Assembly: GCA_026770025.1 (NCBI GenBank)
Contig: JAMXDE010000050.1
Location: 248,001 to 312,000 of the forward strand
Direction: 5' to 3'
DNA: 64,000 nt
Source of the DNA: Craspedostauros australis
Lineage: Eukaryota > Bacillariophyta > Bacillariophyceae > Mastogloiales > Achnanthaceae
The notes beneath the pieces were generated by a model. That model saw only the letters and a list, made by a program, of their open reading frames with translations. It was not told where the DNA came from and searched no databases. Both the position numbers and the translations under genes were made by a program. This document shows positions 1-64,000 of this stretch, in pieces (within the stretch, counting starts at the first letter, position 1; each line of letters begins with the position of its first letter).

Positions 1-179
1 CCATCACCAGCCCACGATCGGTATCCTCGAAACGCAGTTCGACGACGACGAAGAAGAAAAAGAAAAAGAAGAAAAAGCCGCAAGCAGTCTTGAGTGGGAG
101 CCAGCATGCAGAGTCGTCGGCTGCCATGGTAGTCCAAGACGGCGATCAGTCCACCGTCCGGGATGGTGATTACATCTAG
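1..179 (+). CDS. Possible 3' end of an unknown gene
   Basis: One forward frame is open from the window edge to a TAG at 177-179. It encodes about 58 residues with a run of nine lysines after TTT near residue 16 and an acidic end (GDGDYI). It could be the last codons of a gene that begins outside the window. The same A-rich tract also reads as a Glu/Lys-rich peptide in the next frame, so the reading frame is not secure and the stretch could instead be untranslated. No family is recognised. Confidence 0.25.
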   Translation, partial: ITSPRSVSSKRSSTTTKKKKKKKKKPQAVLSGSQHAESSAAMVVQDGDQSTVRDGDYI

Positions 180-255
180 ATTATCCATTAGTACATGGTG
201 CACAGTGTGTACATGACAATGCGCATCATAGACCGGAATTGTTTGTATACCATAC

Positions 256-2076
256 CTACTGCTCCACTCCAGGCGCGACTTCTTCCAGAACTTCCAGCAG
301 AATCTCATTCAATCGCTCCGGCTGCGCGGTGCCTCGACTCAGCGCCATGGACTTGCCCTGGTAGAACTTGGTGATCTTCCGTGCGAACTTACCGCCCATC
401 TTGTATCGATCCAGCTCATCTGGATTCGCATCAATTACCGCGCGGCAGAATGTTCGCAATTCCTCCTCATCCGTGATGAGCCTGTATCCGTACTTGTCGG
501 CGACCGCTGATGGCATCTGATCATGCTCCTTCTCGTACATGAGATGGATGATGTGCTTCGCCATTGTGTTGGAGATGGAGTTCTGCAGAAAGAGAACGGA
601 AAGCTGTCCCAGCTGCTCGCCGCTGACCAAGGAGTAGGGACCCACGCCTTGCGTGCCGTCGTGCATCTGCCGCATCTGCGTTTCTCGGATCAACGAGAAG
701 AGCTCGTTGCACAGGAAATTTGCCACGGTGCTGGCAACTTTCTTGCTCGTCACATCCGGCAACGCGTCGGCCGCCCTGGCAACTGCCTCATCGAATAGCG
801 CGATGGCCGGTGGGTCGCCGGTGATCACAGTTGCGAGATACTCTGATAGACCGTAGGTGGATACGAGTCTATTCCTGGCGTCTTCCGGTAGCTCTGGCAG
901 TGTGGTGTTGACATAGTCTTGCAGCTGGAGACCATCAAACATGTCCTCATCCAACACTATGGGCGGAATATCGGGTTCCGGCATGAATCGATAATCCTTT
1001 GCACCTTCCTTGCTGCGAATCACGACCGTCTCGGCCTTGCGCACATCGAACGTCCTGGTTTCTTGCGACGTCGGCTCGTCGTTGACATATGCCTGCGCCT
1101 GCCGCTTGCCTTCAAACTGCGCGGCCTGCACGATCTGTCGCAAGGAATTGAGATTCTTGACTTCGACACGATTGCCCGTGCGTTGCAGCAGAATCTCGGT
1201 ATCATCGTCATGTACCGGCGCGATGGAAACGTTGAGATCACATCGCAACGATCCTTCCTCCATCTTGCCATCGCACGTTCCGATGTGCACGAGCAGATCT
1301 CGCAAGGTTTCGACCGTCGCGGCAGCCGCGTTGGCCGATCGCAGATCTGGTCGGAAGACGATTTCGATCAACGCCGATCCTGCTCGATTGAAATCCACAA
1401 GCGATTCTGTCTGACCTTGGCTCGCAGATGTTGATGATGTGGTCTTGCCCGTATCCTGCTCGATCTGTATCCGTTCGATTCCGACGCGGAAGCTGTCCTG
1501 CTGATTGTTGTTGTTCTTCTGTTTGTTGTTCTTGTTCTTTCCGCCCGCTTGCTTCATCTGACAGACCAATTCGCCATCCTTGGCCAGCGGCCATCTTTGC
1601 TGCGTCACCTGATACCCCAGCGGCAGATCCGCGTAGAAGTAATGTTTGCGCTCAAATCTGGAGACATGCGGGATGTCGCACTTCGTCGCCGCCGCCGTGA
1701 GAACCGCTTTTTGGACCGCCTCCTGCGACAGCCTCGGCAAGTATCCAGGCACGCCCAGATCGAAGGGCGAGATGGACGAGTTGGGAGCCTGCGTCAAGGA
1801 GGACTTGGCGGGAATGCGCGAATCGGAAAAGAGCTTCGTCGCGATCTTGAGCTGCGCGTGGATCTCCAATCCGATGACCGTTTGGAACTGTGGCATGTCG
1901 CTGTGTTTGGATGAGATGACGCCGGTGTCAGGATCGGCCGTCCACGCAGTAGCGGATGCCGCGGCTGGCGATGGTAAGGCAGTGGAGGAGGAGATCCATC
2001 TCCGTGCTCCTCGTCTCGCACGGCATGCGATGCGTGGGCAGCAGGCGATCCGCCTCATCGATTGAGCATGGACCAT
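256..2076 (-). CDS. gatB: Aspartyl/glutamyl-tRNA amidotransferase subunit B, organellar
   Basis: GatB is the kinase-amidase partner of the GatCAB complex, which converts Glu-tRNA(Gln) to Gln-tRNA(Gln) in mitochondria and plastids. The 606-residue ORF has the family motifs in order: GLEIHAQL (69-76), HYFYADLPLGYQ (145-156), DFNRAGSALIEIV (228-240) and MEEGSLRCDLNVS (272-284), then VEVKNLNS and a C-terminal YqeY-like region ending near the usual family end. The first 45 residues are rich in Arg, Ser and Ala (RRIACCPRIACRARRGARR), as in a mitochondrial or plastid presequence. A second Met at residue 7 is an alternative start. An odd Asn/Lys/Gln-rich insert (178-194) sits between the catalytic motifs and looks like a low-complexity expansion. 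No intron is needed. Confidence 0.95.
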   Translation of the reverse strand: MVHAQSMRRIACCPRIACRARRGARRWISSSTALPSPAAASATAWTADPDTGVISSKHSDMPQFQTVIGLEIHAQLKIATKLFSDSRIPAKSSLTQAPNSSISPFDLGVPGYLPRLSQEAVQKAVLTAAATKCDIPHVSRFERKHYFYADLPLGYQVTQQRWPLAKDGELVCQMKQAGGKNKNNKQKNNNNQQDSFRVGIERIQIEQDTGKTTSSTSASQGQTESLVDFNRAGSALIEIVFRPDLRSANAAAATVETLRDLLVHIGTCDGKMEEGSLRCDLNVSIAPVHDDDTEILLQRTGNRVEVKNLNSLRQIVQAAQFEGKRQAQAYVNDEPTSQETRTFDVRKAETVVIRSKEGAKDYRFMPEPDIPPIVLDEDMFDGLQLQDYVNTTLPELPEDARNRLVSTYGLSEYLATVITGDPPAIALFDEAVARAADALPDVTSKKVASTVANFLCNELFSLIRETQMRQMHDGTQGVGPYSLVSGEQLGQLSVLFLQNSISNTMAKHIIHLMYEKEHDQMPSAVADKYGYRLITDEEELRTFCRAVIDANPDELDRYKMGGKFARKITKFYQGKSMALSRGTAQPERLNEILLEVLEEVAPGVEQ

Positions 2077-2705
2077 GTCGGCGGCAATGGCAGCGCTGCT
2101 GCTGTTGACGTTGATGTTGATGTTGATGCCTGATGATAGATCGACGGCAAATGAACCTTGGTTTTGAATGAGACCTCCCTGTCAGCACTCTCCTCTCCTG
2201 CCGTCTGCGACTGCTGCCCAACCTGGTTGTTGTGGGTGGAAGATCGAACGCGTCGCGAACAAAGATAAATTCAGAAAATCTGTCGATTGTTGATGGGTCA
2301 TCTGAGTCGACAGATCCTCCATCGATGACTCGTAGGACTAAACAGTGTTCGTTGTTTTCGGTCCGTTTTTGTTGTGCGTCAGTTTTCTTGTGGATGCTGT
2401 TGAGGAACGACAATGGCGAACACCGATCGAATCCTTTTGTCGTCAGTCATCGCAAAGATGGCGGCGACATCTGGTTTGGTGCAACTGCAATCATCACAAA
2501 CACACAACAATCACAAAAGAGAGACGAAGACGAGAAGGCTGTCAGTTGCCAACGGGAAGATACGAAGATACGAACATCAACACATCAGCAGGTTTGACAA
2601 AGCATCGTAGCATACGCGCTCGCCATCAACACCCTGAGACGCATCGAAGACAAGCAAAGGAAGTACGAGCACCCACGAGAAATCACAAGCAACGATCGCA
2701 CCAAG
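2077..2705. other. Divergent intergenic region
   Basis: This 629-bp stretch lies between the start of gatB (leftward) and the start of the acylphosphatase-like gene (rightward), so it should hold both promoters. It contains a (GTTGAT)-like repeat around 2100-2130 on the gatB side and A-rich sequence near 2490-2600. No convincing coding frame or defined promoter element was seen. Confidence 0.5.
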
Positions 2706-3650
2706 ATGATGCCAAGATACTCCTATTTCGCAAGCGTCGCGCTTTGCCTCCTGATCGGCGTGACCAGTGTGCAAGCATTCGGCGTCGCCCCATCCACAAC
2801 GAGCATCGCAGCAAGACAAACGGCGGCACCATCGTCGTCGCTGTTCGCTGAAGCAGACAAGAACGGGAGCCAGCAACCGGAATTGATCGCAAGACGAATC
2901 ATCCTGAAGGGGGATGTCAACGGTGGATACTACCGCGCATGCGTTCTGAACGAGGTACGGAATGGAAAAGCGTGGGCCACCGCAAAACTGCGTGAAGTGG
3001 CATCTGCAGAACCGCAATGTTTTTTGAAGTGTTTGCATGGACGGACCATGCGATGATTGCAATTGGAGTGAATGCATTCATGAGTTGAGCTAACATTTGC
3101 TTTTGCTTCTGCACCACGATCGTCTCTTTTCCCAATCATTCTCTGCCCATCGTTCCAACAATCATGTCTATTCTGTTCGAATCTGCTCCTGCCGAACATT
3201 CCTTCAGGCCGGCAAGTTCCGAAGACTGTTGGGCACCATGACGCCACCGGACGACACCGATACAGCCGAGATATTGGTCGAGGTGAGTCCGACATGGAAC
3301 GCGAAAGTAGTGAAAAGTGAAAATGAATTGATCAGATGATGTGATGAAGGAGCGACGACACTGGCGTGAACGCTCTGGGGTAAAGGACAGTGCTCGCTGC
3401 CACTTGTTGTGAAAGTGTTGAAATACTCGATAATGTACACATGCGCTCACCCTTTGACATGAATGACGAAATATTGAACACGGCCATCAACAACGCACAA
3501 CAGGGAAAGCGGAAAATGGTGGAGGGATTCATCCGATGGTGCGAACGAGGCAACGTTGGATTGAGCCAGACCGCCACGGTGGAAGGCATCATCGAGGAGG
3601 AGGTCACTGGATTGTACGACGGGTTCTATTGCAAAACCAAGCAGGAATAA
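2706..3650 (+). CDS. Plastid-targeted acylphosphatase-like protein (3 exons)
   Basis: Exons are 2706..2954, 3208..3282 and 3504..3650, all joined in phase 0, giving 156 residues. The introns begin GTACGG and GTGAGT and end CAG. Residues 1-24 are a signal peptide (hydrophobic FASVALCLLIGVTSVQA) followed by F at position 25, the bipartite plastid-import pattern of diatoms and relatives. The remainder fits the acylphosphatase fold. GDVNGGYYR matches the phosphate loop (GxVxGVxxR) and keeps the catalytic Arg, and GKRKMVEGFIRWCERG matches the second helix. The Asn of the active-site strand (G-x-x-N) appears to be Thr in GTMTP, so hydrolase activity is uncertain. Acylphosphatases cleave carboxyl-phosphate bonds; the role in a plastid is unknown. 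The spliced product reads cleanly only with these three exons. Confidence 0.7.
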
Positions 3651-4054
3651 TCATCGATGTCAAAATGCTAGGAATACTAAGACGACGAGATCGAACAAAA
3701 CCACGCTACGAAATGAAGTGAATTGGCTCAAGCTGCAACCGCTCGCTTTGCCATGATGCGCCAAGCGAGGACCACTCTAGTAACATCAGATTATAGTAGG
3801 ATAACTCCGAGCACTGTCGCGATTCAAACAACAACAGCCGGAGGGCGATACCTCCGTCACGAATGTCGGCGCAGTTTTTGTGTCAGTCAGAGTGCCACCA
3901 CATCTGTCTGTTCGCCTGTGCGTTTCTGTGCCAAGCAAACCACCAACAAACGGAGATCCGAACTCCCTCTTTTGGTCACGACAACCTGCAATGCACAACG
4001 GGCGCAATGGTTGATGGTTGCTTTCCTTCCTCCCTGTGCCCACAAGAAGTAACG
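3651..4054. other. Intergenic region before the TrhO gene
   Basis: This 404-bp stretch holds the 3' UTR of the acylphosphatase-like gene and the 5' region of the next gene. The TrhO frame is open upstream to 3863, with ATGs at 3863 and 4007, but those extra residues match no part of the family. They are therefore treated as untranslated or as an unproven N-terminal extension. Confidence 0.4.
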
Positions 4055-5241
4055 ATGACAGCAGCCACGATGTCGACTGCGACGGCAGACGCTGGCGAGC
4101 AACAGACGCAGCCACAATCGCCATCATCGAGCCAATCCTATCGAGTCCTGGCACTGTACAAGTTCGTGACACCACCGCTACCGAAGGATCAACTGAAAAC
4201 GATTCAGGCTGCTTTGGACGCCAAGTGCCGATCACACAAATGTCGAGGTACCTTGTTGCTTGCCGAAGAAGGCATCAACGGAACCATCTGTTATCCGCAC
4301 GACGCTGTTGATGATGGTCACAGCAATAACAGCAACGAAGATCACGACGACGTGTTGCGATACATCCAATCCATCGTCAACGGCGGCCTCCGCATCCGCA
4401 TCTCGATCGCCCCGTATCCGGTCTTCACGAGACTCAAGATCAAGGTCAAGCAAGAAATCGTCTCGATGCATCGCCAAGATCTGTGCTGTCCCACCACACG
4501 CGTCGGCACTTACGTGCCACCATCGCGATGGAACGATCTGCTGCTGGACCCCGATTGCTTGGTCATCGACACACGCAACGACTACGAAGTGCAGGTCGGG
4601 ACCTTCCGCAATGCCGTGAATCCCAACACGTACAGTTTCACAGAATTTCCAGAATGGATGCAGCAGCGATTACAAGGCGATGCCAGTCCGCAGAAGATTG
4701 CCATGTTTTGTGAGTGTTCGGAAGTTGTGCAATGGCGTGTGCATGGCGATTGTTCAAATTGTTGCGTTTGCGTCGTCGTCTCACATGATTGCATTCTATA
4801 ATATTATATTCCATGATATCAGGCACGGGCGGAATTCGTTGCGAAAAGGCGACGAGCGCCTGCATGCAACTGGTGTCCAATCACAAGGACACCCCCGTCT
4901 ATCATTTGGAAGGTGGGATCCTGGCCTATTTGGACGAGATTCCACAAGAATCGTCACTCTTTGACGGCGAATGCTACGTCTTTGATCAGCGCATCGCCGT
5001 GACGCATGGGCTGCATCCATCAACGACGTACACGTCGAGCTGTTATGCGTGTCGGCATCCATTGTCGACGCAGGATTTGAAACGTGAGGATTATCTTAAG
5101 GGGTTGCAATGTCGATACTGTGTTGATGAATTGACGGAGAAGCAGAAGGAGCGGTTCGAATCGCGGCAACGGCAGATCGAACTGGCATCGCAACGTGGTG
5201 AGGTTCACATTTATGATCCCAAAGAGTTGGTGGCGACGTGA
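4055..5241 (+). CDS. trhO: tRNA uridine-34 hydroxylase, rhodanese family (TrhO/YceA)
   Basis: Exons are 4055..4709 and 4823..5241 (intron 113 nt, GTGAGT...CAG), giving 357 residues. The N-terminal domain reads VLALYKFVTPP and RGTLLLAEEGINGTI, typical of the UPF0176/TrhO family. It is followed by a rhodanese domain (VIDTRNDYEVQVGTFRNAVNP) and the catalytic loop CTGGIRCEKAT with both conserved cysteines. The catalytic Cys codon is split by the intron and restored exactly by splicing. A Cys-x2-Cys zinc-like tail follows (SCYACRHPL, GLQCRYCVDEL). Bacterial TrhO makes 5-hydroxyuridine at the tRNA wobble base; the same reaction is inferred here. The start at 4055 gives a short Thr/Gln-rich leader. 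Starts further upstream (4007, 3863) are possible and could add a targeting peptide. Confidence 0.92.
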
Positions 5242-5390
5242 TCGGTGGGTGGCCATGGTGCGGACGCACACGGCGATTGCAATCATTCGACACCGTCGGA
5301 CGTGGACGTCCACGATTGCGATGTGGTACAATTGCGGCAAAATAGAAGAGTATAACAGAATTACACTAACTACAGTAACAGCGTCCCAAC

Positions 5391-6437
5391 CTAATTGTCG
5401 TCGCCGCCGGTGCCCGGAAGAGTTGGAATATCCGGCAGGTTCTGGCTGAATCGATCCGACAGCTCCTGCGCGGGGAAGGCGGAGAATCGGTAGGCCGAGC
5501 TCTGGAAGGCTTCGCCCTTGGAGTCGGTGCCCGTCCACACAACGTAGAGGATGAGGTCGCAGTCCGTGCGGCCTGCGGCATCGAACGTGACGCACTCCGA
5601 CTTCTCGATGAGGCAGCCCTTGGTGGGTTGTCTGAGGTCCGAGGAGGTGCCCCGATTGCCGCTGAAGTCGTAGGTGTTCTCCTTGCATTCCTTCTTGGTG
5701 CAGAAGACGCAGGCATCATCCCAGGCGATGCCGCGGGCGACGCCGTCCTTGACGTCAATGACCGCGGTGAGGTGAGGGAAGATCTCGTTGCCGTTGTCGT
5801 AGTAGATGCGTTGCATGGAGATTGCTCGTTGCGATGCCACATGGACAGTGACATTGCGTCCCGAGAATGTGTCCGTGAGTGCATTGTTTGTGTCCACCGC
5901 CAAGTGTTGGAATGCTGCAGCAGAAGGTCATGCGAAAACGAAGTGGAAATGGTTGGGAGGTGTATCATCCAAATGTGCCACATGCGCGTACGCATTATAT
6001 GCACGAGTACGAGTCCGTGAAAGATGAGGGTGAGGAAGGGAAGACGAATTTGCGTGGATCGTGCATCTGCCAGTTCGCAACAACAGCAGAAACAGCATGG
6101 TTTTGGCACGAACAGCAGCAACAACACCGCTGCCAAAGGCGTTATCCAGCACGACACCCAATCACTCACATTGTGGCACATGGAATCGTGTATATTCATC
6201 TGCGGTGGGGTTGAAATTGAGCCTCATGTACTTGCGTTGCCCTTCCTGCCAATTGGGACCGTTGGAAATGACCAGGCAGACTGTGGTGGACTTTCCGATG
6301 GTGATGCCACCCGTGCCGCATCCTTCCCATGTCCCCAATGGCGCGCCTATGATGTCGTCCTGACCCTGCGCCCGGGTCGTGCCGAAGCAGGCCAGGAGGA
6401 GGGAGACGGCGAGGCATTTCATCATTGTTCTTGTCAT
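5391..6437 (-). CDS. Secreted protein of unknown function (2 exons)
   Basis: On the minus strand, exon 1 is 6437..6170 and exon 2 is 5914..5391 (intron 255 nt, GTGAGT...CAG), giving 263 residues. The N-terminus MTRTMMKCLAVSLLLACFGTTRA is a clear signal peptide; ATGs at 6482 and 6425 are alternatives. The mature part has a GTWEGCGTGGITIGKSTTVC segment, an apparently conserved TADEYTRFHV stretch just before the intron, and a Cys cluster CVFCTKKEC, so disulfides are likely. It ends in a Gly/Asp-rich GTGGDDN tail. I know no functional family for it. It faces the TrhO gene tail to tail, with only about 150 bp between stop codons. Confidence 0.75.
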
Positions 6438-7352
6438 TGTGGAGATTGTTTGTCTGTCTGTGCGTCTGTTGCTGCTTGTCAATATGCGATTGATGTGTCT
6501 GTTGCTGTGTCGTTATTGTAGGTATAATATCTATCTTCGATTACGATGCATGTCCACGCCAACGAGGATGATGCGGTTGTTGTGATGCCTGTAACAGCCT
6601 CCTCTCTCTGTCTCTCTTTGGACTCTTCACGAAGTTGTCGACCGTTGCTCTCTGTTTGTGTGACTTTGGACGCGGCGAATTTGTCTTCTGCTTTGCCGTT
6701 TGGTTTTGCTTCGTGTTTTGTTTTTGTTCGTGCTGTGTTGGGAGTCGTGATGGTAATTTATTATTATCTCCAAATGGATCCAAAACAGCGTATCCAATCA
6801 CGAACATACCATTCCCTATCCTTGTTGTCTTCCACGTAACATTTTGAGTTGAGTCGCACGTCTACGGGACACGTTTGCAAGAAGGAACCAAATCGAAGTC
6901 TAAACACGGCTGAGCTGTCACCTTCGCGCACCGATCCAAAAAGAAGAGACGTTGATACCGCTCAAAACTGCACAGGGAGAGTGCGAAACTGGAGAGTGAG
7001 GATGGTTCAACAGCGAATCCTCCCACACCAATGCGAAAAATCATGACGCAACGAATGTGATGACGATGGAGGAATGATTGCATAGCCACAAAACCACAAC
7101 AGACACAAACACAATCGCAAACACAGTCATCAACGTAACAATACAGTACGAGTACTCTATCTCCTCACTTCACACCTCGCATTCTTGCAGAGGCCTGCCC
7201 CCAAGCAAACGATGACAAGCACCTCAGCTTGTGCTCGCCAAGCACTGGAGGGGCAGACATCCGACGGAATGAGAAATGACGCAGCCACCACTATCGCGAA
7301 CAGCATGGATGACGGTTCGCTCAAGACCTCCACCACCCATGCGAGCACATCG
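6438..7352. other. Divergent intergenic region
   Basis: This 915-bp stretch lies between the starts of the secreted protein gene (leftward) and the ERO1-fumarate reductase gene (rightward). It includes a CT-rich patch near 6600-6620 and AT-rich sequence around 6755-6800. No gene was seen. The ERO1 frame is open back to an ATG at 7185, but those 56 residues are polar and precede the signal peptide. Confidence 0.5.
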
Positions 7353-10300
7353 ATGAGTAGACGACACAGAGCGCAGCATGCGGCAACCATGCTGCTCGCA
7401 TTGATGGCACCTTGCCTCATCCGTGCTCTGGATTCTCCCACGCGCTTGGCCAAGGAGACTTCTCCCAACACCAATAATGAATGGCGCAGATCCGCATCGC
7501 CGACCTGGATGCCCGACACGGTGTTCCCAACAGGACAGATCGATGATACGCTGTGCCAGATGGAGGATCTGGAGAAGGCCAACGATTCGCAGTTGCATTC
7601 CATTCTCAACGAATTGAAGCACCAGGCATTCTTCCGAAACTTCGTTGTGGACTTGGAACACAACTGTCCGCTGCAATCGACGAAAGTGCATGCCGATACC
7701 AAGGGTGGTGTGTCCAGCAGCAGCAGTAGCACTAGCAGCAGCAGCACGAGCACTAGCACTAGCACTAGCACAACGGAGGCAACACCACCTTTGGGAAGTA
7801 CAGAACCAGAGGAGGACGAATTCGAGTGTTCTGGTGGAGCGGATGAGCTCGATGACGATGCCGAACCGCTCTGCACCGTTGATACGGGAAGCGATGATGC
7901 CATGGGAGATTTCGGATTTGGTTTTGGAGCCTCGTCAGGCTTTGGCGGCGGTATGGGATCGAGTTCCGCAACACCAGCAACATCCTCGTCCAAATCGAAG
8001 TCTTCGGCAGCATACGATGATCTGGAATCCAACGCACTGAACTCAATTCAGCGGGAGGGATTCCACTCGCAGCAACAGCAGGATGCCTTCGCATGGAAGA
8101 AGCAGACCGACATGGTCGTCGGCGAGGCAGAACCATGCGATGGGGATGACGACGATCCGTTGCCGGAGCATTTCTGGATGGACATCTGCTCCAACATCAA
8201 CGCCGGCGACACCACCAAGGTCGTCGACCTCGCAAAGAATCCAGAGCGCAACACGGCCTACGACGGCAAGCATATCTGGGACGCCATTTACGAGGAGAAT
8301 TGCATCGCGCAGAACTCACAGCAGGAGATGTGTCTCGAAGAACGCATCCTCTACCGTCTCATCAGTGGTCTGCACACCTCCACCACGCTCAGCATCGCCA
8401 AGAACTACTACCCGCCGTCCAAGAAGAAGAACCGCACCTCCTACGAGGCCAACCCGGAGTACTTCATGGACAAGTTCCAGGACCATCCAGAGTACATTCG
8501 CAATCTCCACTTCGCCTACGTCGTCATGCTGCGTGCCGTCCGAAAGGCGTCCAGCCACCTCTACGACTACCCAATCCACACGGGCAACAGCGTGGAGGAT
8601 GACGCCGCATCGATCCTCCTCAAGCGGTTGCTGGACTCAGCCATCCTGCGCTCCTGCAGCAGCGTCTTCTCCGCCTTCGATGAATCGGTCATGTTCCACG
8701 AATCGTCGGGCGACGTCGTCAGCCTGCAGCAGAACTTCAAGGGCGTCTTCCACAACATCTCCAGCATCTTGGACTGCGTCCAGTGTCAGCAATGCAAGCT
8801 GCACGGCAAGATGGCCATGCTGGGATACGGCACTGCATTGAAGATTCTATTCGTACCGCAGGACCTCCTCACGTTGGAACGCAACGAGGTCGTCGCCCTG
8901 ATCAACACCATCGCGCGCCTCTCCGAGAGTATCGTCGAGGTGCGGGAATTGACATCGCTGTACTGGGAGACGCAGCACAAGAAGGTGCAGGCACTGGAGG
9001 CCGTCACACCGCCGGACACGTCCAAATCGGGTGCTCTCACGGTGGATTCCTTCGATTTGCTCGACATCGTCGTGGGATTGATCTCCTCCCTGGGCCGGGA
9101 AGGCCGCATCTCGGTGGATCGAGAGACGGAACTCATCGACCTCGCGCTGCAGCGACATCCAGAGCTTCTCGTGCTGGCCAAGCACTACAGCGAGGACACC
9201 GATCGTTTCCTGCTCCTGGCACGGTCGATCGGATCGCTCCCCGATCAGGAAGCTACTGAACCGCCTCAGCCAGATGCCGTCATCGTCGGCAGCGGGTTGG
9301 CGGGATTGTCCGCCGCCCTCAACATCCTGGACCGTGGCGGTTCCGTCGTGATCGTCGAGAAGGAGCATCTTCTTGGCGGCAACTCCAACAAGGCCAGCTC
9401 CGGCATCAACGCCTGCTGTCCGCAAAACCAAACCTATGGAGACTTTATCGACAGCTTCCGCAACGACACCATCAAATCCGCCGGTGAAGTCGCCGATCTC
9501 GACTTGATCGAGACGCTCGTCACGAACAGCGGCGACGCCGTGCAATGGTTGAAGAACCGCGTCGGCGTGGATCTGTCCCTCCTCGCGCAGCTCGGTGGTC
9601 ACTCCTACAAGCGCACGCACCGTCCCAGCAACGGCATGGCGGGCGCCGAGATCATCTACCACATCCAAAAGGCAGTGCGCGCCTACGAAAAGACGGGTCA
9701 AGTCAAGATCATGGTCGACACGAAAGTCATGAAGCTCGTGACGCAGGGTGATCGCGTCATTGGTGTCTCGTGCGAAACGCCGAACGGGCCCACCGATATT
9801 CTCGCCGACAATGTTGTCCTCGCCACGGGCGGGTTCGCCGCGGACAGATCCAACGGTTCCTACCTCGAACGGCACAGACCCGAGTTCATGTCCATGCCTG
9901 CTACGGCCGGTGCGTTCTCCACCGGAGACGGCATCACACTAGCTACAACACTGGGCGCGGCGACGCGTGACATGGACAAGGTCCAGATCCATCCAACCGG
10001 CTGGATCGATCCCAAAGATCCGCACAACCCCAGCAAGATCCTGGCAGCCGAACTGATGCGTGGCGTCGGCGGCATGCTCATCAACGATGATGGCCAACGC
10101 TTTTGCAACGAGCTGGGAACGAGAGCGTACGTCACGGACAAGATGTTGTCCCACAATGCCAATTACACCAAGACCGGCAAGTGGGACCCGAGCTCCGAAG
10201 TCCCAACCTTCAATCTCATCCTCGCTTCCGAAGCAGCGGCGGATGGCAAGAAGCACGTCGATCTGTACACCCACAAGGGTTTGCTGACCAAGCTCGAAGG

Positions 10301-10982
10301 CATCGATGCACTGGCCAAGCACACTGGGATCAAGAAGAGCAAGCTCGTCTCCACCATCAAAGAGTATCAATTCGCCGCGCTATCAGGCAGCGACGAGTAC
10401 GGCAAGACGTCGTTCCGTGGTGTGGCCGGCAAAAATCTGTCGAAGGAGACTTTCTATGCCGGAAGAGTGACGCCGGTCCTGCATTACTGCATGGGTGGCA
10501 TCAAGATCGACCACGATGGCAATGTGCTGCGTGATGATGGCACTTACATCGAGGGTCTCCATGCTGCCGGTGAAGTGACTGGCGGCGTGCACGGCAACAA
10601 CCGGTTGGGCGGCAACTCCCTGCTCGAATGCACCGTCTACGGCACCATCGTGGGCATGAAACTGCCAGTGAAGGCCACCACGGACCGGTCCTCGCACAAT
10701 GTGGGATCAAAAGCGGCGACCACGCAATCCAAGGCGGTCAAACAGCTTCCATCCATCACGGCCGCAGAGCTGGCAACGCACAACACGGTGGATGATCTGT
10801 GGGTGGCGGTCCATGGCACCATCTACGACTTCACGGACTTTGCCGATGAGCATCCCGCTGGCGCCGAGTCCATCATCAAGCTGGCCGGAACAGACGGCAC
10901 AGCGGCCTTTGAAGCCGTCCACAACGAAGGCCTGTTAGATGACTTCGAAGAGGACAAGAAGGGCATCCTTGTTAGAGCGTGA
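7353..10982 (+). CDS. ERO1 - fumarate reductase - cytochrome b5 fusion protein
   Basis: A single uninterrupted frame encodes 1,209 residues from the ATG at 7353. That start places a signal peptide (AATMLLALMAPCLIRA) at the N-terminus; an ATG at 7185 would add 56 polar residues. Residues about 60-545 are ERO1, the ER flavin oxidase that re-oxidises protein disulfide isomerase. They include HIWDAIYEENC, CLEERILYRLISGLH, NLHFAYVVMLRAVRK and the active site CVQCQQC (475-481), then GTALKILF. A Ser/Thr-rich and acidic insert occupies 119-225. After a helical linker, residues about 641-1100 are a soluble fumarate reductase flavoprotein: VIVGSGLAGLSAA, GGNSNKASSGINA, GHSYKRTHRP, VVLATGGFAAD, QIHPTGWIDP, FCNELGTRAYVT and HGNNRLGGNSLLECTVYG. 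The last 90 residues are cytochrome b5 with heme ligands in DEHPAGAES and VHNEGLL. No KDEL-type tail is present. Confidence 0.93.
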   Translation: MSRRHRAQHAATMLLALMAPCLIRALDSPTRLAKETSPNTNNEWRRSASPTWMPDTVFPTGQIDDTLCQMEDLEKANDSQLHSILNELKHQAFFRNFVVDLEHNCPLQSTKVHADTKGGVSSSSSSTSSSSTSTSTSTSTTEATPPLGSTEPEEDEFECSGGADELDDDAEPLCTVDTGSDDAMGDFGFGFGASSGFGGGMGSSSATPATSSSKSKSSAAYDDLESNALNSIQREGFHSQQQQDAFAWKKQTDMVVGEAEPCDGDDDDPLPEHFWMDICSNINAGDTTKVVDLAKNPERNTAYDGKHIWDAIYEENCIAQNSQQEMCLEERILYRLISGLHTSTTLSIAKNYYPPSKKKNRTSYEANPEYFMDKFQDHPEYIRNLHFAYVVMLRAVRKASSHLYDYPIHTGNSVEDDAASILLKRLLDSAILRSCSSVFSAFDESVMFHESSGDVVSLQQNFKGVFHNISSILDCVQCQQCKLHGKMAMLGYGTALKILFVPQDLLTLERNEVVALINTIARLSESIVEVRELTSLYWETQHKKVQALEAVTPPDTSKSGALTVDSFDLLDIVVGLISSLGREGRISVDRETELIDLALQRHPELLVLAKHYSEDTDRFLLLARSIGSLPDQEATEPPQPDAVIVGSGLAGLSAALNILDRGGSVVIVEKEHLLGGNSNKASSGINACCPQNQTYGDFIDSFRNDTIKSAGEVADLDLIETLVTNSGDAVQWLKNRVGVDLSLLAQLGGHSYKRTHRPSNGMAGAEIIYHIQKAVRAYEKTGQVKIMVDTKVMKLVTQGDRVIGVSCETPNGPTDILADNVVLATGGFAADRSNGSYLERHRPEFMSMPATAGAFSTGDGITLATTLGAATRDMDKVQIHPTGWIDPKDPHNPSKILAAELMRGVGGMLINDDGQRFCNELGTRAYVTDKMLSHNANYTKTGKWDPSSEVPTFNLILASEAAADGKKHVDLYTHKGLLTKLEGIDALAKHTGIKKSKLVSTIKEYQFAALSGSDEYGKTSFRGVAGKNLSKETFYAGRVTPVLHYCMGGIKIDHDGNVLRDDGTYIEGLHAAGEVTGGVHGNNRLGGNSLLECTVYGTIVGMKLPVKATTDRSSHNVGSKAATTQSKAVKQLPSITAAELATHNTVDDLWVAVHGTIYDFTDFADEHPAGAESIIKLAGTDGTAAFEAVHNEGLLDDFEEDKKGILVRA

Positions 10983-11238
10983 ACTTAGCGATTAGAACTG
11001 ATGTTGATGATAATTAGAGTGTTAATCTTAGTAAAGCAACTTCGAAATGGTTAGTCGTAGGTTCTCCTCAGAGCGTTGATGACCACCATCTTTGCACACG
11101 AAACTGGTTGGTCTGGATTGTGGCCGACGTGATGCCTTGCCATTTGCTGAGCTGTCACGCAGATTCGGGCTTTTGGGTGTTGGGGTTGGATCTGGTGAGG
11201 AAAGCACATCGCATCCTAGACATTCGCACCGTGGACAA

Positions 11239-14088
11239 TCACGACATCACCAACGATGCTCGCGATTGGATTTCCGGCGTCAATTCTCCCACGATGTGAA
11301 TCACAAACAGCAATCCATGCTTCTGCAACGCCGATGACGCTGATGAGAATGCCGTCATGGATGGAGTATCCTCCACCATCTCGCGAATCATCCATTGCTC
11401 CGATGCGTCGTCACATTCCATGGCCACGGCGATGCAATCGTTGTGGCGTTGCAACGCGAGCAGATCGTCGCGCAAATTCGTCGTTTGTGTGGAATCGTAA
11501 AGATTCTTCATCATTTTGTGCTGCGACGGACGGATGGTTTGTGGCAGGCAAGCGGCACCTCTCATGGTTTGGATGGACTTCCAGAGTTTCTGGTGTTTGG
11601 TTGGATTGTTGCAGATGACAATGACGGTGGGGGTCAGTATGTGATTCTTCCAATAGTCCAGCACAGTCCTGCAATTGAATGGAACGGACATGTTGGAATG
11701 GGAATGAGAATCAGATTCGTGGAGATGCAGAATGCCCGAGGGGTCCTTGCGAAGCTCCAGACGGTCATGTCCCACCAGGAGAGCGATGTTGTTGTCGTTG
11801 GGACGAAATTGAACCTGAACGGTCAACGTTGGAGTGTGCGGTAAGGTCTGCATCATCTTCCGCACGTAGTATCCGACCATTCGAATTTGTTGGACGATGG
11901 TTCGGATGTCGCTGTCGTCGTCATTGTGGCCACCATCCAATCGCACGAAGACGTTGGATGCTTTGGCCGTTTGTTCCACCAATCTCGTCAGGTACATTTC
12001 GTAGAATTGTTTCTGATCTTGACCGGAAATCGCTTGCAACGTGATTGTGGACAACGTTTGGAACATGGGAAGACGACGCAGCATGTTGCCGCAATCCTCT
12101 TCGAGCTTGTAATTGGACGTGTAGATGGTGACGATGGAACGATCCTTGTGGATTCCGCGTTTGTCAGAGTTGCGCGGCACGCTTTGGTTAGCTCTGCCCA
12201 GGTTTGCTGCCGCATCCTCGCTGCTGTAGTGCCGACCTGAAAATCGTTGATGGATCATCTGAGTGACGTTGGTCTGATCCGGGTCGCTTGGCATTTCCTC
12301 CATGCCCAGCACGACCAGCCCCGGTTTATTCTGAGTGCGTGTCATGCGCCGTTGCTGGATAATGCCCATGATGGACATGTCATTGTTGTTGGGACGCAAT
12401 TCGAAGTCGGAATTGAGCACATCATGTGGTTTGTTCAAGTTTTGCTTGATGAAACGGACCATCAGGTTGGAATCGAGATGCGCCGCGATGGCTTCGGATA
12501 GTGCCGGCGGGAAGTGTCGCACGAAGGATGACTTGCCGCAACCTGCTCTGCCGTGAATGTACAGTGCAAGTGGCGATGTCGGTTCGAAGTGCGCATGGAG
12601 GTAGATTGGTTGTGATACGAGTATGTCGTTGGTGATGGAAGTCGAAGATTCGGATGATGATGTTGCAGATGCCTCCGGCGCTGCGCAGATGCCCCAAAGC
12701 AAGAATCTCCGCAAATCGCCGTGAAGTTGTTGACGAAAGTTTGATGAGCAAATGTACCCGTTGTGTTCCAATGCTCCCCAGAAGGTGGTCATCATCTCAT
12801 CGACGAGTTTGATGATGCCATGCTGCAGAATGATCCATTGCGATGGGAGGAACTGAAAGAGCGAGGATGGTCTTGTCGTGTCGATGGCTGGATCGTACAG
12901 GTACACGGTGATTCTGTCAAAGTTTGCATCGCTGGATGGTCGAAACATCATGCCGGTGATGGTGCAGGATAGATCACGTTGGAAGCGATTCACGAGGACA
13001 TTTGACAGCGTACTGCTCTGTGCCATGACGAGTTCCAACTCTCGTCGCAACTGCGAAGACTGGATGGTGCTGTTGCGGCTTTGATGGCAGATGACATCAA
13101 TGAGCTTGTCCATCCGTTGCTGTTGTTTATCTGCTGGGGTGGTGGAGCTCGTGACATGTTCGTTCGTGTCGATGGCTTCAGCTGTTGCTGCTCCCGTCAC
13201 ACTCACTTTGGATGTGGATGCGCAGGACAAATTGATTTTGCAGGACCCTTCAAGCGTTTCAACCTCCGAACGGATTTGTGCAATATTCAAAGCCTCCGAA
13301 CACACCTCCCGCAAGCGTTGACAGAATGCGATGCAGATGTACGCTGCTCTGCAGTCTCGTTGGAAGATCTGTTCCAGCTGCTGCTGCTGCGGATGGAGAC
13401 CCATCATCGTGACGAGATACAGTCGGCTCGTATGTACCAAGTCGCACGACTCCTGCGCAGTTCCGTTGGACATGCAGTCGGCCATAGATTTCTTGTAGAT
13501 CGACACCGCAGGTCTCGGCGAGCATAGCAGCGACGTCCGAACGCCTACACGCTGGAAGATGGAGCGCAATTTGTGAACGGAACTGCCGACGGTTCCATCT
13601 TGGATGATCGCTGTCGGCAGCCCGGATTGAAGGCAGAGATCGTGTACTGCCCTCATCGTCGTCGAGTCGTCTTCGCTATCGTGAGACCCATCGCCATGGC
13701 GCGAACCACCAGCAACAGCCCCAGCATCACCATCGTCCACTTGAGGTCGCTTGACCTCCAACTCATCGCTGATCCTTGCGCGCTTGGCATCCCGTGGGTT
13801 ATGCACCGTCATCTTTGCTGCTCCGCTCTCTTCTTCTCTTATGCGTCCTGCATTAGACTGATGAGTCGTCTCCTTGCTTCCGTCGATGTCGATGTCAAGT
13901 GGCTTTCGATGGCAATTGGTAGTGGACTGTAGTGGGTCGTACAATGGCTCGCTTTCTACCATGCGACCACAATCCAACGAACAAACACCATAACGCCAAT
14001 CGCCACGCATCCAAAGCAACGAAGAACTCGATGGAAAGGAAAGATCGCATTGGTGAGATGATTCGTGGAGGTGTTTGTTTGTTGGCAT
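11239..14088 (-). CDS. Orphan P-loop NTPase, 949 residues
   Basis: This long intron-free ORF belongs to no family I recognise. A nucleotide-binding core is visible: Walker A HGRAGCGKSS at about residue 513, a Walker B-like strand GLVVLGMEEMP at about 589 (Glu where a catalytic acid is expected) and a sensor-1-like strand SIVTIYTSN at about 654, followed by MLRRLPMF. The spacing resembles AAA-type ATPases. The first 150 residues are polar with a basic, nuclear-signal-like RDAKRARISDELEVKR, and there is no signal peptide. The N-terminal 350 residues contain many Gln and Cys and no known domain. The start is uncertain: ATGs at 14088, about 13962 and about 13812 are all in frame. Confidence 0.75.
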   Translation of the reverse strand: MPTNKHLHESSHQCDLSFPSSSSLLWMRGDWRYGVCSLDCGRMVESEPLYDPLQSTTNCHRKPLDIDIDGSKETTHQSNAGRIREEESGAAKMTVHNPRDAKRARISDELEVKRPQVDDGDAGAVAGGSRHGDGSHDSEDDSTTMRAVHDLCLQSGLPTAIIQDGTVGSSVHKLRSIFQRVGVRTSLLCSPRPAVSIYKKSMADCMSNGTAQESCDLVHTSRLYLVTMMGLHPQQQQLEQIFQRDCRAAYICIAFCQRLREVCSEALNIAQIRSEVETLEGSCKINLSCASTSKVSVTGAATAEAIDTNEHVTSSTTPADKQQQRMDKLIDVICHQSRNSTIQSSQLRRELELVMAQSSTLSNVLVNRFQRDLSCTITGMMFRPSSDANFDRITVYLYDPAIDTTRPSSLFQFLPSQWIILQHGIIKLVDEMMTTFWGALEHNGYICSSNFRQQLHGDLRRFLLWGICAAPEASATSSSESSTSITNDILVSQPIYLHAHFEPTSPLALYIHGRAGCGKSSFVRHFPPALSEAIAAHLDSNLMVRFIKQNLNKPHDVLNSDFELRPNNNDMSIMGIIQQRRMTRTQNKPGLVVLGMEEMPSDPDQTNVTQMIHQRFSGRHYSSEDAAANLGRANQSVPRNSDKRGIHKDRSIVTIYTSNYKLEEDCGNMLRRLPMFQTLSTITLQAISGQDQKQFYEMYLTRLVEQTAKASNVFVRLDGGHNDDDSDIRTIVQQIRMVGYYVRKMMQTLPHTPTLTVQVQFRPNDNNIALLVGHDRLELRKDPSGILHLHESDSHSHSNMSVPFNCRTVLDYWKNHILTPTVIVICNNPTKHQKLWKSIQTMRGAACLPQTIRPSQHKMMKNLYDSTQTTNLRDDLLALQRHNDCIAVAMECDDASEQWMIREMVEDTPSMTAFSSASSALQKHGLLFVIHIVGELTPEIQSRASLVMS

Positions 14089-14450
14089 GTTTCATTCATT
14101 TTTTCGGTTCGAATTGAGAAGAAAACACAATCGGAATTCATGACGTCATCGCTGCCGGATGTGTTATTCGTATGAGTCATACATGACTAGTGTCCACAAC
14201 AAAACACGATTCAATTTGACACGAATTTCGCTTCTTTTGCTCTCGTCATCACCCCAACCAAAATCCACAAGCAACTGCCGCGATCCACACCAACATCACT
14301 GCCGCCACCACCATCGCTACCGCAACTGCTTCTCCTCCCACAATCCATGCCATCATGCAAACCACACAGCAACATATTATCTAATAGTGTATTCTATTCT
14401 ATTATTCTCTACATTCTACAATAACATCGACATATTGTACTATTACCACC
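14089..14450. other. Divergent intergenic region with AT-rich motif
   Basis: This 362-bp stretch lies between two divergent genes. It is C/A-rich in the middle and becomes AT-rich within 60 bp of the rightward start. It includes TATTCTATTATTCT at 14395-14408, listed separately. Confidence 0.5.
14395..14408 (+). promoter_or_regulatory. Shared upstream motif TATTCTATTATTCT
   Basis: The motif ends 42 bp before the start codon of the ankyrin protein at 14451. The same 13-mer TATTCTATTATTC occurs just upstream of two other genes in the window (39285-39297 on the minus strand and 49658-49671). It may be a core promoter element or a simple AT-rich repeat. Confidence 0.35.
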
Positions 14451-15344
14451 ATGCCAACGACCGGCGCCGACTGGAAGAACCTGATGAAGGTGACGAGTGA
14501 GAACGACGTGGGCCTCGTCGCACGTCATCTCAAGGACGGCACCGACGTCAACTTTCAGCATGCCGAGTACCTGTCATGCCCCATCTTCGAGGCAATCCGA
14601 GGCAGCGGCAACGTGGAGCTGGTCCGCATGCTGATCGAGGATGGCAACGCCGATGCGCAGATCTCGGAGGACCTCACGGACAGCGTGCCGCTCGAGGTCG
14701 CTGTGGAGGAGCGGCAACATGACATCGTCGATTATCTGCTGCAGCACCTGGCGACGCAATTGAAGGCGCCGGATGCGGGGCAGTACGTCAAGACGATTTG
14801 CGTCACCATTCCTGACGACTACGACGAAGATTTCCTCCGATTCCTCGTTGGTTTGGGCCATTACGTCTTGATCGAGAGTACCAATGACAGCACGGCGGCT
14901 ACAGAAGAACTCGCACAATCCCTTGTGCATGCCACGGGCAACAAGAAAGTCAAGGTTCTGAATGATAACGACTCAGCTGCAGCAGCAGATCTTGCGCAGG
15001 TCCACTATTGGATCACACCTTCGGCAGACAACGGCGTCGAAGATGCATGGGCCAAGCTGAGAACGCGACAAGAGCAGATGACGTCGTTGCAACGCACCAT
15101 CGTCTTGACGAAGTCTCCCAGCAAACAGCTGCGCGATCAACTGCAGCAGGGTTCCAAGATGGTTGGTTTCGTTGATCCAACTACCAGCAATCTCACATCG
15201 AAAGTGTGGGATGCAGTCGCCCATCCCTTCGTGCAGCATCCTCGAAGTGCCTGGCCTTCCGCTGTGTGGCACCTCCTGACGACCTGGGATCCGGTGGATG
15301 GAAAGATTTTCAACTATCAGCGCACAGAGGAGACTTCCGTATAG
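14451..15344 (+). CDS. Small ankyrin-repeat protein
   Basis: The 297-residue ORF has two or three weak ankyrin repeats in its first 110 residues: CPIFEAIRGSGNVELVRMLI and VPLEVAVEERQHDIVDYLL. An alpha/beta region follows (ICVTIPDDYDEDFLRFLVGL, GHYVLIESTND) that could be a Rossmann-like fold, and the end is rich in Trp and His. No signal peptide or membrane segment is seen. It is not close to the ankyrin-BTB family elsewhere in the window, because it lacks BTB and the shared C-terminal motif. Ankyrin repeats mediate protein binding; the partner is unknown. Confidence 0.75.
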   Translation: MPTTGADWKNLMKVTSENDVGLVARHLKDGTDVNFQHAEYLSCPIFEAIRGSGNVELVRMLIEDGNADAQISEDLTDSVPLEVAVEERQHDIVDYLLQHLATQLKAPDAGQYVKTICVTIPDDYDEDFLRFLVGLGHYVLIESTNDSTAATEELAQSLVHATGNKKVKVLNDNDSAAAADLAQVHYWITPSADNGVEDAWAKLRTRQEQMTSLQRTIVLTKSPSKQLRDQLQQGSKMVGFVDPTTSNLTSKVWDAVAHPFVQHPRSAWPSAVWHLLTTWDPVDGKIFNYQRTEETSV

Positions 15345-15768
15345 TATGATCGTTGGAAAGTTGGAAATGGGAGTTGTGTTGTTTTGCGTTGTGGCAGTGG
15401 GGTTGGCGGATCTGGAAAGATGGCAAGATAGGTCGTATGGTACGAGTGGGAAGAGATGTCTGCATTCCGCGTTGGATGGAAACAACCGTACGTAGCTTTG
15501 AGGTAAATACGGATGACGAACCAACGATAAAATAATTGGCTGATTTCCGAAAACTGAATTTTGACAAGAACGCGACAGGCACGTGATTCACCACCTTTTG
15601 CGTTCGCCTTCGCGACCAATCATGGTGTCATCGTGGACGCAACGCCATCGCACCGTGACTGTTGCCACCCTCATTCATTCATTCATTCAATCATTCAATC
15701 ATTCAATCATTCATTCATTCATTCATTCAAGCAAGCAATCCAATCGCCATTCATTGATTCGTTGAACG
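15345..15768. other. Intergenic region before CobQ
   Basis: This 424-bp stretch between two rightward genes contains the ATTC microsatellite at 15671-15730. Otherwise it shows no coding signal. Confidence 0.5.
15671..15730 (+). repeat. (ATTC)n microsatellite
   Basis: About 60 bp of ATTC units, with several ATTCA variants, lie 39 bp upstream of the CobQ start codon and probably fall in its 5' UTR. Confidence 0.9.
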
Positions 15769-18700
15769 ATGGGTACAAGCAAGGCTGGCAGCGTCCACAG
15801 CAACGGGAGCAGAAGCGGCAGAAGCGGCAGAAGCGGAAGGAGCGGTAGAAGCGGCGGCAGTGGCAGGAAGAGTACTGCCAGCAACATGAACGACGGACGA
15901 TGCCGTTCATTGGGCATCATGGGAACGATGTCGGATGCTGGCAAAACCACCATCACGGCAGGCATCTGCCGCATCTTCTCCAACGCCAAACGTCAGGTGG
16001 CACCCTTCAAGGCGCAGAACATGAGCAACAACGCCGCACCCGCGCTGCTGCCCAGCCATGAACGCCGCGAAGTTCTCTACTCCGCCTTCCAACGTGCCAT
16101 CCAAACCAAACCTCGCAGCAACCAGCACAACAAACCCGATCACGGATACGGCGAGATCGGCACAGCGCAGGCCCTGCAGGCCGAGGCCTGCCGGTTGCTT
16201 CCGCGCGTCGAGATGAATCCAGTCCTATTGAAGAGCGGCGGCAAGAACGAGCACGGTGAATACATGTGCTCCGTCGTCGTGCTGGGCAAGCAAATTGCCA
16301 AGGAAACGTACGGCGACTTGAAGCAGCGCACGACGACGTTGCGCGCCATGGTCCTGGCATCGCACACGGCCTTGATGGAAGCGACCGATGCCGATGTCAT
16401 CGTGCTGGAAGGGGCCGGCAGTTGCACGGAATTGAACCTGATCGATCGCGATATCGTCAATCTGCCGTTGGTGCGGTCCTTGAACTGTCCCTGGCTGCTC
16501 GTGGCGAACATCGATGTCGGCGGTGTCTTCGCGCAGATCGTGGGCACGAAGGCGTGCGTGTCGGAACGCGATTGGGAGCTGTGCGCGGGAATCATCGTCA
16601 ACATGCTGCGCGGAGAGGCCAAGTACTTTGAGCCTGGTCCGAAAATGATTGAGGTACGTGGTTTTGCGCCAGTTTGGTACGAGTGCAGGGTGGGTTGTTT
16701 ATGAAGCCCGCAGTTCATAGTTGGCGTGGATCGAGCGTTGCACGTTGCCTGATTAATGCATCCTGCGATTCTGAAGGCTGCAACATATCTTCATGATATC
16801 TTCCACTCTCGATCTTGCGGTGACCAACGACTACTGGATCACATACTTTCTGCACTTCTCACATTCGCCTTCCTCACCCCATTTCTTCTGATAATCGTTC
16901 CATACTCACACTAATACCCACAGACGATGGTGGGAAAGCCAGTCTTCGTGGTGCCGTATCTGTACAATCTTAACTTGCCCGAGGAGGATGGTCTTGGCAT
17001 CGAACGGCGATTGGCCAAGGAGAGCAAACCTGTCATCTCCAAGCGACCAACAAATGATGCGACGGACACGTCCTCAACGGCATCGAACTCGAACATTCGC
17101 AAACCTGCGAACGTTGTCGTCATTGCGTATCCTCACACGGCGATCGCGGACGATTTGGTCCCGTTGGAAGCAGACACTCGGTTCAACGTGGAGTGGAGAC
17201 GCACGAACATACCCAAACCGTATCCCCACACCACCGCCGTCATCCTGCCGGGATCTAGGTTGACGCGATTCGATTTGAGATGGCTGCGCAATTCCGGTTG
17301 GGCCGAGTTCTTGCAAGAGCATGCCGTTGCTGGCGGTCACATTTTGGGATTGTGCGGAGGATTCCAAATACTGGGTCGTAGAGTGGAAGATCCAGATGGC
17401 GTTGAGGGCGTCGGCGAGACGGACGGCATGAACCTCCTGCCGCTCATCACCACCATCGAGCCGGCCGAAAGTAAGGTCGTGCGACCGCGCAAAGCGAAGC
17501 TCATCCGTTCCAACCTGCGAGTGGAAGGTTTCGAATTGCATTGCGGCAGCACCACCATCATCAACGACGGCCGCAAATTCGAACCGCTGTTGCGATTCAA
17601 TTCTGGCGAAACCGACGGTTTGACGGATGGCCGCGTGTCGGGCACGTATCTGCATGGTATCCTGCGATCTGCCGAAGCGAGAGTCGAACTTCTCGTGCCC
17701 AAGGCCAGCCGAGATACGCTGCCAGAGGTGGACATGACTGAGATCGTCGATCCGTTGGATCGTCTCGCTGATCATCTTGTGTCATGCGGTCTGACGATCG
17801 ATGTGCTGGACAACATGCTATCGAAACAAGTCTTTATTGGTCCGGATCCGAGGAAACGGCGTGCAAAGAAATCGCCGCCGCCGTCTCCGAGTCCCTCTGC
17901 ACAAAGAGGAGGAGGGAGCCCTCAGGGGGCGGAGGAAAAGAAGGAACCGGATTTTACAGAAACAGAAGGATCAGCGGGAGACACCGACTTCGATGAATGG
18001 GGGCGAAACGAAGACAGCGAAGATCAAGCAGGCGGCATGGGCAGCGCAGACTTTTTCAATCAACAAGAACCGACCGAACCAAAAGCCGAACCGGAAACAG
18101 AGCTGAACGAAGAAGCGTCGTTGGGATCGAAATCATCTGCGTCTGCATCGTCAAAGGCTCTCTCGAAGGCGTCGTCGAAGGCGTCGTCGAAAGCGTCTTC
18201 CAAGGCATTGTCGAAGGCCTCGTCAAAGGCATCATCAAAACCTGCATCTGTACGATCTCAGACATCATCGAAGGCACCATCCAAGCCTGCATCCACCAGA
18301 TCACAAGCGTCATCGCACGGCTCACCCAAACCTGCATCCGCAAGGTCCCAGACGTCATCCAAAGCTCCATCTGCGGCATCATCGAAGGGATCTTCGAAAT
18401 CAGCATCTTCAAGACCGGAGGTGTTATCCAAATCGCTCTCAAAGGCGTCGGTCAAGTCTTCTGATTCAGAATCACCATCCGAGGCGTCATCCAAGGCCTC
18501 TTCTAAAGCGCCGTCGAAGGCATCATCGAAAGCCTCTTCTAAAGCACCGTCGAAGGCATCATCGAGAGCGTCATCAACAGCTCCGTCTAAACCGTCATCG
18601 TCCAAGGCATCGTTGAAGTCTCCGTCAAAGGCAGCGTCGGTGTCATCAGTATCTTCGTCATCAGCATCTTCGTCGTCATCAGCATCTTCGTCGTCATCAT

Positions 18701-19893
18701 CATCATCATCAGTGCGAAAACAGTCCAAGCCGAGCAAAGCAGAACCACCATCACCTGCATCGATCCCATCGCTATCATCGTCAGCACGAAGAGGAATAAT
18801 AATCGAAACGGTGGAGGAAGAAGATTCTGACAGCCAGAGCGAATCCGAGAACATCACAGAGCAAATGGCACAGATGGATTTTGAGGATCCGTTTGCGAAT
18901 GTCAAAACACCTGCAGAAGCTGAAGAGGATGATGACTTCTTTTCAAACGATGCATTTGGAGGAACAGCAGAATCTAAGGCGATCAAACCAGACGACGGTG
19001 TGTTCGGAGGAGCAAATCTGCAAGTTGAAGATGTCGAAGAAGTGGAAGAAGAATTTGAAGAATTGGTCTTCGAGGATGTACCCTTCGAGACGACCTTTGA
19101 CGGATCAAACGGAGGGTCCTACGAGGAGGAGGAAGTGGTGGAAGATGATGATGTAGAAGAAGAGGAGGTTATCGAAGAGTTCATTGATGAGGAATATGAC
19201 GTTGAAGTCGTCGAAGAAAGTGTGGGGTCCAGATCGTCGGCAAGATCGGGCGCAGCTTCTGCCGCGAATTCGGCAAAGAGCTCTCGCAAGGGATCGGTGG
19301 CGGACTCTGCATCAAGGGCTAGCCGAACATCTCGCAGCGGTTCGCAGAAAAACTCGGTCGCTGGATCCGTCGCATCGTCGAAATCCGGAAACAGTTCACG
19401 CAACGGCTCCCGTGCCGGTAAGGCTGCCGAAGCCGACGTGGTATCGCGATCGGGCCGTAGTTCGCGCTCAGGATCGGCTGCAGATTCAGCATCGCATTCG
19501 AGTCAAAAGTCGTATGCCCGTTCTTCCGGAGATTCGGCGTGGCTTTCCAACGACAATTCCGATGCAGGTTCAGCCATGGGCTCCGTATCACGATCAAGCC
19601 GCAAATCAAATGCAAGCTCTGCAGGCGATTCAGCATCGCGTTCAAGCAGGAGATCGCACGCGAGTTCTGCAGGAGACTCGGTTTCACGCTCCAGTCGCAA
19701 ATCGTATTCGACCTCCACAAGTGACTCTCAATCTCGCTACAGCAACGAGTCCTATGGAAGCTCTGCAGGAAGTTCTGCGCCAGGTTCAACATCGCGAAGT
19801 TCACGCAAAGGATCGAACTCGAGCTACGGGTCTGCATCAAGTTCCTCGTCTGGGTCTGGGTCTCACTCGACGTTCGAAGCAGATTTTGGATAG
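15769..19893 (+). CDS. cobQ: Cobyric acid synthase (CobQ) with long Ser/Lys-rich tail
   Basis: Exons are 15769..16653 and 16924..19893 (intron 270 nt, GTACGT...CAG, phase 0), giving 1,284 residues. CobQ/CbiP is the glutamine-dependent amidase of the corrin ring in vitamin B12 synthesis. An (SGR)n leader precedes the ATPase domain: GTMSDAGKTT (52-61), VAPFKAQNMSNN, GEIGTAQALQAEACR, MNPVLLKS, VLEGAGSCTELNL and VANIDVGGVFAQIVGT. The glutaminase domain has VILPGSRLT, the nucleophile in GLCGGFQ (Cys439) and the His in GTYLHGI (His539). After about residue 605 the same frame continues as KASS-type repeats (about 680-900), an acidic stretch and SRSSRKS-type repeats to the end. No organelle signal is visible. 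The two enzymatic domains look intact; the tail is not part of the family. Confidence 0.92.
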
Positions 19894-20253
19894 CCTAACC
19901 GATGGGCACGAGGGGTTGGTCTCGGTTGTACTCCGTCGCTGCCACGTGCGTCGTAACAACCACATGAAGCACATGGACATGCACATAACCATACCTACAC
20001 ACGAGAGTAGAGAGAGAGACCACGTGCGCGCAATCCGGTTTCATGAAATTGTCTTGTTGTGAACAGTTGGTTTGAGTATAGTGGCGTGTGCAACGTAGCA
20101 CGGTGTGGTATGGTACGGTACAAGCATATTCACTATTATATTATTGCAGAATACACTTGTATCCAACCGTTGGGCCATCCAGCCATCTGTAACTGCCACT
20201 GTCACGATCGTAGCTTTCTGCTCTTCTCTTCTCGTCGCTTCTCTAGAGGGGGT
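19894..20253. other. Convergent 3' region
   Basis: This 360-bp stretch lies between the stop codons of CobQ (+) and the CSC1-like gene (-). It should hold both 3' UTRs. No gene was seen. Confidence 0.5.
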
Positions 20254-23200
20254 CTACACGAACACGTGGCTGCTGTCATCGCCAGGCATGGGTTCGTTGA
20301 AGTACGGCCGTCCACCCAGCGTCAAGGTGCCGCATTCTTCTCCTGCCAGAATGGCAAAGATGTTCTGATCACCGCAACGCTGCAGTTGATCATCCCACCA
20401 TCGATTGACCATCCGCCGATCCTGCTGATTCATGGACTTCAGCCGCAGCGTCGCACCCGTGTCATAGAGCGTCTCCGCGTTGGATGCGCCGTTGCCGAAA
20501 AATATCTCTTCACGGCCGAGCTGAGCTGGTGGGAATGGCTGCTCTGGCTTCGCGCGTGGATTGGCACGCAGGGCGGGTTGCATGTATGCCTTCTCGAACG
20601 GATCGTATCGTCCAATGCGCATGCCCAGATCGGAATCCACGTCGACGACACCTGCGTCGGGGAGGGATGCTGTGGTTTGGCTCCGCATGTCATGCGCGTC
20701 AGTCGACGACGTTGGCTCCAAGGACGGGGCCTGTCCAGTTGTTGCTCCGGCAGCCTCCGGAATCTGTCCATCGTTCGCTCGTTTCTGATTCTCGTGTTGT
20801 TGTGATCGCTTCTTCGTCTCCTGCTCTTGGGTCAATGATATGTCCATCACCGTGGCGACCTCCAACGGCAGCGTGAAGCTGGTGGGATCATACCGCGCGC
20901 GCGTTCTGCGAAGGAACAGGTACGTCATGAACATCAACGCGATCGTGGCGTAGGCCTCGTGTCTGGCCTCCTTCAGGATGAACTGTCCCGTGATCGTCAT
21001 CTGCGCGATGATCAGACCAAAGACGAAGCGACGGAAGATCTTGGGCCAGAACTGACCTCCGCTCTCGAAGACGCTTTCATACACGTACATGTGGTGATGG
21101 GTCCACATGATGCGTGAAAATAGGCAGAACATCGCGCATGGGAGCAGCACCAGCGGCGCCACGACCGCGAAGACGACCGAAATCACCACCACGAGCATGT
21201 CCTGGGCCAGAATCTTGTGGAATGGGAACCAGCCGGGATCGTCGATGGCGCGCATGCCCATCACGATGCTGCGGGCCGTGCGAAGCGTTGCGTTGGGCAC
21301 AAAGATGTACCGGATGGTCGCCTGCACCAATGACATCGTCCGGACCAATTCCAACCCCAAACCGAAGAAGCTCTTGATCGTGACGAAGGTGATGAAGAAG
21401 GACGACATCTTCGGCAGCGAGTTGCCCAGCATTTCGAATGCAGATTCTGGATTGTCGACGATCGTGGCGACAGTGTCGAAGATGGATCCGGCGATCGTGG
21501 TCACCAAAAAGACGTTGAGGACCTGGAAGAGGAAGTACCGTGAGAATGCCCTCATCTGGACCTCGCTGAAGGACGACAGACCTTCTAGTCGCGTGATCGC
21601 CATGAACAGCGGTGGGAGCAGCTGCTGCAGGGTCACGATGCACAGTGGTTGCACCATGGCGATGGCGGAAGAGAAGAAGACGGTTGCCTGATCGAGCTGC
21701 GCCAACCGAGGCGACATGCCGATGAGGGCGGATTCGCTCAGCAGCAACGAAAGAGTCGCCACCGGGATGATGTAGAAGGAGATGATCAGAAGCACGAGCA
21801 GTTCGCCGAGGAAAGATCGCGTCCTGATGGCTCCCTTGCTAAGGTAGATATTCTCCCACAGGACATCTCTGGGTTCCGGAGCCGTCGACACCTGCATCGC
21901 ACCTGGTTTGGAGGAGTGCATGGACTGAATTGCGATGGTGGCCGCCGTGAACGTTCTCATGACGACGAATGCCTTGTCCGTCACTTCGTTGATGTGATCC
22001 TCGATGTGCCCGTCCGAATCCAAGGTGACGGTTGATCGGTTGGGGCGACCGAACAATGAGACGTCGCGGGATAATTTGGAATACCGTCGAATCGCAGACT
22101 TCGCCTTGACGAATGGCTTGCTGTTGCTGTTGTCCTTGGCTCCTGCGGCGAAATTAACATGGCGCTCTCCTGTTGTTGTCGGTGGCTTGGCATTTGGCTG
22201 CGGCGGGCTCCTTGCTCGCAATCCTTCCGCGTTCATCGGCGGTGGATGGTACGCAGTGCTGTTCTGATGTCCGACATCCATGTAACCCATCTTCTGAGCG
22301 TCGCTTTGTGGCTGGCCACGGCCGCCAGTGGCTGACGGCGGTGCGTATTTTCTTGGATCCGTCTGCAGGCCAAGTAATCGCTGGTGATTGGGATCGTTCG
22401 CCATGACGAATGGGCTGGCGAGAATGTAGTCAATATCCTTGCGACCATCCCCCGACTCCATGAGATCAAGCTTCTTCATCACGCGCCGTCGGCGTTTCTG
22501 CTCCTTCTCGACCTCCTCGTTGAGGATCTCCAATTGCGAGTAGAGCTTTGAGAATCGCTCCTGGAATCCTTCGACCATGCCAAAGTCCTCCAGCTTCGAA
22601 TGAAATAACCGGCCCACGGTCCAGATCTTGGATCGTTCGAACAGCTTGCGTTTCTCGGATCGGCACAGCATCAGCAAATGCTTCTCAATCTTGGACAGCA
22701 CCTTGGTGCGTTGCCTCACGAGCTGTTCGAGGTTGAGGAGGTTCTGGCACATGGCAACGCTGCGCACGGCGTTGGGGTAGACGTGACGGAAGTAGGTGCT
22801 GATCTTGCTGGGCGAGCGCAGGTGACGCGGAATGTTGGTGACGAGGACCGTGCGCAGGTGCGGTTCGCGGCTGAGCAAGTAGAGATGCCGGATCGAGTTG
22901 AACGTCTCGTACTCGATGAGCAATTCGCGCACGACTATGGCCGTGAGAAGATACGCAGCAAAGCAATGCACCCACAGCCGCGACGATCCGCCCATGACGT
23001 TGGCCATCGTGAAACGCATGAAATCCGTGGAGATGATGGATCCCACGTACCCTCTCAGGTCGTCAGCCTTCGCTTCACCGCCACCTGTGAAATTCAACGG
23101 GAGCAGAACGATGAATGAAAACACTGCCATCTTCACGATGCACCGCAACGCCAATCTATGAAAGCGAAGGAAGATGAGGGCGTCGTAGCCAATCCTCTGA

Positions 23201-24135
23201 ATAATCTCCTCGTCCGACATGTAGAAGCATACTCTGATCTGCATCATCGGTCGTCAGTCGTCAGTCATCGATCGTCAGTATGTATGGTGTGGACCAGCCA
23301 TGTATCGCATCAAGTTTGTCACAGCATTGCGAAAGAGAGAGTGATGAATGTCAGCAATGTGAATGCAACTGAAATGACGCAAAGCATACGGACACAATCG
23401 AGGCGCACACCCAAACACACACGCATCCACACATATACATAATACATGCTTGTATTGCATGCACACATGGAGACTTACCCAATCAAAGTAGCCTTCCACA
23501 GGCAACGGTGGCGGCACCAACTTGGGCAACCGATGGCGTCTCGGCGATATGAACAATGGACTCGTTTTTTGGTTGTGGTAGAAGCAGCTGAGGAAGATGA
23601 GCATGAGGCAGGACATGATGAGGAAGAGCGTGAAGAGGGACGAGAATGTCATCGGGGTCGCCTTGACGAGAGATGCATCCTTGACGTATTCCGGGAAAGA
23701 GAGGCTGAAGAGCCTGCGATGATCTTCGTCGACGTCTCCAGCCGTTAGCGACGTTGCATCCATGCCGAATCCAGCCTCAACATCACCATCGCCCATATCG
23801 TAGGGAATGAAGCGATGCGTTGATGCGCTGTCGTCTTCCCCTGGTCCCAAGATGGCAACAATCACCGGCTCCACGGTCTGCAAAAAGAGCCGCCGTCGGA
23901 ACTCCACAAAGTTCACCATCCATTCCGGGGCGGTCACGTTCGTGGATGTGCCATTGCTTATGCTGCTGCTGCTATTGTGCAGGATGGCATCTCCAAACGA
24001 GGAGACGTTGTCGAATGATCCCAACGCAGCCCCTTCATGCGTACCACCTCCCATCACCATCGCCATCGCTGCTGCCATCGTGTCATTGGCTGCTCCTGCT
24101 GCTGCTTGCATGAACGTCGCCGCAGATTGGTTCAT
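20254..24135 (-). CDS. CSC1/OSCA/TMEM63-type cation channel
   Basis: On the minus strand, exon 1 is 24135..23479 and exon 2 is 23238..20254 (intron 240 nt, GTAAGT...CAG, phase 0), giving 1,213 residues. The N-terminus carries an Asn/Ser-rich lumenal part. The first membrane segment follows (FTLFLIMSCLMLIFLSCFYHN) with the PRRHRLPK motif. Across the splice junction comes GYFDW-IRVCFYMSDEEII, typical of the family, then YDALIFLRFHRLALR. A cytosolic RRM-like domain begins LRTVLVTNIPRHLR, and the pore-domain helices start after PRDVLWENIYLSKGAIRTR. Known members are calcium-permeable mechanosensitive or osmosensitive channels. The roughly 240-residue polar C-terminus ends in FNEPMPGDDSSHVFV. The start at 24135 is preferred over one at 24171 because the extra residues are only basic and polar. 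Confidence 0.9.
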
Positions 24136-24602
24136 CTTCCTCCTTTCCCTATGAACGCGATTCCCACACACGCTATCGTCAATGGACGAGCTAGTCGTGG
24201 CGTACTACTCGTGTCGTTCGTCGGTGAACAACTTGGCAGTGTGGCAGTGTGTGTTGGTACTCTATTGTGTTTTTGTGGATCCGAATGAGTTCCAATCCAA
24301 ACATCATCCATCCATCTACCGACATCAACGTCAACGCTTGCAACACACACGAGAGCAATCCTCGCGATTTTGCGTTGCGTTTTGTCGTGGTTTGGGGCGT
24401 TTTGTCGTTTCTCGCGAGAACGAAAACAATGAGGACATTGCGTTAACGTCTGCTTAACTGTCTCAAAATTTTGGCGGGAAGGTGTTGACTAAACCAGTCT
24501 ATGGATATCTAAGTTAGCTTTCGAGACTTTCGATTGTAGTCGAGCAGCGCTTCTGCTTTCTTCCCCAAAGGACCAGTGGAGTAGAGCAGATCGGCTGATA
24601 CT
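24136..24602. other. Intergenic region between two leftward genes
   Basis: This 467-bp stretch holds the promoter side of the CSC1-like gene and the 3' end of the ABCC gene. No gene was seen. Confidence 0.5.
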
Positions 24603-27600
24603 TCATGGTACGCTTTTGTCAGTCGTTGCTCTTTCTCGTGCTTTCGCCTTCAGCATCTTCGCGGCCTCTTCTCCACACTGGTCAACCATGGACGTGAACG
24701 CCCCATCCTCAGATGACAGCAACTCTTCGGGCGAACCCGTTTCAAGGATCTTGCCTGCGTCGATAACGATGATCTGATCGTAGTCGATCACGGTGTCCAG
24801 ACGATGCGCGATCGCAAGGATCGTGGAGTTCTGGAAACGTTTCTGGAGCGCAACGCGCAGCAGCTCCTCCGTGTGAAGGTCGACGTTGGCGGTGGCCTCG
24901 TCCAGGATCAAGATGGAGCTCTTGCGCAGGATGGCACGCGCCAGGCACAGAAGCTGCTTCTGGCCCGTGCTGAAGCTGGTGGAGGTGCAGGAGAGGCGTC
25001 CGGGCAGATCACGGATGACGGATGCCATCTGCACATCTTCGAGCGCGCTCCAGACCAGATCGTCGTCGCATGCCCCAATGGGATCCAAGTTTTCGCGGAT
25101 GCTAACACCATCGAACAGGATTGGCGTTTGGGGTAGCACGGATGTGGCGAGCCGGAGCTTGTGCAGCCCCAAGCTGCGGATATCGACGCCATCTATTTCG
25201 ATGCGCCCATCGCAGCACTCCAGCAGCCGAAGCAAGCATTGGACCGCCGTGCTTTTGCCGGATCCAGTTCTGCATTCGGAAGAGAATGAATCAAGTTGGC
25301 GTCGAGACACAAAGGTGAGTGCATGAGAGGGGGCGTAGCAGCAGCAAACCAATCGCATCTGCTGGTGCGAGGTGCGCACGCGGATGGATACGCACCAACA
25401 TGATCACACTTCAATCGCATCGTCACAACACTCTGTGTGTCTGCAGCAGACGAATACAATCACAGGTGCACCTCACTTACCGTCCAACGACGCCACACCA
25501 CGTGCCCGATTCCAATGTGAAGTCCACATCGCTGAGCACCAAAGGAAGGTCCGGGCGGTATCGCACGCTCAGGTTGCTCGCCACGATGGTTGGTCTTTGC
25601 GGCCAATCTTGCAATTTATCGTCCACCTCCGTCTTCAGCTCCGCTTCCGATGGGATGTCTGTGTACTCGACCATGCGTTCCACGGATATCATCTGGTTAA
25701 CTACTTCTGCTGATTGGCGCACGATCCAGGGCAGATTGGTACCTGCGAGTTGCAGCAGCAGCGTTAGCGCGAGCCCCAAGACGGCAGGACTCACGTTGAA
25801 CCATCCTGTTCGTGCCATGGATGCAAGAAGTTACGTACACGTACCATATGTGCATTGGAAGATGACGAACGAGATAACGACGCAAGCAATTGAGATGAAC
25901 TGGTGAGGTCACATTGATTTTGCAAGGGGATGGTTGCAGCATGCCATTGATACATTCACAAGTGCTCGCACGCCACATACGTACGAATACGAGCACAGGG
26001 GACAAAGGTCCATTCATCTTACCGTAATGGTTGAAGAGCACAGATAGCGAGGTGCCCATCGTGAGGAGGAACCAAGTCGTGTACTCGACCCTCGTCGCAA
26101 ACCATCGGGAGGCGGCGACAAATGCGAAGGCTGCTCTCGTGTGTGCGTCCTGGGCTTCGCGGAATCGATCCTCGAAGTAGGCGACGGATCCGTTGCATTG
26201 GATTGTCTTGATGCCCTGTGCCGACTCGGCGAGCATCTCGAAAATTGGGGAACGAGCAAGTCCCTCCATGCGCTTGATCTCTCGTGTGTTGGTGACGAAA
26301 ATGGTTCGGATGTGTAGGAAGAACCAGACGATGGGTGGCATCGCCACGAAAATCAACGGGAGCACGGTGATGGCGGTCACCACGCCACCCAGCGCCATGA
26401 AGCAGCCCACCAAGAAATCGTAGATGGTCAGCGGAAGGACTTCGTCGGCGACGCCGGTGTCTGCAGCAAAACGGTTGATGATGCGACCAGACGGGTTGAC
26501 ATCGAAGAACGTGATCTCCGCTCTCAACACCGACCGCACCATGGATTGGTGGAGGTGGGATGATGCCCGAATGCAGAAATAGAATGAGATGACTGCCCTC
26601 GCAATGGCGAGAAGGATCGTCGACAGTACCAGGAGGAAGATGGAACGGAGCCATTCGTCGGAGTCCTGTGCCTCCTCCGACGCGTCCGCCCATTTCCCGA
26701 GCTGCACAATGCTCACCAGACTGGAGACTTGTGTGCCTGCAAAGACTGTCGCAAGCAGGATGGGGACCCAGACACCGCCCATGGCGTTGGCGTATCGCGA
26801 CCAAGTCTCTGACTTCAACACGCCGGTTGATCTACCTTCCTTGAGCACCGTGGCTGTGTCTTGTTTTGACAGTGTCGGTGTCGCTGCTTCTGGTGCTGCC
26901 GTGGGTGTTGCTGGTGCTGACACCAGCTTCGACGGACCTTCCTTGTCCTCATCCAAGGCTGTGGTCGCAGTAGTGTTGGCTGCTGACGCTGTGTCAACGT
27001 CGTCGTTGTGGGTGTCTTGTGAATCGCTCTGATCCTCGGAGGTGTTGTCGCTCGTGCTACGTGTACCATTGTGCTGATCCAGCACTCCATCAACAGCATT
27101 GGCACACTCGACCAGAGTCCCCTTCGCTGCCACGGCCCCGTCCTGCATCACGATGAAGGTCGCGGAAGGAAACAAGTGATATTGATGGGTCGCAATGATG
27201 ATGCATTTGTTGCGTGTCAACGCGATCGATTCGATCGCATGTTCCTTCAACCACCGCCCGACCTTGGCATCGACCGCGCTGAACGGATCATCCAGCACGA
27301 GGATGTCGGTGTCACGGTACAGCGCCCTCGCCAGACTGATACGCGATCGCTGCCCCCCGCTACAGCGCAACCCTTTGTCGCCCAGCATTGTGGCATCGCC
27401 ATCTGCAAATTGTTGCAGGTCCGTTCGCAGGCTGCACGCGTGGATGATTTCATTGTACCAAGTCTCGTCGTAGGCGCATCCCATCAGGACGTTCTCACGG
27501 ACTGTCCCGTTCATGATCCACGCATCCTGCGGCGCGAATGCCATCGTTGGCGATCCGGACTGGATCATGGTGCCTTTGGTGATTTCATTCTCTCCCGCAA

Positions 27601-29176
27601 TGGTATCCAGCAGTCCCGTCTTCCCAGCACCGACCCTGCCGACCACGCAGTACACGCTGCCTCGTGTGAACTCGATGTCCACGTTGCGTATTGCTGGTAG
27701 CTTGGTATTGCTCCACACGCTGGCGACGTTGTTGAGTTTGCAGATGGTTGGGTGTTCGTCACTGGCGTCATTGTCCCCGCTCGTGGAGTGTTCGTCGGCA
27801 TGTTTTGCATCTGAAGCATCTGTGATGATCTCGGCTGATCCAACGCAATCGCATTTGCCGTTGCCTGCGGCTTCTGCCTGCACCTTTTCCGGTTTGCGCA
27901 GGAACGTGTCGATGCGCGCACAGGATGTGTGACATTCCGACACCGACATGACAGCATTGGCGAAGATCTTGGTCATGGTGAATTGGAGGATGTTGAAGAG
28001 CGCCATGGATGAGAAGACGTTGCGCGACGTCAAGGTGCCTCCGATCGCGACATGGACGGCAAAGACGATTGCCGAGACCACGAGACTGCTGACGAAGTAC
28101 GCTGCCTCGTTGAGCGCCTTGAGACGGCTGGATCGATGAATCGTGTCCAACTCGTTGGATCGGAAGCGAGATATGCGCCGCTCGAACTCGGTCTCCCAGG
28201 CATTCATCTTCATGACTCGGGCACCATGAATCGCCTGCGCCATCATGGCTGCTCTGGAATCCGTGCACTCGGCAACTTCGCCTCGGACCTTGGCGAATCG
28301 TCCGCTCAAGTACGTTTGCAGGCACAGAAATGCCGCAAGGAATACGTATCCCGACGCAAATGCTGGGCCCAGGATGCGAAGACCGATGATGAGGATGGCG
28401 ATGGCCTCGACAGGTCCCCACGGCAGATAGATTCCCATGACGGAGGCATGGATGAAGCGTTCCACGTCGTTGCTGGCCAGATTGCCGGCGTTGCCCAACG
28501 ATCTCGGACGAGCTTCGCCATCGGTAGATTGTGATGCATCATCTTCCACGGCTCTCGCGTGCACATCGGCTGGAAGGCGCAATGATTTGTCAAAGATCAT
28601 GGCCACGAGACCGATCTTCATTTGCATCCCTTTGTGGTACGTCTCGAAGAACTGCCGCTGCTTGCACAAGAAGATGACCATGCCGCACACGATGATGACG
28701 CCCGTCCACAGACATCCTTCCTGCAGGGAGGCCGTGGAATCATCCTGGAATTGATCCAGCAAATTTCCCAGCGCGATCGCTTGGACGATGCGTGCCGTCA
28801 TGGAGGACACGAGAAGGCCCTGCGCGAGGATCATGGTCTTGTAGTAATCGATCGCGAGGATGGAGAACAGAGAGCGGGTGGATTTCCCGCTCTCGTAGTT
28901 GCTCTTCATGCGGCGCAATCCCTCCTCGGAGCTGTCGCTGTGCAAGACTTCGTATAGATCGTCCTCCGTCAGAGGCTTGCGCCGTCCTGCATTCAGCAGC
29001 GGCCAGGCCCACAGGAAGAAGCACTTGGAGAGGAAGGAGGCATCTTGGAAGGGATTCGATTGCGATCGGGCAGTCACCATGGCGTCGTCCTCTGTCGTTG
29101 ACGAGTGTGTGCGCGTGTATGCAGATTGTGGCTGGCTGCGATTGCTGCCAATACTACTGCTGCTGCTGCTGCTCAA
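24603..29176 (-). CDS. ABCC (MRP-type) ABC transporter, full length
   Basis: On the minus strand the exons are 29176..26023, 25805..25481 and 25269..24603 (introns 217 and 211 nt), giving 1,381 residues. The order is TMD1-NBD1-TMD2-NBD2 without the extra N-terminal TMD0, as in short MRPs. NBD1 has Walker A GRVGAGKTG (about residue 510), signature CSGGQRSRISLARAL and Walker B ILVLDDPFSAVD. NBD2 has Walker A GRTGSGKST, STGQKQLLCLARAIL, LILDEATANVD and the H-loop AIAHRLDTV. The second intron cuts the NBD2 Walker A after two bases of its Arg codon. The first signature has CSGGQ and the second STGQK instead of LSGGQ, so the two sites may be unequal. Substrates are probably organic anions or glutathione conjugates, as for the family. 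ATG at 29080 is an alternative start. Confidence 0.93.
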
Positions 29177-30406
29177 TGCAAGTCAATCCTCGTCCTTGTT
29201 CTCTCCGATGTGAACAGAGAGGTGCGTCTTTCACATCCTTTCCCTCCTCTCTCTGTTGTTCCAATCTTCCCTCCTTTGTTCTTCGGGAAAACCCCTGCTT
29301 TGGTCGGAATGGCGGCTCGGATGGCAAGTGTCGCTTGGAATGAATGTTCCTCTTCGATGATTGTGCCTTTGTTCCTCTTCGTTTCACGAGCTGATCATAG
29401 CCATTTGCGATGTATCATGCGTCATGTGTCATGTGCACAACCACAGAGAGAAAGGCTGAGACGATGTGGATGTGAATGGGGATGCGGACTCCTTGCCATC
29501 GTGTTGCTTGTTGTTGATGGTTGGCCGATTTGAGAAGAACACAAAACGTTGTCTCTGTTTGGTTGGCTTTGCGAAAGACAGATGTGAGTTGTTCTTCCTC
29601 TGCGTCAGATTTATCGTGCCGGATGTGCACGTTTGAAGCACGCTGTTCCTCTCGTCGAACTACGTCTATCGGACAAACCGTTCGTGTCCATGTCCGTTGC
29701 GACATCTTCCATGTTGACGAGGTTTCTCCGATTCGCGAGGCGAGCATCAAGTTGCAACTCGGCCATCGTGGTTGCGATTGCGATTGCGCTTGCGGTCGTG
29801 ACAAGATACAACCTCGATCGTGTGGGCCCTCTGCGTTGAATCGGACGGGTGTGATTTGTCATTGCACCATCGACATTCTTCACGCATGTGCGGGTACGAT
29901 CGTGCTTCGTGGAACAGATCCAGCGTGGAAGCTGCAAATCGCATCATACAACAGCGAAGACGCAAACAAAGCGCACGCTCCGAAGACGGCGTGGACATGA
30001 CGGAACGGCGCTTGGCTTGCAAAACTCGAGAGGCATCGAAATGCGCCACGCGTGACAACTCCTGCCCACCGTGGGACTCTTCCGTTTCATCAGTCATCCT
30101 GGTGCTGCTAGGATCTCGAGTATGTGGGCAGAGCCTCTCACGCCAGCAGGCGATGGCATTACGAATATCATCAGTTGCGACCTGACACAAACGGAACCGA
30201 CACGACCGACAAAACTCAAGGAAACCAGAATGATGAACTCAAGCCACGGCCAGCTCCACACGAGGAAATCGCCATGCCGCCTTCGGCTCGAACCAACAAC
30301 AACGCGGGAAGGACCGAGGACGACCCGACCTTGGGATCGCTTTCGGATAAGATCCATAATTTCCGTCATTGACAGCAATCCGCCAATCACAATACTGGCT
30401 CAGACC
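29177..30406. other. Divergent intergenic region
   Basis: This 1,230-bp stretch separates the ABCC start (leftward) from an ankyrin-BTB start (rightward). Several open frames cross it, including one of 159 codons at 29521-30000. None shows a known domain, so none is called. The ankyrin-BTB frame is open back to 30071, without homology to its paralogues in that part. Confidence 0.45.
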
Positions 30407-31615
30407 ATGGCGACCTTCAGCATCGATCAGCTGACCAACGCTGCGCACGTGGGCAATTTAGAGATCTTCAAGAAATGGAAGCAAGCGAACCCACATGTAT
30501 CTATCGACGCAGAAAAGACTTCTCGTCACGAGACGCCACTTCACTATGCATGCGTGAGTGGCAAACTAAACATTGCGAAGTACTTGGTGGAATCCTGCGA
30601 CGCAACAGTCGATGCCAAAGGTACTCCAGGACGAACAGCACTCGACTACGCATGTTCTGCCAACCATTTGGAAGTCGTCAAGTACCTCGTGGAATCCTGC
30701 CAAGCAGATATCACAATCGTAAACAACAAGCAACAAACAGCGTTGCAGGTTGCTGAGAACTCCAACAATGCTGCTATCGTGAAGTACCTATCAAACCCAC
30801 TCAAACCAGTTGCTTCGGAGTTCGTGCACAGCGCCAAGGTGACTCATGCACTTTTCCGGACGAACCACAACAACATTAATCAGCAGAGACTCGATGCTTT
30901 CCAAAACAACAGGATGGCGGACATCACCTTCCTCGTCGGCCGTGATGATCAACAGCAACAAATCAAGGCGTACAGCGGTATTCTTCTTGTCACCATACCA
31001 TCCATCCAGGCGATAATCGATCAGAGCATTGGCGATCAAGTTGAGACCGAGGCTTCGGCAGACAGCACAAGCGATGGCATCATCCCTCTACCGGACTTCC
31101 ATCCCGAACATGTTCGTTACATTCTCCAGTACATCTACTCAGCTGATACATCATTCTTGGATGACGACGACATGGCCAACATGGGCAATCTACAGCAACT
31201 GCTGATCGTTGCGGCTCATTTCGGTTGTTGGCAACTCAAAGTCGCCATCGAAGCCAAGTTGGTTGCTGAGCATCTCATGCAACCAACGTTGATAGACCTG
31301 TTGCTCTTCGCCAATGAGCATGAGTGCGAAGTGTTGAAGGATTCGGCCGTCCGACTTGCGGCGAAGGATGCGAGCGCGCTACTTTCTGATCCGCAGTTCC
31401 ACAAACTGGGTGGATGCGTCGATCTGATGAAGGCGATCCATCTTGCTCACAAGGACAGCAAGGACAACAGCAGCGACGACGAGTATGAGAAGAAGTCGAT
31501 GGTGGAGCTGTATGGCTGTTTGAATGATTGCAAGGACGTGCGTCTTGAGTCTTACATGGACCGTCCGTCCTTGCTTGAGCTCGTGCGGAAGTCCATATCC
31601 GCCAAGACCGAGTAG
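30407..31615 (+). CDS. Ankyrin-BTB protein (copy A)
   Basis: The 402-residue protein has about three ankyrin repeats: ETPLHYACVSGKLNIAKYLV, RTALDYACSANHLEVVKYLV and a shorter TALQVAENSNN repeat. A BTB/POZ domain follows (MADITFLVGRDDQQQQIKAY, VRYILQYIYSAD), then a BACK-like helical part (LIDLLLFANEHECEVLKDSA). The end shares the family motif with its paralogues: MVELYGCLNDCKDVRLES and MDRPSLLELVRK. BTB proteins often act as cullin-3 substrate adaptors; that is only an inference here. The start was chosen because the paralogues begin with similar residues (MATFSIDQL, MSSITPEQL), although the frame is open further upstream. No intron is present. It is a close relative of the genes at 36558, 54678 and 61184 and of the pseudogene at 34371. 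Confidence 0.88.
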   Translation: MATFSIDQLTNAAHVGNLEIFKKWKQANPHVSIDAEKTSRHETPLHYACVSGKLNIAKYLVESCDATVDAKGTPGRTALDYACSANHLEVVKYLVESCQADITIVNNKQQTALQVAENSNNAAIVKYLSNPLKPVASEFVHSAKVTHALFRTNHNNINQQRLDAFQNNRMADITFLVGRDDQQQQIKAYSGILLVTIPSIQAIIDQSIGDQVETEASADSTSDGIIPLPDFHPEHVRYILQYIYSADTSFLDDDDMANMGNLQQLLIVAAHFGCWQLKVAIEAKLVAEHLMQPTLIDLLLFANEHECEVLKDSAVRLAAKDASALLSDPQFHKLGGCVDLMKAIHLAHKDSKDNSSDDEYEKKSMVELYGCLNDCKDVRLESYMDRPSLLELVRKSISAKTE

Positions 31616-32352
31616 AGCAGATGGTTGTGATTGTGAAATGAGCGCAGAATTCGAGAAACGAAATGGAAGGCACGGTAATAGCACCAATAAATCAAGAAAG
31701 TTTTCTTTGTTCTTCTTGTTTATTCAACGAGAGATTCCGTCCGTCCGTCTCTCCACGTTGCAAACTCACTCCCACGACTGTTGTGACGTGGAGTGTCTCA
31801 TCGGATACTCCGCGAGCTTCACATGAAGGAGCTGAAAGTCCGGCATTTTGAGTTCTCCATTGATGTGGAACATGTTGACATTCACGGATCACCAAGGGTG
31901 ATGAAACTGCATGCCCAACGCATGAAGCAAAGATCACCGATTCGTTTCGTCGAGGGGCAACGGTGTGTTCTCAGTGAACCATCTGCGCGACTTCACTCCA
32001 ACAAGACACGATGACCGACTGGCTGCGCTACGCTGCACGCGAGCACCTTCAAGGATGTTCCGTGTCAACACGACTCCATGGCAAGACAGACGAACCACCA
32101 ACAGATTGTTCTCCGCTGCCACGGGCAACGGGTGTTGGACACACTCCGCAACCCCATCTCGCATCGACACCTCCGGTCTGGAAAGAAGAGAATCCATCGA
32201 CCGCAAAAGACGCACCACAACATTGTGCCTGAACCGTTTGATGCCTCATTCATCCTCATCCTCCTCGTCGTTGTCGTCGTGGTCGTCGTACAGTATTGTA
32301 TAATAGGTCATACCAAGCACCACAACGAGCTATCAACCGAACCACCATCAAC
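31616..32352. other. Intergenic region
   Basis: This 737-bp stretch holds the 3' UTR of the ankyrin-BTB gene and the promoter of the GAF-HPP gene. A (TCG/TCC)-rich stretch lies near 32250-32290, and AT-rich sequence follows just before the start codon. No gene was seen. Confidence 0.5.
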
Positions 32353-34185
32353 ATGGCGCTACTACCATCCGCATCCACAGCTTCAGCTTCAGCTACAGTT
32401 ACGGACTCGGGAAGAGGAGTGGAGCCTCCGCGAGACATCGAGACTCCCCCACAACCCATCACCCGGTTCGCCACTGCAGGCGAAGAGCATGATGACTTCG
32501 ACAACGATCTCCTGCTGCGCGCAGTGAAGGATGCGGGGCGCTGGGCATTCGGAACGGTGTTCGTCGAAGTGTGGGTCCTCAACGACAGCAAGACGCACCT
32601 GTACCGTCCGCAGAACGGCTGGTGGGTCGACCCCGTCTACCAAGCCTCCGACGATGAGCATCTTCTCACGAAGCTCGTGGATCCGGAACATCCCGACTAC
32701 ATCGCGGCCCATCCGCTGGCGCCGGGATGCGGGCTGCCAGGCGCCTTGTGGGCCGGGGCGCAGAGGGGCAGCACGGTCAGGTTCGGCGGACAGAGCCAGA
32801 GAGCCGTCACCAACTTGAGCGAGAGGTCGAATGCGGGCACGGCCGAGACGCCCGGCAACGCCCAGTTCGACACGTCCAACATGGCGACGCGCATTCTGTG
32901 GAGGGAGGTGCGACCGCTGGCCGACGATCCCGACCAGCCCTACAACCCGCGCATGATCCACATGGCCAACTGCCGCCTCGGTTGGGCCGCCGGCGTTCCC
33001 TTCCAGATGGGCGGCAACGAGGGCATCGTCGTCTACATGGCGCGTGACACGATCGACTTCTCGCGTCTCAGCAGCCCCACCAACGAATCCTACCTCATGC
33101 ACGCGACCTTGCTCATCGGCGCCGCCTACGGTCTGCGAGGCCCGCGCCAGGCATCGGTCGACGCGCGCAAGGCCGAATTGCGCAGCACGCTGAAGCGCGT
33201 CAAGGCCAAGCTGCGCGCCGTCATGAAGTTCGGAGCCAAGGCGCTCGAAGCTCTCGTAGAGAGCGAATCAACTCGCTTCGATGCCACGAATCCCGACAAG
33301 CATCCGTCGATGCATCTCGGTACCAAGCTCGATGGCAGCACGGACGATGCCTGCACGGACGTGACCAATCTCGTCATCCACAAGGCCAAATCGTCCTACC
33401 AGAAATTCTTCGGCGCCAACGTGCGCGGTCCGCCATTCTTCATGTGGGATCAGGCGATATGGTCCTTCATTTCCGCATTCATCTCGTTGCTCGTCATCAC
33501 CAACATCAGCAAGGCGCTCGTCGACGAGCATGGCAAGGATTTTGCGGTTGTACTGGGGTGAGTGCGGTGCATACAATATACTTTTTGTTGTGTTTTGTTT
33601 CTTTCATTGTGTGGTGGCGGCGACTTGGAATGGAAATGAGGATGGTGGAATGAATGTTCGGTGTGGCTGCAAGTACGTATGAACTGTCCAAATACGATGA
33701 CACATCAACTCACGCAAACAAATTGCATTGCACTGTTGTGCGCAACTCCTGCACATCACAGACCCTTCGGAGCACTCATGACGCTGCAGTACGGTCTGAC
33801 GGCCGCCCCCGCATCGCAACCCAGAAATGCGTTGGTCGGCCAATTCCTCTCGCTCGTCATCTCGCAATCGATCGCGCAGCTCGATTCGGTGGAACCATGG
33901 CTGCGGCAGTCGCTGGCGACGGCCCTGGCAGTCGGCGTCATGGTCAAGCTCGGCATCACGCATCCGCCGGCTGGAGCGGCGGCTCTGCTCTTCAGCACGG
34001 GACGGTTCACGTGGAATCAGGTGTGGATCATGCTCATGGCCAACGCGGTGGCCGTGGTCCTGGCCACGCTGCTCAACAACTTCAACGACAAGCGCCAGTA
34101 TCCGACCTTCTGGGGATTCCGTCCGATCCGGGAGCTGCTGGGCATGTCGGATGATGACGACAGCAAAAAGAAGAAGGTGGCGTGA
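32353..34185 (+). CDS. GAF-like domain fused to HPP-family membrane protein
   Basis: Exons are 32353..33557 and 33762..34185 (intron 204 nt, GTGAGT...CAG), giving 542 residues. The splice joins VVLG to PFGALMTLQYG, which rebuilds the conserved start of an HPP helix pair. The N-terminal half resembles a GAF sensor domain (GTVFVEVWVLNDSKTHLYRP, GGWW-like NGWWVDPVY, VPFQMGGNEGIVVYMAR). A basic coiled-coil-like stretch follows (KAELRSTLKRVKAKLRAV). About four membrane segments complete the protein, with the family motif LGITHPPAGAAALLF near residue 467 and SQPRNALVGQ. Plant HPP proteins of chloroplasts have been linked to nitrite transport, so a ligand-gated anion carrier is a reasonable guess, not a demonstration. 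The C-terminus is acidic then Lys-rich (DDDDSKKKKVA). Confidence 0.85.
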
Positions 34186-34370
34186 TCGTCAGGATGATGC
34201 GCATGCGTTCACACGAGGAGCGGCCAGCAGCGCCGGGAAACTACGCGGCGTCATGCGCAAAGAAAACGCGATCGCAATCCCACACCAATACATACAATAG
34301 ACTGATGGAGACAAAACAGATAAGTACGTAGACATGGAACAATAGACACCTGTGATTGACTGATCAGTGC

Positions 34371-35288
34371 CAAACGCCTTTGCAGATCGCCAGCAGCAGC
34401 AGATTCCTTCAGAATTCAAGCTATCTCTCAACGTACTTCACGAGAGTATACCTGAAGCAACAGAGAACTGCCGAGACAACCGACAAATTCCTGCAAACTT
34501 GTCGCAACAGCATTGCCATGGACAAGTCCAATGCTTTCGAAAACGGCACCATGGCGGACACTGTCTTCATCGTTGGCCGAGGCGATCAACAACAAACAAA
34601 CAACGCACGCAGCGCAATCATGTTGGTTGCGGTGCCATCCATCAAGGCGGTGCTCGATCAAAGCATCGATTGCGAAGATAGCATCCTGGTTCCATCAGTC
34701 ACAAGGCACAAGCGCAGAATCCCATTTCCAGACTTCGACCCCGCGTATGTCCGAAACGGCACATCTACTCAGGCGGTACATCATTCATCGATGGCGATGA
34801 CAAGCCTCTGGCCTGGACAACCTGCAACAGCTGTTGATCGTTGCTGGGCACTTCCATTGCTAGCAACTCAAGATCATCCACATCGAAGCCAAGTTGATCC
34901 ACACGTATCTGCTCCCGAATGCCCGGATTGAGCTGTTCCTCTTTGCGGATCAACATGATTGCATGATGCTGAAGGACGCGGCCATTCGAATGGCAACTGA
35001 CACCACGAACGTGCTACATAACAATCCACAATTTTCAGACTGGCAGGATGTGCTGGCCTGATGAAGGAGCTTCGTCTTGCGAGCCAACAGAGCAAGGTAA
35101 GCAGCGCCGGAGTTGATGGGTTCGACAACATGTCAGTGATGGAGATGTATGGCTGTTTCCATGATTGCGAGTGTGTGTATTTGGATTCTGACATGCATCG
35201 CCCGTCCCTGCTCCATTTGGTTCGAAAGAAAATGTCAGCCAACAACAAAAGACAGAATGAAGGCATGGAAAATCACAATCTCATCTGA
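34371..35288 (+). pseudogene. Decayed, 5'-truncated ankyrin-BTB copy
   Basis: Pieces of an ankyrin-BTB gene follow one another in changing frames. TPLQIASSS at 34374 matches the last ankyrin repeat of copy A, and MADTVFIVGRGDQQQ near 34550 matches its BTB start. After PAYVR near 34755 the frame shifts to HIYSGGTSFIDGDD, then again to LDNLQQLLIVAGHFHC. A TAG at 34861-34863 stands where the paralogues have Trp of CWQLK. A further shift near 35045 restores LAGC-GLMKELRLAS, and the family end motif closes at 35288 (MSVMEMYGCFHDCE, MHRPSLLHLVRKK). The first ankyrin repeats are missing. The gene lies 186 bp downstream of the GAF-HPP stop. Confidence 0.85.
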
Positions 35289-36557
35289 CCACGATCATCA
35301 GCGCTACCACAAAAGTAGGAGTTTCAATCTGCTTTCACATCCTCTCGAAGTCACCACCAGTCACCACCATTCACCGCCCTCTGAATAAGACTATGCGACT
35401 ACTGTATTGAGTTTCCTTGCTGTAAGTGTCCATCACGCGTTCAGCAAACGTCCGCAACGTCGTCGAGCGACGACGACATTCAATTCTTCCCGTGTGCCAC
35501 GCTATCAGCTCTGCTGTCCGTTCGCAACAGTGCTGTCTCGGGCGCCTCACCACAAAGACCACTGGTTACATTTCAAACGCCGTCTCATTCATACTCACAT
35601 TTACTCTACGGGTCCCTGATCCACTTCCGCCCTCGTTGCTCTCTGCTGCATGTCTTGTTTCTGCAGCGGCGACAGACGCCAGCATCAAGTCAAACATGAG
35701 ATTGGCGTTTGCGAAAGGGCCAGCCGCGTTCTTTTTGTGTGGTTCGTGAATAAATAGATACTTTTAGTCTTGTTTGACGAACAAAACTGGAGAAACGGTT
35801 TCCCACGATGATGGTCAAGACATGACACACATCAATCGAAACGAGAGCAAGCGAAGATGGTGGTGAAGAAAACGATTCAGTTGGCAACGAAAGCGACGTT
35901 CCCGAATCCAGCAACAAGCGGAATGACCACGGCAATGGTCCCAGTACTGCGATGCCGTTCAATGAAACTTTGAATGCGGAGATGGGGATCGTGGGACACA
36001 ACGATCGTGAGATGAAATCGAAACACCATCGCGGAAGGTTGCGGAGCGCTGTAGAATGAATGCGTGAGAAGCGTGAGGGATCGTGTGGAATCGCATGACA
36101 ATCAGTATGCATCATGCGCAGCAAGCAATGCGCGATGCGCAATTCAACCAAAGATTGATGGGCGGAGACCGAAGAGTCCGCAACAAAACTGGAGAGAATC
36201 GCACACCTCACAAAATCCAAAATACTCCAACTCAAACATCGACGCAGACTTCATCACGCGCAATTGCATCGAGCATGTACGTACCATACCTATGACGAAG
36301 TCCTTGGCTTATCCCATCGTCGCCTTTCTGCCTTGAGAAACGATCATGGCGACTGATCCCATCGAGCACTCGTACATCCATCACTTTGCTGTCTATGAAG
36401 CTCTGATGACATCTCTTCAATGCCCTTCTCTTCTCACCATTGCCCGTTCCCTCCTTCTGCAAATGTTCTCGTTTAGTCAAACATCCATCCAACCAAACCA
36501 AGCTACCAATAACCAACCAACTAACCAATTTGCACAGAACATCATCCGCAAGCGAAT
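35289..36557. other. Intergenic region
   Basis: This 1,269-bp stretch lies between the ankyrin-BTB pseudogene and the next ankyrin-BTB gene. Just before the latter, an AACCAA-rich tract ends TTTGCACAG at about 36537, which could be the 3' end of a 5'-UTR intron. No gene was seen. Confidence 0.45.
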
Positions 36558-38018
36558 ATGGCGAGTACTTGCCACTGCAAGTTGCTGGAAGGAGCCCAAA
36601 ACGGCAACCTAGACACCGTCAAGCTGTGGTGGGAGGAGCATCCAGAAGCTGACGTCAACACAATCACTAACGGCGGAAACGAAACCGCGCTGCATTGGGC
36701 GTGCGTCCACGGACATCTGGACATCGTGACGTACTTGACGGAAGAGTGCAAGGCGAACAGCAACATCCTCAACAAGCGCTTGCTTGCACCACTTCACAAC
36801 GCATGCATCTATGGCTGGCTTGACATCGTGGTGCATTTGGTGGAATTCTGCGAGGCTCACGTCAACACCCAAACCAAGAAAGGCAGGACCCCGCTCCACT
36901 ATGCGTGCAGATACGCCCGCTTAGAGATCGTCAAGTACCTCACCGAGTCGTGTGATGCTGACATTCACATTGAAGATTACGCCGGGCTGAAACCACGCCA
37001 CCTGGTGGGCGGGTTCCGTTGCGGGGAGGTCACCGACTACATCTTCCAACGCTTGCTCAATGACATGCCTCTCAACAAGAGCCTCTTTGACACCGCAGGC
37101 ATGTTCTCCGGTACGACTCCCAACAATGTCAACATTGATCGAATGCAAGCTCTCGAAGACGACACGCTGGCAGATGTCACGTTCGTCGTGGGATACGGCA
37201 CGATACAAGAAAAAATCAAGGCCAACAGCTCCATTTTGGTTGCAACTGTACCATCCCTCAAGACCATGCTGCATGCTGGGATCAAGCACGAAACGCGGAC
37301 CAGGGCTTCTCTCGGTGTGAGCAGCATCGATGATACCATCAGCAGCTTCCATGGAAGTGACAGTGAAGCTGACGCCGATGAAAACAAGGACGACGAGAGC
37401 GGCGACGACAGCGGCGTTCTCATCCACATGGACACGACGCTGCCTGCCGCGAATGCAGCGAAGACAACGATCCTCCTTTCAAACTTTCATCCCATCGATG
37501 TCAAGTACGTCCTCCGGTACATCTACTCAGGAGACTTTTCATTTGTTACCGCTCCCGACATGAAGGATCGCAAGCATCTTAAAAGTTTGCTGGTGGCAGC
37601 AAATCATTTCGATTGCTGGAGACTCCGCGTCATCATCGAGGCAGAAATGATCGAGCAGCATTTGTCGAAGGCCACCGTTGTCGAATTGATTCTCTTTGGT
37701 GATGCAAACGGTTGCGAGGCGCTGAAGGATGCATGTTTCCGGTTTGCGTCCGAAGACCCCCGCAAGTTGTTGGCCGAACCAGGGTTCCATGATCTGGCCA
37801 AGAATTCCAAGCTGTTGCAGGAATTTCTCACATACTACAACAGAGACGGACCGAACGGCGGCATCGACGACAAGGCCAGCAAGATGTCGACGATGGAGAT
37901 CTACGACTGGCTCGACAAAGATGGCACTTGGTTGAAGCAGCATCATGATCGTACGAAGTTGTTGGCGAAGGTGCGTAAGGACATGAAAAAGCCCAAGAAA
38001 AGGGCAGCGGAGTGGTGA
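36558..38018 (+). CDS. Ankyrin-BTB protein (copy B, divergent)
   Basis: The 486-residue protein has the family layout but is the most divergent intact member here. The ankyrin repeats are ETALHWACVHGHLDIVTYL, LAPLHNACIYGWLDIVVHLV and RTPLHYACRYARLEIVKYL. The BTB part is LADVTFVVGYGTIQEKIKAN...VKYVLRYIYSGDFSF, followed by VELILFGDANGCEALKDAC. An acidic insert of about 60 residues (SEADADENKDDESGDDSG) sits inside the BTB domain. The end motif is altered (MSTMEIYDWLDKDGTWL, DRTKLLAKVRKDM) and is followed by a basic tail KKPKKRAAEW that may be a nuclear signal. It is intron-free. The function is unknown; a cullin-3 adaptor role is possible. Confidence 0.88.
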   Translation: MASTCHCKLLEGAQNGNLDTVKLWWEEHPEADVNTITNGGNETALHWACVHGHLDIVTYLTEECKANSNILNKRLLAPLHNACIYGWLDIVVHLVEFCEAHVNTQTKKGRTPLHYACRYARLEIVKYLTESCDADIHIEDYAGLKPRHLVGGFRCGEVTDYIFQRLLNDMPLNKSLFDTAGMFSGTTPNNVNIDRMQALEDDTLADVTFVVGYGTIQEKIKANSSILVATVPSLKTMLHAGIKHETRTRASLGVSSIDDTISSFHGSDSEADADENKDDESGDDSGVLIHMDTTLPAANAAKTTILLSNFHPIDVKYVLRYIYSGDFSFVTAPDMKDRKHLKSLLVAANHFDCWRLRVIIEAEMIEQHLSKATVVELILFGDANGCEALKDACFRFASEDPRKLLAEPGFHDLAKNSKLLQEFLTYYNRDGPNGGIDDKASKMSTMEIYDWLDKDGTWLKQHHDRTKLLAKVRKDMKKPKKRAAEW

Positions 38019-38457
38019 GCTTGAACCACGAGATGGACTGCGAATGCCCAATGCACGCAAGCACGCACGCACGATGACAGAGTCCACATATCGCCTGAAG
38101 TAAGGGACTCATGGCTGTACTTGGCGAAGACAAGGAATGAGTGGAAATAGCCAAACAGAGTAGTGCTTTCGTGATAGAACTCGCACTAGAGTAGCGCTCA
38201 TAACGTAGCATTTATCAAACAAGCCGCTTTGGTTGAAACAGAGTGTTGCTCAGCGTTTTTATCGTGCATGTGTCTGTAAGGATTATACAAGTACCTATTC
38301 TAATGAGACTACAAATCTACGAATTTCGTTCATGTACTACGTGCTTGGTATTCATGACACATGTGCGCCAAAATCGTTGTGTGCCCACACGCACCATGTG
38401 AATCCACATCACACGAAAGGGAGCCACGACGCCCCCTGTTGCGTTCGGTGGTGTGCA
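38019..38457. other. Convergent 3' region
   Basis: This 439-bp stretch between two convergent stop codons should hold both 3' UTRs. No gene was seen. Confidence 0.5.
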
Positions 38458-39264
38458 TCAGCAGCGACGCCTAAGGAGCGTGTATCCTGAGCGAATGCGA
38501 TCCTCCTCCGGGACGGGCACATTGCGCCGCTGCTTGTTCTTGTCGGGCTTCGACTTGAACATAGTCATCAAGCCAGGTTGCTTGGTGCGGTTGGGCTTGG
38601 AGTTGGGGTACATGGGGATGTCGCCCTCATGCGATGCGCTTTCCACCGGTGCGTTCGTTCGATGGATTCCGTACTGTGTCGGCGGGACGAAGAAAACTTC
38701 GTTACTGGATGGCTTCACCTTGGGACGCAGCATGCTTCCGCACAGCGTGATGGTGGACGAACCGAGCCTGCAGTACCCAATGGGAGATCGGCAGCACGTG
38801 GCGTACATGCGGATGGTCTCGCTGGACTCGCGGATCCTGTGGAACGCCAGCAGTTCGGCCCCGCGCTTGAATCTGATGTGTGAGTCGTCAAAGTTGACGT
38901 AATGGATGGAGTTGGTCGATCTATCCACCACGTTGCGGAAGGTGGCGTGCTCCTTGCGCTGGAGGGACTCGTGCAGTGCGTCGACGAATCGCATACAACT
39001 CTTGCAATGGCAGACGAAGCTCTCTTGCTCCTTGTTGTTGTAGTCTGTGTGTGGCACCGAGATCTCGAGGCACACATCACGGCAACCGCATCGTGCGACC
39101 GCTGCTCTTGTCTTCCTTGTGACTGTGACGTTTTGCACCGAGTGATCGCTTTCTCCTTCGGTGCAAATGGATTCGCCAGACCTTTTTGTCAGCTCTTTGA
39201 TTGCCTTGCTTCCGGTGGACAATCCCTTGAAGGGGTTGCGCTTGACTTTGAGGTTGAGCGGCAT
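38458..39264 (-). CDS. GFA/CENP-V-like zinc-binding protein (DUF6151-type)
   Basis: The 268-residue ORF has the cysteine pattern of the GFA fold, a zinc-binding domain first known from glutathione-dependent formaldehyde-activating enzyme. It shows RCGCRDVCLEI, then FVCHCKSCMRFVDAL, then YATCCRSPIGYC with GSSTITLCGSML. The protein also has a basic N-terminus (NLKVKRNPFKGL) and a Lys/Arg/Pro-rich C-terminus (SKPDKNKQRRN). Many GFA-like proteins have no proven activity, so only the fold is called. The start codon lies 20 bp from an AT-rich motif shared with two other genes in the window. Confidence 0.7.
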   Translation of the reverse strand: MPLNLKVKRNPFKGLSTGSKAIKELTKRSGESICTEGESDHSVQNVTVTRKTRAAVARCGCRDVCLEISVPHTDYNNKEQESFVCHCKSCMRFVDALHESLQRKEHATFRNVVDRSTNSIHYVNFDDSHIRFKRGAELLAFHRIRESSETIRMYATCCRSPIGYCRLGSSTITLCGSMLRPKVKPSSNEVFFVPPTQYGIHRTNAPVESASHEGDIPMYPNSKPNRTKQPGLMTMFKSKPDKNKQRRNVPVPEEDRIRSGYTLLRRRC

Positions 39265-39284
39265 GCTTTCGTTCGTATTGGTGT

Positions 39285-39297
39285 GAATAATAGAATA
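39285..39297 (-). promoter_or_regulatory. Shared upstream motif TATTCTATTATTC
   Basis: Read on the minus strand, this 13-mer lies 20 bp upstream of the GFA-like start codon. It is the same string found before the genes at 14451 and 49706. Confidence 0.35.
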
Positions 39298-40252
39298 TAG
39301 AATAGTATTCTATTCTACAAGATAATATGATGGAGTATGTGCTGAGGGATTTGCTTTGAGTACGGGTATTGCTCTGATTGCTCTGATTGCTTTTGTTTGT
39401 TGAAATGCTTTGGATTTCGAGTTGTGAGAGGAGAGAAGACGGATGAGGGGCTGGTACAGCTGCTCGGCCATGAGGATGTTCACATCTTGTCAGTGTTGCC
39501 TCTCGGTAATCGAGAAGAGTGGAGCGGAGTACCTATGGCGGGTAGAGCAGAGTACCATGGAGTCGAGACCTCTCGCGGCTCCGTGCCAAGCCATGCACGA
39601 ACAATCTGCAGATGACAAGGGGAAGAGCACACTTTCTCTTCGCTCATTTCTGTACAAGGTCTGGAACTGTGATAGGAGTGGGAGTTCGCCCCGGGAACGA
39701 ATGCAACAACCCGATCACTGTTTCACTGAGACACATTGCGATTTGGAACTTGGAGTTCTGTCGTTCATGGTTCGTCGGCGGAAGAAAGACGCGATTACAT
39801 TGCTAGACTTCCTATTGGGACGATGAGCCACGTCCCATTGAACCCCCTTCATTAAGTACACATTTCAATGGAGAAGAAAAGCAAGTGATTCGACACACAA
39901 CAATGCTACTCGTCAAACGCGTTTTAGGCCCCCTTGTGACCATTCGTACGAACGCAATCACATAGAGGCGAAATGAGCACAATTATGCGAAGAGTGTTCA
40001 TTAACAACAGAGTCCACAGACCAAGCAACACTCAACGTTCAGTAAGATGTCATTCAGGTACAATTCAGACATGGTCGTGATCGATGCGAAAAGCTCGACC
40101 AAATAGGGGGTAAGCACAATGCACTGTAGGGACAAGAATACCGTAACGAATGTCACCAACTCTGCCCCCAAGATTCCAAGGAAACGATCCATGATCAACC
40201 ATTCAGTCTGCCCATCGTCAGTACAGCGAGAACAGTGTTGCCTACGGAGACT

Positions 40253-40269
40253 AGAGAGAGAGAGAGAGA
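40253..40269. repeat. (AG)n microsatellite
   Basis: This run of about eight AG units is followed within 40 bp by a (CATT)n run. Confidence 0.9.
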
Positions 40270-40371
40270 AGGAGTACATTGAGGGCAATCAATCCACGCA
40301 TTCATTCATTCATTCATTCACTCATTATAATACTCGCAATGTATCACATCTACCACTCTTCTCTCCCACAT

Positions 40372-42006
40372 TCACCGATTGCCTGAAGCGCCACCGATGA
40401 TGCGACCGTGACTATCCCAGAATCCAGGGATGGGATGAGCGCTGTCTGCCAAGCGCTCCATGCGATGGGCAGCTTGCAATATCTCTTCGTCGGACATGCT
40501 CGCCATCCAAGTGACCTTGACCCGCAGCTGCGCGCCATCGATGCGCAACAATTCCCGAATGAAAGCCGCCTGCGTGCGGATCTTGTCACGCTCTTGACGT
40601 TCTCGTTCGAAGACTTCGCGGTTGAGACGGGCAACCTCGTCGCGGTAGGCCTGCGAGTCCGTCTCGCGGAATTTGCGTTCCTTCAGAGCCTTGAGTTCAT
40701 GAGGCGAGCACAGGTGGATTGGCTGCCCCATCTGAGCGGACACCTTGTTGTACTTGTCGAACATGGGCGTGTCGAAGAAGTTCCACGTCTCACCTTCGCA
40801 TTGCGTGCCTTCCGCCGTCATGGGCCGCGTGCTGCGACCGCCTCCGATGTGATGGAAGGCGCCGACGCAGTCCTTGTTGTCTGCGCGGCTGCAGGACTTG
40901 TCGTCGGTGACGCGGATGGTCGCATGGCAGTTGTGCAGTGCGGCTCGGTAGGCGTAGTTACCCTCCACGTACCGATCATGGAACGGATCGCCCGGTTCGC
41001 CGTACATGCGCCCGATGTCCATGAGGTTCTGCCGACGGTACAAGCCTGCCCCGTTGGTATAGGATCCCCAAACGTTTTTGGTTCCCAGGCTCGTGTCAGC
41101 ACAGAACACTCTGTAATCGACGGAGGTCTTCATAGAAGAACCAGAACCTTTAGTTTTCGCATCATCGTCGCAGGAACCTGCCGCGCATGATCCCGTCCCT
41201 GGTAGCGACGGCAATGAATTGGCAAGGTCGACCTCCTGCTCTTCCCAAACGTCCGCAAAGGGGAAATGGAGGAAGCTCTCGTAGGATTCCAACCGAAGGA
41301 AGATGCCCATGATATCGCGTCCATCGAATGCCGTGCGTCCCTCCTTGCGCAAGGTCTCGAGCAGCGCCACCGACGTGGATATGATACGCTTGCGCTGCGG
41401 TGTCTGGATCGCCACGATGTCATCCAGATACAGCCAATCCTCCTCGAGCAGCAGGATGTACGGTGCCGTGCACAGATCGAAGATGAGCAGGTTCATCCCG
41501 TACGCCAGCCCGTGGTTCTCTCTCAGCGTCAACGCGTGCTCGATCTGGTACGAATCAACGATGCTCTGCGTCTTGTCCGCGCCGCTGCCGTTGTCCACCC
41601 ACGCGATTTCGTATCGCAAGCCGTCCGCCGACGTCGGCTCGTCCTCCTCCATGTGCCGTATCGCACCGGCGATGGTGTGATTCAACAGATCCGTGCGTCC
41701 GCAACAGCTCAGGAAGGCCAAGCAGATGTGTGGATTCGTTTCGGGGTACGTTCTACGGGGTTGCACGACATCAGATTGCTTCGGTTGCGTGGGACGCGAT
41801 GCCGTGGACGCGAACGTCCGCGAGTAGGCTGACGCTTCATCTCGGATGGTCTTGTACGGATTCGGTCGGGCGGATGATGCGTCGCAAGCGTCATCGTTGT
41901 CACCGTTGCGGGATACTGCGGACACGCAGTCTGGTCTCCGTTGGAGGATCAGCAACGCGAGTGTGCATAACAGGACCTGAAGCTTCATTGTGGTCGTCTG
42001 CGGCAT
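40372..42006 (-). CDS. Type II membrane glycosyltransferase, GT-A-like
   Basis: From the ATG at 42006 the protein has 544 residues. A hydrophobic segment (MKLQVLLCTLALLILQ) near the N-terminus acts as a signal anchor, so the catalytic part faces the ER or Golgi lumen. The fold shows ICLAFLSCCGRTDLLNHTI, then WVDNGSG, ENHGLAYGMNLL and LLLEEDWLYLDD, which resembles the nucleotide-sugar and metal-binding region of family 2-like transferases (an acidic EED in place of DxD). A Gly/Ser-rich insert precedes VDYRVFCADTS. A later NGAGLYRRQNL and the acidic EPGDPFHDRYVEGNYAYR could form the acceptor side. The C-terminal 130 residues are charged and helical. The sugar and acceptor are unknown. ATGs at 42081, 42033 and 41988 are alternatives. 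Confidence 0.75.
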   Translation of the reverse strand: MPQTTTMKLQVLLCTLALLILQRRPDCVSAVSRNGDNDDACDASSARPNPYKTIRDEASAYSRTFASTASRPTQPKQSDVVQPRRTYPETNPHICLAFLSCCGRTDLLNHTIAGAIRHMEEDEPTSADGLRYEIAWVDNGSGADKTQSIVDSYQIEHALTLRENHGLAYGMNLLIFDLCTAPYILLLEEDWLYLDDIVAIQTPQRKRIISTSVALLETLRKEGRTAFDGRDIMGIFLRLESYESFLHFPFADVWEEQEVDLANSLPSLPGTGSCAAGSCDDDAKTKGSGSSMKTSVDYRVFCADTSLGTKNVWGSYTNGAGLYRRQNLMDIGRMYGEPGDPFHDRYVEGNYAYRAALHNCHATIRVTDDKSCSRADNKDCVGAFHHIGGGRSTRPMTAEGTQCEGETWNFFDTPMFDKYNKVSAQMGQPIHLCSPHELKALKERKFRETDSQAYRDEVARLNREVFERERQERDKIRTQAAFIRELLRIDGAQLRVKVTWMASMSDEEILQAAHRMERLADSAHPIPGFWDSHGRIIGGASGNR

Positions 42007-42676
42007 GATGAAACGGCCGGATATGCGTGCCATGTGAGGAGCCTCGCTTGTATCGCAGCGCGTGTGAGATTGTGTGCTCATGTCTTTGTTGCGATCTCTG
42101 TTGTGTTCTCTTCATTCGTTTCGTTGCGGCGTCACGAACTTCGCCATTTTGGCACCATTCGACAAGATCCAAAGTTAGTCGTATGTGTCGAAAATCGTAC
42201 ATATCCTATTTGTGTCCAGAGAGAGACAAAGACAGAGGTCGTGGAGAAATCCATTCACCCCCGCCGAGTACCAGGCGTAGCAACGAAGAACCCAACGACC
42301 AAACTGAAAAATAGCACAAGCTTGATGCGAAGAGACATCATAGCAGAAAGCAAGAATGGCGCGAACGTCAAGAAAGGCCAGAAGAGTTGCTCCCTCATCC
42401 AACAAACTGACATGAAGCAGGAGGAGGAGGAGGACGAATACGAATGCACACCTCCATGAGAGAAAACATATCTATGCGCAACTGCGCAATCTGTCTTGAC
42501 ATGGCAACGCGATCGCCTCGCTCTCCCTTCTCCAATCGAATCACCACCAATCTTCAATCTCCTGGTCCCTGCGCGCGCTCTCTCTCTCTCTCTCTTGTTC
42601 TTGACACAACTTCGCATGCTTGAGTTCCGGAGACAAGCCACCAGTCCAATAGGTGGGTTTTCGTGTGCTGCTGCAG
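42007..42676. other. Intergenic region upstream of the ABCG exon
   Basis: This 670-bp stretch contains a (CT)n run at 42578-42595. It ends in a good splice acceptor (GTGCTGCTGCAG, 42665-42676) that introduces the ABCG exon. No ABC nucleotide-binding domain or further ABCG exon could be found in any frame. Confidence 0.6.
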
Positions 42677-43246
42677 TTCCCATCAGAGCGTCCTGTCTTC
42701 CTCCACGAGTACTCGACCAATCACTACTCCGTCTTTTCCTACTTCCTGTCCCGGCTCACCATGGAGGCGATGGTGACCTTGGCCCAGACCCTCGTGCTCA
42801 CAATCATCACCTACTTCCTCATCGACTTCCAGATGGATTATGGTCAGTACTTGATCATCACCTACGCTCTGTCCATGGCATCCACGGCATTCGTAGTCAC
42901 GCTCGGTAGCGCAGTCGAGGATCCCGAGATGGCCACCGAGATGCTCCCAATCCTCTTCGTCCCGCAGATGCTGTTCGCAGGCTTCTTCGTTGCCACAGAG
43001 CTCATCCCATCCTGGTTGCGATGGGCGCAGTACCTTTGTTCCTTGACATACGCACTTCGGCTGTTGGTGATCGAAGAGTTCGAGGGTTGCGAGGATGAGT
43101 TCGAGAACTGCAAGAACACCATCGACCAGCTTGAGGCCGACGACGATGAATCGTACTGGTACTGGCTGGTGCTTATCGCGCTGTTCGTGGTGTTCCGTCT
43201 GCTGGCACTCACAGTCTTGACCAACAAGGCCAGCAAATTCTACTAA
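42677..43246 (+). pseudogene. Stranded last exon of an ABCG (white/PDR-type) transporter
   Basis: The open frame after the acceptor encodes 189 residues matching the C-terminal half of an ABC2-type membrane domain. FPSERPVFLHEYSTNHYSV is the typical ABCG entry motif, followed by about four membrane segments and a lumenal loop with Cys pairs (EFEGCEDEFENCKNTI), ending LTNKASKFY. A complete ABCG half-transporter would need about 400 more N-terminal residues with the ATPase. Those are absent from the 670 bp before it, and beyond lies a gene on the other strand. No ATG exists before MEAMVTLAQ near 42761. It is either a fragment left by a rearrangement or an exon separated by an unusually long intron. 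Confidence 0.75.
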
Positions 43247-43549
43247 TTGGTGATGGGGGCAATAATACTTATGTGTGGCGCCATACAAGTACATACCATA
43301 CCATGTACTCGTACATATGAGCACCATTGCTCTCTACAGTGAAGTAGCACGTAGTAACAAACAATAGAGTGTGCATCTGATAGTCAGAGAGTGACGAAAC
43401 GTTGGACGAAGCGGTGCACTCCGCAGTCTCCTCATGCAGCACAGCACTCGGATGGTTGTCATTCTCGTACTCGCACTCGTCGAATGGCGTTACATTATGA
43501 GATATAGCCTTCATATTGGTAGGGAGAGGCATCGCAGTGAATGCTCTTT
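43247..43549. other. Convergent 3' region
   Basis: This 303-bp stretch has several GTAC-rich words (such as CATACCATACC and GTACTCGTAC near 43290-43315) and no gene. Confidence 0.5.
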
Positions 43550-45310
43550 CTACTCGTCGAGTTGAAGATCTGACGGATCTGGGAGTTCAAGGGCTGGTCC
43601 ATGTTCCTTCTTGAACTCCAAATACTGTTCCAGATCAAGACCTGCGCGCTTACAAAAGTCAGCATCTGTGTTCGTGGAAATGGAACTCAGTGATGGGCGA
43701 TACGAAGGGTTCTGCGATCGAACGAAGTACCATCGTGGCAATAATCGACTTTTCAGCGATGTAGCCACATACGCAACCGACAGTGCCGTCTCTTGTTGGC
43801 ATATTTCCCAATCGTCCGACAGGAGCACGTAGCCAGTTCGATTGTAAAAGTCGAGCGATGGTTTGAGGTTGCTTTCTACATTCATCGACATAAGCGTGGG
43901 CCGCTGGCGCAAGTTCTGAACCAATGAGGCTTCACCCCACACTTTGCTGATGAAATCGATTTTGGGCTGAACATTTGTTGAGAAGTCGAGACCAAAGACA
44001 GGTGGTCCAGCGGTGAGTATGCACACTGCTAGCGATCGCTCTTCCACTCCTTGTTGTACGTTCAGCGTGTGAGAAGACCAACGTGTGAAGTGGCGTCGTT
44101 CGATGTCATCGAAGAACTCAACCCTGGATTGCAAAGTCTCCATAGCCATATTCAGTAAGAGTGGCATTCTCATCACACAGTTCTTCAGTTCCTGCTCATT
44201 CAACATGGTTTGCAGGTATTCTAACATTGGTCTGATCTTGTCTTCCGACGAACAAGCCAATGTCCCTCCACCACGTCGGTTCATGAACACCGTGAAATCT
44301 GTTTCAGTCATGTTCAGTCGTCGCATCAGATACTCAGCGCGTGGCTTCAACACTGTATTGGTGTCCAACAAGAGTGCAGCTGGCCAACGCATGACCATCT
44401 GTTCGGCGATAGTGGATGTCGTCTTCTTTCGTTTCTCCAACCATTCTGTATCCATCACTGAATCCAAGTAGGTCATAGATGCGTTGACTCTAGCTGTCGA
44501 TTCGGTTGACATGACCACCCTCGAAGCTTTGATCTTGTTGATGGCTCTCGAAGATATGCCCCAGTCATCGGAGAGATGTCTCACCAGTTTGTTCCAAGCC
44601 AACTCGGAGTTGTAGGATTTCACATTCGACAGCCAGCGCTGAGGATCATCATCGATCTCTTTCTGGAATGCCTCATTTCCTAATACATTGATGAAATGTT
44701 CCGATGCTGGTGCAAGGAACTTGGACACATCCTTTGTTAGAACTGTGGGTGCTAACTGAACGACTTTCTTTGCGGTCGATGCAGGACAAATGGATGAAAG
44801 GAAGTCAAGGACTTCTTGCGCTTGCTTGAGGGATAAGGTATCCGCTGCGAAGTGCACGTATGTCCTTGTTCCTGCCCAGGCTTTGGTGGACGAGACACCA
44901 CGGTTGTTCGTATCCTCGAAATGTGATCGAATAGTGTGCATCAAACTGCGCACATGCGTGTTTGGTTTTCTTCGTATTGGAGCAGCACTTGTCGATGTAT
45001 CTTTGTTTGGAGTTGATATTGCTGGTGTCCTTCTCTCTGTTTGTGTTTGTGTTGTTCTTGGCTTTGCTGTTGACTTTGGTTGCGCACTTGATTTCGCGCT
45101 CGCCGATGATGGAGATGGAGATGAAGACGATGCCAGCAGCAGGGTTGAAGCTGGAGCGCAGTTGCCCTGGTGCGGTTGTCCCCACCGTGCCAATCCCCAA
45201 CAATCACGTGTGGACTTCCATCGCGCACAAAAGGCGGCAGATGGTGTGCTTGTGATGAGCAACGCGACTGACACGCACGCAGCCATGAAGATGATGTGCC
45301 GTGATATCAT
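43550..45310 (-). CDS. Plastid-targeted mTERF-family protein
   Basis: The 586-residue protein opens with a signal peptide (FMAACVSVALLITSTPSAA) followed by F-C-A-R, the plastid-import pattern. A Ser/Pro/Thr/Lys-rich stretch reaches residue 120. The rest is built of helical repeats with the mTERF character (proline-ended leucine helices): VVQLAPTVLTKDVSKFL, MVMRWPAALLLDTNTVLKPRAEYL, CVMRMPLLLNMAMETLQSRVEFF and LRQRPTLMSMNVESNLKPSLDFY. mTERF proteins bind nucleic acid in organelles and affect transcription, splicing or ribosome assembly. The repeats at 44000-44200 are less regular. The C-terminus is acidic (DPSDLQLDE). An ATG eight codons downstream is an alternative start. It is intron-free. 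Confidence 0.85.
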   Translation of the reverse strand: MISRHIIFMAACVSVALLITSTPSAAFCARWKSTRDCWGLARWGQPHQGNCAPASTLLLASSSSPSPSSASAKSSAQPKSTAKPRTTQTQTERRTPAISTPNKDTSTSAAPIRRKPNTHVRSLMHTIRSHFEDTNNRGVSSTKAWAGTRTYVHFAADTLSLKQAQEVLDFLSSICPASTAKKVVQLAPTVLTKDVSKFLAPASEHFINVLGNEAFQKEIDDDPQRWLSNVKSYNSELAWNKLVRHLSDDWGISSRAINKIKASRVVMSTESTARVNASMTYLDSVMDTEWLEKRKKTTSTIAEQMVMRWPAALLLDTNTVLKPRAEYLMRRLNMTETDFTVFMNRRGGGTLACSSEDKIRPMLEYLQTMLNEQELKNCVMRMPLLLNMAMETLQSRVEFFDDIERRHFTRWSSHTLNVQQGVEERSLAVCILTAGPPVFGLDFSTNVQPKIDFISKVWGEASLVQNLRQRPTLMSMNVESNLKPSLDFYNRTGYVLLSDDWEICQQETALSVAYVATSLKSRLLPRWYFVRSQNPSYRPSLSSISTNTDADFCKRAGLDLEQYLEFKKEHGPALELPDPSDLQLDE

Positions 45311-45850
45311 GGCACTGTTGTTGATGATGGCGGCGTTGGCGATAGCTGTGGTAATATTGATGGTGGTAGCGACGTTGGCAACAATGGCAATGATGGTGAT
45401 GACGATCCTCCTGTCCGAAGCTGTGATCCTGACGATGCAGAAGCACGAACATGAACAGTGTCTGTGTCTGTGGCTGTTCCTTGTTGGTTGGCGCAGGTGG
45501 GTTTTGTTGCGGATCGCGAAACAAAAAAATTGAGAACAAGTGTCACAACATGGTCGTTGCTCTCACGAAGTTCCACGTGGAATACGACTGCAGTGGAATC
45601 GACCGCATTCTTGTCAGATTTTTTCTTTTGTGATCTTTTCTTTGACGACCCCACGATGACAACAATCCACCCACATCACCGGCAACACTCAACCAGCATT
45701 CGCAACGAGGAAACGATCCCAGAGGAGAGAGAAGGCAATACCCGTGCAATACGAACACATCGCAGCACATCGCAGCACAACTCAACTGAACTCAAGCAAC
45801 TTATTCCAATCCAATTCAATCCGACCCACCCCAAAGCAAAGCACAGCTTC
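45311..45850. other. Divergent intergenic region
   Basis: This 540-bp stretch lies between two divergent genes whose products both carry plastid-type leaders. It contains a (GATGGT)-like run near 45320-45410. The rightward frame is open further upstream but shows only low-complexity residues there. Confidence 0.5.
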
Positions 45851-46819
45851 ATGTTCCCCATGAGACCTCTGAATCGCTTGACGAAACCCCTGCTGCTGAG
45901 CGCTTTGGCGACATCACAGCCTCACTGGTGCGCGGCTTTCGTTGTGCTTCCTTCTTTCCCATCATCGGGACTGCGATCGTGGAGCAGCAGCCAGCAGCAA
46001 CAAACTCAGGCAGTTCAGCGAAGTTCGGCGCACGATGAACAATGGAGAAGGCGACTGCATGGCGGCTCTAGGTTGGCGCCTGCTTTCGATCGGAACTCCC
46101 ATCTCCAGAGGGCGCCCAAGAGGCAATTCTGGTCATCATCGGGCGACGATGACGGCGGCACAAGGAGGAAGCGCGATCGCGTCAAGGACGCCGTGAAGGG
46201 CGTCGCCAAGCGCTTCCTCCCCAACAAGTGGTTCATGTCGGAGGAGGAACAGCGCGTGGCACAACGCCGGGCCGAAACCAAGGCCAAATTGAAGGCTAAC
46301 ATCAACGACGCGCTGGCCAGCGCACCGTTCGGCATCCGCATGATGGGCCGCACCATCGCACCGCTCTTGTCGGGCCTCGCGTCGAAGATGATCGACATAG
46401 CGCAGACCGAGCAGGATTCGTTGATCTCCGTGCTGCAGCAAGTCGAACAGATCCTGATCTCGGATGCGGATGTGACAGCGTCGATGGGAGAACCGATCCG
46501 TGTTGGAGCTCCCAGCTCGCAAGCCTTCTCATCATCGAGCATCAACGGCAGAACTTCCTCCGTCATGGATCTGATGCTACCAGTGCGTGGCAGCAGAGCG
46601 GCGGGGGTTGCGCGCGTCCGAGCGACTAATGGAGAAGTTGCGAACATTCAAGTGCAGACGGGTGGCCGAGTGATCACTGTGCAACCCGGCCGTACTGCCC
46701 GTGGCAATGGCAGAGTTAGTGGCAGCAGCAATGGTGCGAAGAGCAGCAGCCGATACACAAAGGACAGTCCCGACATTATCGATGCGGAGATCGTGGAGAA
46801 GGACAAAGATCTGCCATGA
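45851..46819 (+). CDS. Plastid-targeted protein of unknown function
   Basis: The 322-residue protein starts with a leader, RPLNRLTKPLLLSALATS, and cleavage-type CAA-F, then a Ser/Gln/Arg-rich transit-like part. A conserved-looking core follows: KRFLPNKWFMSEEEQRVAQ, a helical KANINDALASAPFGIRMMGR, SLISVLQQVEQILISDADV and MGEPIRVGAP. A repetitive Gly/Arg/Ser tail closes with DIIDAEIVEKDKDLP. The part from MGEPIRVG to VATNGEV-like GVARVRATNGEV has the look of the Coa1/Tim21 superfamily, but I would not assign a role from this alone. The start was chosen because it places the leader at the N-terminus. Confidence 0.7.
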   Translation: MFPMRPLNRLTKPLLLSALATSQPHWCAAFVVLPSFPSSGLRSWSSSQQQQTQAVQRSSAHDEQWRRRLHGGSRLAPAFDRNSHLQRAPKRQFWSSSGDDDGGTRRKRDRVKDAVKGVAKRFLPNKWFMSEEEQRVAQRRAETKAKLKANINDALASAPFGIRMMGRTIAPLLSGLASKMIDIAQTEQDSLISVLQQVEQILISDADVTASMGEPIRVGAPSSQAFSSSSINGRTSSVMDLMLPVRGSRAAGVARVRATNGEVANIQVQTGGRVITVQPGRTARGNGRVSGSSNGAKSSSRYTKDSPDIIDAEIVEKDKDLP

Positions 46820-47262
46820 TGCGACACAAAATAGGCAGTCGGAGGAAAGTCGTATCAACCGCCTGCCTGGAGGGCCATGGTGAGCCACTTTGCAGACACT
46901 TCCGGGCGGAAATAAAATGCGGAAAACCGTGCATCATTTTAGAACATGTGCGCACCAAATCTTCGTCATCCTGACTCATACGTAAATCTAAGTCTTGCCG
47001 TTGGCAAAAGATTGCAACACAATTGTTGCCGAGTGCCACTTTACTATAGATCGTTCTCTGCAAGCCACTCTGCGTTCGTGTGCGCAGATGTGTCCGTAAA
47101 GTTGCTGCTACAATTGATACGAGCATAGTAGGTCGTATAGGTCGTCGCGGTGACATGTGTGGTAGAGCGGAGAGGAGCACGTTTGAGACTGGCTCGCCTT
47201 TCTGGCCTTCGTTGCCCAGACGTCGCCGCTGGCTTCGCACATGGTGACGGACACAGCTGGTA
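46820..47262. other. Intergenic region left of the LTR-type element
   Basis: This 443-bp stretch runs from the stop of the plastid-targeted protein to the target-site duplication at 47263-47267. No gene was seen. Confidence 0.5.
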
Positions 47263-47267
47263 CGGAA
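47263..47267. repeat. Target-site duplication, left copy (CGGAA)
   Basis: CGGAA immediately precedes the element and is repeated immediately after it at 49306-49310. A 5-bp duplication is usual for LTR retrotransposon integration. Confidence 0.7.
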
Positions 47268-47540
47268 TATTGGAGCCACGACCGCACGAACCGGAGACAT
47301 GGAGCTACGATCGCATGAATCGGAAGCACAAAAGATACGACGACCACACAGCAGCGATCAAGACGCAACAGCAAAGAGAAACGAGAAGGCAAACATCGAA
47401 ATACGTGCACGAACGCTGATGGAACAGAACAAAGCGAAACACAACAAAAGTAGCGAGGTATGCCTCATAATTCCCTACACAACACAGTTAGCACACACAC
47501 TGATCATCCACAGTCGTTACCATCAGCCCAGATTCTAATA
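47268..47540 (+). repeat. Left long terminal repeat (273 bp)
   Basis: Its first 268 bp (47268-47535) match the right copy base for base by eye. The single mismatch lies at 47536 (T for C). Confidence 0.85.
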
Positions 47541-47747
47541 GTTTATCAGGACCTTCGACTCACTGATCGTTCCCGGACGCTTGCTGTTGCCGTTGCCGCC
47601 GCCGTCGCCGTTCGCCGTTTGATTGAGGCATTGAGGCATTTTGGGGCAGTTTGGTTTTGAGGCGCTGCTTCGCGCGGGGGATTCGACTGTTGGGGGGGAT
47701 ACCTGGCGCTATCTCGAACTGAGACTGCTACGCACTGCGCTTGCATC

Positions 47748-49010
47748 ATGATGGCTCGCTCTGTTGAGGGGATTGTCACCACATCCGGTTTCCGGATGCC
47801 CCGCGAGCCGCCTGACAAGACAAAGCAAACCGTCGAATTCCTCCGCACCGTCCTCGGGTTTTCCGAACCCTTCATCTACCTCGCCCCGATGTTTGAGACC
47901 AAGCAAGCACGCGATGGCCTGGATATCAAACGCGTACTCCGGAGGGTGGGATTCCTCTCACGTCTACAGACTGGATCTATATTGATCCACCTGCGATGCC
48001 CCGCCACAACCTACTCGCTTATCCCAGACTTGATTGCGCTCCATCGCTTTCGCGCGTACATCGAGAAGGATTTGGAGACCATCGCTCCAAATCAAGTTCT
48101 TGAACCAGATCCTGACGACATAACCAAGGATGCATATGCAGCTTTTTGTGACACAGTGCTGTCCCCAATACAGGACATCACCAAGGCAGTCATCTCACAC
48201 GACAAGCACGCACAGAAGAACTCTGCGACATGGTTCGGTATCCCTGAACTCACTCCGACCGCATGGCTCAAGTGCATGAAAGGGGGTTATGACAGTAACT
48301 TCCCGCCAGAAATATATGGCGACTTGGCCACTTTGCCATCACCTCCAGCCATCAACATCATGACACCATGTACTTCCGACGCTCCACCTCCGCAGCCATT
48401 CCCCATGCGGACAGCAATCAAGCCATTCGCAACCAAAACCAGTGACCCACACAGAGCTGCGTATCGTGTTCCCTTGCGACCCCCAGCACCTGTTCCAGAT
48501 ACAACCAGACATGACGTTCCTCCCAGTGACAATGTCCGATCACCACCGACCGTACTGCCTGTCCTCGCTCCTGTTCGTACTCCAGGTCCTGGTCCGCCTC
48601 CTTCTGTCCAGGGGCGCCACATCCAGCCCAGCCGTCCGTCTGTGATAAAGGGGCGCCAATCATCTCATCTTTGGTCGACCCTGACACATCGCTGCGGATC
48701 TTGGGTGAAACATGCTCATCACGCAACTCCCATCCTTCGCATGCCACCAGATATCCCTGTTGCTGCACTGCGGCCGGAACCAAAGCCACCACCACCACAT
48801 TGGCTCAAAGCAGACACACTGACCAAATCGCTCAGCAGATCCGTATTCATGAGGCTGAGACAGCTGTCTCTTTTCTGCATCCATCCCCATCTGATCGAAG
48901 CCAAAACCTACTGTCCGGACGATCCACAACCAGCTGAGCCTACTACCCATGCTGAAAGAAGCACACGTGAGTTGCCCTGTGTCTGGATTACACCCTCACG
49001 TGCCCATTGA
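47748..49010 (+). CDS. Single ORF of the LTR-type element (Gag-like position)
   Basis: The 420-residue ORF lies wholly between the terminal repeats and ends just before the purine tract. The N-terminal half is helical and mixed (KQTVEFLRTVLGFSEPFIY, SLIPDLIALHRFRAYIEKDL). The second half is very Pro-rich (PPPQPFP, PGPGPPPSVQGR). No zinc knuckle (CCHC), protease (DTG) or polymerase (YxDD) motif is seen. The position suits a Gag-only element, but a captured host fragment is equally possible, and reverse frames are also open over the Pro-rich part. I recognise no family. Confidence 0.45.
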   Translation: MMARSVEGIVTTSGFRMPREPPDKTKQTVEFLRTVLGFSEPFIYLAPMFETKQARDGLDIKRVLRRVGFLSRLQTGSILIHLRCPATTYSLIPDLIALHRFRAYIEKDLETIAPNQVLEPDPDDITKDAYAAFCDTVLSPIQDITKAVISHDKHAQKNSATWFGIPELTPTAWLKCMKGGYDSNFPPEIYGDLATLPSPPAINIMTPCTSDAPPPQPFPMRTAIKPFATKTSDPHRAAYRVPLRPPAPVPDTTRHDVPPSDNVRSPPTVLPVLAPVRTPGPGPPPSVQGRHIQPSRPSVIKGRQSSHLWSTLTHRCGSWVKHAHHATPILRMPPDIPVAALRPEPKPPPPHWLKADTLTKSLSRSVFMRLRQLSLFCIHPHLIEAKTYCPDDPQPAEPTTHAERSTRELPCVWITPSRAH

Positions 49011-49032
49011 CAAGTGAGGTTATAAAGGGGCG

Positions 49033-49305
49033 TATTGGAGCCACGACCGCACGAACCGGAGACATGGAGCTACGATCGCATGAATCGGAAGCACAAAAGA
49101 TACGACGACCACACAGCAGCGATCAAGACGCAACAGCAAAGAGAAACGAGAAGGCAAACATCGAAATACGTGCACGAACGCTGATGGAACAGAACAAAGC
49201 GAAACACAACAAAAGTAGCGAGGTATGCCTCATAATTCCCTACACAACACAGTTAGCACACACACTGATCATCCACAGTCGTTACCATCAGCCCAGATTC
49301 CAATA
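49033..49305 (+). repeat. Right long terminal repeat (273 bp)
   Basis: It matches the left repeat except for one base and keeps the TCCAATA end that pairs with the TATTGGA start. Confidence 0.85.
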
Positions 49306-49310
49306 CGGAA
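49306..49310. repeat. Target-site duplication, right copy (CGGAA)
   Basis: This directly follows the element and matches the left copy at 47263-47267. Confidence 0.7.
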
Positions 49311-49705
49311 AACTTGTTGTTTTTGGATCGCTCCGCAAAGAGAGAGACCAGTCCTCCTTATTCTTTCCCTTCTTTCTTTCTCGCGTTCATGTTGTCGCAC
49401 ATCACATCAGACACAAGACAACATCAACATCGACAACGAAGAAGTGCCGTGCTTGCCCCTGTCGTGGCTATGCAAACACGAGGCGCATGCGACCAAGGAG
49501 TCATTTCCTGGAAGGGAATCGAGGACAAAGAGCGGAACGACTGACCACACCAATCCAAAGCAATCCAGAACAACACCTGCTACAATCTTCAATCGTGTAA
49601 CAATCTGTCTCATACTCCTGCATATGGTGATATAATACGTTATATTCTATGATTCTATATTCTATTATTCTATGCTATAATATTACCAAATACCAATAGT
49701 TGCTG
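49311..49705. other. Intergenic region right of the LTR-type element
   Basis: This 395-bp stretch ends in a strongly AT-rich block of about 70 bp directly before the ankyrin gene. No gene was seen. Confidence 0.5.
49658..49671 (+). promoter_or_regulatory. Shared upstream motif TATTCTATTATTCT
   Basis: The motif ends 34 bp before the ATG at 49706 and is identical to the 14-mer at 14395-14408. Confidence 0.35.
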
Positions 49706-51346
49706 ATGACGAACCTGATCGGCTTCATGGAAGGTGGTGCCACCGTGCACCCAAGACAACTCAGCAGGCGTGACCACCCGCACAGGTGGGACGGCTATGA
49801 GGACGACGACGATGACAACAATGACGGCATCCCATCACTCACCGCTCGCCTCTTCGGCTTCCACTCCCCCACATCCCAGGCAAATGGTGTCTACCTTTTT
49901 GTCAAGAAGTTCTCATCACAACGCATAGCCAGCAACTTCACAGCGCAACGCCACATCGTCCGCTTCATCGAGATGCAATGCATGCAACATCCCGAAGACT
50001 TGGCGTGGCAGGACAGATGTGGAAACACGGCCTTGCACCTCCTCGCACAGTCCGCACGCATGGATCGCATCATGGGGCTTGCCAAGATCCGTTTCCTCGT
50101 GAGCATCGCCAAGATGATCGTCGACGCCGATCCGGAGTTGCTGTTACGACAGAACAAATGGAACGAGACACCGCTGTTTCAGTTCGTCGCTCATTGCGGC
50201 CTTCCCTCGAACTTGGACGCCACAGCGACGTTCGACGAATCCCACTCTCACCAACTTGTGAAGCTCTTGCGCGTGCTGCGTCAGAGAGGCGCTCACAAGA
50301 TTCGCAACTCTCTACAACGTTCTCCATTGCAGGAAGCCATCCGGTTGGTGGCGGTGAAGGATTCGGGCCACGCCCTCTTGTGTACGGCTGCACTGGCCTC
50401 CTCGTCGGCGACCGACTGGAATACGCCTCACCGCGTCGACACATTCAGCGAATGCGTGCAAGCCCATTATCACGCAGTTATTCGCACGCTCATCTTTGCT
50501 GCGAGGTCGATGTGCTTTGAACTAGGACTCTGCAAAGAAACACCGGTGAGCTCTGCGCTGGTCTCGGACGCATGCAACCTGTCGACCTTTCGATACTTGC
50601 TTGAATCGCAAGACCTCCCCACAGGTAACGAGCGACGGCAGCAGTTGGATTGCTTCCGTCACAGCCAGAGCGAGTACTGCGCTCGACTCGGTGGACGCAT
50701 CAACTGGATGAACACCACCACGACTGTGGAAGAGCGGCGGCAAGTCTTGCAAATCCACTACGATCTTTCGGTGTCGTTTCGCGCTTTCTGGGCCAAGTTG
50801 AAAGCAGTCATCCGATTCTACCACAGCCAAGACGATTTCCTTCACGGATTGGTCAAGGTTGGCGCACCATCAAGCTTGCTGATCGCGGCCCTCTTGCTGC
50901 AAGATGATGTACCCAGCACTCAAGCATCGACTGCGCCAAGGTCGAAGCACACGCTGCTGACGTTCTTCCTGTTCCTTCGCGGCATCTCCAGCAGTGCAGC
51001 GTATCCGAGCAATGAATCATGTGACATCATCCGACTCATGTTACGGCTGCGCAAGGACAGCAAAAGTTTGGCGCAGATCCCAAACCCGCAAGGACGATAT
51101 CCACTGGTCGCGGCTCTCGTGGATTGCTGCGATCTGGGATGGGCCAGCGGAATCAAGAATATCTTTGACGCGTATCGAGCGGCAACGAGCCATGTCGATC
51201 CCGTCACGCGTCTGCATCCGTTCCAACTGGCAGCGCTGTACACTGACCCGGAATCATTCGATCAGCCAACCCAACTCTCGGCCAGCTATGAACTGCTGCG
51301 TGCAGATCCATCCGTGTTGGTGCATTGCATCCAGAATGCAATGTAG
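49706..51346 (+). CDS. Ankyrin-repeat protein, 546 residues
   Basis: The ATG at 49706 (MTNLIGFMEGG) is used; the frame before it has only TTG and CTG. After an acidic stretch (YEDDDDDNNDG) the protein has degenerate ankyrin repeats: GNTALHLLAQSARMDRIM, ETPLFQFVAHCGLPSN, RSPLQEAIRLV, a middle helical part, and RYPLVAALVDCCDLGW with HPFQLAALYTDPESFDQ near the end. A finger-like insert about the middle (WMNTTTTVEERRQVL) has no known match. It resembles the large ankyrin families of diatoms in layout and lacks BTB. No signal peptide or membrane segment is seen. The function is unknown. Confidence 0.75.
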   Translation: MTNLIGFMEGGATVHPRQLSRRDHPHRWDGYEDDDDDNNDGIPSLTARLFGFHSPTSQANGVYLFVKKFSSQRIASNFTAQRHIVRFIEMQCMQHPEDLAWQDRCGNTALHLLAQSARMDRIMGLAKIRFLVSIAKMIVDADPELLLRQNKWNETPLFQFVAHCGLPSNLDATATFDESHSHQLVKLLRVLRQRGAHKIRNSLQRSPLQEAIRLVAVKDSGHALLCTAALASSSATDWNTPHRVDTFSECVQAHYHAVIRTLIFAARSMCFELGLCKETPVSSALVSDACNLSTFRYLLESQDLPTGNERRQQLDCFRHSQSEYCARLGGRINWMNTTTTVEERRQVLQIHYDLSVSFRAFWAKLKAVIRFYHSQDDFLHGLVKVGAPSSLLIAALLLQDDVPSTQASTAPRSKHTLLTFFLFLRGISSSAAYPSNESCDIIRLMLRLRKDSKSLAQIPNPQGRYPLVAALVDCCDLGWASGIKNIFDAYRAATSHVDPVTRLHPFQLAALYTDPESFDQPTQLSASYELLRADPSVLVHCIQNAM

Positions 51347-51672
51347 TGCAGTGTGCACTCGTGTGATACGAGTCCAATGGACCGCAGCAAATACGCACCC
51401 AATTTACGAAGAGCACATCAAATCAATTCATTTCTTTACATACTACACTCATTTCCGTCGATGATATACTTTCATATTCTGCTCGCCCATGCTGAACCAT
51501 GTGATGCCTTCATACAGAGTACAGCAGTGCCATGTGCTCTGGTGTGTGTTCCCTGCCATCGCACCATCCTCGTCAACGACTTTCGTCGTGGTGTGCACCA
51601 TACGCTATGCGCTGTGGCAGAGTATTGGAGTAGTAGTAGTGTCAAGAGGAGTCGATTAATTCCGTGTCCGCA
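51347..51672. other. Convergent 3' region
   Basis: This 326-bp stretch between two convergent stop codons shows no gene. Confidence 0.5.
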
Positions 51673-54309
51673 TTATTCCCCCAGCACACGCGATAGCCAT
51701 CCCGCATCTGGTGTTGGCAATCGGGTGATGTCGTCCGCATCCTCCGACTTCCAATGCTTGCCTGCCATCGCCAGCAGCCAATCGGAGCGATTCCTTGGCG
51801 GGTATTCCTGCGTATAGTCTTGCATCAAGCTCTTCACATTGTCCTTCTGGATGTCCGCCACGTAAACCGTCGCCGCCAAACGCATTTGCTGGGTCGATCG
51901 ATAATCCGCCGCCGCCGTCGCGTGGTGAGCATTATCTCCCATCATGGTAGCGATATTGTATCTGTATCGGAATTTACCAACCCGACTCGTATTGGCAGCA
52001 TTTCGTAGGAGCAATTCCGGTTGCGTGCCGTTGGCCAAAATCAACGGAATGATGATGTTGAAGGCCCGGGACCCAGTCTTGTGCACGTCGTAATGCATGA
52101 ACCCGCGAATGCAATGGGAAACGCCGATGAATGTTATTTGGTAGGCAGCAAGGCCATCCATGCCGAAGTAAGTGCCGATCGCATTGAGGATATCGTCAAA
52201 CCCGCCCGCGCTCAGTGCTGTGAGGTAGTCCTGGTGCGATTCCTCATTCAAGGGACTCACCCAGTGCATGTTGGACATCCATTTCTTTCCTGGCCGTTGG
52301 ATGTACCAGTCCTGCCCTCGTATCTGGAGTTTGTTCTCGTCGTCGGTATGCACGGCATTGCCTTGGATGGTGGCATTGCGGAGGCGTTCCGCGATTCCCA
52401 TGTACTCGCAGTACTTCAGCAGCACTTGCCGCAATCTGTGAGGGACTCCGAGAAGATAGGCATTCGACATCACAGTGTGGTTGATACCGCCGTCGCTGCT
52501 GGATGCGCCGCCACCTTTCCAATAGATGTTGGACAGCTCGCCAGGTTTCAAATCCGGCTGGACGAAGTCACCCATGGAGTTCAAATCATCGTTGGTTTGG
52601 TCTTGCCATGAGGCAGGGATGAGCTGCCGCGGCAGTGCCATGGGGTACCGAAACTTCCCTTCTTCGTACTCATCCAGTGTGTACGACTGGTCGGTAAGCA
52701 CCACCTTCTCGGCGGGTACCCAGTCGACTTTCACGGAGGCCCCCGGGATGGGACATTTCTTGAAGATCATGTAATTGGCGGCTGCGTAGAGGCGGACGGC
52801 GAAGAAGATCTTGCCGTCCCTCCATTTGCGGTCAAGAACGCCACATGGACGCAAGCAATCGTCGTTGATTTCCATCCAGCTGCGATTGTTCGCGGTATTA
52901 TTTGCATTCGAGTCTGCATGCCGGTAGTAGCAGGCCGTCGACATGGATTGTGCATACGGCTCCTTTTCTTGTTCTTGCAACGTCCGAATGATCCGTGTCC
53001 CGTGAATGTGATGACTGTGGGTGGCGTTGCCGTGTTGAAGCAACTGTTTGCGATATGCACTCGCAGTTGTGTAGTTGTAATCGTCATCCTCCGGCGCCCA
53101 ATGGCTGGCATATGCCTTCCAAGCAGCGTCCCAAGCAGCACCGTAGTTGAGCATGATCTCTTCTCCAATGCCAATGTCCTTGGTGGCGATGATTTCCACA
53201 AGCAGCTGTCTACCGCGTTTCGTTGTGCGCATTGCATGGGACAATGATCCGTTGAGAGCATTCGCAGTAGTAGTTTGAAGTAAGAATGGCGACGACGACG
53301 ACGATGTCACTTCTGACCATCTGAGGGCCGCATTCGCCTCGTTGCCTCCATGGTTGATGAAGCTCACGCCAGGACCGGTCGGAAGCAACAGCGCATCCAA
53401 TCCAACCATCTCGAAGCAGTAATTGAGCAAGAGTTGCTCATCGATGACCTTATCGGTGTTGTACTGAATCCTTGCTTTCTTGTGATCGACCGCTTGATCC
53501 ATGATCAGCGTTTGCTCTCTGTCGATGATCACCACAGGAGATGTCGTGACGCGTTGGCCCTCGACGAATCGTCGTTTGGCGAATGCGCCTCGTCCAATTT
53601 TGGGAATCGTCGAGTCCTTCACATGGATTCCATCCACGCAGGTGCCATGATCTTGCAACCATCGCAATGACATTTCATGGATCGTGTCTGTGGGAGACGA
53701 TCCAGCACGCTCCATGTGACACTCCAGAAAGAGCTCGGATCCTGCGGACAGCGCTTGCGTGGAACGAAATTGGAAGTTGTCGTTGACGCCAAACGCCCCG
53801 TTGGACGGATCCCTCGATCGATGCACCCCGGTGCTTCCGCTGCCTTCGGCTTGAATTCCTCGAACGTTGGCAGCATCTTGCGAACACAGGACGGTGCCTC
53901 CCATGCCTGTGACAAAGTGGGACGATCGGAACCAGCTGTGCAAGCTCAACGCGTCGTTGTTATTCGTCGTGTCCCACAAAACATCGCGCAACGGTCGTGT
54001 CAACAAGTCTGCGTTCATGTCGATGACCGAGATCACCTGCTCCGGCGCGCCGATCTGCTGTCCTTCCTGCAACGCGATGCCGGTGTACAAGTTCAGCTTG
54101 CTTGGAACTCTCTGCGACGGCGCTAGCCAGAGTTCGCACGGATCATCGTGACTCCCACCGCCGCTGCCACCGCCGCTGCCGGTATCGTCATTGCTGATAT
54201 CTCCATTTGGAAACGGGATGGCAGACACCAACGTGCTGACCGAAGCCGTCGAAAGCACAAGCCAGAGGAAGACTGTGCAGCTATGTCGCGACGATGCGCC
54301 GAACGTCAT
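51673..54309 (-). CDS. Secreted SET-domain protein with probable 2OG-Fe(II) oxygenase end
   Basis: The 878-residue protein has a signal peptide (CTVFLWLVLSTASVSTLVSA) and a Gly/Ser linker. A SET domain spans about 235-390: GRGAFAKRRFVEGQRV, then FINHGGNEANAALRW (the NHxxxxNA knot) and IGIGEEIMLNYG. A middle module reads VKVDWVPAEKVVLTDQSYT...FRYPMALP. The last 180 residues look like a 2-oxoglutarate oxygenase: HYD at about 736 (HxD), HHATAAADY at about 794 and MRLAATVYV with Arg at about 806, in the order and spacing of prolyl-hydroxylase-type enzymes. SET domains methylate lysines, here probably of lumenal or extracellular proteins. The oxygenase call is an inference from three residues. Many Asn-x-Ser/Thr sites fit a secreted protein. 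It is intron-free. Confidence 0.75.
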   Translation of the reverse strand: MTFGASSRHSCTVFLWLVLSTASVSTLVSAIPFPNGDISNDDTGSGGGSGGGSHDDPCELWLAPSQRVPSKLNLYTGIALQEGQQIGAPEQVISVIDMNADLLTRPLRDVLWDTTNNNDALSLHSWFRSSHFVTGMGGTVLCSQDAANVRGIQAEGSGSTGVHRSRDPSNGAFGVNDNFQFRSTQALSAGSELFLECHMERAGSSPTDTIHEMSLRWLQDHGTCVDGIHVKDSTIPKIGRGAFAKRRFVEGQRVTTSPVVIIDREQTLIMDQAVDHKKARIQYNTDKVIDEQLLLNYCFEMVGLDALLLPTGPGVSFINHGGNEANAALRWSEVTSSSSSPFLLQTTTANALNGSLSHAMRTTKRGRQLLVEIIATKDIGIGEEIMLNYGAAWDAAWKAYASHWAPEDDDYNYTTASAYRKQLLQHGNATHSHHIHGTRIIRTLQEQEKEPYAQSMSTACYYRHADSNANNTANNRSWMEINDDCLRPCGVLDRKWRDGKIFFAVRLYAAANYMIFKKCPIPGASVKVDWVPAEKVVLTDQSYTLDEYEEGKFRYPMALPRQLIPASWQDQTNDDLNSMGDFVQPDLKPGELSNIYWKGGGASSSDGGINHTVMSNAYLLGVPHRLRQVLLKYCEYMGIAERLRNATIQGNAVHTDDENKLQIRGQDWYIQRPGKKWMSNMHWVSPLNEESHQDYLTALSAGGFDDILNAIGTYFGMDGLAAYQITFIGVSHCIRGFMHYDVHKTGSRAFNIIIPLILANGTQPELLLRNAANTSRVGKFRYRYNIATMMGDNAHHATAAADYRSTQQMRLAATVYVADIQKDNVKSLMQDYTQEYPPRNRSDWLLAMAGKHWKSEDADDITRLPTPDAGWLSRVLGE

Positions 54310-54677
54310 CTTTCATCCATCTCCACAGCCGATCTCCGCTTGTTAGATCGCAATGGATGAAGTCTGGAGTGGCGCGTGTTTCTGTCTGCGAAAGACGCCA
54401 ACAAATCGCACCATCCGCGTTCATCGCAACACGGGACTAAATGGAAATATGAGAGGAAATCAGTCCCGTCTTATGGTCGGCGAATCTTCGAGGAAGAGTC
54501 GCGGTGGCGCGAGCCACAGCGCGAGGGTGGAGAGATACTGCTACACTCTACTCTACGAATACTCGTATTAGTATGGCCCATGCATGCTCCACAGAGTAAT
54601 GCTCTATTTTATCCTTGGAGCATCGTATTGTGACGCATTGCGCCTTATTGTAAATATTGAATCGAACCGGAGGAGCT
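54310..54677. other. Intergenic region
   Basis: This 368-bp stretch holds the promoter side of the SET gene and the 3' end of the next leftward gene. No gene was seen. Confidence 0.5.
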
Positions 54678-55985
54678 CTATTCCCACCAAGCAGCAGGCT
54701 CGCTCTCCCTTTCGAACATGGCAGTCCGGACCACTTCAAGCAACGCGGGGCGATCCATGTCTGACTCCAAGTGCACGCCCTTGCACTCATCCAAGCATCC
54801 GTACAGCTCCACCAGCGACATGTTCTCATACTTGTCGCAGTCGGCGTCGTCGCTACTTGCCTTGTTGTCTTTGGCGTTGTGAGCGACATGAATGCCCTTC
54901 ATCAAATCGGCGCATCCAGCCAGCTGGTCGAAGTGCGGATTGCCGATCAACGCGTTCGCGTCCTTCGCTGCCATCTGGATAGCCATCTCCTTCAGAATTC
55001 TGCATTTGTGTTCATCTGCAAAGAGCAGCAGCTCAATCAGCGTGTCTGGCGACAGATGCTTATCGACCAGCTTGGCTTCGACGATCACCTTGAGTTGCCA
55101 GCAATGGAAATGGGTTGCGACAATCAGCAGCTGCTGCAAGTCTTCTGGTCTGGCCATGTCATCTGCATCGAGGCATGATGTCTCGCCGGAGTAGATGTAC
55201 TGCAGCGTGTATCGAACGTGCGCGGGATAGAAGTCCGGGAGAAGAATGGTGCCTTCGTTGGTGCTCCGATCGATCATCGCCTTGGTCGATGGCACCGTGA
55301 TCAACAGAATGCCGCTGTACGCCTTGATTGCCTCCTGTTGGATATCACGGCCGACGAGGAAGGTGAGATCGGCCATGCTGCTGTTCTGCAGAGCATGCAG
55401 TTTCTGTTGCCCGATGCTGTGGTGGCCCAACTTGAGCATTTCTGCCGTCGCATCGTCTGTTTTCGCGTGGTTTGGATCTGCTTCTTGGGAGCAAGATGAC
55501 AAGTACTCTGTGCAAGGATTAGAGTCCGTAAGTTTGGCAACCTGCAATGGTGTTTGGTTGTCGTTATTGCAGACTGTGATGTCTGCTTTGCCCAATTCCA
55601 CCAGATACTTGACAATGTGAAGCTGACGGTGTGTGGCAGCACAGTGGAGTGGCGTGTATCCCATACTATCTTTGGCATTGACGTCTGCACCACATGATTC
55701 CACCAGACACTTGATCGCATCCATGTTTCTCATCTTGATTGCGTAGATGAGTGTCGTGTTACCATCATTGTTTTTGATATCGACGGTTGCATGGCACGTT
55801 TGTACCAAGTACTTCATGACGTCCAAGTTCCCTCTTCCACACGCGATGTGAAGCAGGGGAGATTCATCGGGGACCATGATCATGTCGACATGTATGCCAG
55901 GCTCCGATTGCCACCATTCCCTGATGGTGGCAACACTCCCTCGCCTTACAGCGATGATCAGCTGTTCAGGAGTGATGCTCGACAT
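54678..55985 (-). CDS. Ankyrin-BTB protein (copy C)
   Basis: The 435-residue protein begins MSSITPEQLI, matching copy D at 61184-62509; the frame is open further upstream. The ankyrin repeats are ESPLLHIACGRGNLDVMKYL, TTLIYAIKMRNMDAIKCLV and YTPLHCAATHRQLHIVKYLV. The BTB part is MADLTFLVGRDIQQEAIKAY...VRYTLQYIYSGETS, then a BACK-like LIELLLFADEHKCRILKEM and the family end motif MSLVELYGCLDECKGVHLES, MDRPALLEVVR. Its ankyrin half is almost identical to copy D at DNA level, whereas the BTB half is only about as similar as to other copies. The function is unknown; a cullin-3 adaptor role is possible by analogy. Confidence 0.88.
   Translation of the reverse strand: MSSITPEQLIIAVRRGSVATIREWWQSEPGIHVDMIMVPDESPLLHIACGRGNLDVMKYLVQTCHATVDIKNNDGNTTLIYAIKMRNMDAIKCLVESCGADVNAKDSMGYTPLHCAATHRQLHIVKYLVELGKADITVCNNDNQTPLQVAKLTDSNPCTEYLSSCSQEADPNHAKTDDATAEMLKLGHHSIGQQKLHALQNSSMADLTFLVGRDIQQEAIKAYSGILLITVPSTKAMIDRSTNEGTILLPDFYPAHVRYTLQYIYSGETSCLDADDMARPEDLQQLLIVATHFHCWQLKVIVEAKLVDKHLSPDTLIELLLFADEHKCRILKEMAIQMAAKDANALIGNPHFDQLAGCADLMKGIHVAHNAKDNKASSDDADCDKYENMSLVELYGCLDECKGVHLESDMDRPALLEVVRTAMFERESEPAAWWE
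55501..55920 (-). repeat. Gene-conversion tract, partner of 62025..62444
   Basis: Over 420 aligned bases I count seven differences from 62025-62444 (about 98% identity), without gaps. Similarity drops on the BTB side of 55500 and becomes patchy beyond about 55930. Confidence 0.8.
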
Positions 55986-57275
55986 GATTGCGTGGTTGTT
56001 TGTTGACTGCTCTGGCCAATCGCTTTGTGTTGAATATGTCCTTGTTATAGTTCTATGTCGCCTTTTCTTCGAGCACGGTGCTGTGCTATCCTCTTCTGTA
56101 CGACCTGCACGCACCGACACTGTGCTATAGCACAGTGTCGGTACGATCGTACGATCCTGCCGATTTTTTATCGGATAACATTACTTTATTAGCACACGGT
56201 GTAGCGTCTTGTTGCATAGGCTTAGATATATTTAGCTAGCTTCTACGACATAAATACCTGGCTGACTTGTCCTCGTCTTGGACGAAAATGATGACGTCAT
56301 TGACGGTCAATGTCAGACTGCAATGGTATCGAACGGTGTGGCTGGCGATGTTTTGGCAGATTCGGCGCCGCGTTGATTCCTCGCGTCGTTTTGGATTTGG
56401 CTTGGTGAGGGGTTGCCTCCTTTGTTCGTGTTGTGTCATGGAGCACGGCGATGGTGGTGGCATCCCTACACGTCCACTTCCACGTCCACGACAATAGCAA
56501 CACTTGCGAATACTACACAACATAATAATATATATTGTAATACAATATGGTGGAATGGAGCACAGTGACTTCTCCTTTGGTCCGCAAAATAGAATTTGAT
56601 TTAACACTTGTTATAGCATTGTTTGTAAAAACAAAGTCCTGCGAAACCTGCTTTGCTTCCCATGGACATGAGACAACATGGTCATCTACTGAGCTGTTGG
56701 CATGGTGCAGAAAGAGACTGGTGGCGGAAGTGTTGTTTTCCGTGTTGCTTCTTGTGTTGTGATTTGAGTGCGTGCAGGTTCATTGACACCGAAACAAAAA
56801 GCCAAGAGGAGAACAGATGAACAACAGACAGAAGCCAATGCTGGCTGTTGGCGACAACTAGCAGAGAGGAGGTCCAAACACGTGGGCAGGGAATCGACCT
56901 GAAGTGAGGACAAGGCCGTACTATCCGTTCATGACCTAGACAATATAATACATCGTTTCTTGTTTTCAGTTTCATTTTTTTTCATTTTTGACAACAACAT
57001 CTGTGAACAATACCACTTTCTTTACATCTTTCGAAAGCTGTTGAGCACAGCTTTCCAATAAATATGTTTAAGTTTAATATTTCTTACTGCCATCTTATTG
57101 CTAATCAAGCCTGAAGTACTTGTGACTTAGTTCTGCACCATGGGACTGAAGTGAAACTGTTCAGCAAGGCTCAAACTGTGAGGCTGGCAACGTCAAATCC
57201 GCTTTTCCACATCACACTTGCTGAAACTGCTGTTGTACTTCGCTTTCAGCGATTCCTTGCTTTCCTTTTCCAAGG
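55986..57275. other. Intergenic region with palindrome
   Basis: This 1,290-bp stretch holds the promoter side of ankyrin-BTB copy C, a perfect 30-bp palindrome at 56113-56142 and AT-rich sequence near 56510-56560 and 56940-57110. No convincing gene was seen. Confidence 0.45.
56113..56142. repeat. Perfect 30-bp palindrome
   Basis: The arms ACCGACACTGTGC and GCACAGTGTCGGT meet at a TATA centre with no mismatch. Directly after it, GTACGATCGTAC (56141-56152) is a second, 12-bp palindrome. Both lie 128-167 bp upstream of the copy C start codon, where a dimeric regulator could bind. Confidence 0.85.
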
Positions 57276-60018
57276 TTGTCATCTCCTCTCGTGTCCTTTA
57301 TGTCTTCATCACTTCCTTCCTTCAAGCATGCATGGGCGTGGCAACATCATCACTTGTGGTGTTCATCTTCATTTTGTCTTGGCTTTGCGACATCGCACCT
57401 TCCGCAAACTCAAACAATCATGGAGCTCACAATTTTATCGCACTCACAAAAATCATCATACTCGCACGATCACTGCACCCAAACTACCATGGTGCCATCT
57501 CCAAAACACACACCCAAGCCACCACTGCACCCTCAATCTTCCAGCCCCCACAAGGAAGCAACAGCAACGCCTAAATTGCATCCTGCTTCCAATCCTCCAC
57601 AATTCCAAGCAGAGAGCATGCTTGCATATGACATTGGTCACTCATCCATTGTATTCATCCACAAGTCTCTCATGTCTCCAACGAACAATGACAGCAAAAA
57701 TCAAACAGCACATCTGCCGCCAATGCCCACCTACTGTGATTTCTTGGAGAGTGGTCCACCCAACAGCCCCACCAATCCATGGGGTAGTGTCAACAGGGAT
57801 GTGTGGTCTTCCTACAACAGCTCATCAAATCTACCCCAGCAGACTCCTCCATCTGACCACACCAATTCCATGAGCCAACAATGCACAGCGCTTTCCTCCA
57901 GGTTGAGCAACAGCAGCATTGAACGCAACTGCTCAACATGGGTCAAGCCAACTATTCGCCACATGGATCAATCAGCAATGGCAAGGCACTTTGCCTCAGT
58001 CAGGAGAGATCCTTCATTCAGTGCCAGTCCAGTTCTGTTTGGATCAAGCATCAGCAAGCAGCCCAACCAAGTTTGCCAGCCCATCTCTGTTGCAATCAAC
58101 CATTGATATAAGCGCAGATGACAATGCATCTGCTGCATCTGCTCCCCAAGGGGCTGGATCTGCATCTCAACATCATCCAGGGAACCACATATAACATCAA
58201 CATGAGACAAAGCCAGCACTTCAGTATGTGCCACTACCTGTGAGTGCACGCAACTGCGCGTCCAGCCCATCCGCAATGTGGAAATGAACATTGACACTAT
58301 CCTGGAAATCTTCTTTCCAGTTTCACTACTGGAGAAGATCCAATTCCACACCAACAGCCATCTTTGCAACATCAAATCGATGGCAACTGCCATCACTGCC
58401 CCTGAGCTGTACATCTTCTTTGCCATGTACTACGAAATGGGATTCTTCTGAGTTCCAGCAAAAATTGACTACTGGAGAGCTGCCTCGATCTCTGTTCCAA
58501 CTCATCTACTCATGACATACATGTCCAGAGCAAGATATGAAATGGTATGGAAGCATATGCACTTCACTGCATTGCCAACCTTGGACAAAGTGTCTGAATT
58601 GTTGGTGGAGACTACAGCTGAACCACCAGAAACTGAGGATGACATGAGCCCCATGGACTTTGTTCCAGCTTGGGAATGGAATGCATCAGGAGTGTGAGAA
58701 GGATTGCCACCCGAAGCTGAGGAGCATGCTGCTGGTAGCCCACAGATCCCAAGCAGGGAGGCAAGAGCATCCACACTATCACAACAGAAACCATCCTCCA
58801 ACTATCATCCAGCAATGCAAATGGATTGTTCATGGTATGCCAAGGTTCAGCCCCTTCTCATTCACACCAACAGTGTGTCGAAGCGGCTGTGTCTGAAACC
58901 TGGCTATGCTTGCGCCATAGATGAGATGATGGTTCAATTCAAGGGAAGATCTGCACAGATGCATTGCATGCAGCAGAAGCCAATCAAGGAAGGCTACAAA
59001 TTCTATTCCCTTTGTTGCTCAGCCTCGGGGTTCATGTTCCATGTGCTGCCATCGGGGCGCCTGGACAAAACCACCAGGATCAACAACACCGTCACAGAGC
59101 TGCTTGCCAAACTCAATCCTGCTGACAAGCATGTTGTCGCCATGGACAATCAATTCACTACAAAGGCTGTCATTGAGAAGTTGAGGGAGATGGGAGTGGG
59201 CATTGTGGGAACTGCAAGGAATTGTTGTGGATTCCCTCCCAAGGAAATGAAGGACATCAAAGATGATCGCTTCAACTCTCTGTACATCTGGACAGAGAGT
59301 GACAAGTGTGTCATTACTTGATGGGTGGACAACAATGTGGTGCTCATGGTGAGTACAGTCCATTATGCAAATGAGACAGTCGCAAAGAATCAACATCAAC
59401 CACAACAGACCACAATGAACAAGAACCATCTGAAGACTGTCTGGGGTGATGACTGGAATGCTGCAAACAGGATCTCAAAAATGATTGATGACTACAATCA
59501 TTGGATGGGAGGGGTGGATCGGTGTGATCAGCTTATCGCATACTATCAACCAAATCTGCGGTGTTGAAGGGTATGGATGCCAATCATGTTTCACCTACTT
59601 GACATACTGATGGTGAACTCATGGATCACGCACAGTCACCTTGTGGAGGAGGAGGATTGAATGGATCACAAATCATATGGCTTGGCAATGGTGGAAGCAC
59701 TGGTGTTGAAAGCGAGGACCTGCAAAGTCCGTGGCACAAGGAGGGCAAGGAGAATCCCAAAGGAGATAAGAACAAGGATAAGGATGAACAATAATCAACC
59801 AGTGTTGAGCAAGGATAGGTTCATGGGTGTGTATAAAGACCACAGACAGATAATCGACGAAGATGGAAAGCAATGACTTTGCCAATATTGCTGCTACTTG
59901 AAGGCCACAAAAAATTACTGGCCTAGAAGAAAACACTCCCAAGAGGGTCAAACGGATCTGCAGCTTGTGTAGAGTCCATGTCTGCAAAGACCATTGGGGT
60001 ATATACCATGGAAGGTGA
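57276..60018 (+). pseudogene. Degraded PiggyBac-type (DDE_Tnp_1_7) transposase
   Basis: The catalytic domain reads in one frame from about 58242: NIDTILEIFFPVSLLEKI, YACAIDEMMVQFKGRS (first Asp), KPIKEGYKFYSLCC, VVAMDNQFTT (second Asp) and YNHWMGGVDRCDQLIAYY (third Asp region). TGA stops break it at 58449, 58695, 59319, 59565, 59658 and 59874. A Cys-rich end like that of PiggyBac follows (LCQYCCYLKATKNYW), and a frame change near 59940 leads to RICSLCRVHVCKDHWG and a TGA at 60016-60018. The preceding Ser/Pro-rich frame from 57276 may be the N-terminal part but is not proven. CpG is almost absent in the core. TTAA-flanked terminal repeats could not be identified. It lies between ankyrin-BTB copies C and D. 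Confidence 0.85.
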
Positions 60019-61183
60019 TGAAGTATGGTAAAACAAAACTTCAGTGATTCCCGACGATAGCACTAGTAAACGATGGTACCCATTTAGTTTTTACGTAGGC
60101 CGTGGTAGGACAAACGCGTTCAAAAATTAACACGGTGTCGAGATATACGATATAATAGTAGAATTATCTCTGGGTCATGAAGGGATAGAGTGTGCATATG
60201 GAGGGAAGGCAGTGTGTGCTGATTGAGACATGGACGAAGCTCAACGTCCCAGGGCATGAACGGGAGCAGAACCGAGAACAAGGCAGTGTGAAAGTCAAGG
60301 CGGGGGTGAAGATCTGGACTACCCACCAACCCACAACTCTGGATTTCGACCACTGATCCACAGCCCAGATGGAGCATCATCATCACCATGCCTACTGCTA
60401 CCGCGCAATCCTCGACGTCTCTTCGCACCCAACCGCCTTGCCCACGCGAAATGTGAGTCTGTCAATCAAGGGCACGACTGGACAGCAAGCTGAAGCACGA
60501 CTGGTGATTCCCAACACAATTTGCCCTTCTGCGTCCGCATGCCTTTCGTTTCTAGTCGTAGATTAGTGCGAAAAATATAAACTTTTTAACTATAAGGTCC
60601 AGGCGTCTAATATTTCACAAATATAACCTCCACAACATAATAGGATGAAATCTGTCCTCGAATTAAAAATCGGCAAGAATGTACTATCGTATCCTGAATG
60701 GGGTCCTATGTGCTGGTACACTGCGCGTGTTTCCACGTCTCGGGCATCATGTCAAGATCCTCAACCAAAGCATCCTCGTCGTGGCGGAGGTGGGCAGTTG
60801 CTGTTCCGTTGTCCTCCTTTGCCTTTCTTCGGGAAGGGTTCGGTTTGCTTGTTTCTCGTGGATCTGACTCGTGTTCTCTTCCGCTTCTGCTCTCGGACTG
60901 GCAGCAAATGCAACAAAAGATGCGGAAGCAATGACAAAATGGTACTTCAACAGAGTAGACGTGAGTACCTTGCGTCTCGTCGAACCGCGGACACCTCCAA
61001 CATCCAACAGGTTGTACCATGCGCCCGTGGCTCTCTGCCTCTCTCTCTCTGCTCGGAATCGCGGAGAGATATCATCGATGTTGTTTGGTGGCACACTACG
61101 ACTATGTGCTCGTATAACTCTTTACTTATTCATCCCAAAGGGGTTATCGAAGGGGATCGTGCCATCATCGAGGATCTCACTTC
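60019..61183. other. Intergenic region right of the transposase
   Basis: This 1,165-bp stretch has several open frames without recognisable domains (for example 60645-61361), AT-rich sequence near 60560-60640 and a TC-rich patch near 61030-61050. The string GATCCTCAACCAAAGCA at about 60756 recurs at about 62662, which hints at an older duplication. No gene is called. Confidence 0.45.
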
Positions 61184-62509
61184 TTACTTCTTTGCCGCTG
61201 CGGCCTTCCGAACCAGATCAAGCAAGGCTGAACGATCCATGTCGGACTCCAAGTGTACGTCCTTGCATTCATTCAAGAAAGTGTACAGCTCCATCAAGGA
61301 CATGCTGTCGTACTCGTCATTGTGGGTGCCGATCGGTTTGATGCTTTTGCGAGCGAGATGAATCTCCTTCATCAAATCGGCACATCCAGCCAGTTTGAAA
61401 AACTGTGGATCGTCAACCAGCGCGTTTGTATCTTTCGCTGCCATTTTCATGGCTTCTTCCTTCAGAATCATGCAGTTGTACTGATTCGCAAAGAGCAACA
61501 GATCGACCAAGGTGTCTTGCGATAGGTGCTCATCAACCAGCTTGGCTTCAACGATGATCTTGAGCTGCCAGCAACGAAAGCGGCATGCAACCACGACAAG
61601 TTGCTGTAGGTCATCCGCGTTGGTCATGTTGTCGCCATCCAGGCATGACGCATCACCTGAGTAGATGTACTGCAGCACGCATCGAACATGTGTGGGATTG
61701 CAGTCAGGGAGAGAGATGGTACACTGAGTGTCGGTGCCGGTGTTGACGGTAGTGGGGGCATCGCCTGTTTCAGCTTGATTCTGAATGCTTTCATTGAGCA
61801 ACGCTTCGATGGACGGCACTGAAGTCAACAGAACCGCGCTGCATGCCTTGATTGCTTGCTGTTGATCGTCGCGACCGGCGAGGAAGGTGAGATCGGCCAT
61901 GGTGCTGTTTTTGAGTGCGCAGACTTTGTGGTGGTCGATGTTGCGATGGCTCAGTTGAAGCAGTGCTTCTTTTGCTCGGATTGCTTCCACTTTCTTCGAC
62001 TCCGTTTGTTGGGAGCAAGTCGACAAGTACTCTGTGCAAGGATTAGAGTCCGTAAGTTTGGCAACCTGCCATGGTGTTTGGTTGTCGTTATTGCAGACTG
62101 TGATGTCTGCTTTGCCCAATTCCACCAGATACTTGACAATGTGAAGCTGACGGTGTGTGGCAGCACAGTGGAGTGGCGTGTATCCCATACTATCTTTGGC
62201 ATTGACGTCTGCACAACATGATTCCACCAGACACTTGATCGCATCCATGTTTCTCATCTTGATTGCGTAGATGAGCGTCGTGTTACCATCATTGTTTTTG
62301 ATATCGACGGTTGCATGGCACGTTCGCACCAAGTAGTTCATGACGTCCAAGTTCCCTCTTCCACACGCGATGTGAAGCAGGGGAGATTCATCGGGGCCCA
62401 TGATCATGTCGACATGTATGCCAGGCTCCGATTGCCACCATTCCCTGATGGTGGCAACGCTCCCTTGTTTTGCAGCGATGATCAGCTGTTCAGGAGTGAT
62501 CCATGACAT
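61184..62509 (-). CDS. Ankyrin-BTB protein (copy D)
   Basis: The 441-residue protein begins MSWITPEQLI. The ankyrin repeats are the same as in copy C with about ten residue changes over 166 residues (for example W for L in NQTPWQVAK). The BTB part is MADLTFLAGRDDQQQAIKAC...VRCVLQYIYSGDAS, with an extra insert (ETGDAPTTVNTGTDTQC) absent from copy C. The BACK-like part is LVDLLLFANQYNCMILKEEA and the end motif MSLMELYTFLNECKDVHLES, MDRSALLDLVRK. Several ankyrin consensus positions carry unusual residues, so the repeat half may be under relaxed constraint. The frame extends upstream to 62611 without family similarity. The function is unknown. Confidence 0.87.
   Translation of the reverse strand: MSWITPEQLIIAAKQGSVATIREWWQSEPGIHVDMIMGPDESPLLHIACGRGNLDVMNYLVRTCHATVDIKNNDGNTTLIYAIKMRNMDAIKCLVESCCADVNAKDSMGYTPLHCAATHRQLHIVKYLVELGKADITVCNNDNQTPWQVAKLTDSNPCTEYLSTCSQQTESKKVEAIRAKEALLQLSHRNIDHHKVCALKNSTMADLTFLAGRDDQQQAIKACSAVLLTSVPSIEALLNESIQNQAETGDAPTTVNTGTDTQCTISLPDCNPTHVRCVLQYIYSGDASCLDGDNMTNADDLQQLVVVACRFRCWQLKIIVEAKLVDEHLSQDTLVDLLLFANQYNCMILKEEAMKMAAKDTNALVDDPQFFKLAGCADLMKEIHLARKSIKPIGTHNDEYDSMSLMELYTFLNECKDVHLESDMDRSALLDLVRKAAAAKK
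62025..62444 (-). repeat. Gene-conversion tract, partner of 55501..55920
   Basis: About 98% identical to 55501-55920 over the ankyrin-coding half (seven differences counted), in the same orientation. Confidence 0.8.
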
Positions 62510-63240
62510 GATTGCGGGGTCGTTTGTTGACTGCTCTGGCCAATTGCTTTGTGTTGGATATATCCTTGGTATTATTGTTTGTGGCCTTTTCTCCAAACCA
62601 AGGCCAAGCACTGTGCTGTGTTGCGTTGTTTTATGAACCCTCCTTCGGTGGCTATAATGTTGAGATCCTCAACCAAAGCACCCCATTGCAGCGGTGTTTT
62701 CAGGTTTTCATGCAACTTCGCTGCGCTACAATGCGGAAATCAGTTTCATTCATATGTATAGTAAGTCTCCATGTTCGTAGGCACATGGAGAGAGAGAGAG
62801 AGAGAGAGAAAGCGACTTCTTGTGGGTTGTGAAGACTACGCCCAAGTCCTGCCGACTGAAAAATGATGGACTCCGCGACATGAGTACCAACCAGCCACAC
62901 CAACCAAGGAGGATCCTTTTTCTCACACCACAAAGCAATATCTTCCTGGGGTTACGGCAAAATATCCATTGTTTATGGATCAATGATAAATTGATAATTG
63001 CTACCTGCTTGGAACAGTCATCCGGTCGAAGTGCAGACACATCCAACACATCCACACCCATCACACCACAACACTCCACGGTCGACGAGGCCAACACCGA
63101 CACCCACACAAACAGAAGCTGTTGAGCTCTTGAAAAGGACAGCACAGTCCAGGAACAGATCGACGCAGCATCTCAGCATCTTTGCTGACGGCGAAGACCA
63201 AACAGAGACGGACAGCAACCGCGTCAAAGACAGAACAGAC
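62510..63240. other. Divergent intergenic region
   Basis: This 731-bp stretch lies between ankyrin-BTB copy D and the uL24 gene. Its first 50 bp still resemble the matching upstream part of copy C. It contains an (AG)n run at 62788-62809. The uL24 frame is open upstream without an ATG. Confidence 0.5.
62788..62809. repeat. (AG)n microsatellite
   Basis: This is a run of about eleven GA units in the promoter side of the uL24 gene. Confidence 0.9.
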
Positions 63241-63753
63241 ATGTCGGCCAGAAACCGCCTGAACAAGATCGCGCAGCGCATCGCGCAGCAGGGCAAGCCT
63301 TCGCCGCAGCTGCGCGAGGCTGCGAAGAAGACGAGATGGGACATCGTGCGCGGCGACAAGGTGCAGGTCATCGGCAGGCATCCGGAGAGCGGCAAGCAGG
63401 GTGTCATCAAGGAGGTGCTGCGGAAGCTGGATCGCGTCATAGTGGAAGGCGTCAACATGGGAGCGAAGAACGTCAGAGGCGACAAGGAGAGGGGCATCCC
63501 AGGCAAGACCATCTCGTCCGAACGCACGATCCACTACTCCAACGTCAGCCTCGTGGATCCTGTCAAGGGGATTCCCACGCGCATATACAAGAAGGTTCTG
63601 GACAGCGGCGAGAAGGTCCGCATATCGAAGAAGAGCGGCGCCATCATTCCGCGGCCGGAGATCTTGAAGTACCGACGAAAGCCGGTCAATTCCATTGTCA
63701 CTGAGAGCGACACCGCCGATGAGGATGCCTGGGCCATCACGTATAAAGGTTAG
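63241..63753 (+). CDS. Ribosomal protein uL24, mitochondrial type
   Basis: The 170-residue protein has the KOW motif of uL24 (WDIVRGDKVQVIGRHPESGK, QGVIKEVLRKLDRVIVEGVN), then KNVRGDKERGIPGK and IHYSNVSLVDPVKGIPTRI, and a C-terminal extension (KKSGAIIPRPEILKYRRKP) as in mitochondrial forms. uL24 binds 23S-type rRNA early in large-subunit assembly. The N-terminus (SARNRLNKIAQRIAQQGK) is basic and amphipathic and could serve as a mitochondrial signal; no plastid-type signal peptide is present. ATG at 63241 is the first in the frame. Confidence 0.88.
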   Translation: MSARNRLNKIAQRIAQQGKPSPQLREAAKKTRWDIVRGDKVQVIGRHPESGKQGVIKEVLRKLDRVIVEGVNMGAKNVRGDKERGIPGKTISSERTIHYSNVSLVDPVKGIPTRIYKKVLDSGEKVRISKKSGAIIPRPEILKYRRKPVNSIVTESDTADEDAWAITYKG

Positions 63754-64000
63754 GGAGAATGATGGAGCATGGCAGAGAATGAGAGATGAAGAGAGGAGGA
63801 GAAGGCAGAGATGCTGACATGATCCCAAAGTAGGGCATCGCATAGAATCAAACAACGGAATTAGTCTCCGCAACACCCAACGCAATGCCCTTTGAGCCAT
63901 CCGCATTGGTACTGTGCACGAATGCGCATGCGCACGCATCTGGCTCTCATCCCGACCATAGGCTAGTTGAGCATGGATGGATCGGATCGGCCTTCGTTGT
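63754..64000. other. Right end of window
   Basis: These 247 bp contain the 3' side of the uL24 gene. No further gene can be supported before the window ends. Confidence 0.5.

Follow-up and report, generated by a model that had tools for sequence, protein, structure and literature searches.

Disulfide formation without oxygen in eukaryotes is a standing question, and among the closest described systems is the yeast pair of Ero1 and the fumarate reductase (FRD) Osm1. In the sections of the yeast study on which we draw, the two proteins oxidise thiols with fumarate in vitro, and Ero1 binds Osm1 weakly (about 150–200 uM), apparently docking near the site of the bacterial N-terminal heme domain (PMC6242907). 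The docked flavins are more than 20 A apart, which the authors judge too far for direct transfer, and the chimera that mapped the binding site had a misfolded heme domain; as described in those sections, the proposal leans on weak binding and distant flavins (PMC6242907). In the part used here of a review citing Gross 2006, Ero1p under anaerobic conditions in vitro donates electrons to cytochrome b5 and to cytochrome c, and the metalloproteins tried with Ero1p are reported as not found in the ER (PMC2672033). Osm1 itself has been found in two locations, according to an excerpt of a further study (PMC9516139).

Here we describe a locus in Craspedostauros australis at which ERO1, a soluble FRD and cytochrome b5 are encoded by one natural open reading frame with conserved catalytic residues. 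The window (the whole stretch of DNA that was analysed) is 64,000 nucleotides long. The locus combines the same two enzymes as the yeast system, in which fumarate is the in vitro final acceptor. As far as the cited sections go, the inferred place of Ero1 on the FRD fold is the N-terminal heme-domain site, and ERO1 is N-terminal in the fusion; the yeast pair differs in being separate proteins of weak affinity, and Osm1 has a second flavin pocket and no heme domain (PMC6242907). Shewanella flavocytochrome c3 (Fcc3) shares with the fusion the FRD fold, the catalytic residues, an N-terminal electron-feeding domain and a heme in the chain, but it is bacterial and its N-terminal domain is a tetraheme c-type, whereas the fusion has N-terminal ERO1 and C-terminal b5. 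Flavocytochrome b2, whose b5 is the best PDB match to that of the fusion, is likewise a flavin enzyme with a fused b5, although it is an FMN lactate dehydrogenase with b5 at the N terminus; there, the fused b5 domain receives electrons from the flavin. Literature searches returned no ERO1–fumarate reductase fusion.

Domains of the fusion protein

The features of the locus are as follows.

7212..10982, + strand: ERO1–FRD–b5 fusion, single open reading frame (frame list, Pfam, coding signal unbroken across the linker)
7353..7427, + strand: putative signal peptide, Met48–Ala72 (MSRRHRAQHAATMLLALMAPCLIRA); hydrophobic stretch with −3/−1 residues that permit a cut after A72
7590..8939, + strand: ERO1 domain, residues 127–576 (PF04137, 8.6e-83; yeast and human ERO1 structures match)
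7665..7874, + strand: shuttle-cysteine region with a low-complexity insertion; C152, C206 and C221 (alignment; repeat codons in the DNA)
8238..8255, + strand: NPERNT, presumed ERO1 FAD-site motif, residues 343–348, intact (alignment)
8775..8795, + strand: CVQCQQC active-site cysteines, residues 522–528 (C522, C525, C528; alignment to ERO1)
8940..9272, + strand: linker, residues 577–687 (111 residues); coding; helical prediction of low to moderate confidence; lacks a Pfam domain of its own
9273..10661, + strand: soluble fumarate reductase domain, residues 688–1150 (PF00890, 4.8e-82; Osm1 5glg, 1.4e-76; fold match)
9990..10604, + strand: FRD catalytic residues H927, E947, R950, R971, H1091 and R1131 (aligned to Osm1)
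10662..10757, + strand: FRD–b5 tether, residues 1151–1182, mostly of very low predicted confidence (AlphaFold2)
10758..10931, + strand: cytochrome b5 domain, heme ligands H1214 and H1237 (PF00173, 3.8e-18; PDB 3ks0)

The frame runs uninterrupted for 1,256 codons (1,256 aa), and its length is not a chance outcome, because 20 first-order Markov sequences of 64 kb each yielded stop-to-stop frames of 456 codons at most. The earlier note began the protein at 7353, which is in-frame Met48, and what it had read in that frame (ERO1, fumarate reductase and b5 together, intact CVQCQQC cysteines, the fumarate reductase motif set and both b5 heme ligands) was borne out by the three Pfam domains and the residue alignments.

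The ERO1 match covers profile positions 1–353 of 354 and scores 278.8 bits against a cut-off of 27. The fused ERO1 looks canonical in sequence: over the typed segments it is 34% identical to yeast and 38% to human ERO1, and it retains NPER, SGLH, LRA and CxxCxxC. CxxCxxC, NPER and SG(L/F)H are common to canonical ERO1 (human ERO1 alpha and yeast Ero1), to which the fusion adds the low-complexity insertion, a Cx14C shuttle pair and the attached FRD–b5. We take NPERxT, SGLH and LRA all to serve the FAD site. The shuttle pair is stretched, its cysteines (C206 and C221) standing 14 residues apart instead of the 4 of the ordinary CxxxxC, and may still form the shuttle disulfide. In the alignment, a Tyr occupies a position that is Arg in both human and yeast ERO1 (presumably human R287).

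The FAD domain fills the FAD_binding_2 profile (1–414 of 414; residues 688–1137), and its closest solved relative is yeast Osm1, which is the best PDB match and ranks first and second in the fold search (TM 0.85–0.86 over the target). All six Osm1 catalytic residues (H281, E301, R304, R326, H435 and R477) are kept. Succinate dehydrogenase and L-aspartate oxidase were rejected as identities, with Osm1 the best match, as was urocanate reductase (6t85, 1.5e-58). Separate loci in the genome, L021 and L022, look by eye like succinate dehydrogenase and L-aspartate oxidase. In an unrooted tree, in which the Osm1 branch is long and Osm1 and L024 are unusual in composition, the fusion FRD groups with Osm1 and with two unfused proteins of the same genome (L023, an FRD–b5, and L024, an FRD), apart from 18 bacterial rows (support 100/99). 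The second free-flavin pocket that marks the Osm1 subtype is only partly kept, and the fusion was not assigned to that subtype: it has four of the nine pocket residues named for Osm1 in the sections cited (PMC6242907), compared with two in Fcc3 (1qo8), three in L023 and five in L024. The unfused L023 and L024 depart from the Osm1 pocket as well, so the fusion is not alone in this change. On these residues a free-FAD shuttle was rejected as the main route, and their count leans towards direct or heme-mediated transfer.

The b5 match (residues 1183–1240) covers profile positions 1–59 of 74, and PDB 3ks0 aligns with both histidines at 1.5e-13. AlphaFold2 confidence is modest across the domain (block means 33–68), and pLDDT is below 50 at residues 1157–1192, reaching the first ten residues of b5.

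At the other end, no 11-residue stretch of the fusion protein is more hydrophobic than MLLALMAPCLI; over 19 residues, the leader (1.46) falls below a stretch in the linker (1.55) and one in the FRD (1.58). In-frame ATGs upstream of Met48, at 7212, 7269 and 7305, make the start codon uncertain. The single signal peptide proposed earlier keeps a hydrophobic core and a plausible cut after A72, but it is short and modest. The protein has eight N-glycosylation sequons, and no KDEL-like tail was found at its C terminus. Its location is probably ER-luminal.

Unfused relatives and wider searches

The same genome carries the parts separately. Its standalone ERO1 is divergent (22% identical to the fused ERO1), with FPED and LTA where the fused copy has NPER and LRA, and it has an A|F plastid-type leader. 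L023 has the same domain order as the fusion, FRD then C-terminal b5, without ERO1; it is 42% identical over 572 aligned positions, with its own hydrophobic N terminus and two exons in the gene model. A recent duplication from L023 or L024 was rejected, with identities to the fusion of only 42.0% and 47.5%, respectively. This FRD inventory is a lower bound, from 15 scored of 45 first-look candidates. Further matches to Erv/QSOX-type and VKOR-type thiol oxidases exist, so the cell need not depend on the fusion. The genome also has 61 LHC matches, with A|F-type presequences in three of eight LHC stretches, which fit a photosynthetic alga with a complex red plastid.

Viral contigs were scanned with each of the two parts, ERO1 and FRD, and with an alignment of ERO1, and no relative was confirmed. 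Phage records gave 26 matches, none covering 80% of the query, and the 10 matches listed all lie in, or a few residues from, the FRD–b5 region. A scan of genome contigs with the FRD kept 80 of 397 relatives, bacterial by title, which served as alignment rows only.

A proposed electron route and its alternatives

We reasoned, with fair though far from full confidence, that the fusion is a three-cofactor oxidoreductase in which electrons would pass intramolecularly from PDI to the ERO1 FAD, then, perhaps through b5, to the FRD FAD and fumarate. The ERO1 domain would accept electrons from PDI-type thiols by way of its shuttle cysteines and its CxxCxxC site and load them onto its own FAD, and these would move to the FRD flavin of the same chain, in place of or alongside oxygen; the FRD flavin would then reduce fumarate to succinate. 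The covalent link would replace the weak Ero1–Osm1 contact of yeast. We infer the activity of the fusion protein, the intramolecular transfer and the coupling of the two steps. The idea, already in the earlier note, that disulfide electrons could end on fumarate matches the biochemistry of the separate yeast proteins in the sections cited (PMC6242907), and the domain order of the fusion matches the place deduced for Ero1 on Osm1. The note also suggested that b5 may exchange electrons with ER redox partners, which can be sharpened: because yeast Ero1 reduces cytochrome b5 in vitro, according to the part of the review used here (PMC2672033), b5 may be a wire between the two flavins, a role that we consider a little less than an even prospect. 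Its heme, on a flexible tether, would ferry single electrons between them, in the role that the heme domain has in bacterial flavocytochrome c3. More tentative still is the fullest version, an oxygen-independent, peroxide-free 'disulfide respiration' in the ER on a single chain, with b5 as the wire and the fusion as the main ERO1-type ER oxidase of the cell; the last element is suggested because the sole other ERO1 found is divergent and has a plastid-type leader.

An assembly or gene-model artefact, two adjacent genes read as one, deserves hardly any weight. The linker frame contains no stop codon, none of four splice-donor patterns and none of seven polyA or TATA patterns, and its codon signal is unbroken: GC3 is 0.739, against 0.740 and 0.765 in the flanks, and frame 0 scores best in 14 of 14 scoring windows with the codon table of a neighbouring gene, although in three of them by margins under 0.02; with a table made from the gene itself, trained on sequence that overlaps the ends of the scoring windows, it leads in 9 of 10. 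The assembly, moreover, comprises 74.8 Mb in only 90 contigs. Some room for the artefact comes from the donor patterns, a set that is not exhaustive; the donor GTAGGC of the L020 gene model fits none of the four. A known domain in the linker was rejected, Pfam giving just the edge of the FAD domain and the best PDB match (E 0.021) being judged chance. The earlier placement of the linker at 545–640 (Met48 numbering) had the end right and the beginning slightly late, the measured span being about 530–640.

A more serious contender, although an unlikely one, is co-delivery without wiring, in which an oxygen-using ERO1 and an FRD–b5 would share a compartment at equal dose and the FRD would be fed by other donors through b5 or free flavins. 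Since an FRD–b5 also exists unfused in this genome, the b5 domain may serve the FRD itself as the point where electrons enter, and the long linker, the very low predicted confidence of the tether and the retained ERO1 core motifs point the same way. Against it, no luminal NADH–b5 reductase is known. Yeast Ero1 donates electrons in vitro both to b5 and to Osm1 in the excerpts cited (PMC2672033, PMC6242907). Much less probable is a thiol oxidase that ends on fumarate outside the ER, in the mitochondrial intermembrane space, the periplastid space or, through alternative starts, both. The leader of the fusion is rich in Arg and His and offers several in-frame ATGs, the other ERO1 of the genome has an A|F leader and yeast Osm1 is dual-localised in the part of the study cited (PMC9516139); yet the leader combines a hydrophobic core with a plausible signal peptidase site and lacks Phe at +1, and the ERO1 family is an ER family.

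The intramolecular route from ERO1 to FRD remains our preferred reading. A natural fusion in the order implied by the yeast proposal, carrying a kind of heme domain that Ero1 reportedly reduces, is independent evolutionary evidence, and it offers a single protein that could be purified and used to measure the electron chain from end to end. If the route is true, the waste electrons of disulfide formation could go to fumarate rather than to oxygen.

One open frame spanning three domains

The earlier note had read ERO1, a soluble fumarate reductase domain (FRD) and a cytochrome b5 domain (b5) as one protein, and they do lie in a single uninterrupted frame that requires no intron; the longest stop-to-stop frame reached by chance was 456 codons (20 first-order Markov sequences, each as long as the window). 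Pfam placed three domains in it, with residues counted from 7212:

7212-10982, plus strand: fusion ORF, 1256 codons
Residues 127-576, plus strand: ERO1 domain
Residues 688-1137, plus strand: FAD_binding_2 domain
Residues 1183-1240, plus strand: Cyt-b5 domain

The best solved relatives of the fusion were yeast Osm1, a soluble fumarate reductase (1.4e-76), bacterial flavocytochrome c3, and human and yeast ERO1; for the last domain it was the b5 of yeast cytochrome b2. The start originally proposed, 7353, is Met48, and further in-frame ATGs upstream give several candidate starts.

On the question of one gene or two, we focused on the linker between ERO1 and FRD (residues 577-687), whose GC3 is 0.739, against 0.740 for ERO1 and 0.765 for FRD. 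When scored by a codon table trained on the adjacent gene (11239-14085, minus strand), frame 0 came first in 14/14 windows across residues 481-780, three of them by margins below 0.02 (smallest 0.001). With a table built from the fusion's own codons, linker excluded, it was best in nine of ten, the exception (576-615) favouring a reverse-strand frame. Within the fusion frame, the donor patterns GTAAG, GTGAG, GTATG and GTACG are confined to codons 247, 972 and 1062, so none falls in the linker; this set is non-exhaustive and misses GTAGGC, the donor in our model of L020, the genome's unfused ERO1. None of seven polyadenylation-like and TATA-like patterns was present in the linker. The assembly comprises 74.8 Mb in 90 contigs.

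AlphaFold2, given residues 577-1256 (ERO1 left out) and 37 bacterial FRD rows, returned a mean pLDDT of 73.9 and a pTM of 0.68. FRD was mostly well predicted, and a Foldseek search with the model placed Osm1 at ranks 1 and 2. Helices were predicted in the linker at block means of 40-70, with 595-614 and 653-681 below 50. Values were also below 50 at residues 1157-1192, covering most of the FRD-b5 tether (1151-1182) and reaching ten residues into b5; for the remainder of b5, block means were about 49-68.

Active-site residues

The ERO1 active-site cysteines, CVQCQQC, are intact as first reported (residues 522-528), NPERNT lies at 343-348, and the SGLH and LRA motifs are both kept. Identity is 34% to yeast and 38% to human ERO1 segments. 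Tyr replaces the Arg of human and yeast ERO1 at one position, which we take to be human residue 287. The putative shuttle cysteines, C206 and C221, are spaced by 14 residues rather than 4 and adjoin a Ser/Thr- and Gly/Asp-rich insertion. Between C152 and C206, a codon repeat (7713-7775) encodes 21 consecutive Ser/Thr residues (168-188), a run whose length may differ among strains.

The fumarate reductase motifs claimed from sequence are likewise supported: all six residues that PMC6242907 names as conserved and critical in Osm1 have their counterparts in the fusion, as H927, E947, R950, R971, H1091 and R1131. Of nine residues that the same paper assigns to the second flavin site of Osm1 or to its docked inhibitor, the fusion keeps four (K727, S729, L944 and Y1019), and the other five are altered or absent. 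This change is not peculiar to the fusion, because the unfused FRD-b5 protein L023, the b5-less FRD protein L024 and the bacterial flavocytochrome c3 fumarate reductase Fcc3 keep 3, 5 and 2 of the 9. Both heme ligands noticed in b5 are there, as H1214 and H1237.

Relatives in the genome and neighbours in the window

The genome encodes one further ERO1 and, with 15 of 45 candidates scored, at least two unfused FRD proteins:

L020, C44, 1875-3700: standalone ERO1, 408 aa (stop counted), two exons in the constructed model
L023: unfused FRD with b5, 804 aa
L024: unfused FRD without b5, 878 aa

With 61 LHC matches, the genome is photosynthetic. In complex red plastids, the leader motif is a signal peptide and then A|F; this motif was found in three of eight LHC stretches read, the other five lacking it in the frame taken (two plainly in the wrong frame). 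L020 has a plastid-like leader (AEAWA|FSAS) and 22% identity to the fusion ERO1; it has CxxxxC and CxxCxxC, but FPED replaces NPER and LTA replaces LRA. By sequence, it is a divergent standalone ERO1 that may serve as a thiol oxidase of the plastid or periplastid space. Given this divergence and leader, and that the fusion is nearer to yeast and human ERO1 than to L020, the fusion ERO1 seems to be the canonical ER copy. Other thiol oxidase matches were six Evr1_Alr on three contigs and three VKOR; three of the Evr1_Alr matches, whose open frames measure 525-774 codons, lie within 20 kb (C53:178365-198060) and may represent clustered QSOX-like genes.

An unrooted 22-row tree separated 18 bacterial rows (100/99) from a group made up of the fusion FRD, L023, L024 and Osm1, the last on a long branch. 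The fusion, L023 and L024 grouped at 91/87, below the program's star; Osm1 and L024 are of unusual letter composition. The simplest history is that an ERO1 gene joined an FRD-b5 gene and that related unfused genes were retained.

Elsewhere in the window, ORFs at 15769-16704 and 16927-19893 (both plus strand) carry CbiA and CobB/CobQ-type GATase_3 domains, and from their sequence look like a single gene for cobyric acid synthase, extended by a Ser-rich stretch. Algae are not generally known to make B12, which makes such a gene unexpected on an algal nuclear contig. Four further ORFs form a local gene family, three of them assigned by eye:

30122-31615: ankyrin/BTB-type ORF (domain scan: ankyrin repeats and BTB domain)
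36558-38018: similar ORF, same plan (by eye)
54678-55985, minus strand: similar ORF, same plan (by eye)
61184-62509, minus strand: similar ORF, same plan (by eye)

A proposed electron route

According to PMC6242907, Osm1 can accept electrons from the Ero1 FAD, directly or via free FAD, and thiols are thereby oxidized with fumarate and without oxygen. By homology with this yeast pair, from which the whole route is transferred, thiol electrons in the fusion may pass from the ERO1 FAD to FRD and on to fumarate. The same paper describes weak Ero1-Osm1 binding (about 150 µM by ITC, about 200 µM in the discussion) and a docking of Ero1 near the Fcc3 heme domain site, which is N-terminal; an Fcc3 heme domain fused there abolished binding, although it was misfolded. 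In the fusion, ERO1 is N-terminal to FRD, the place given by the docking model. Because the docked flavins are more than 20 Å apart, the authors call direct transfer 'controversial'.

The tethered b5 may carry electrons across this gap, a plausible role by analogy because PMC2672033, citing Gross 2006, reports anaerobic transfer in vitro from Ero1p to cytochrome c and cytochrome b5; it adds that these metalloproteins do not occur in the ER. Counting against the route, b5 may serve FRD in some other way, because FRD-b5 exists without ERO1 in L023; the imperfect leader and shuttle cysteines of the fusion count against the proposed function.

Among the open-licence matches listed (titles and abstract openings), no natural ERO1-fumarate reductase fusion was described, and the ERO1-FRD-b5 architecture may stand unremarked in protein databases such as UniProt. 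The partners are known; their covalent arrangement appears to be new.
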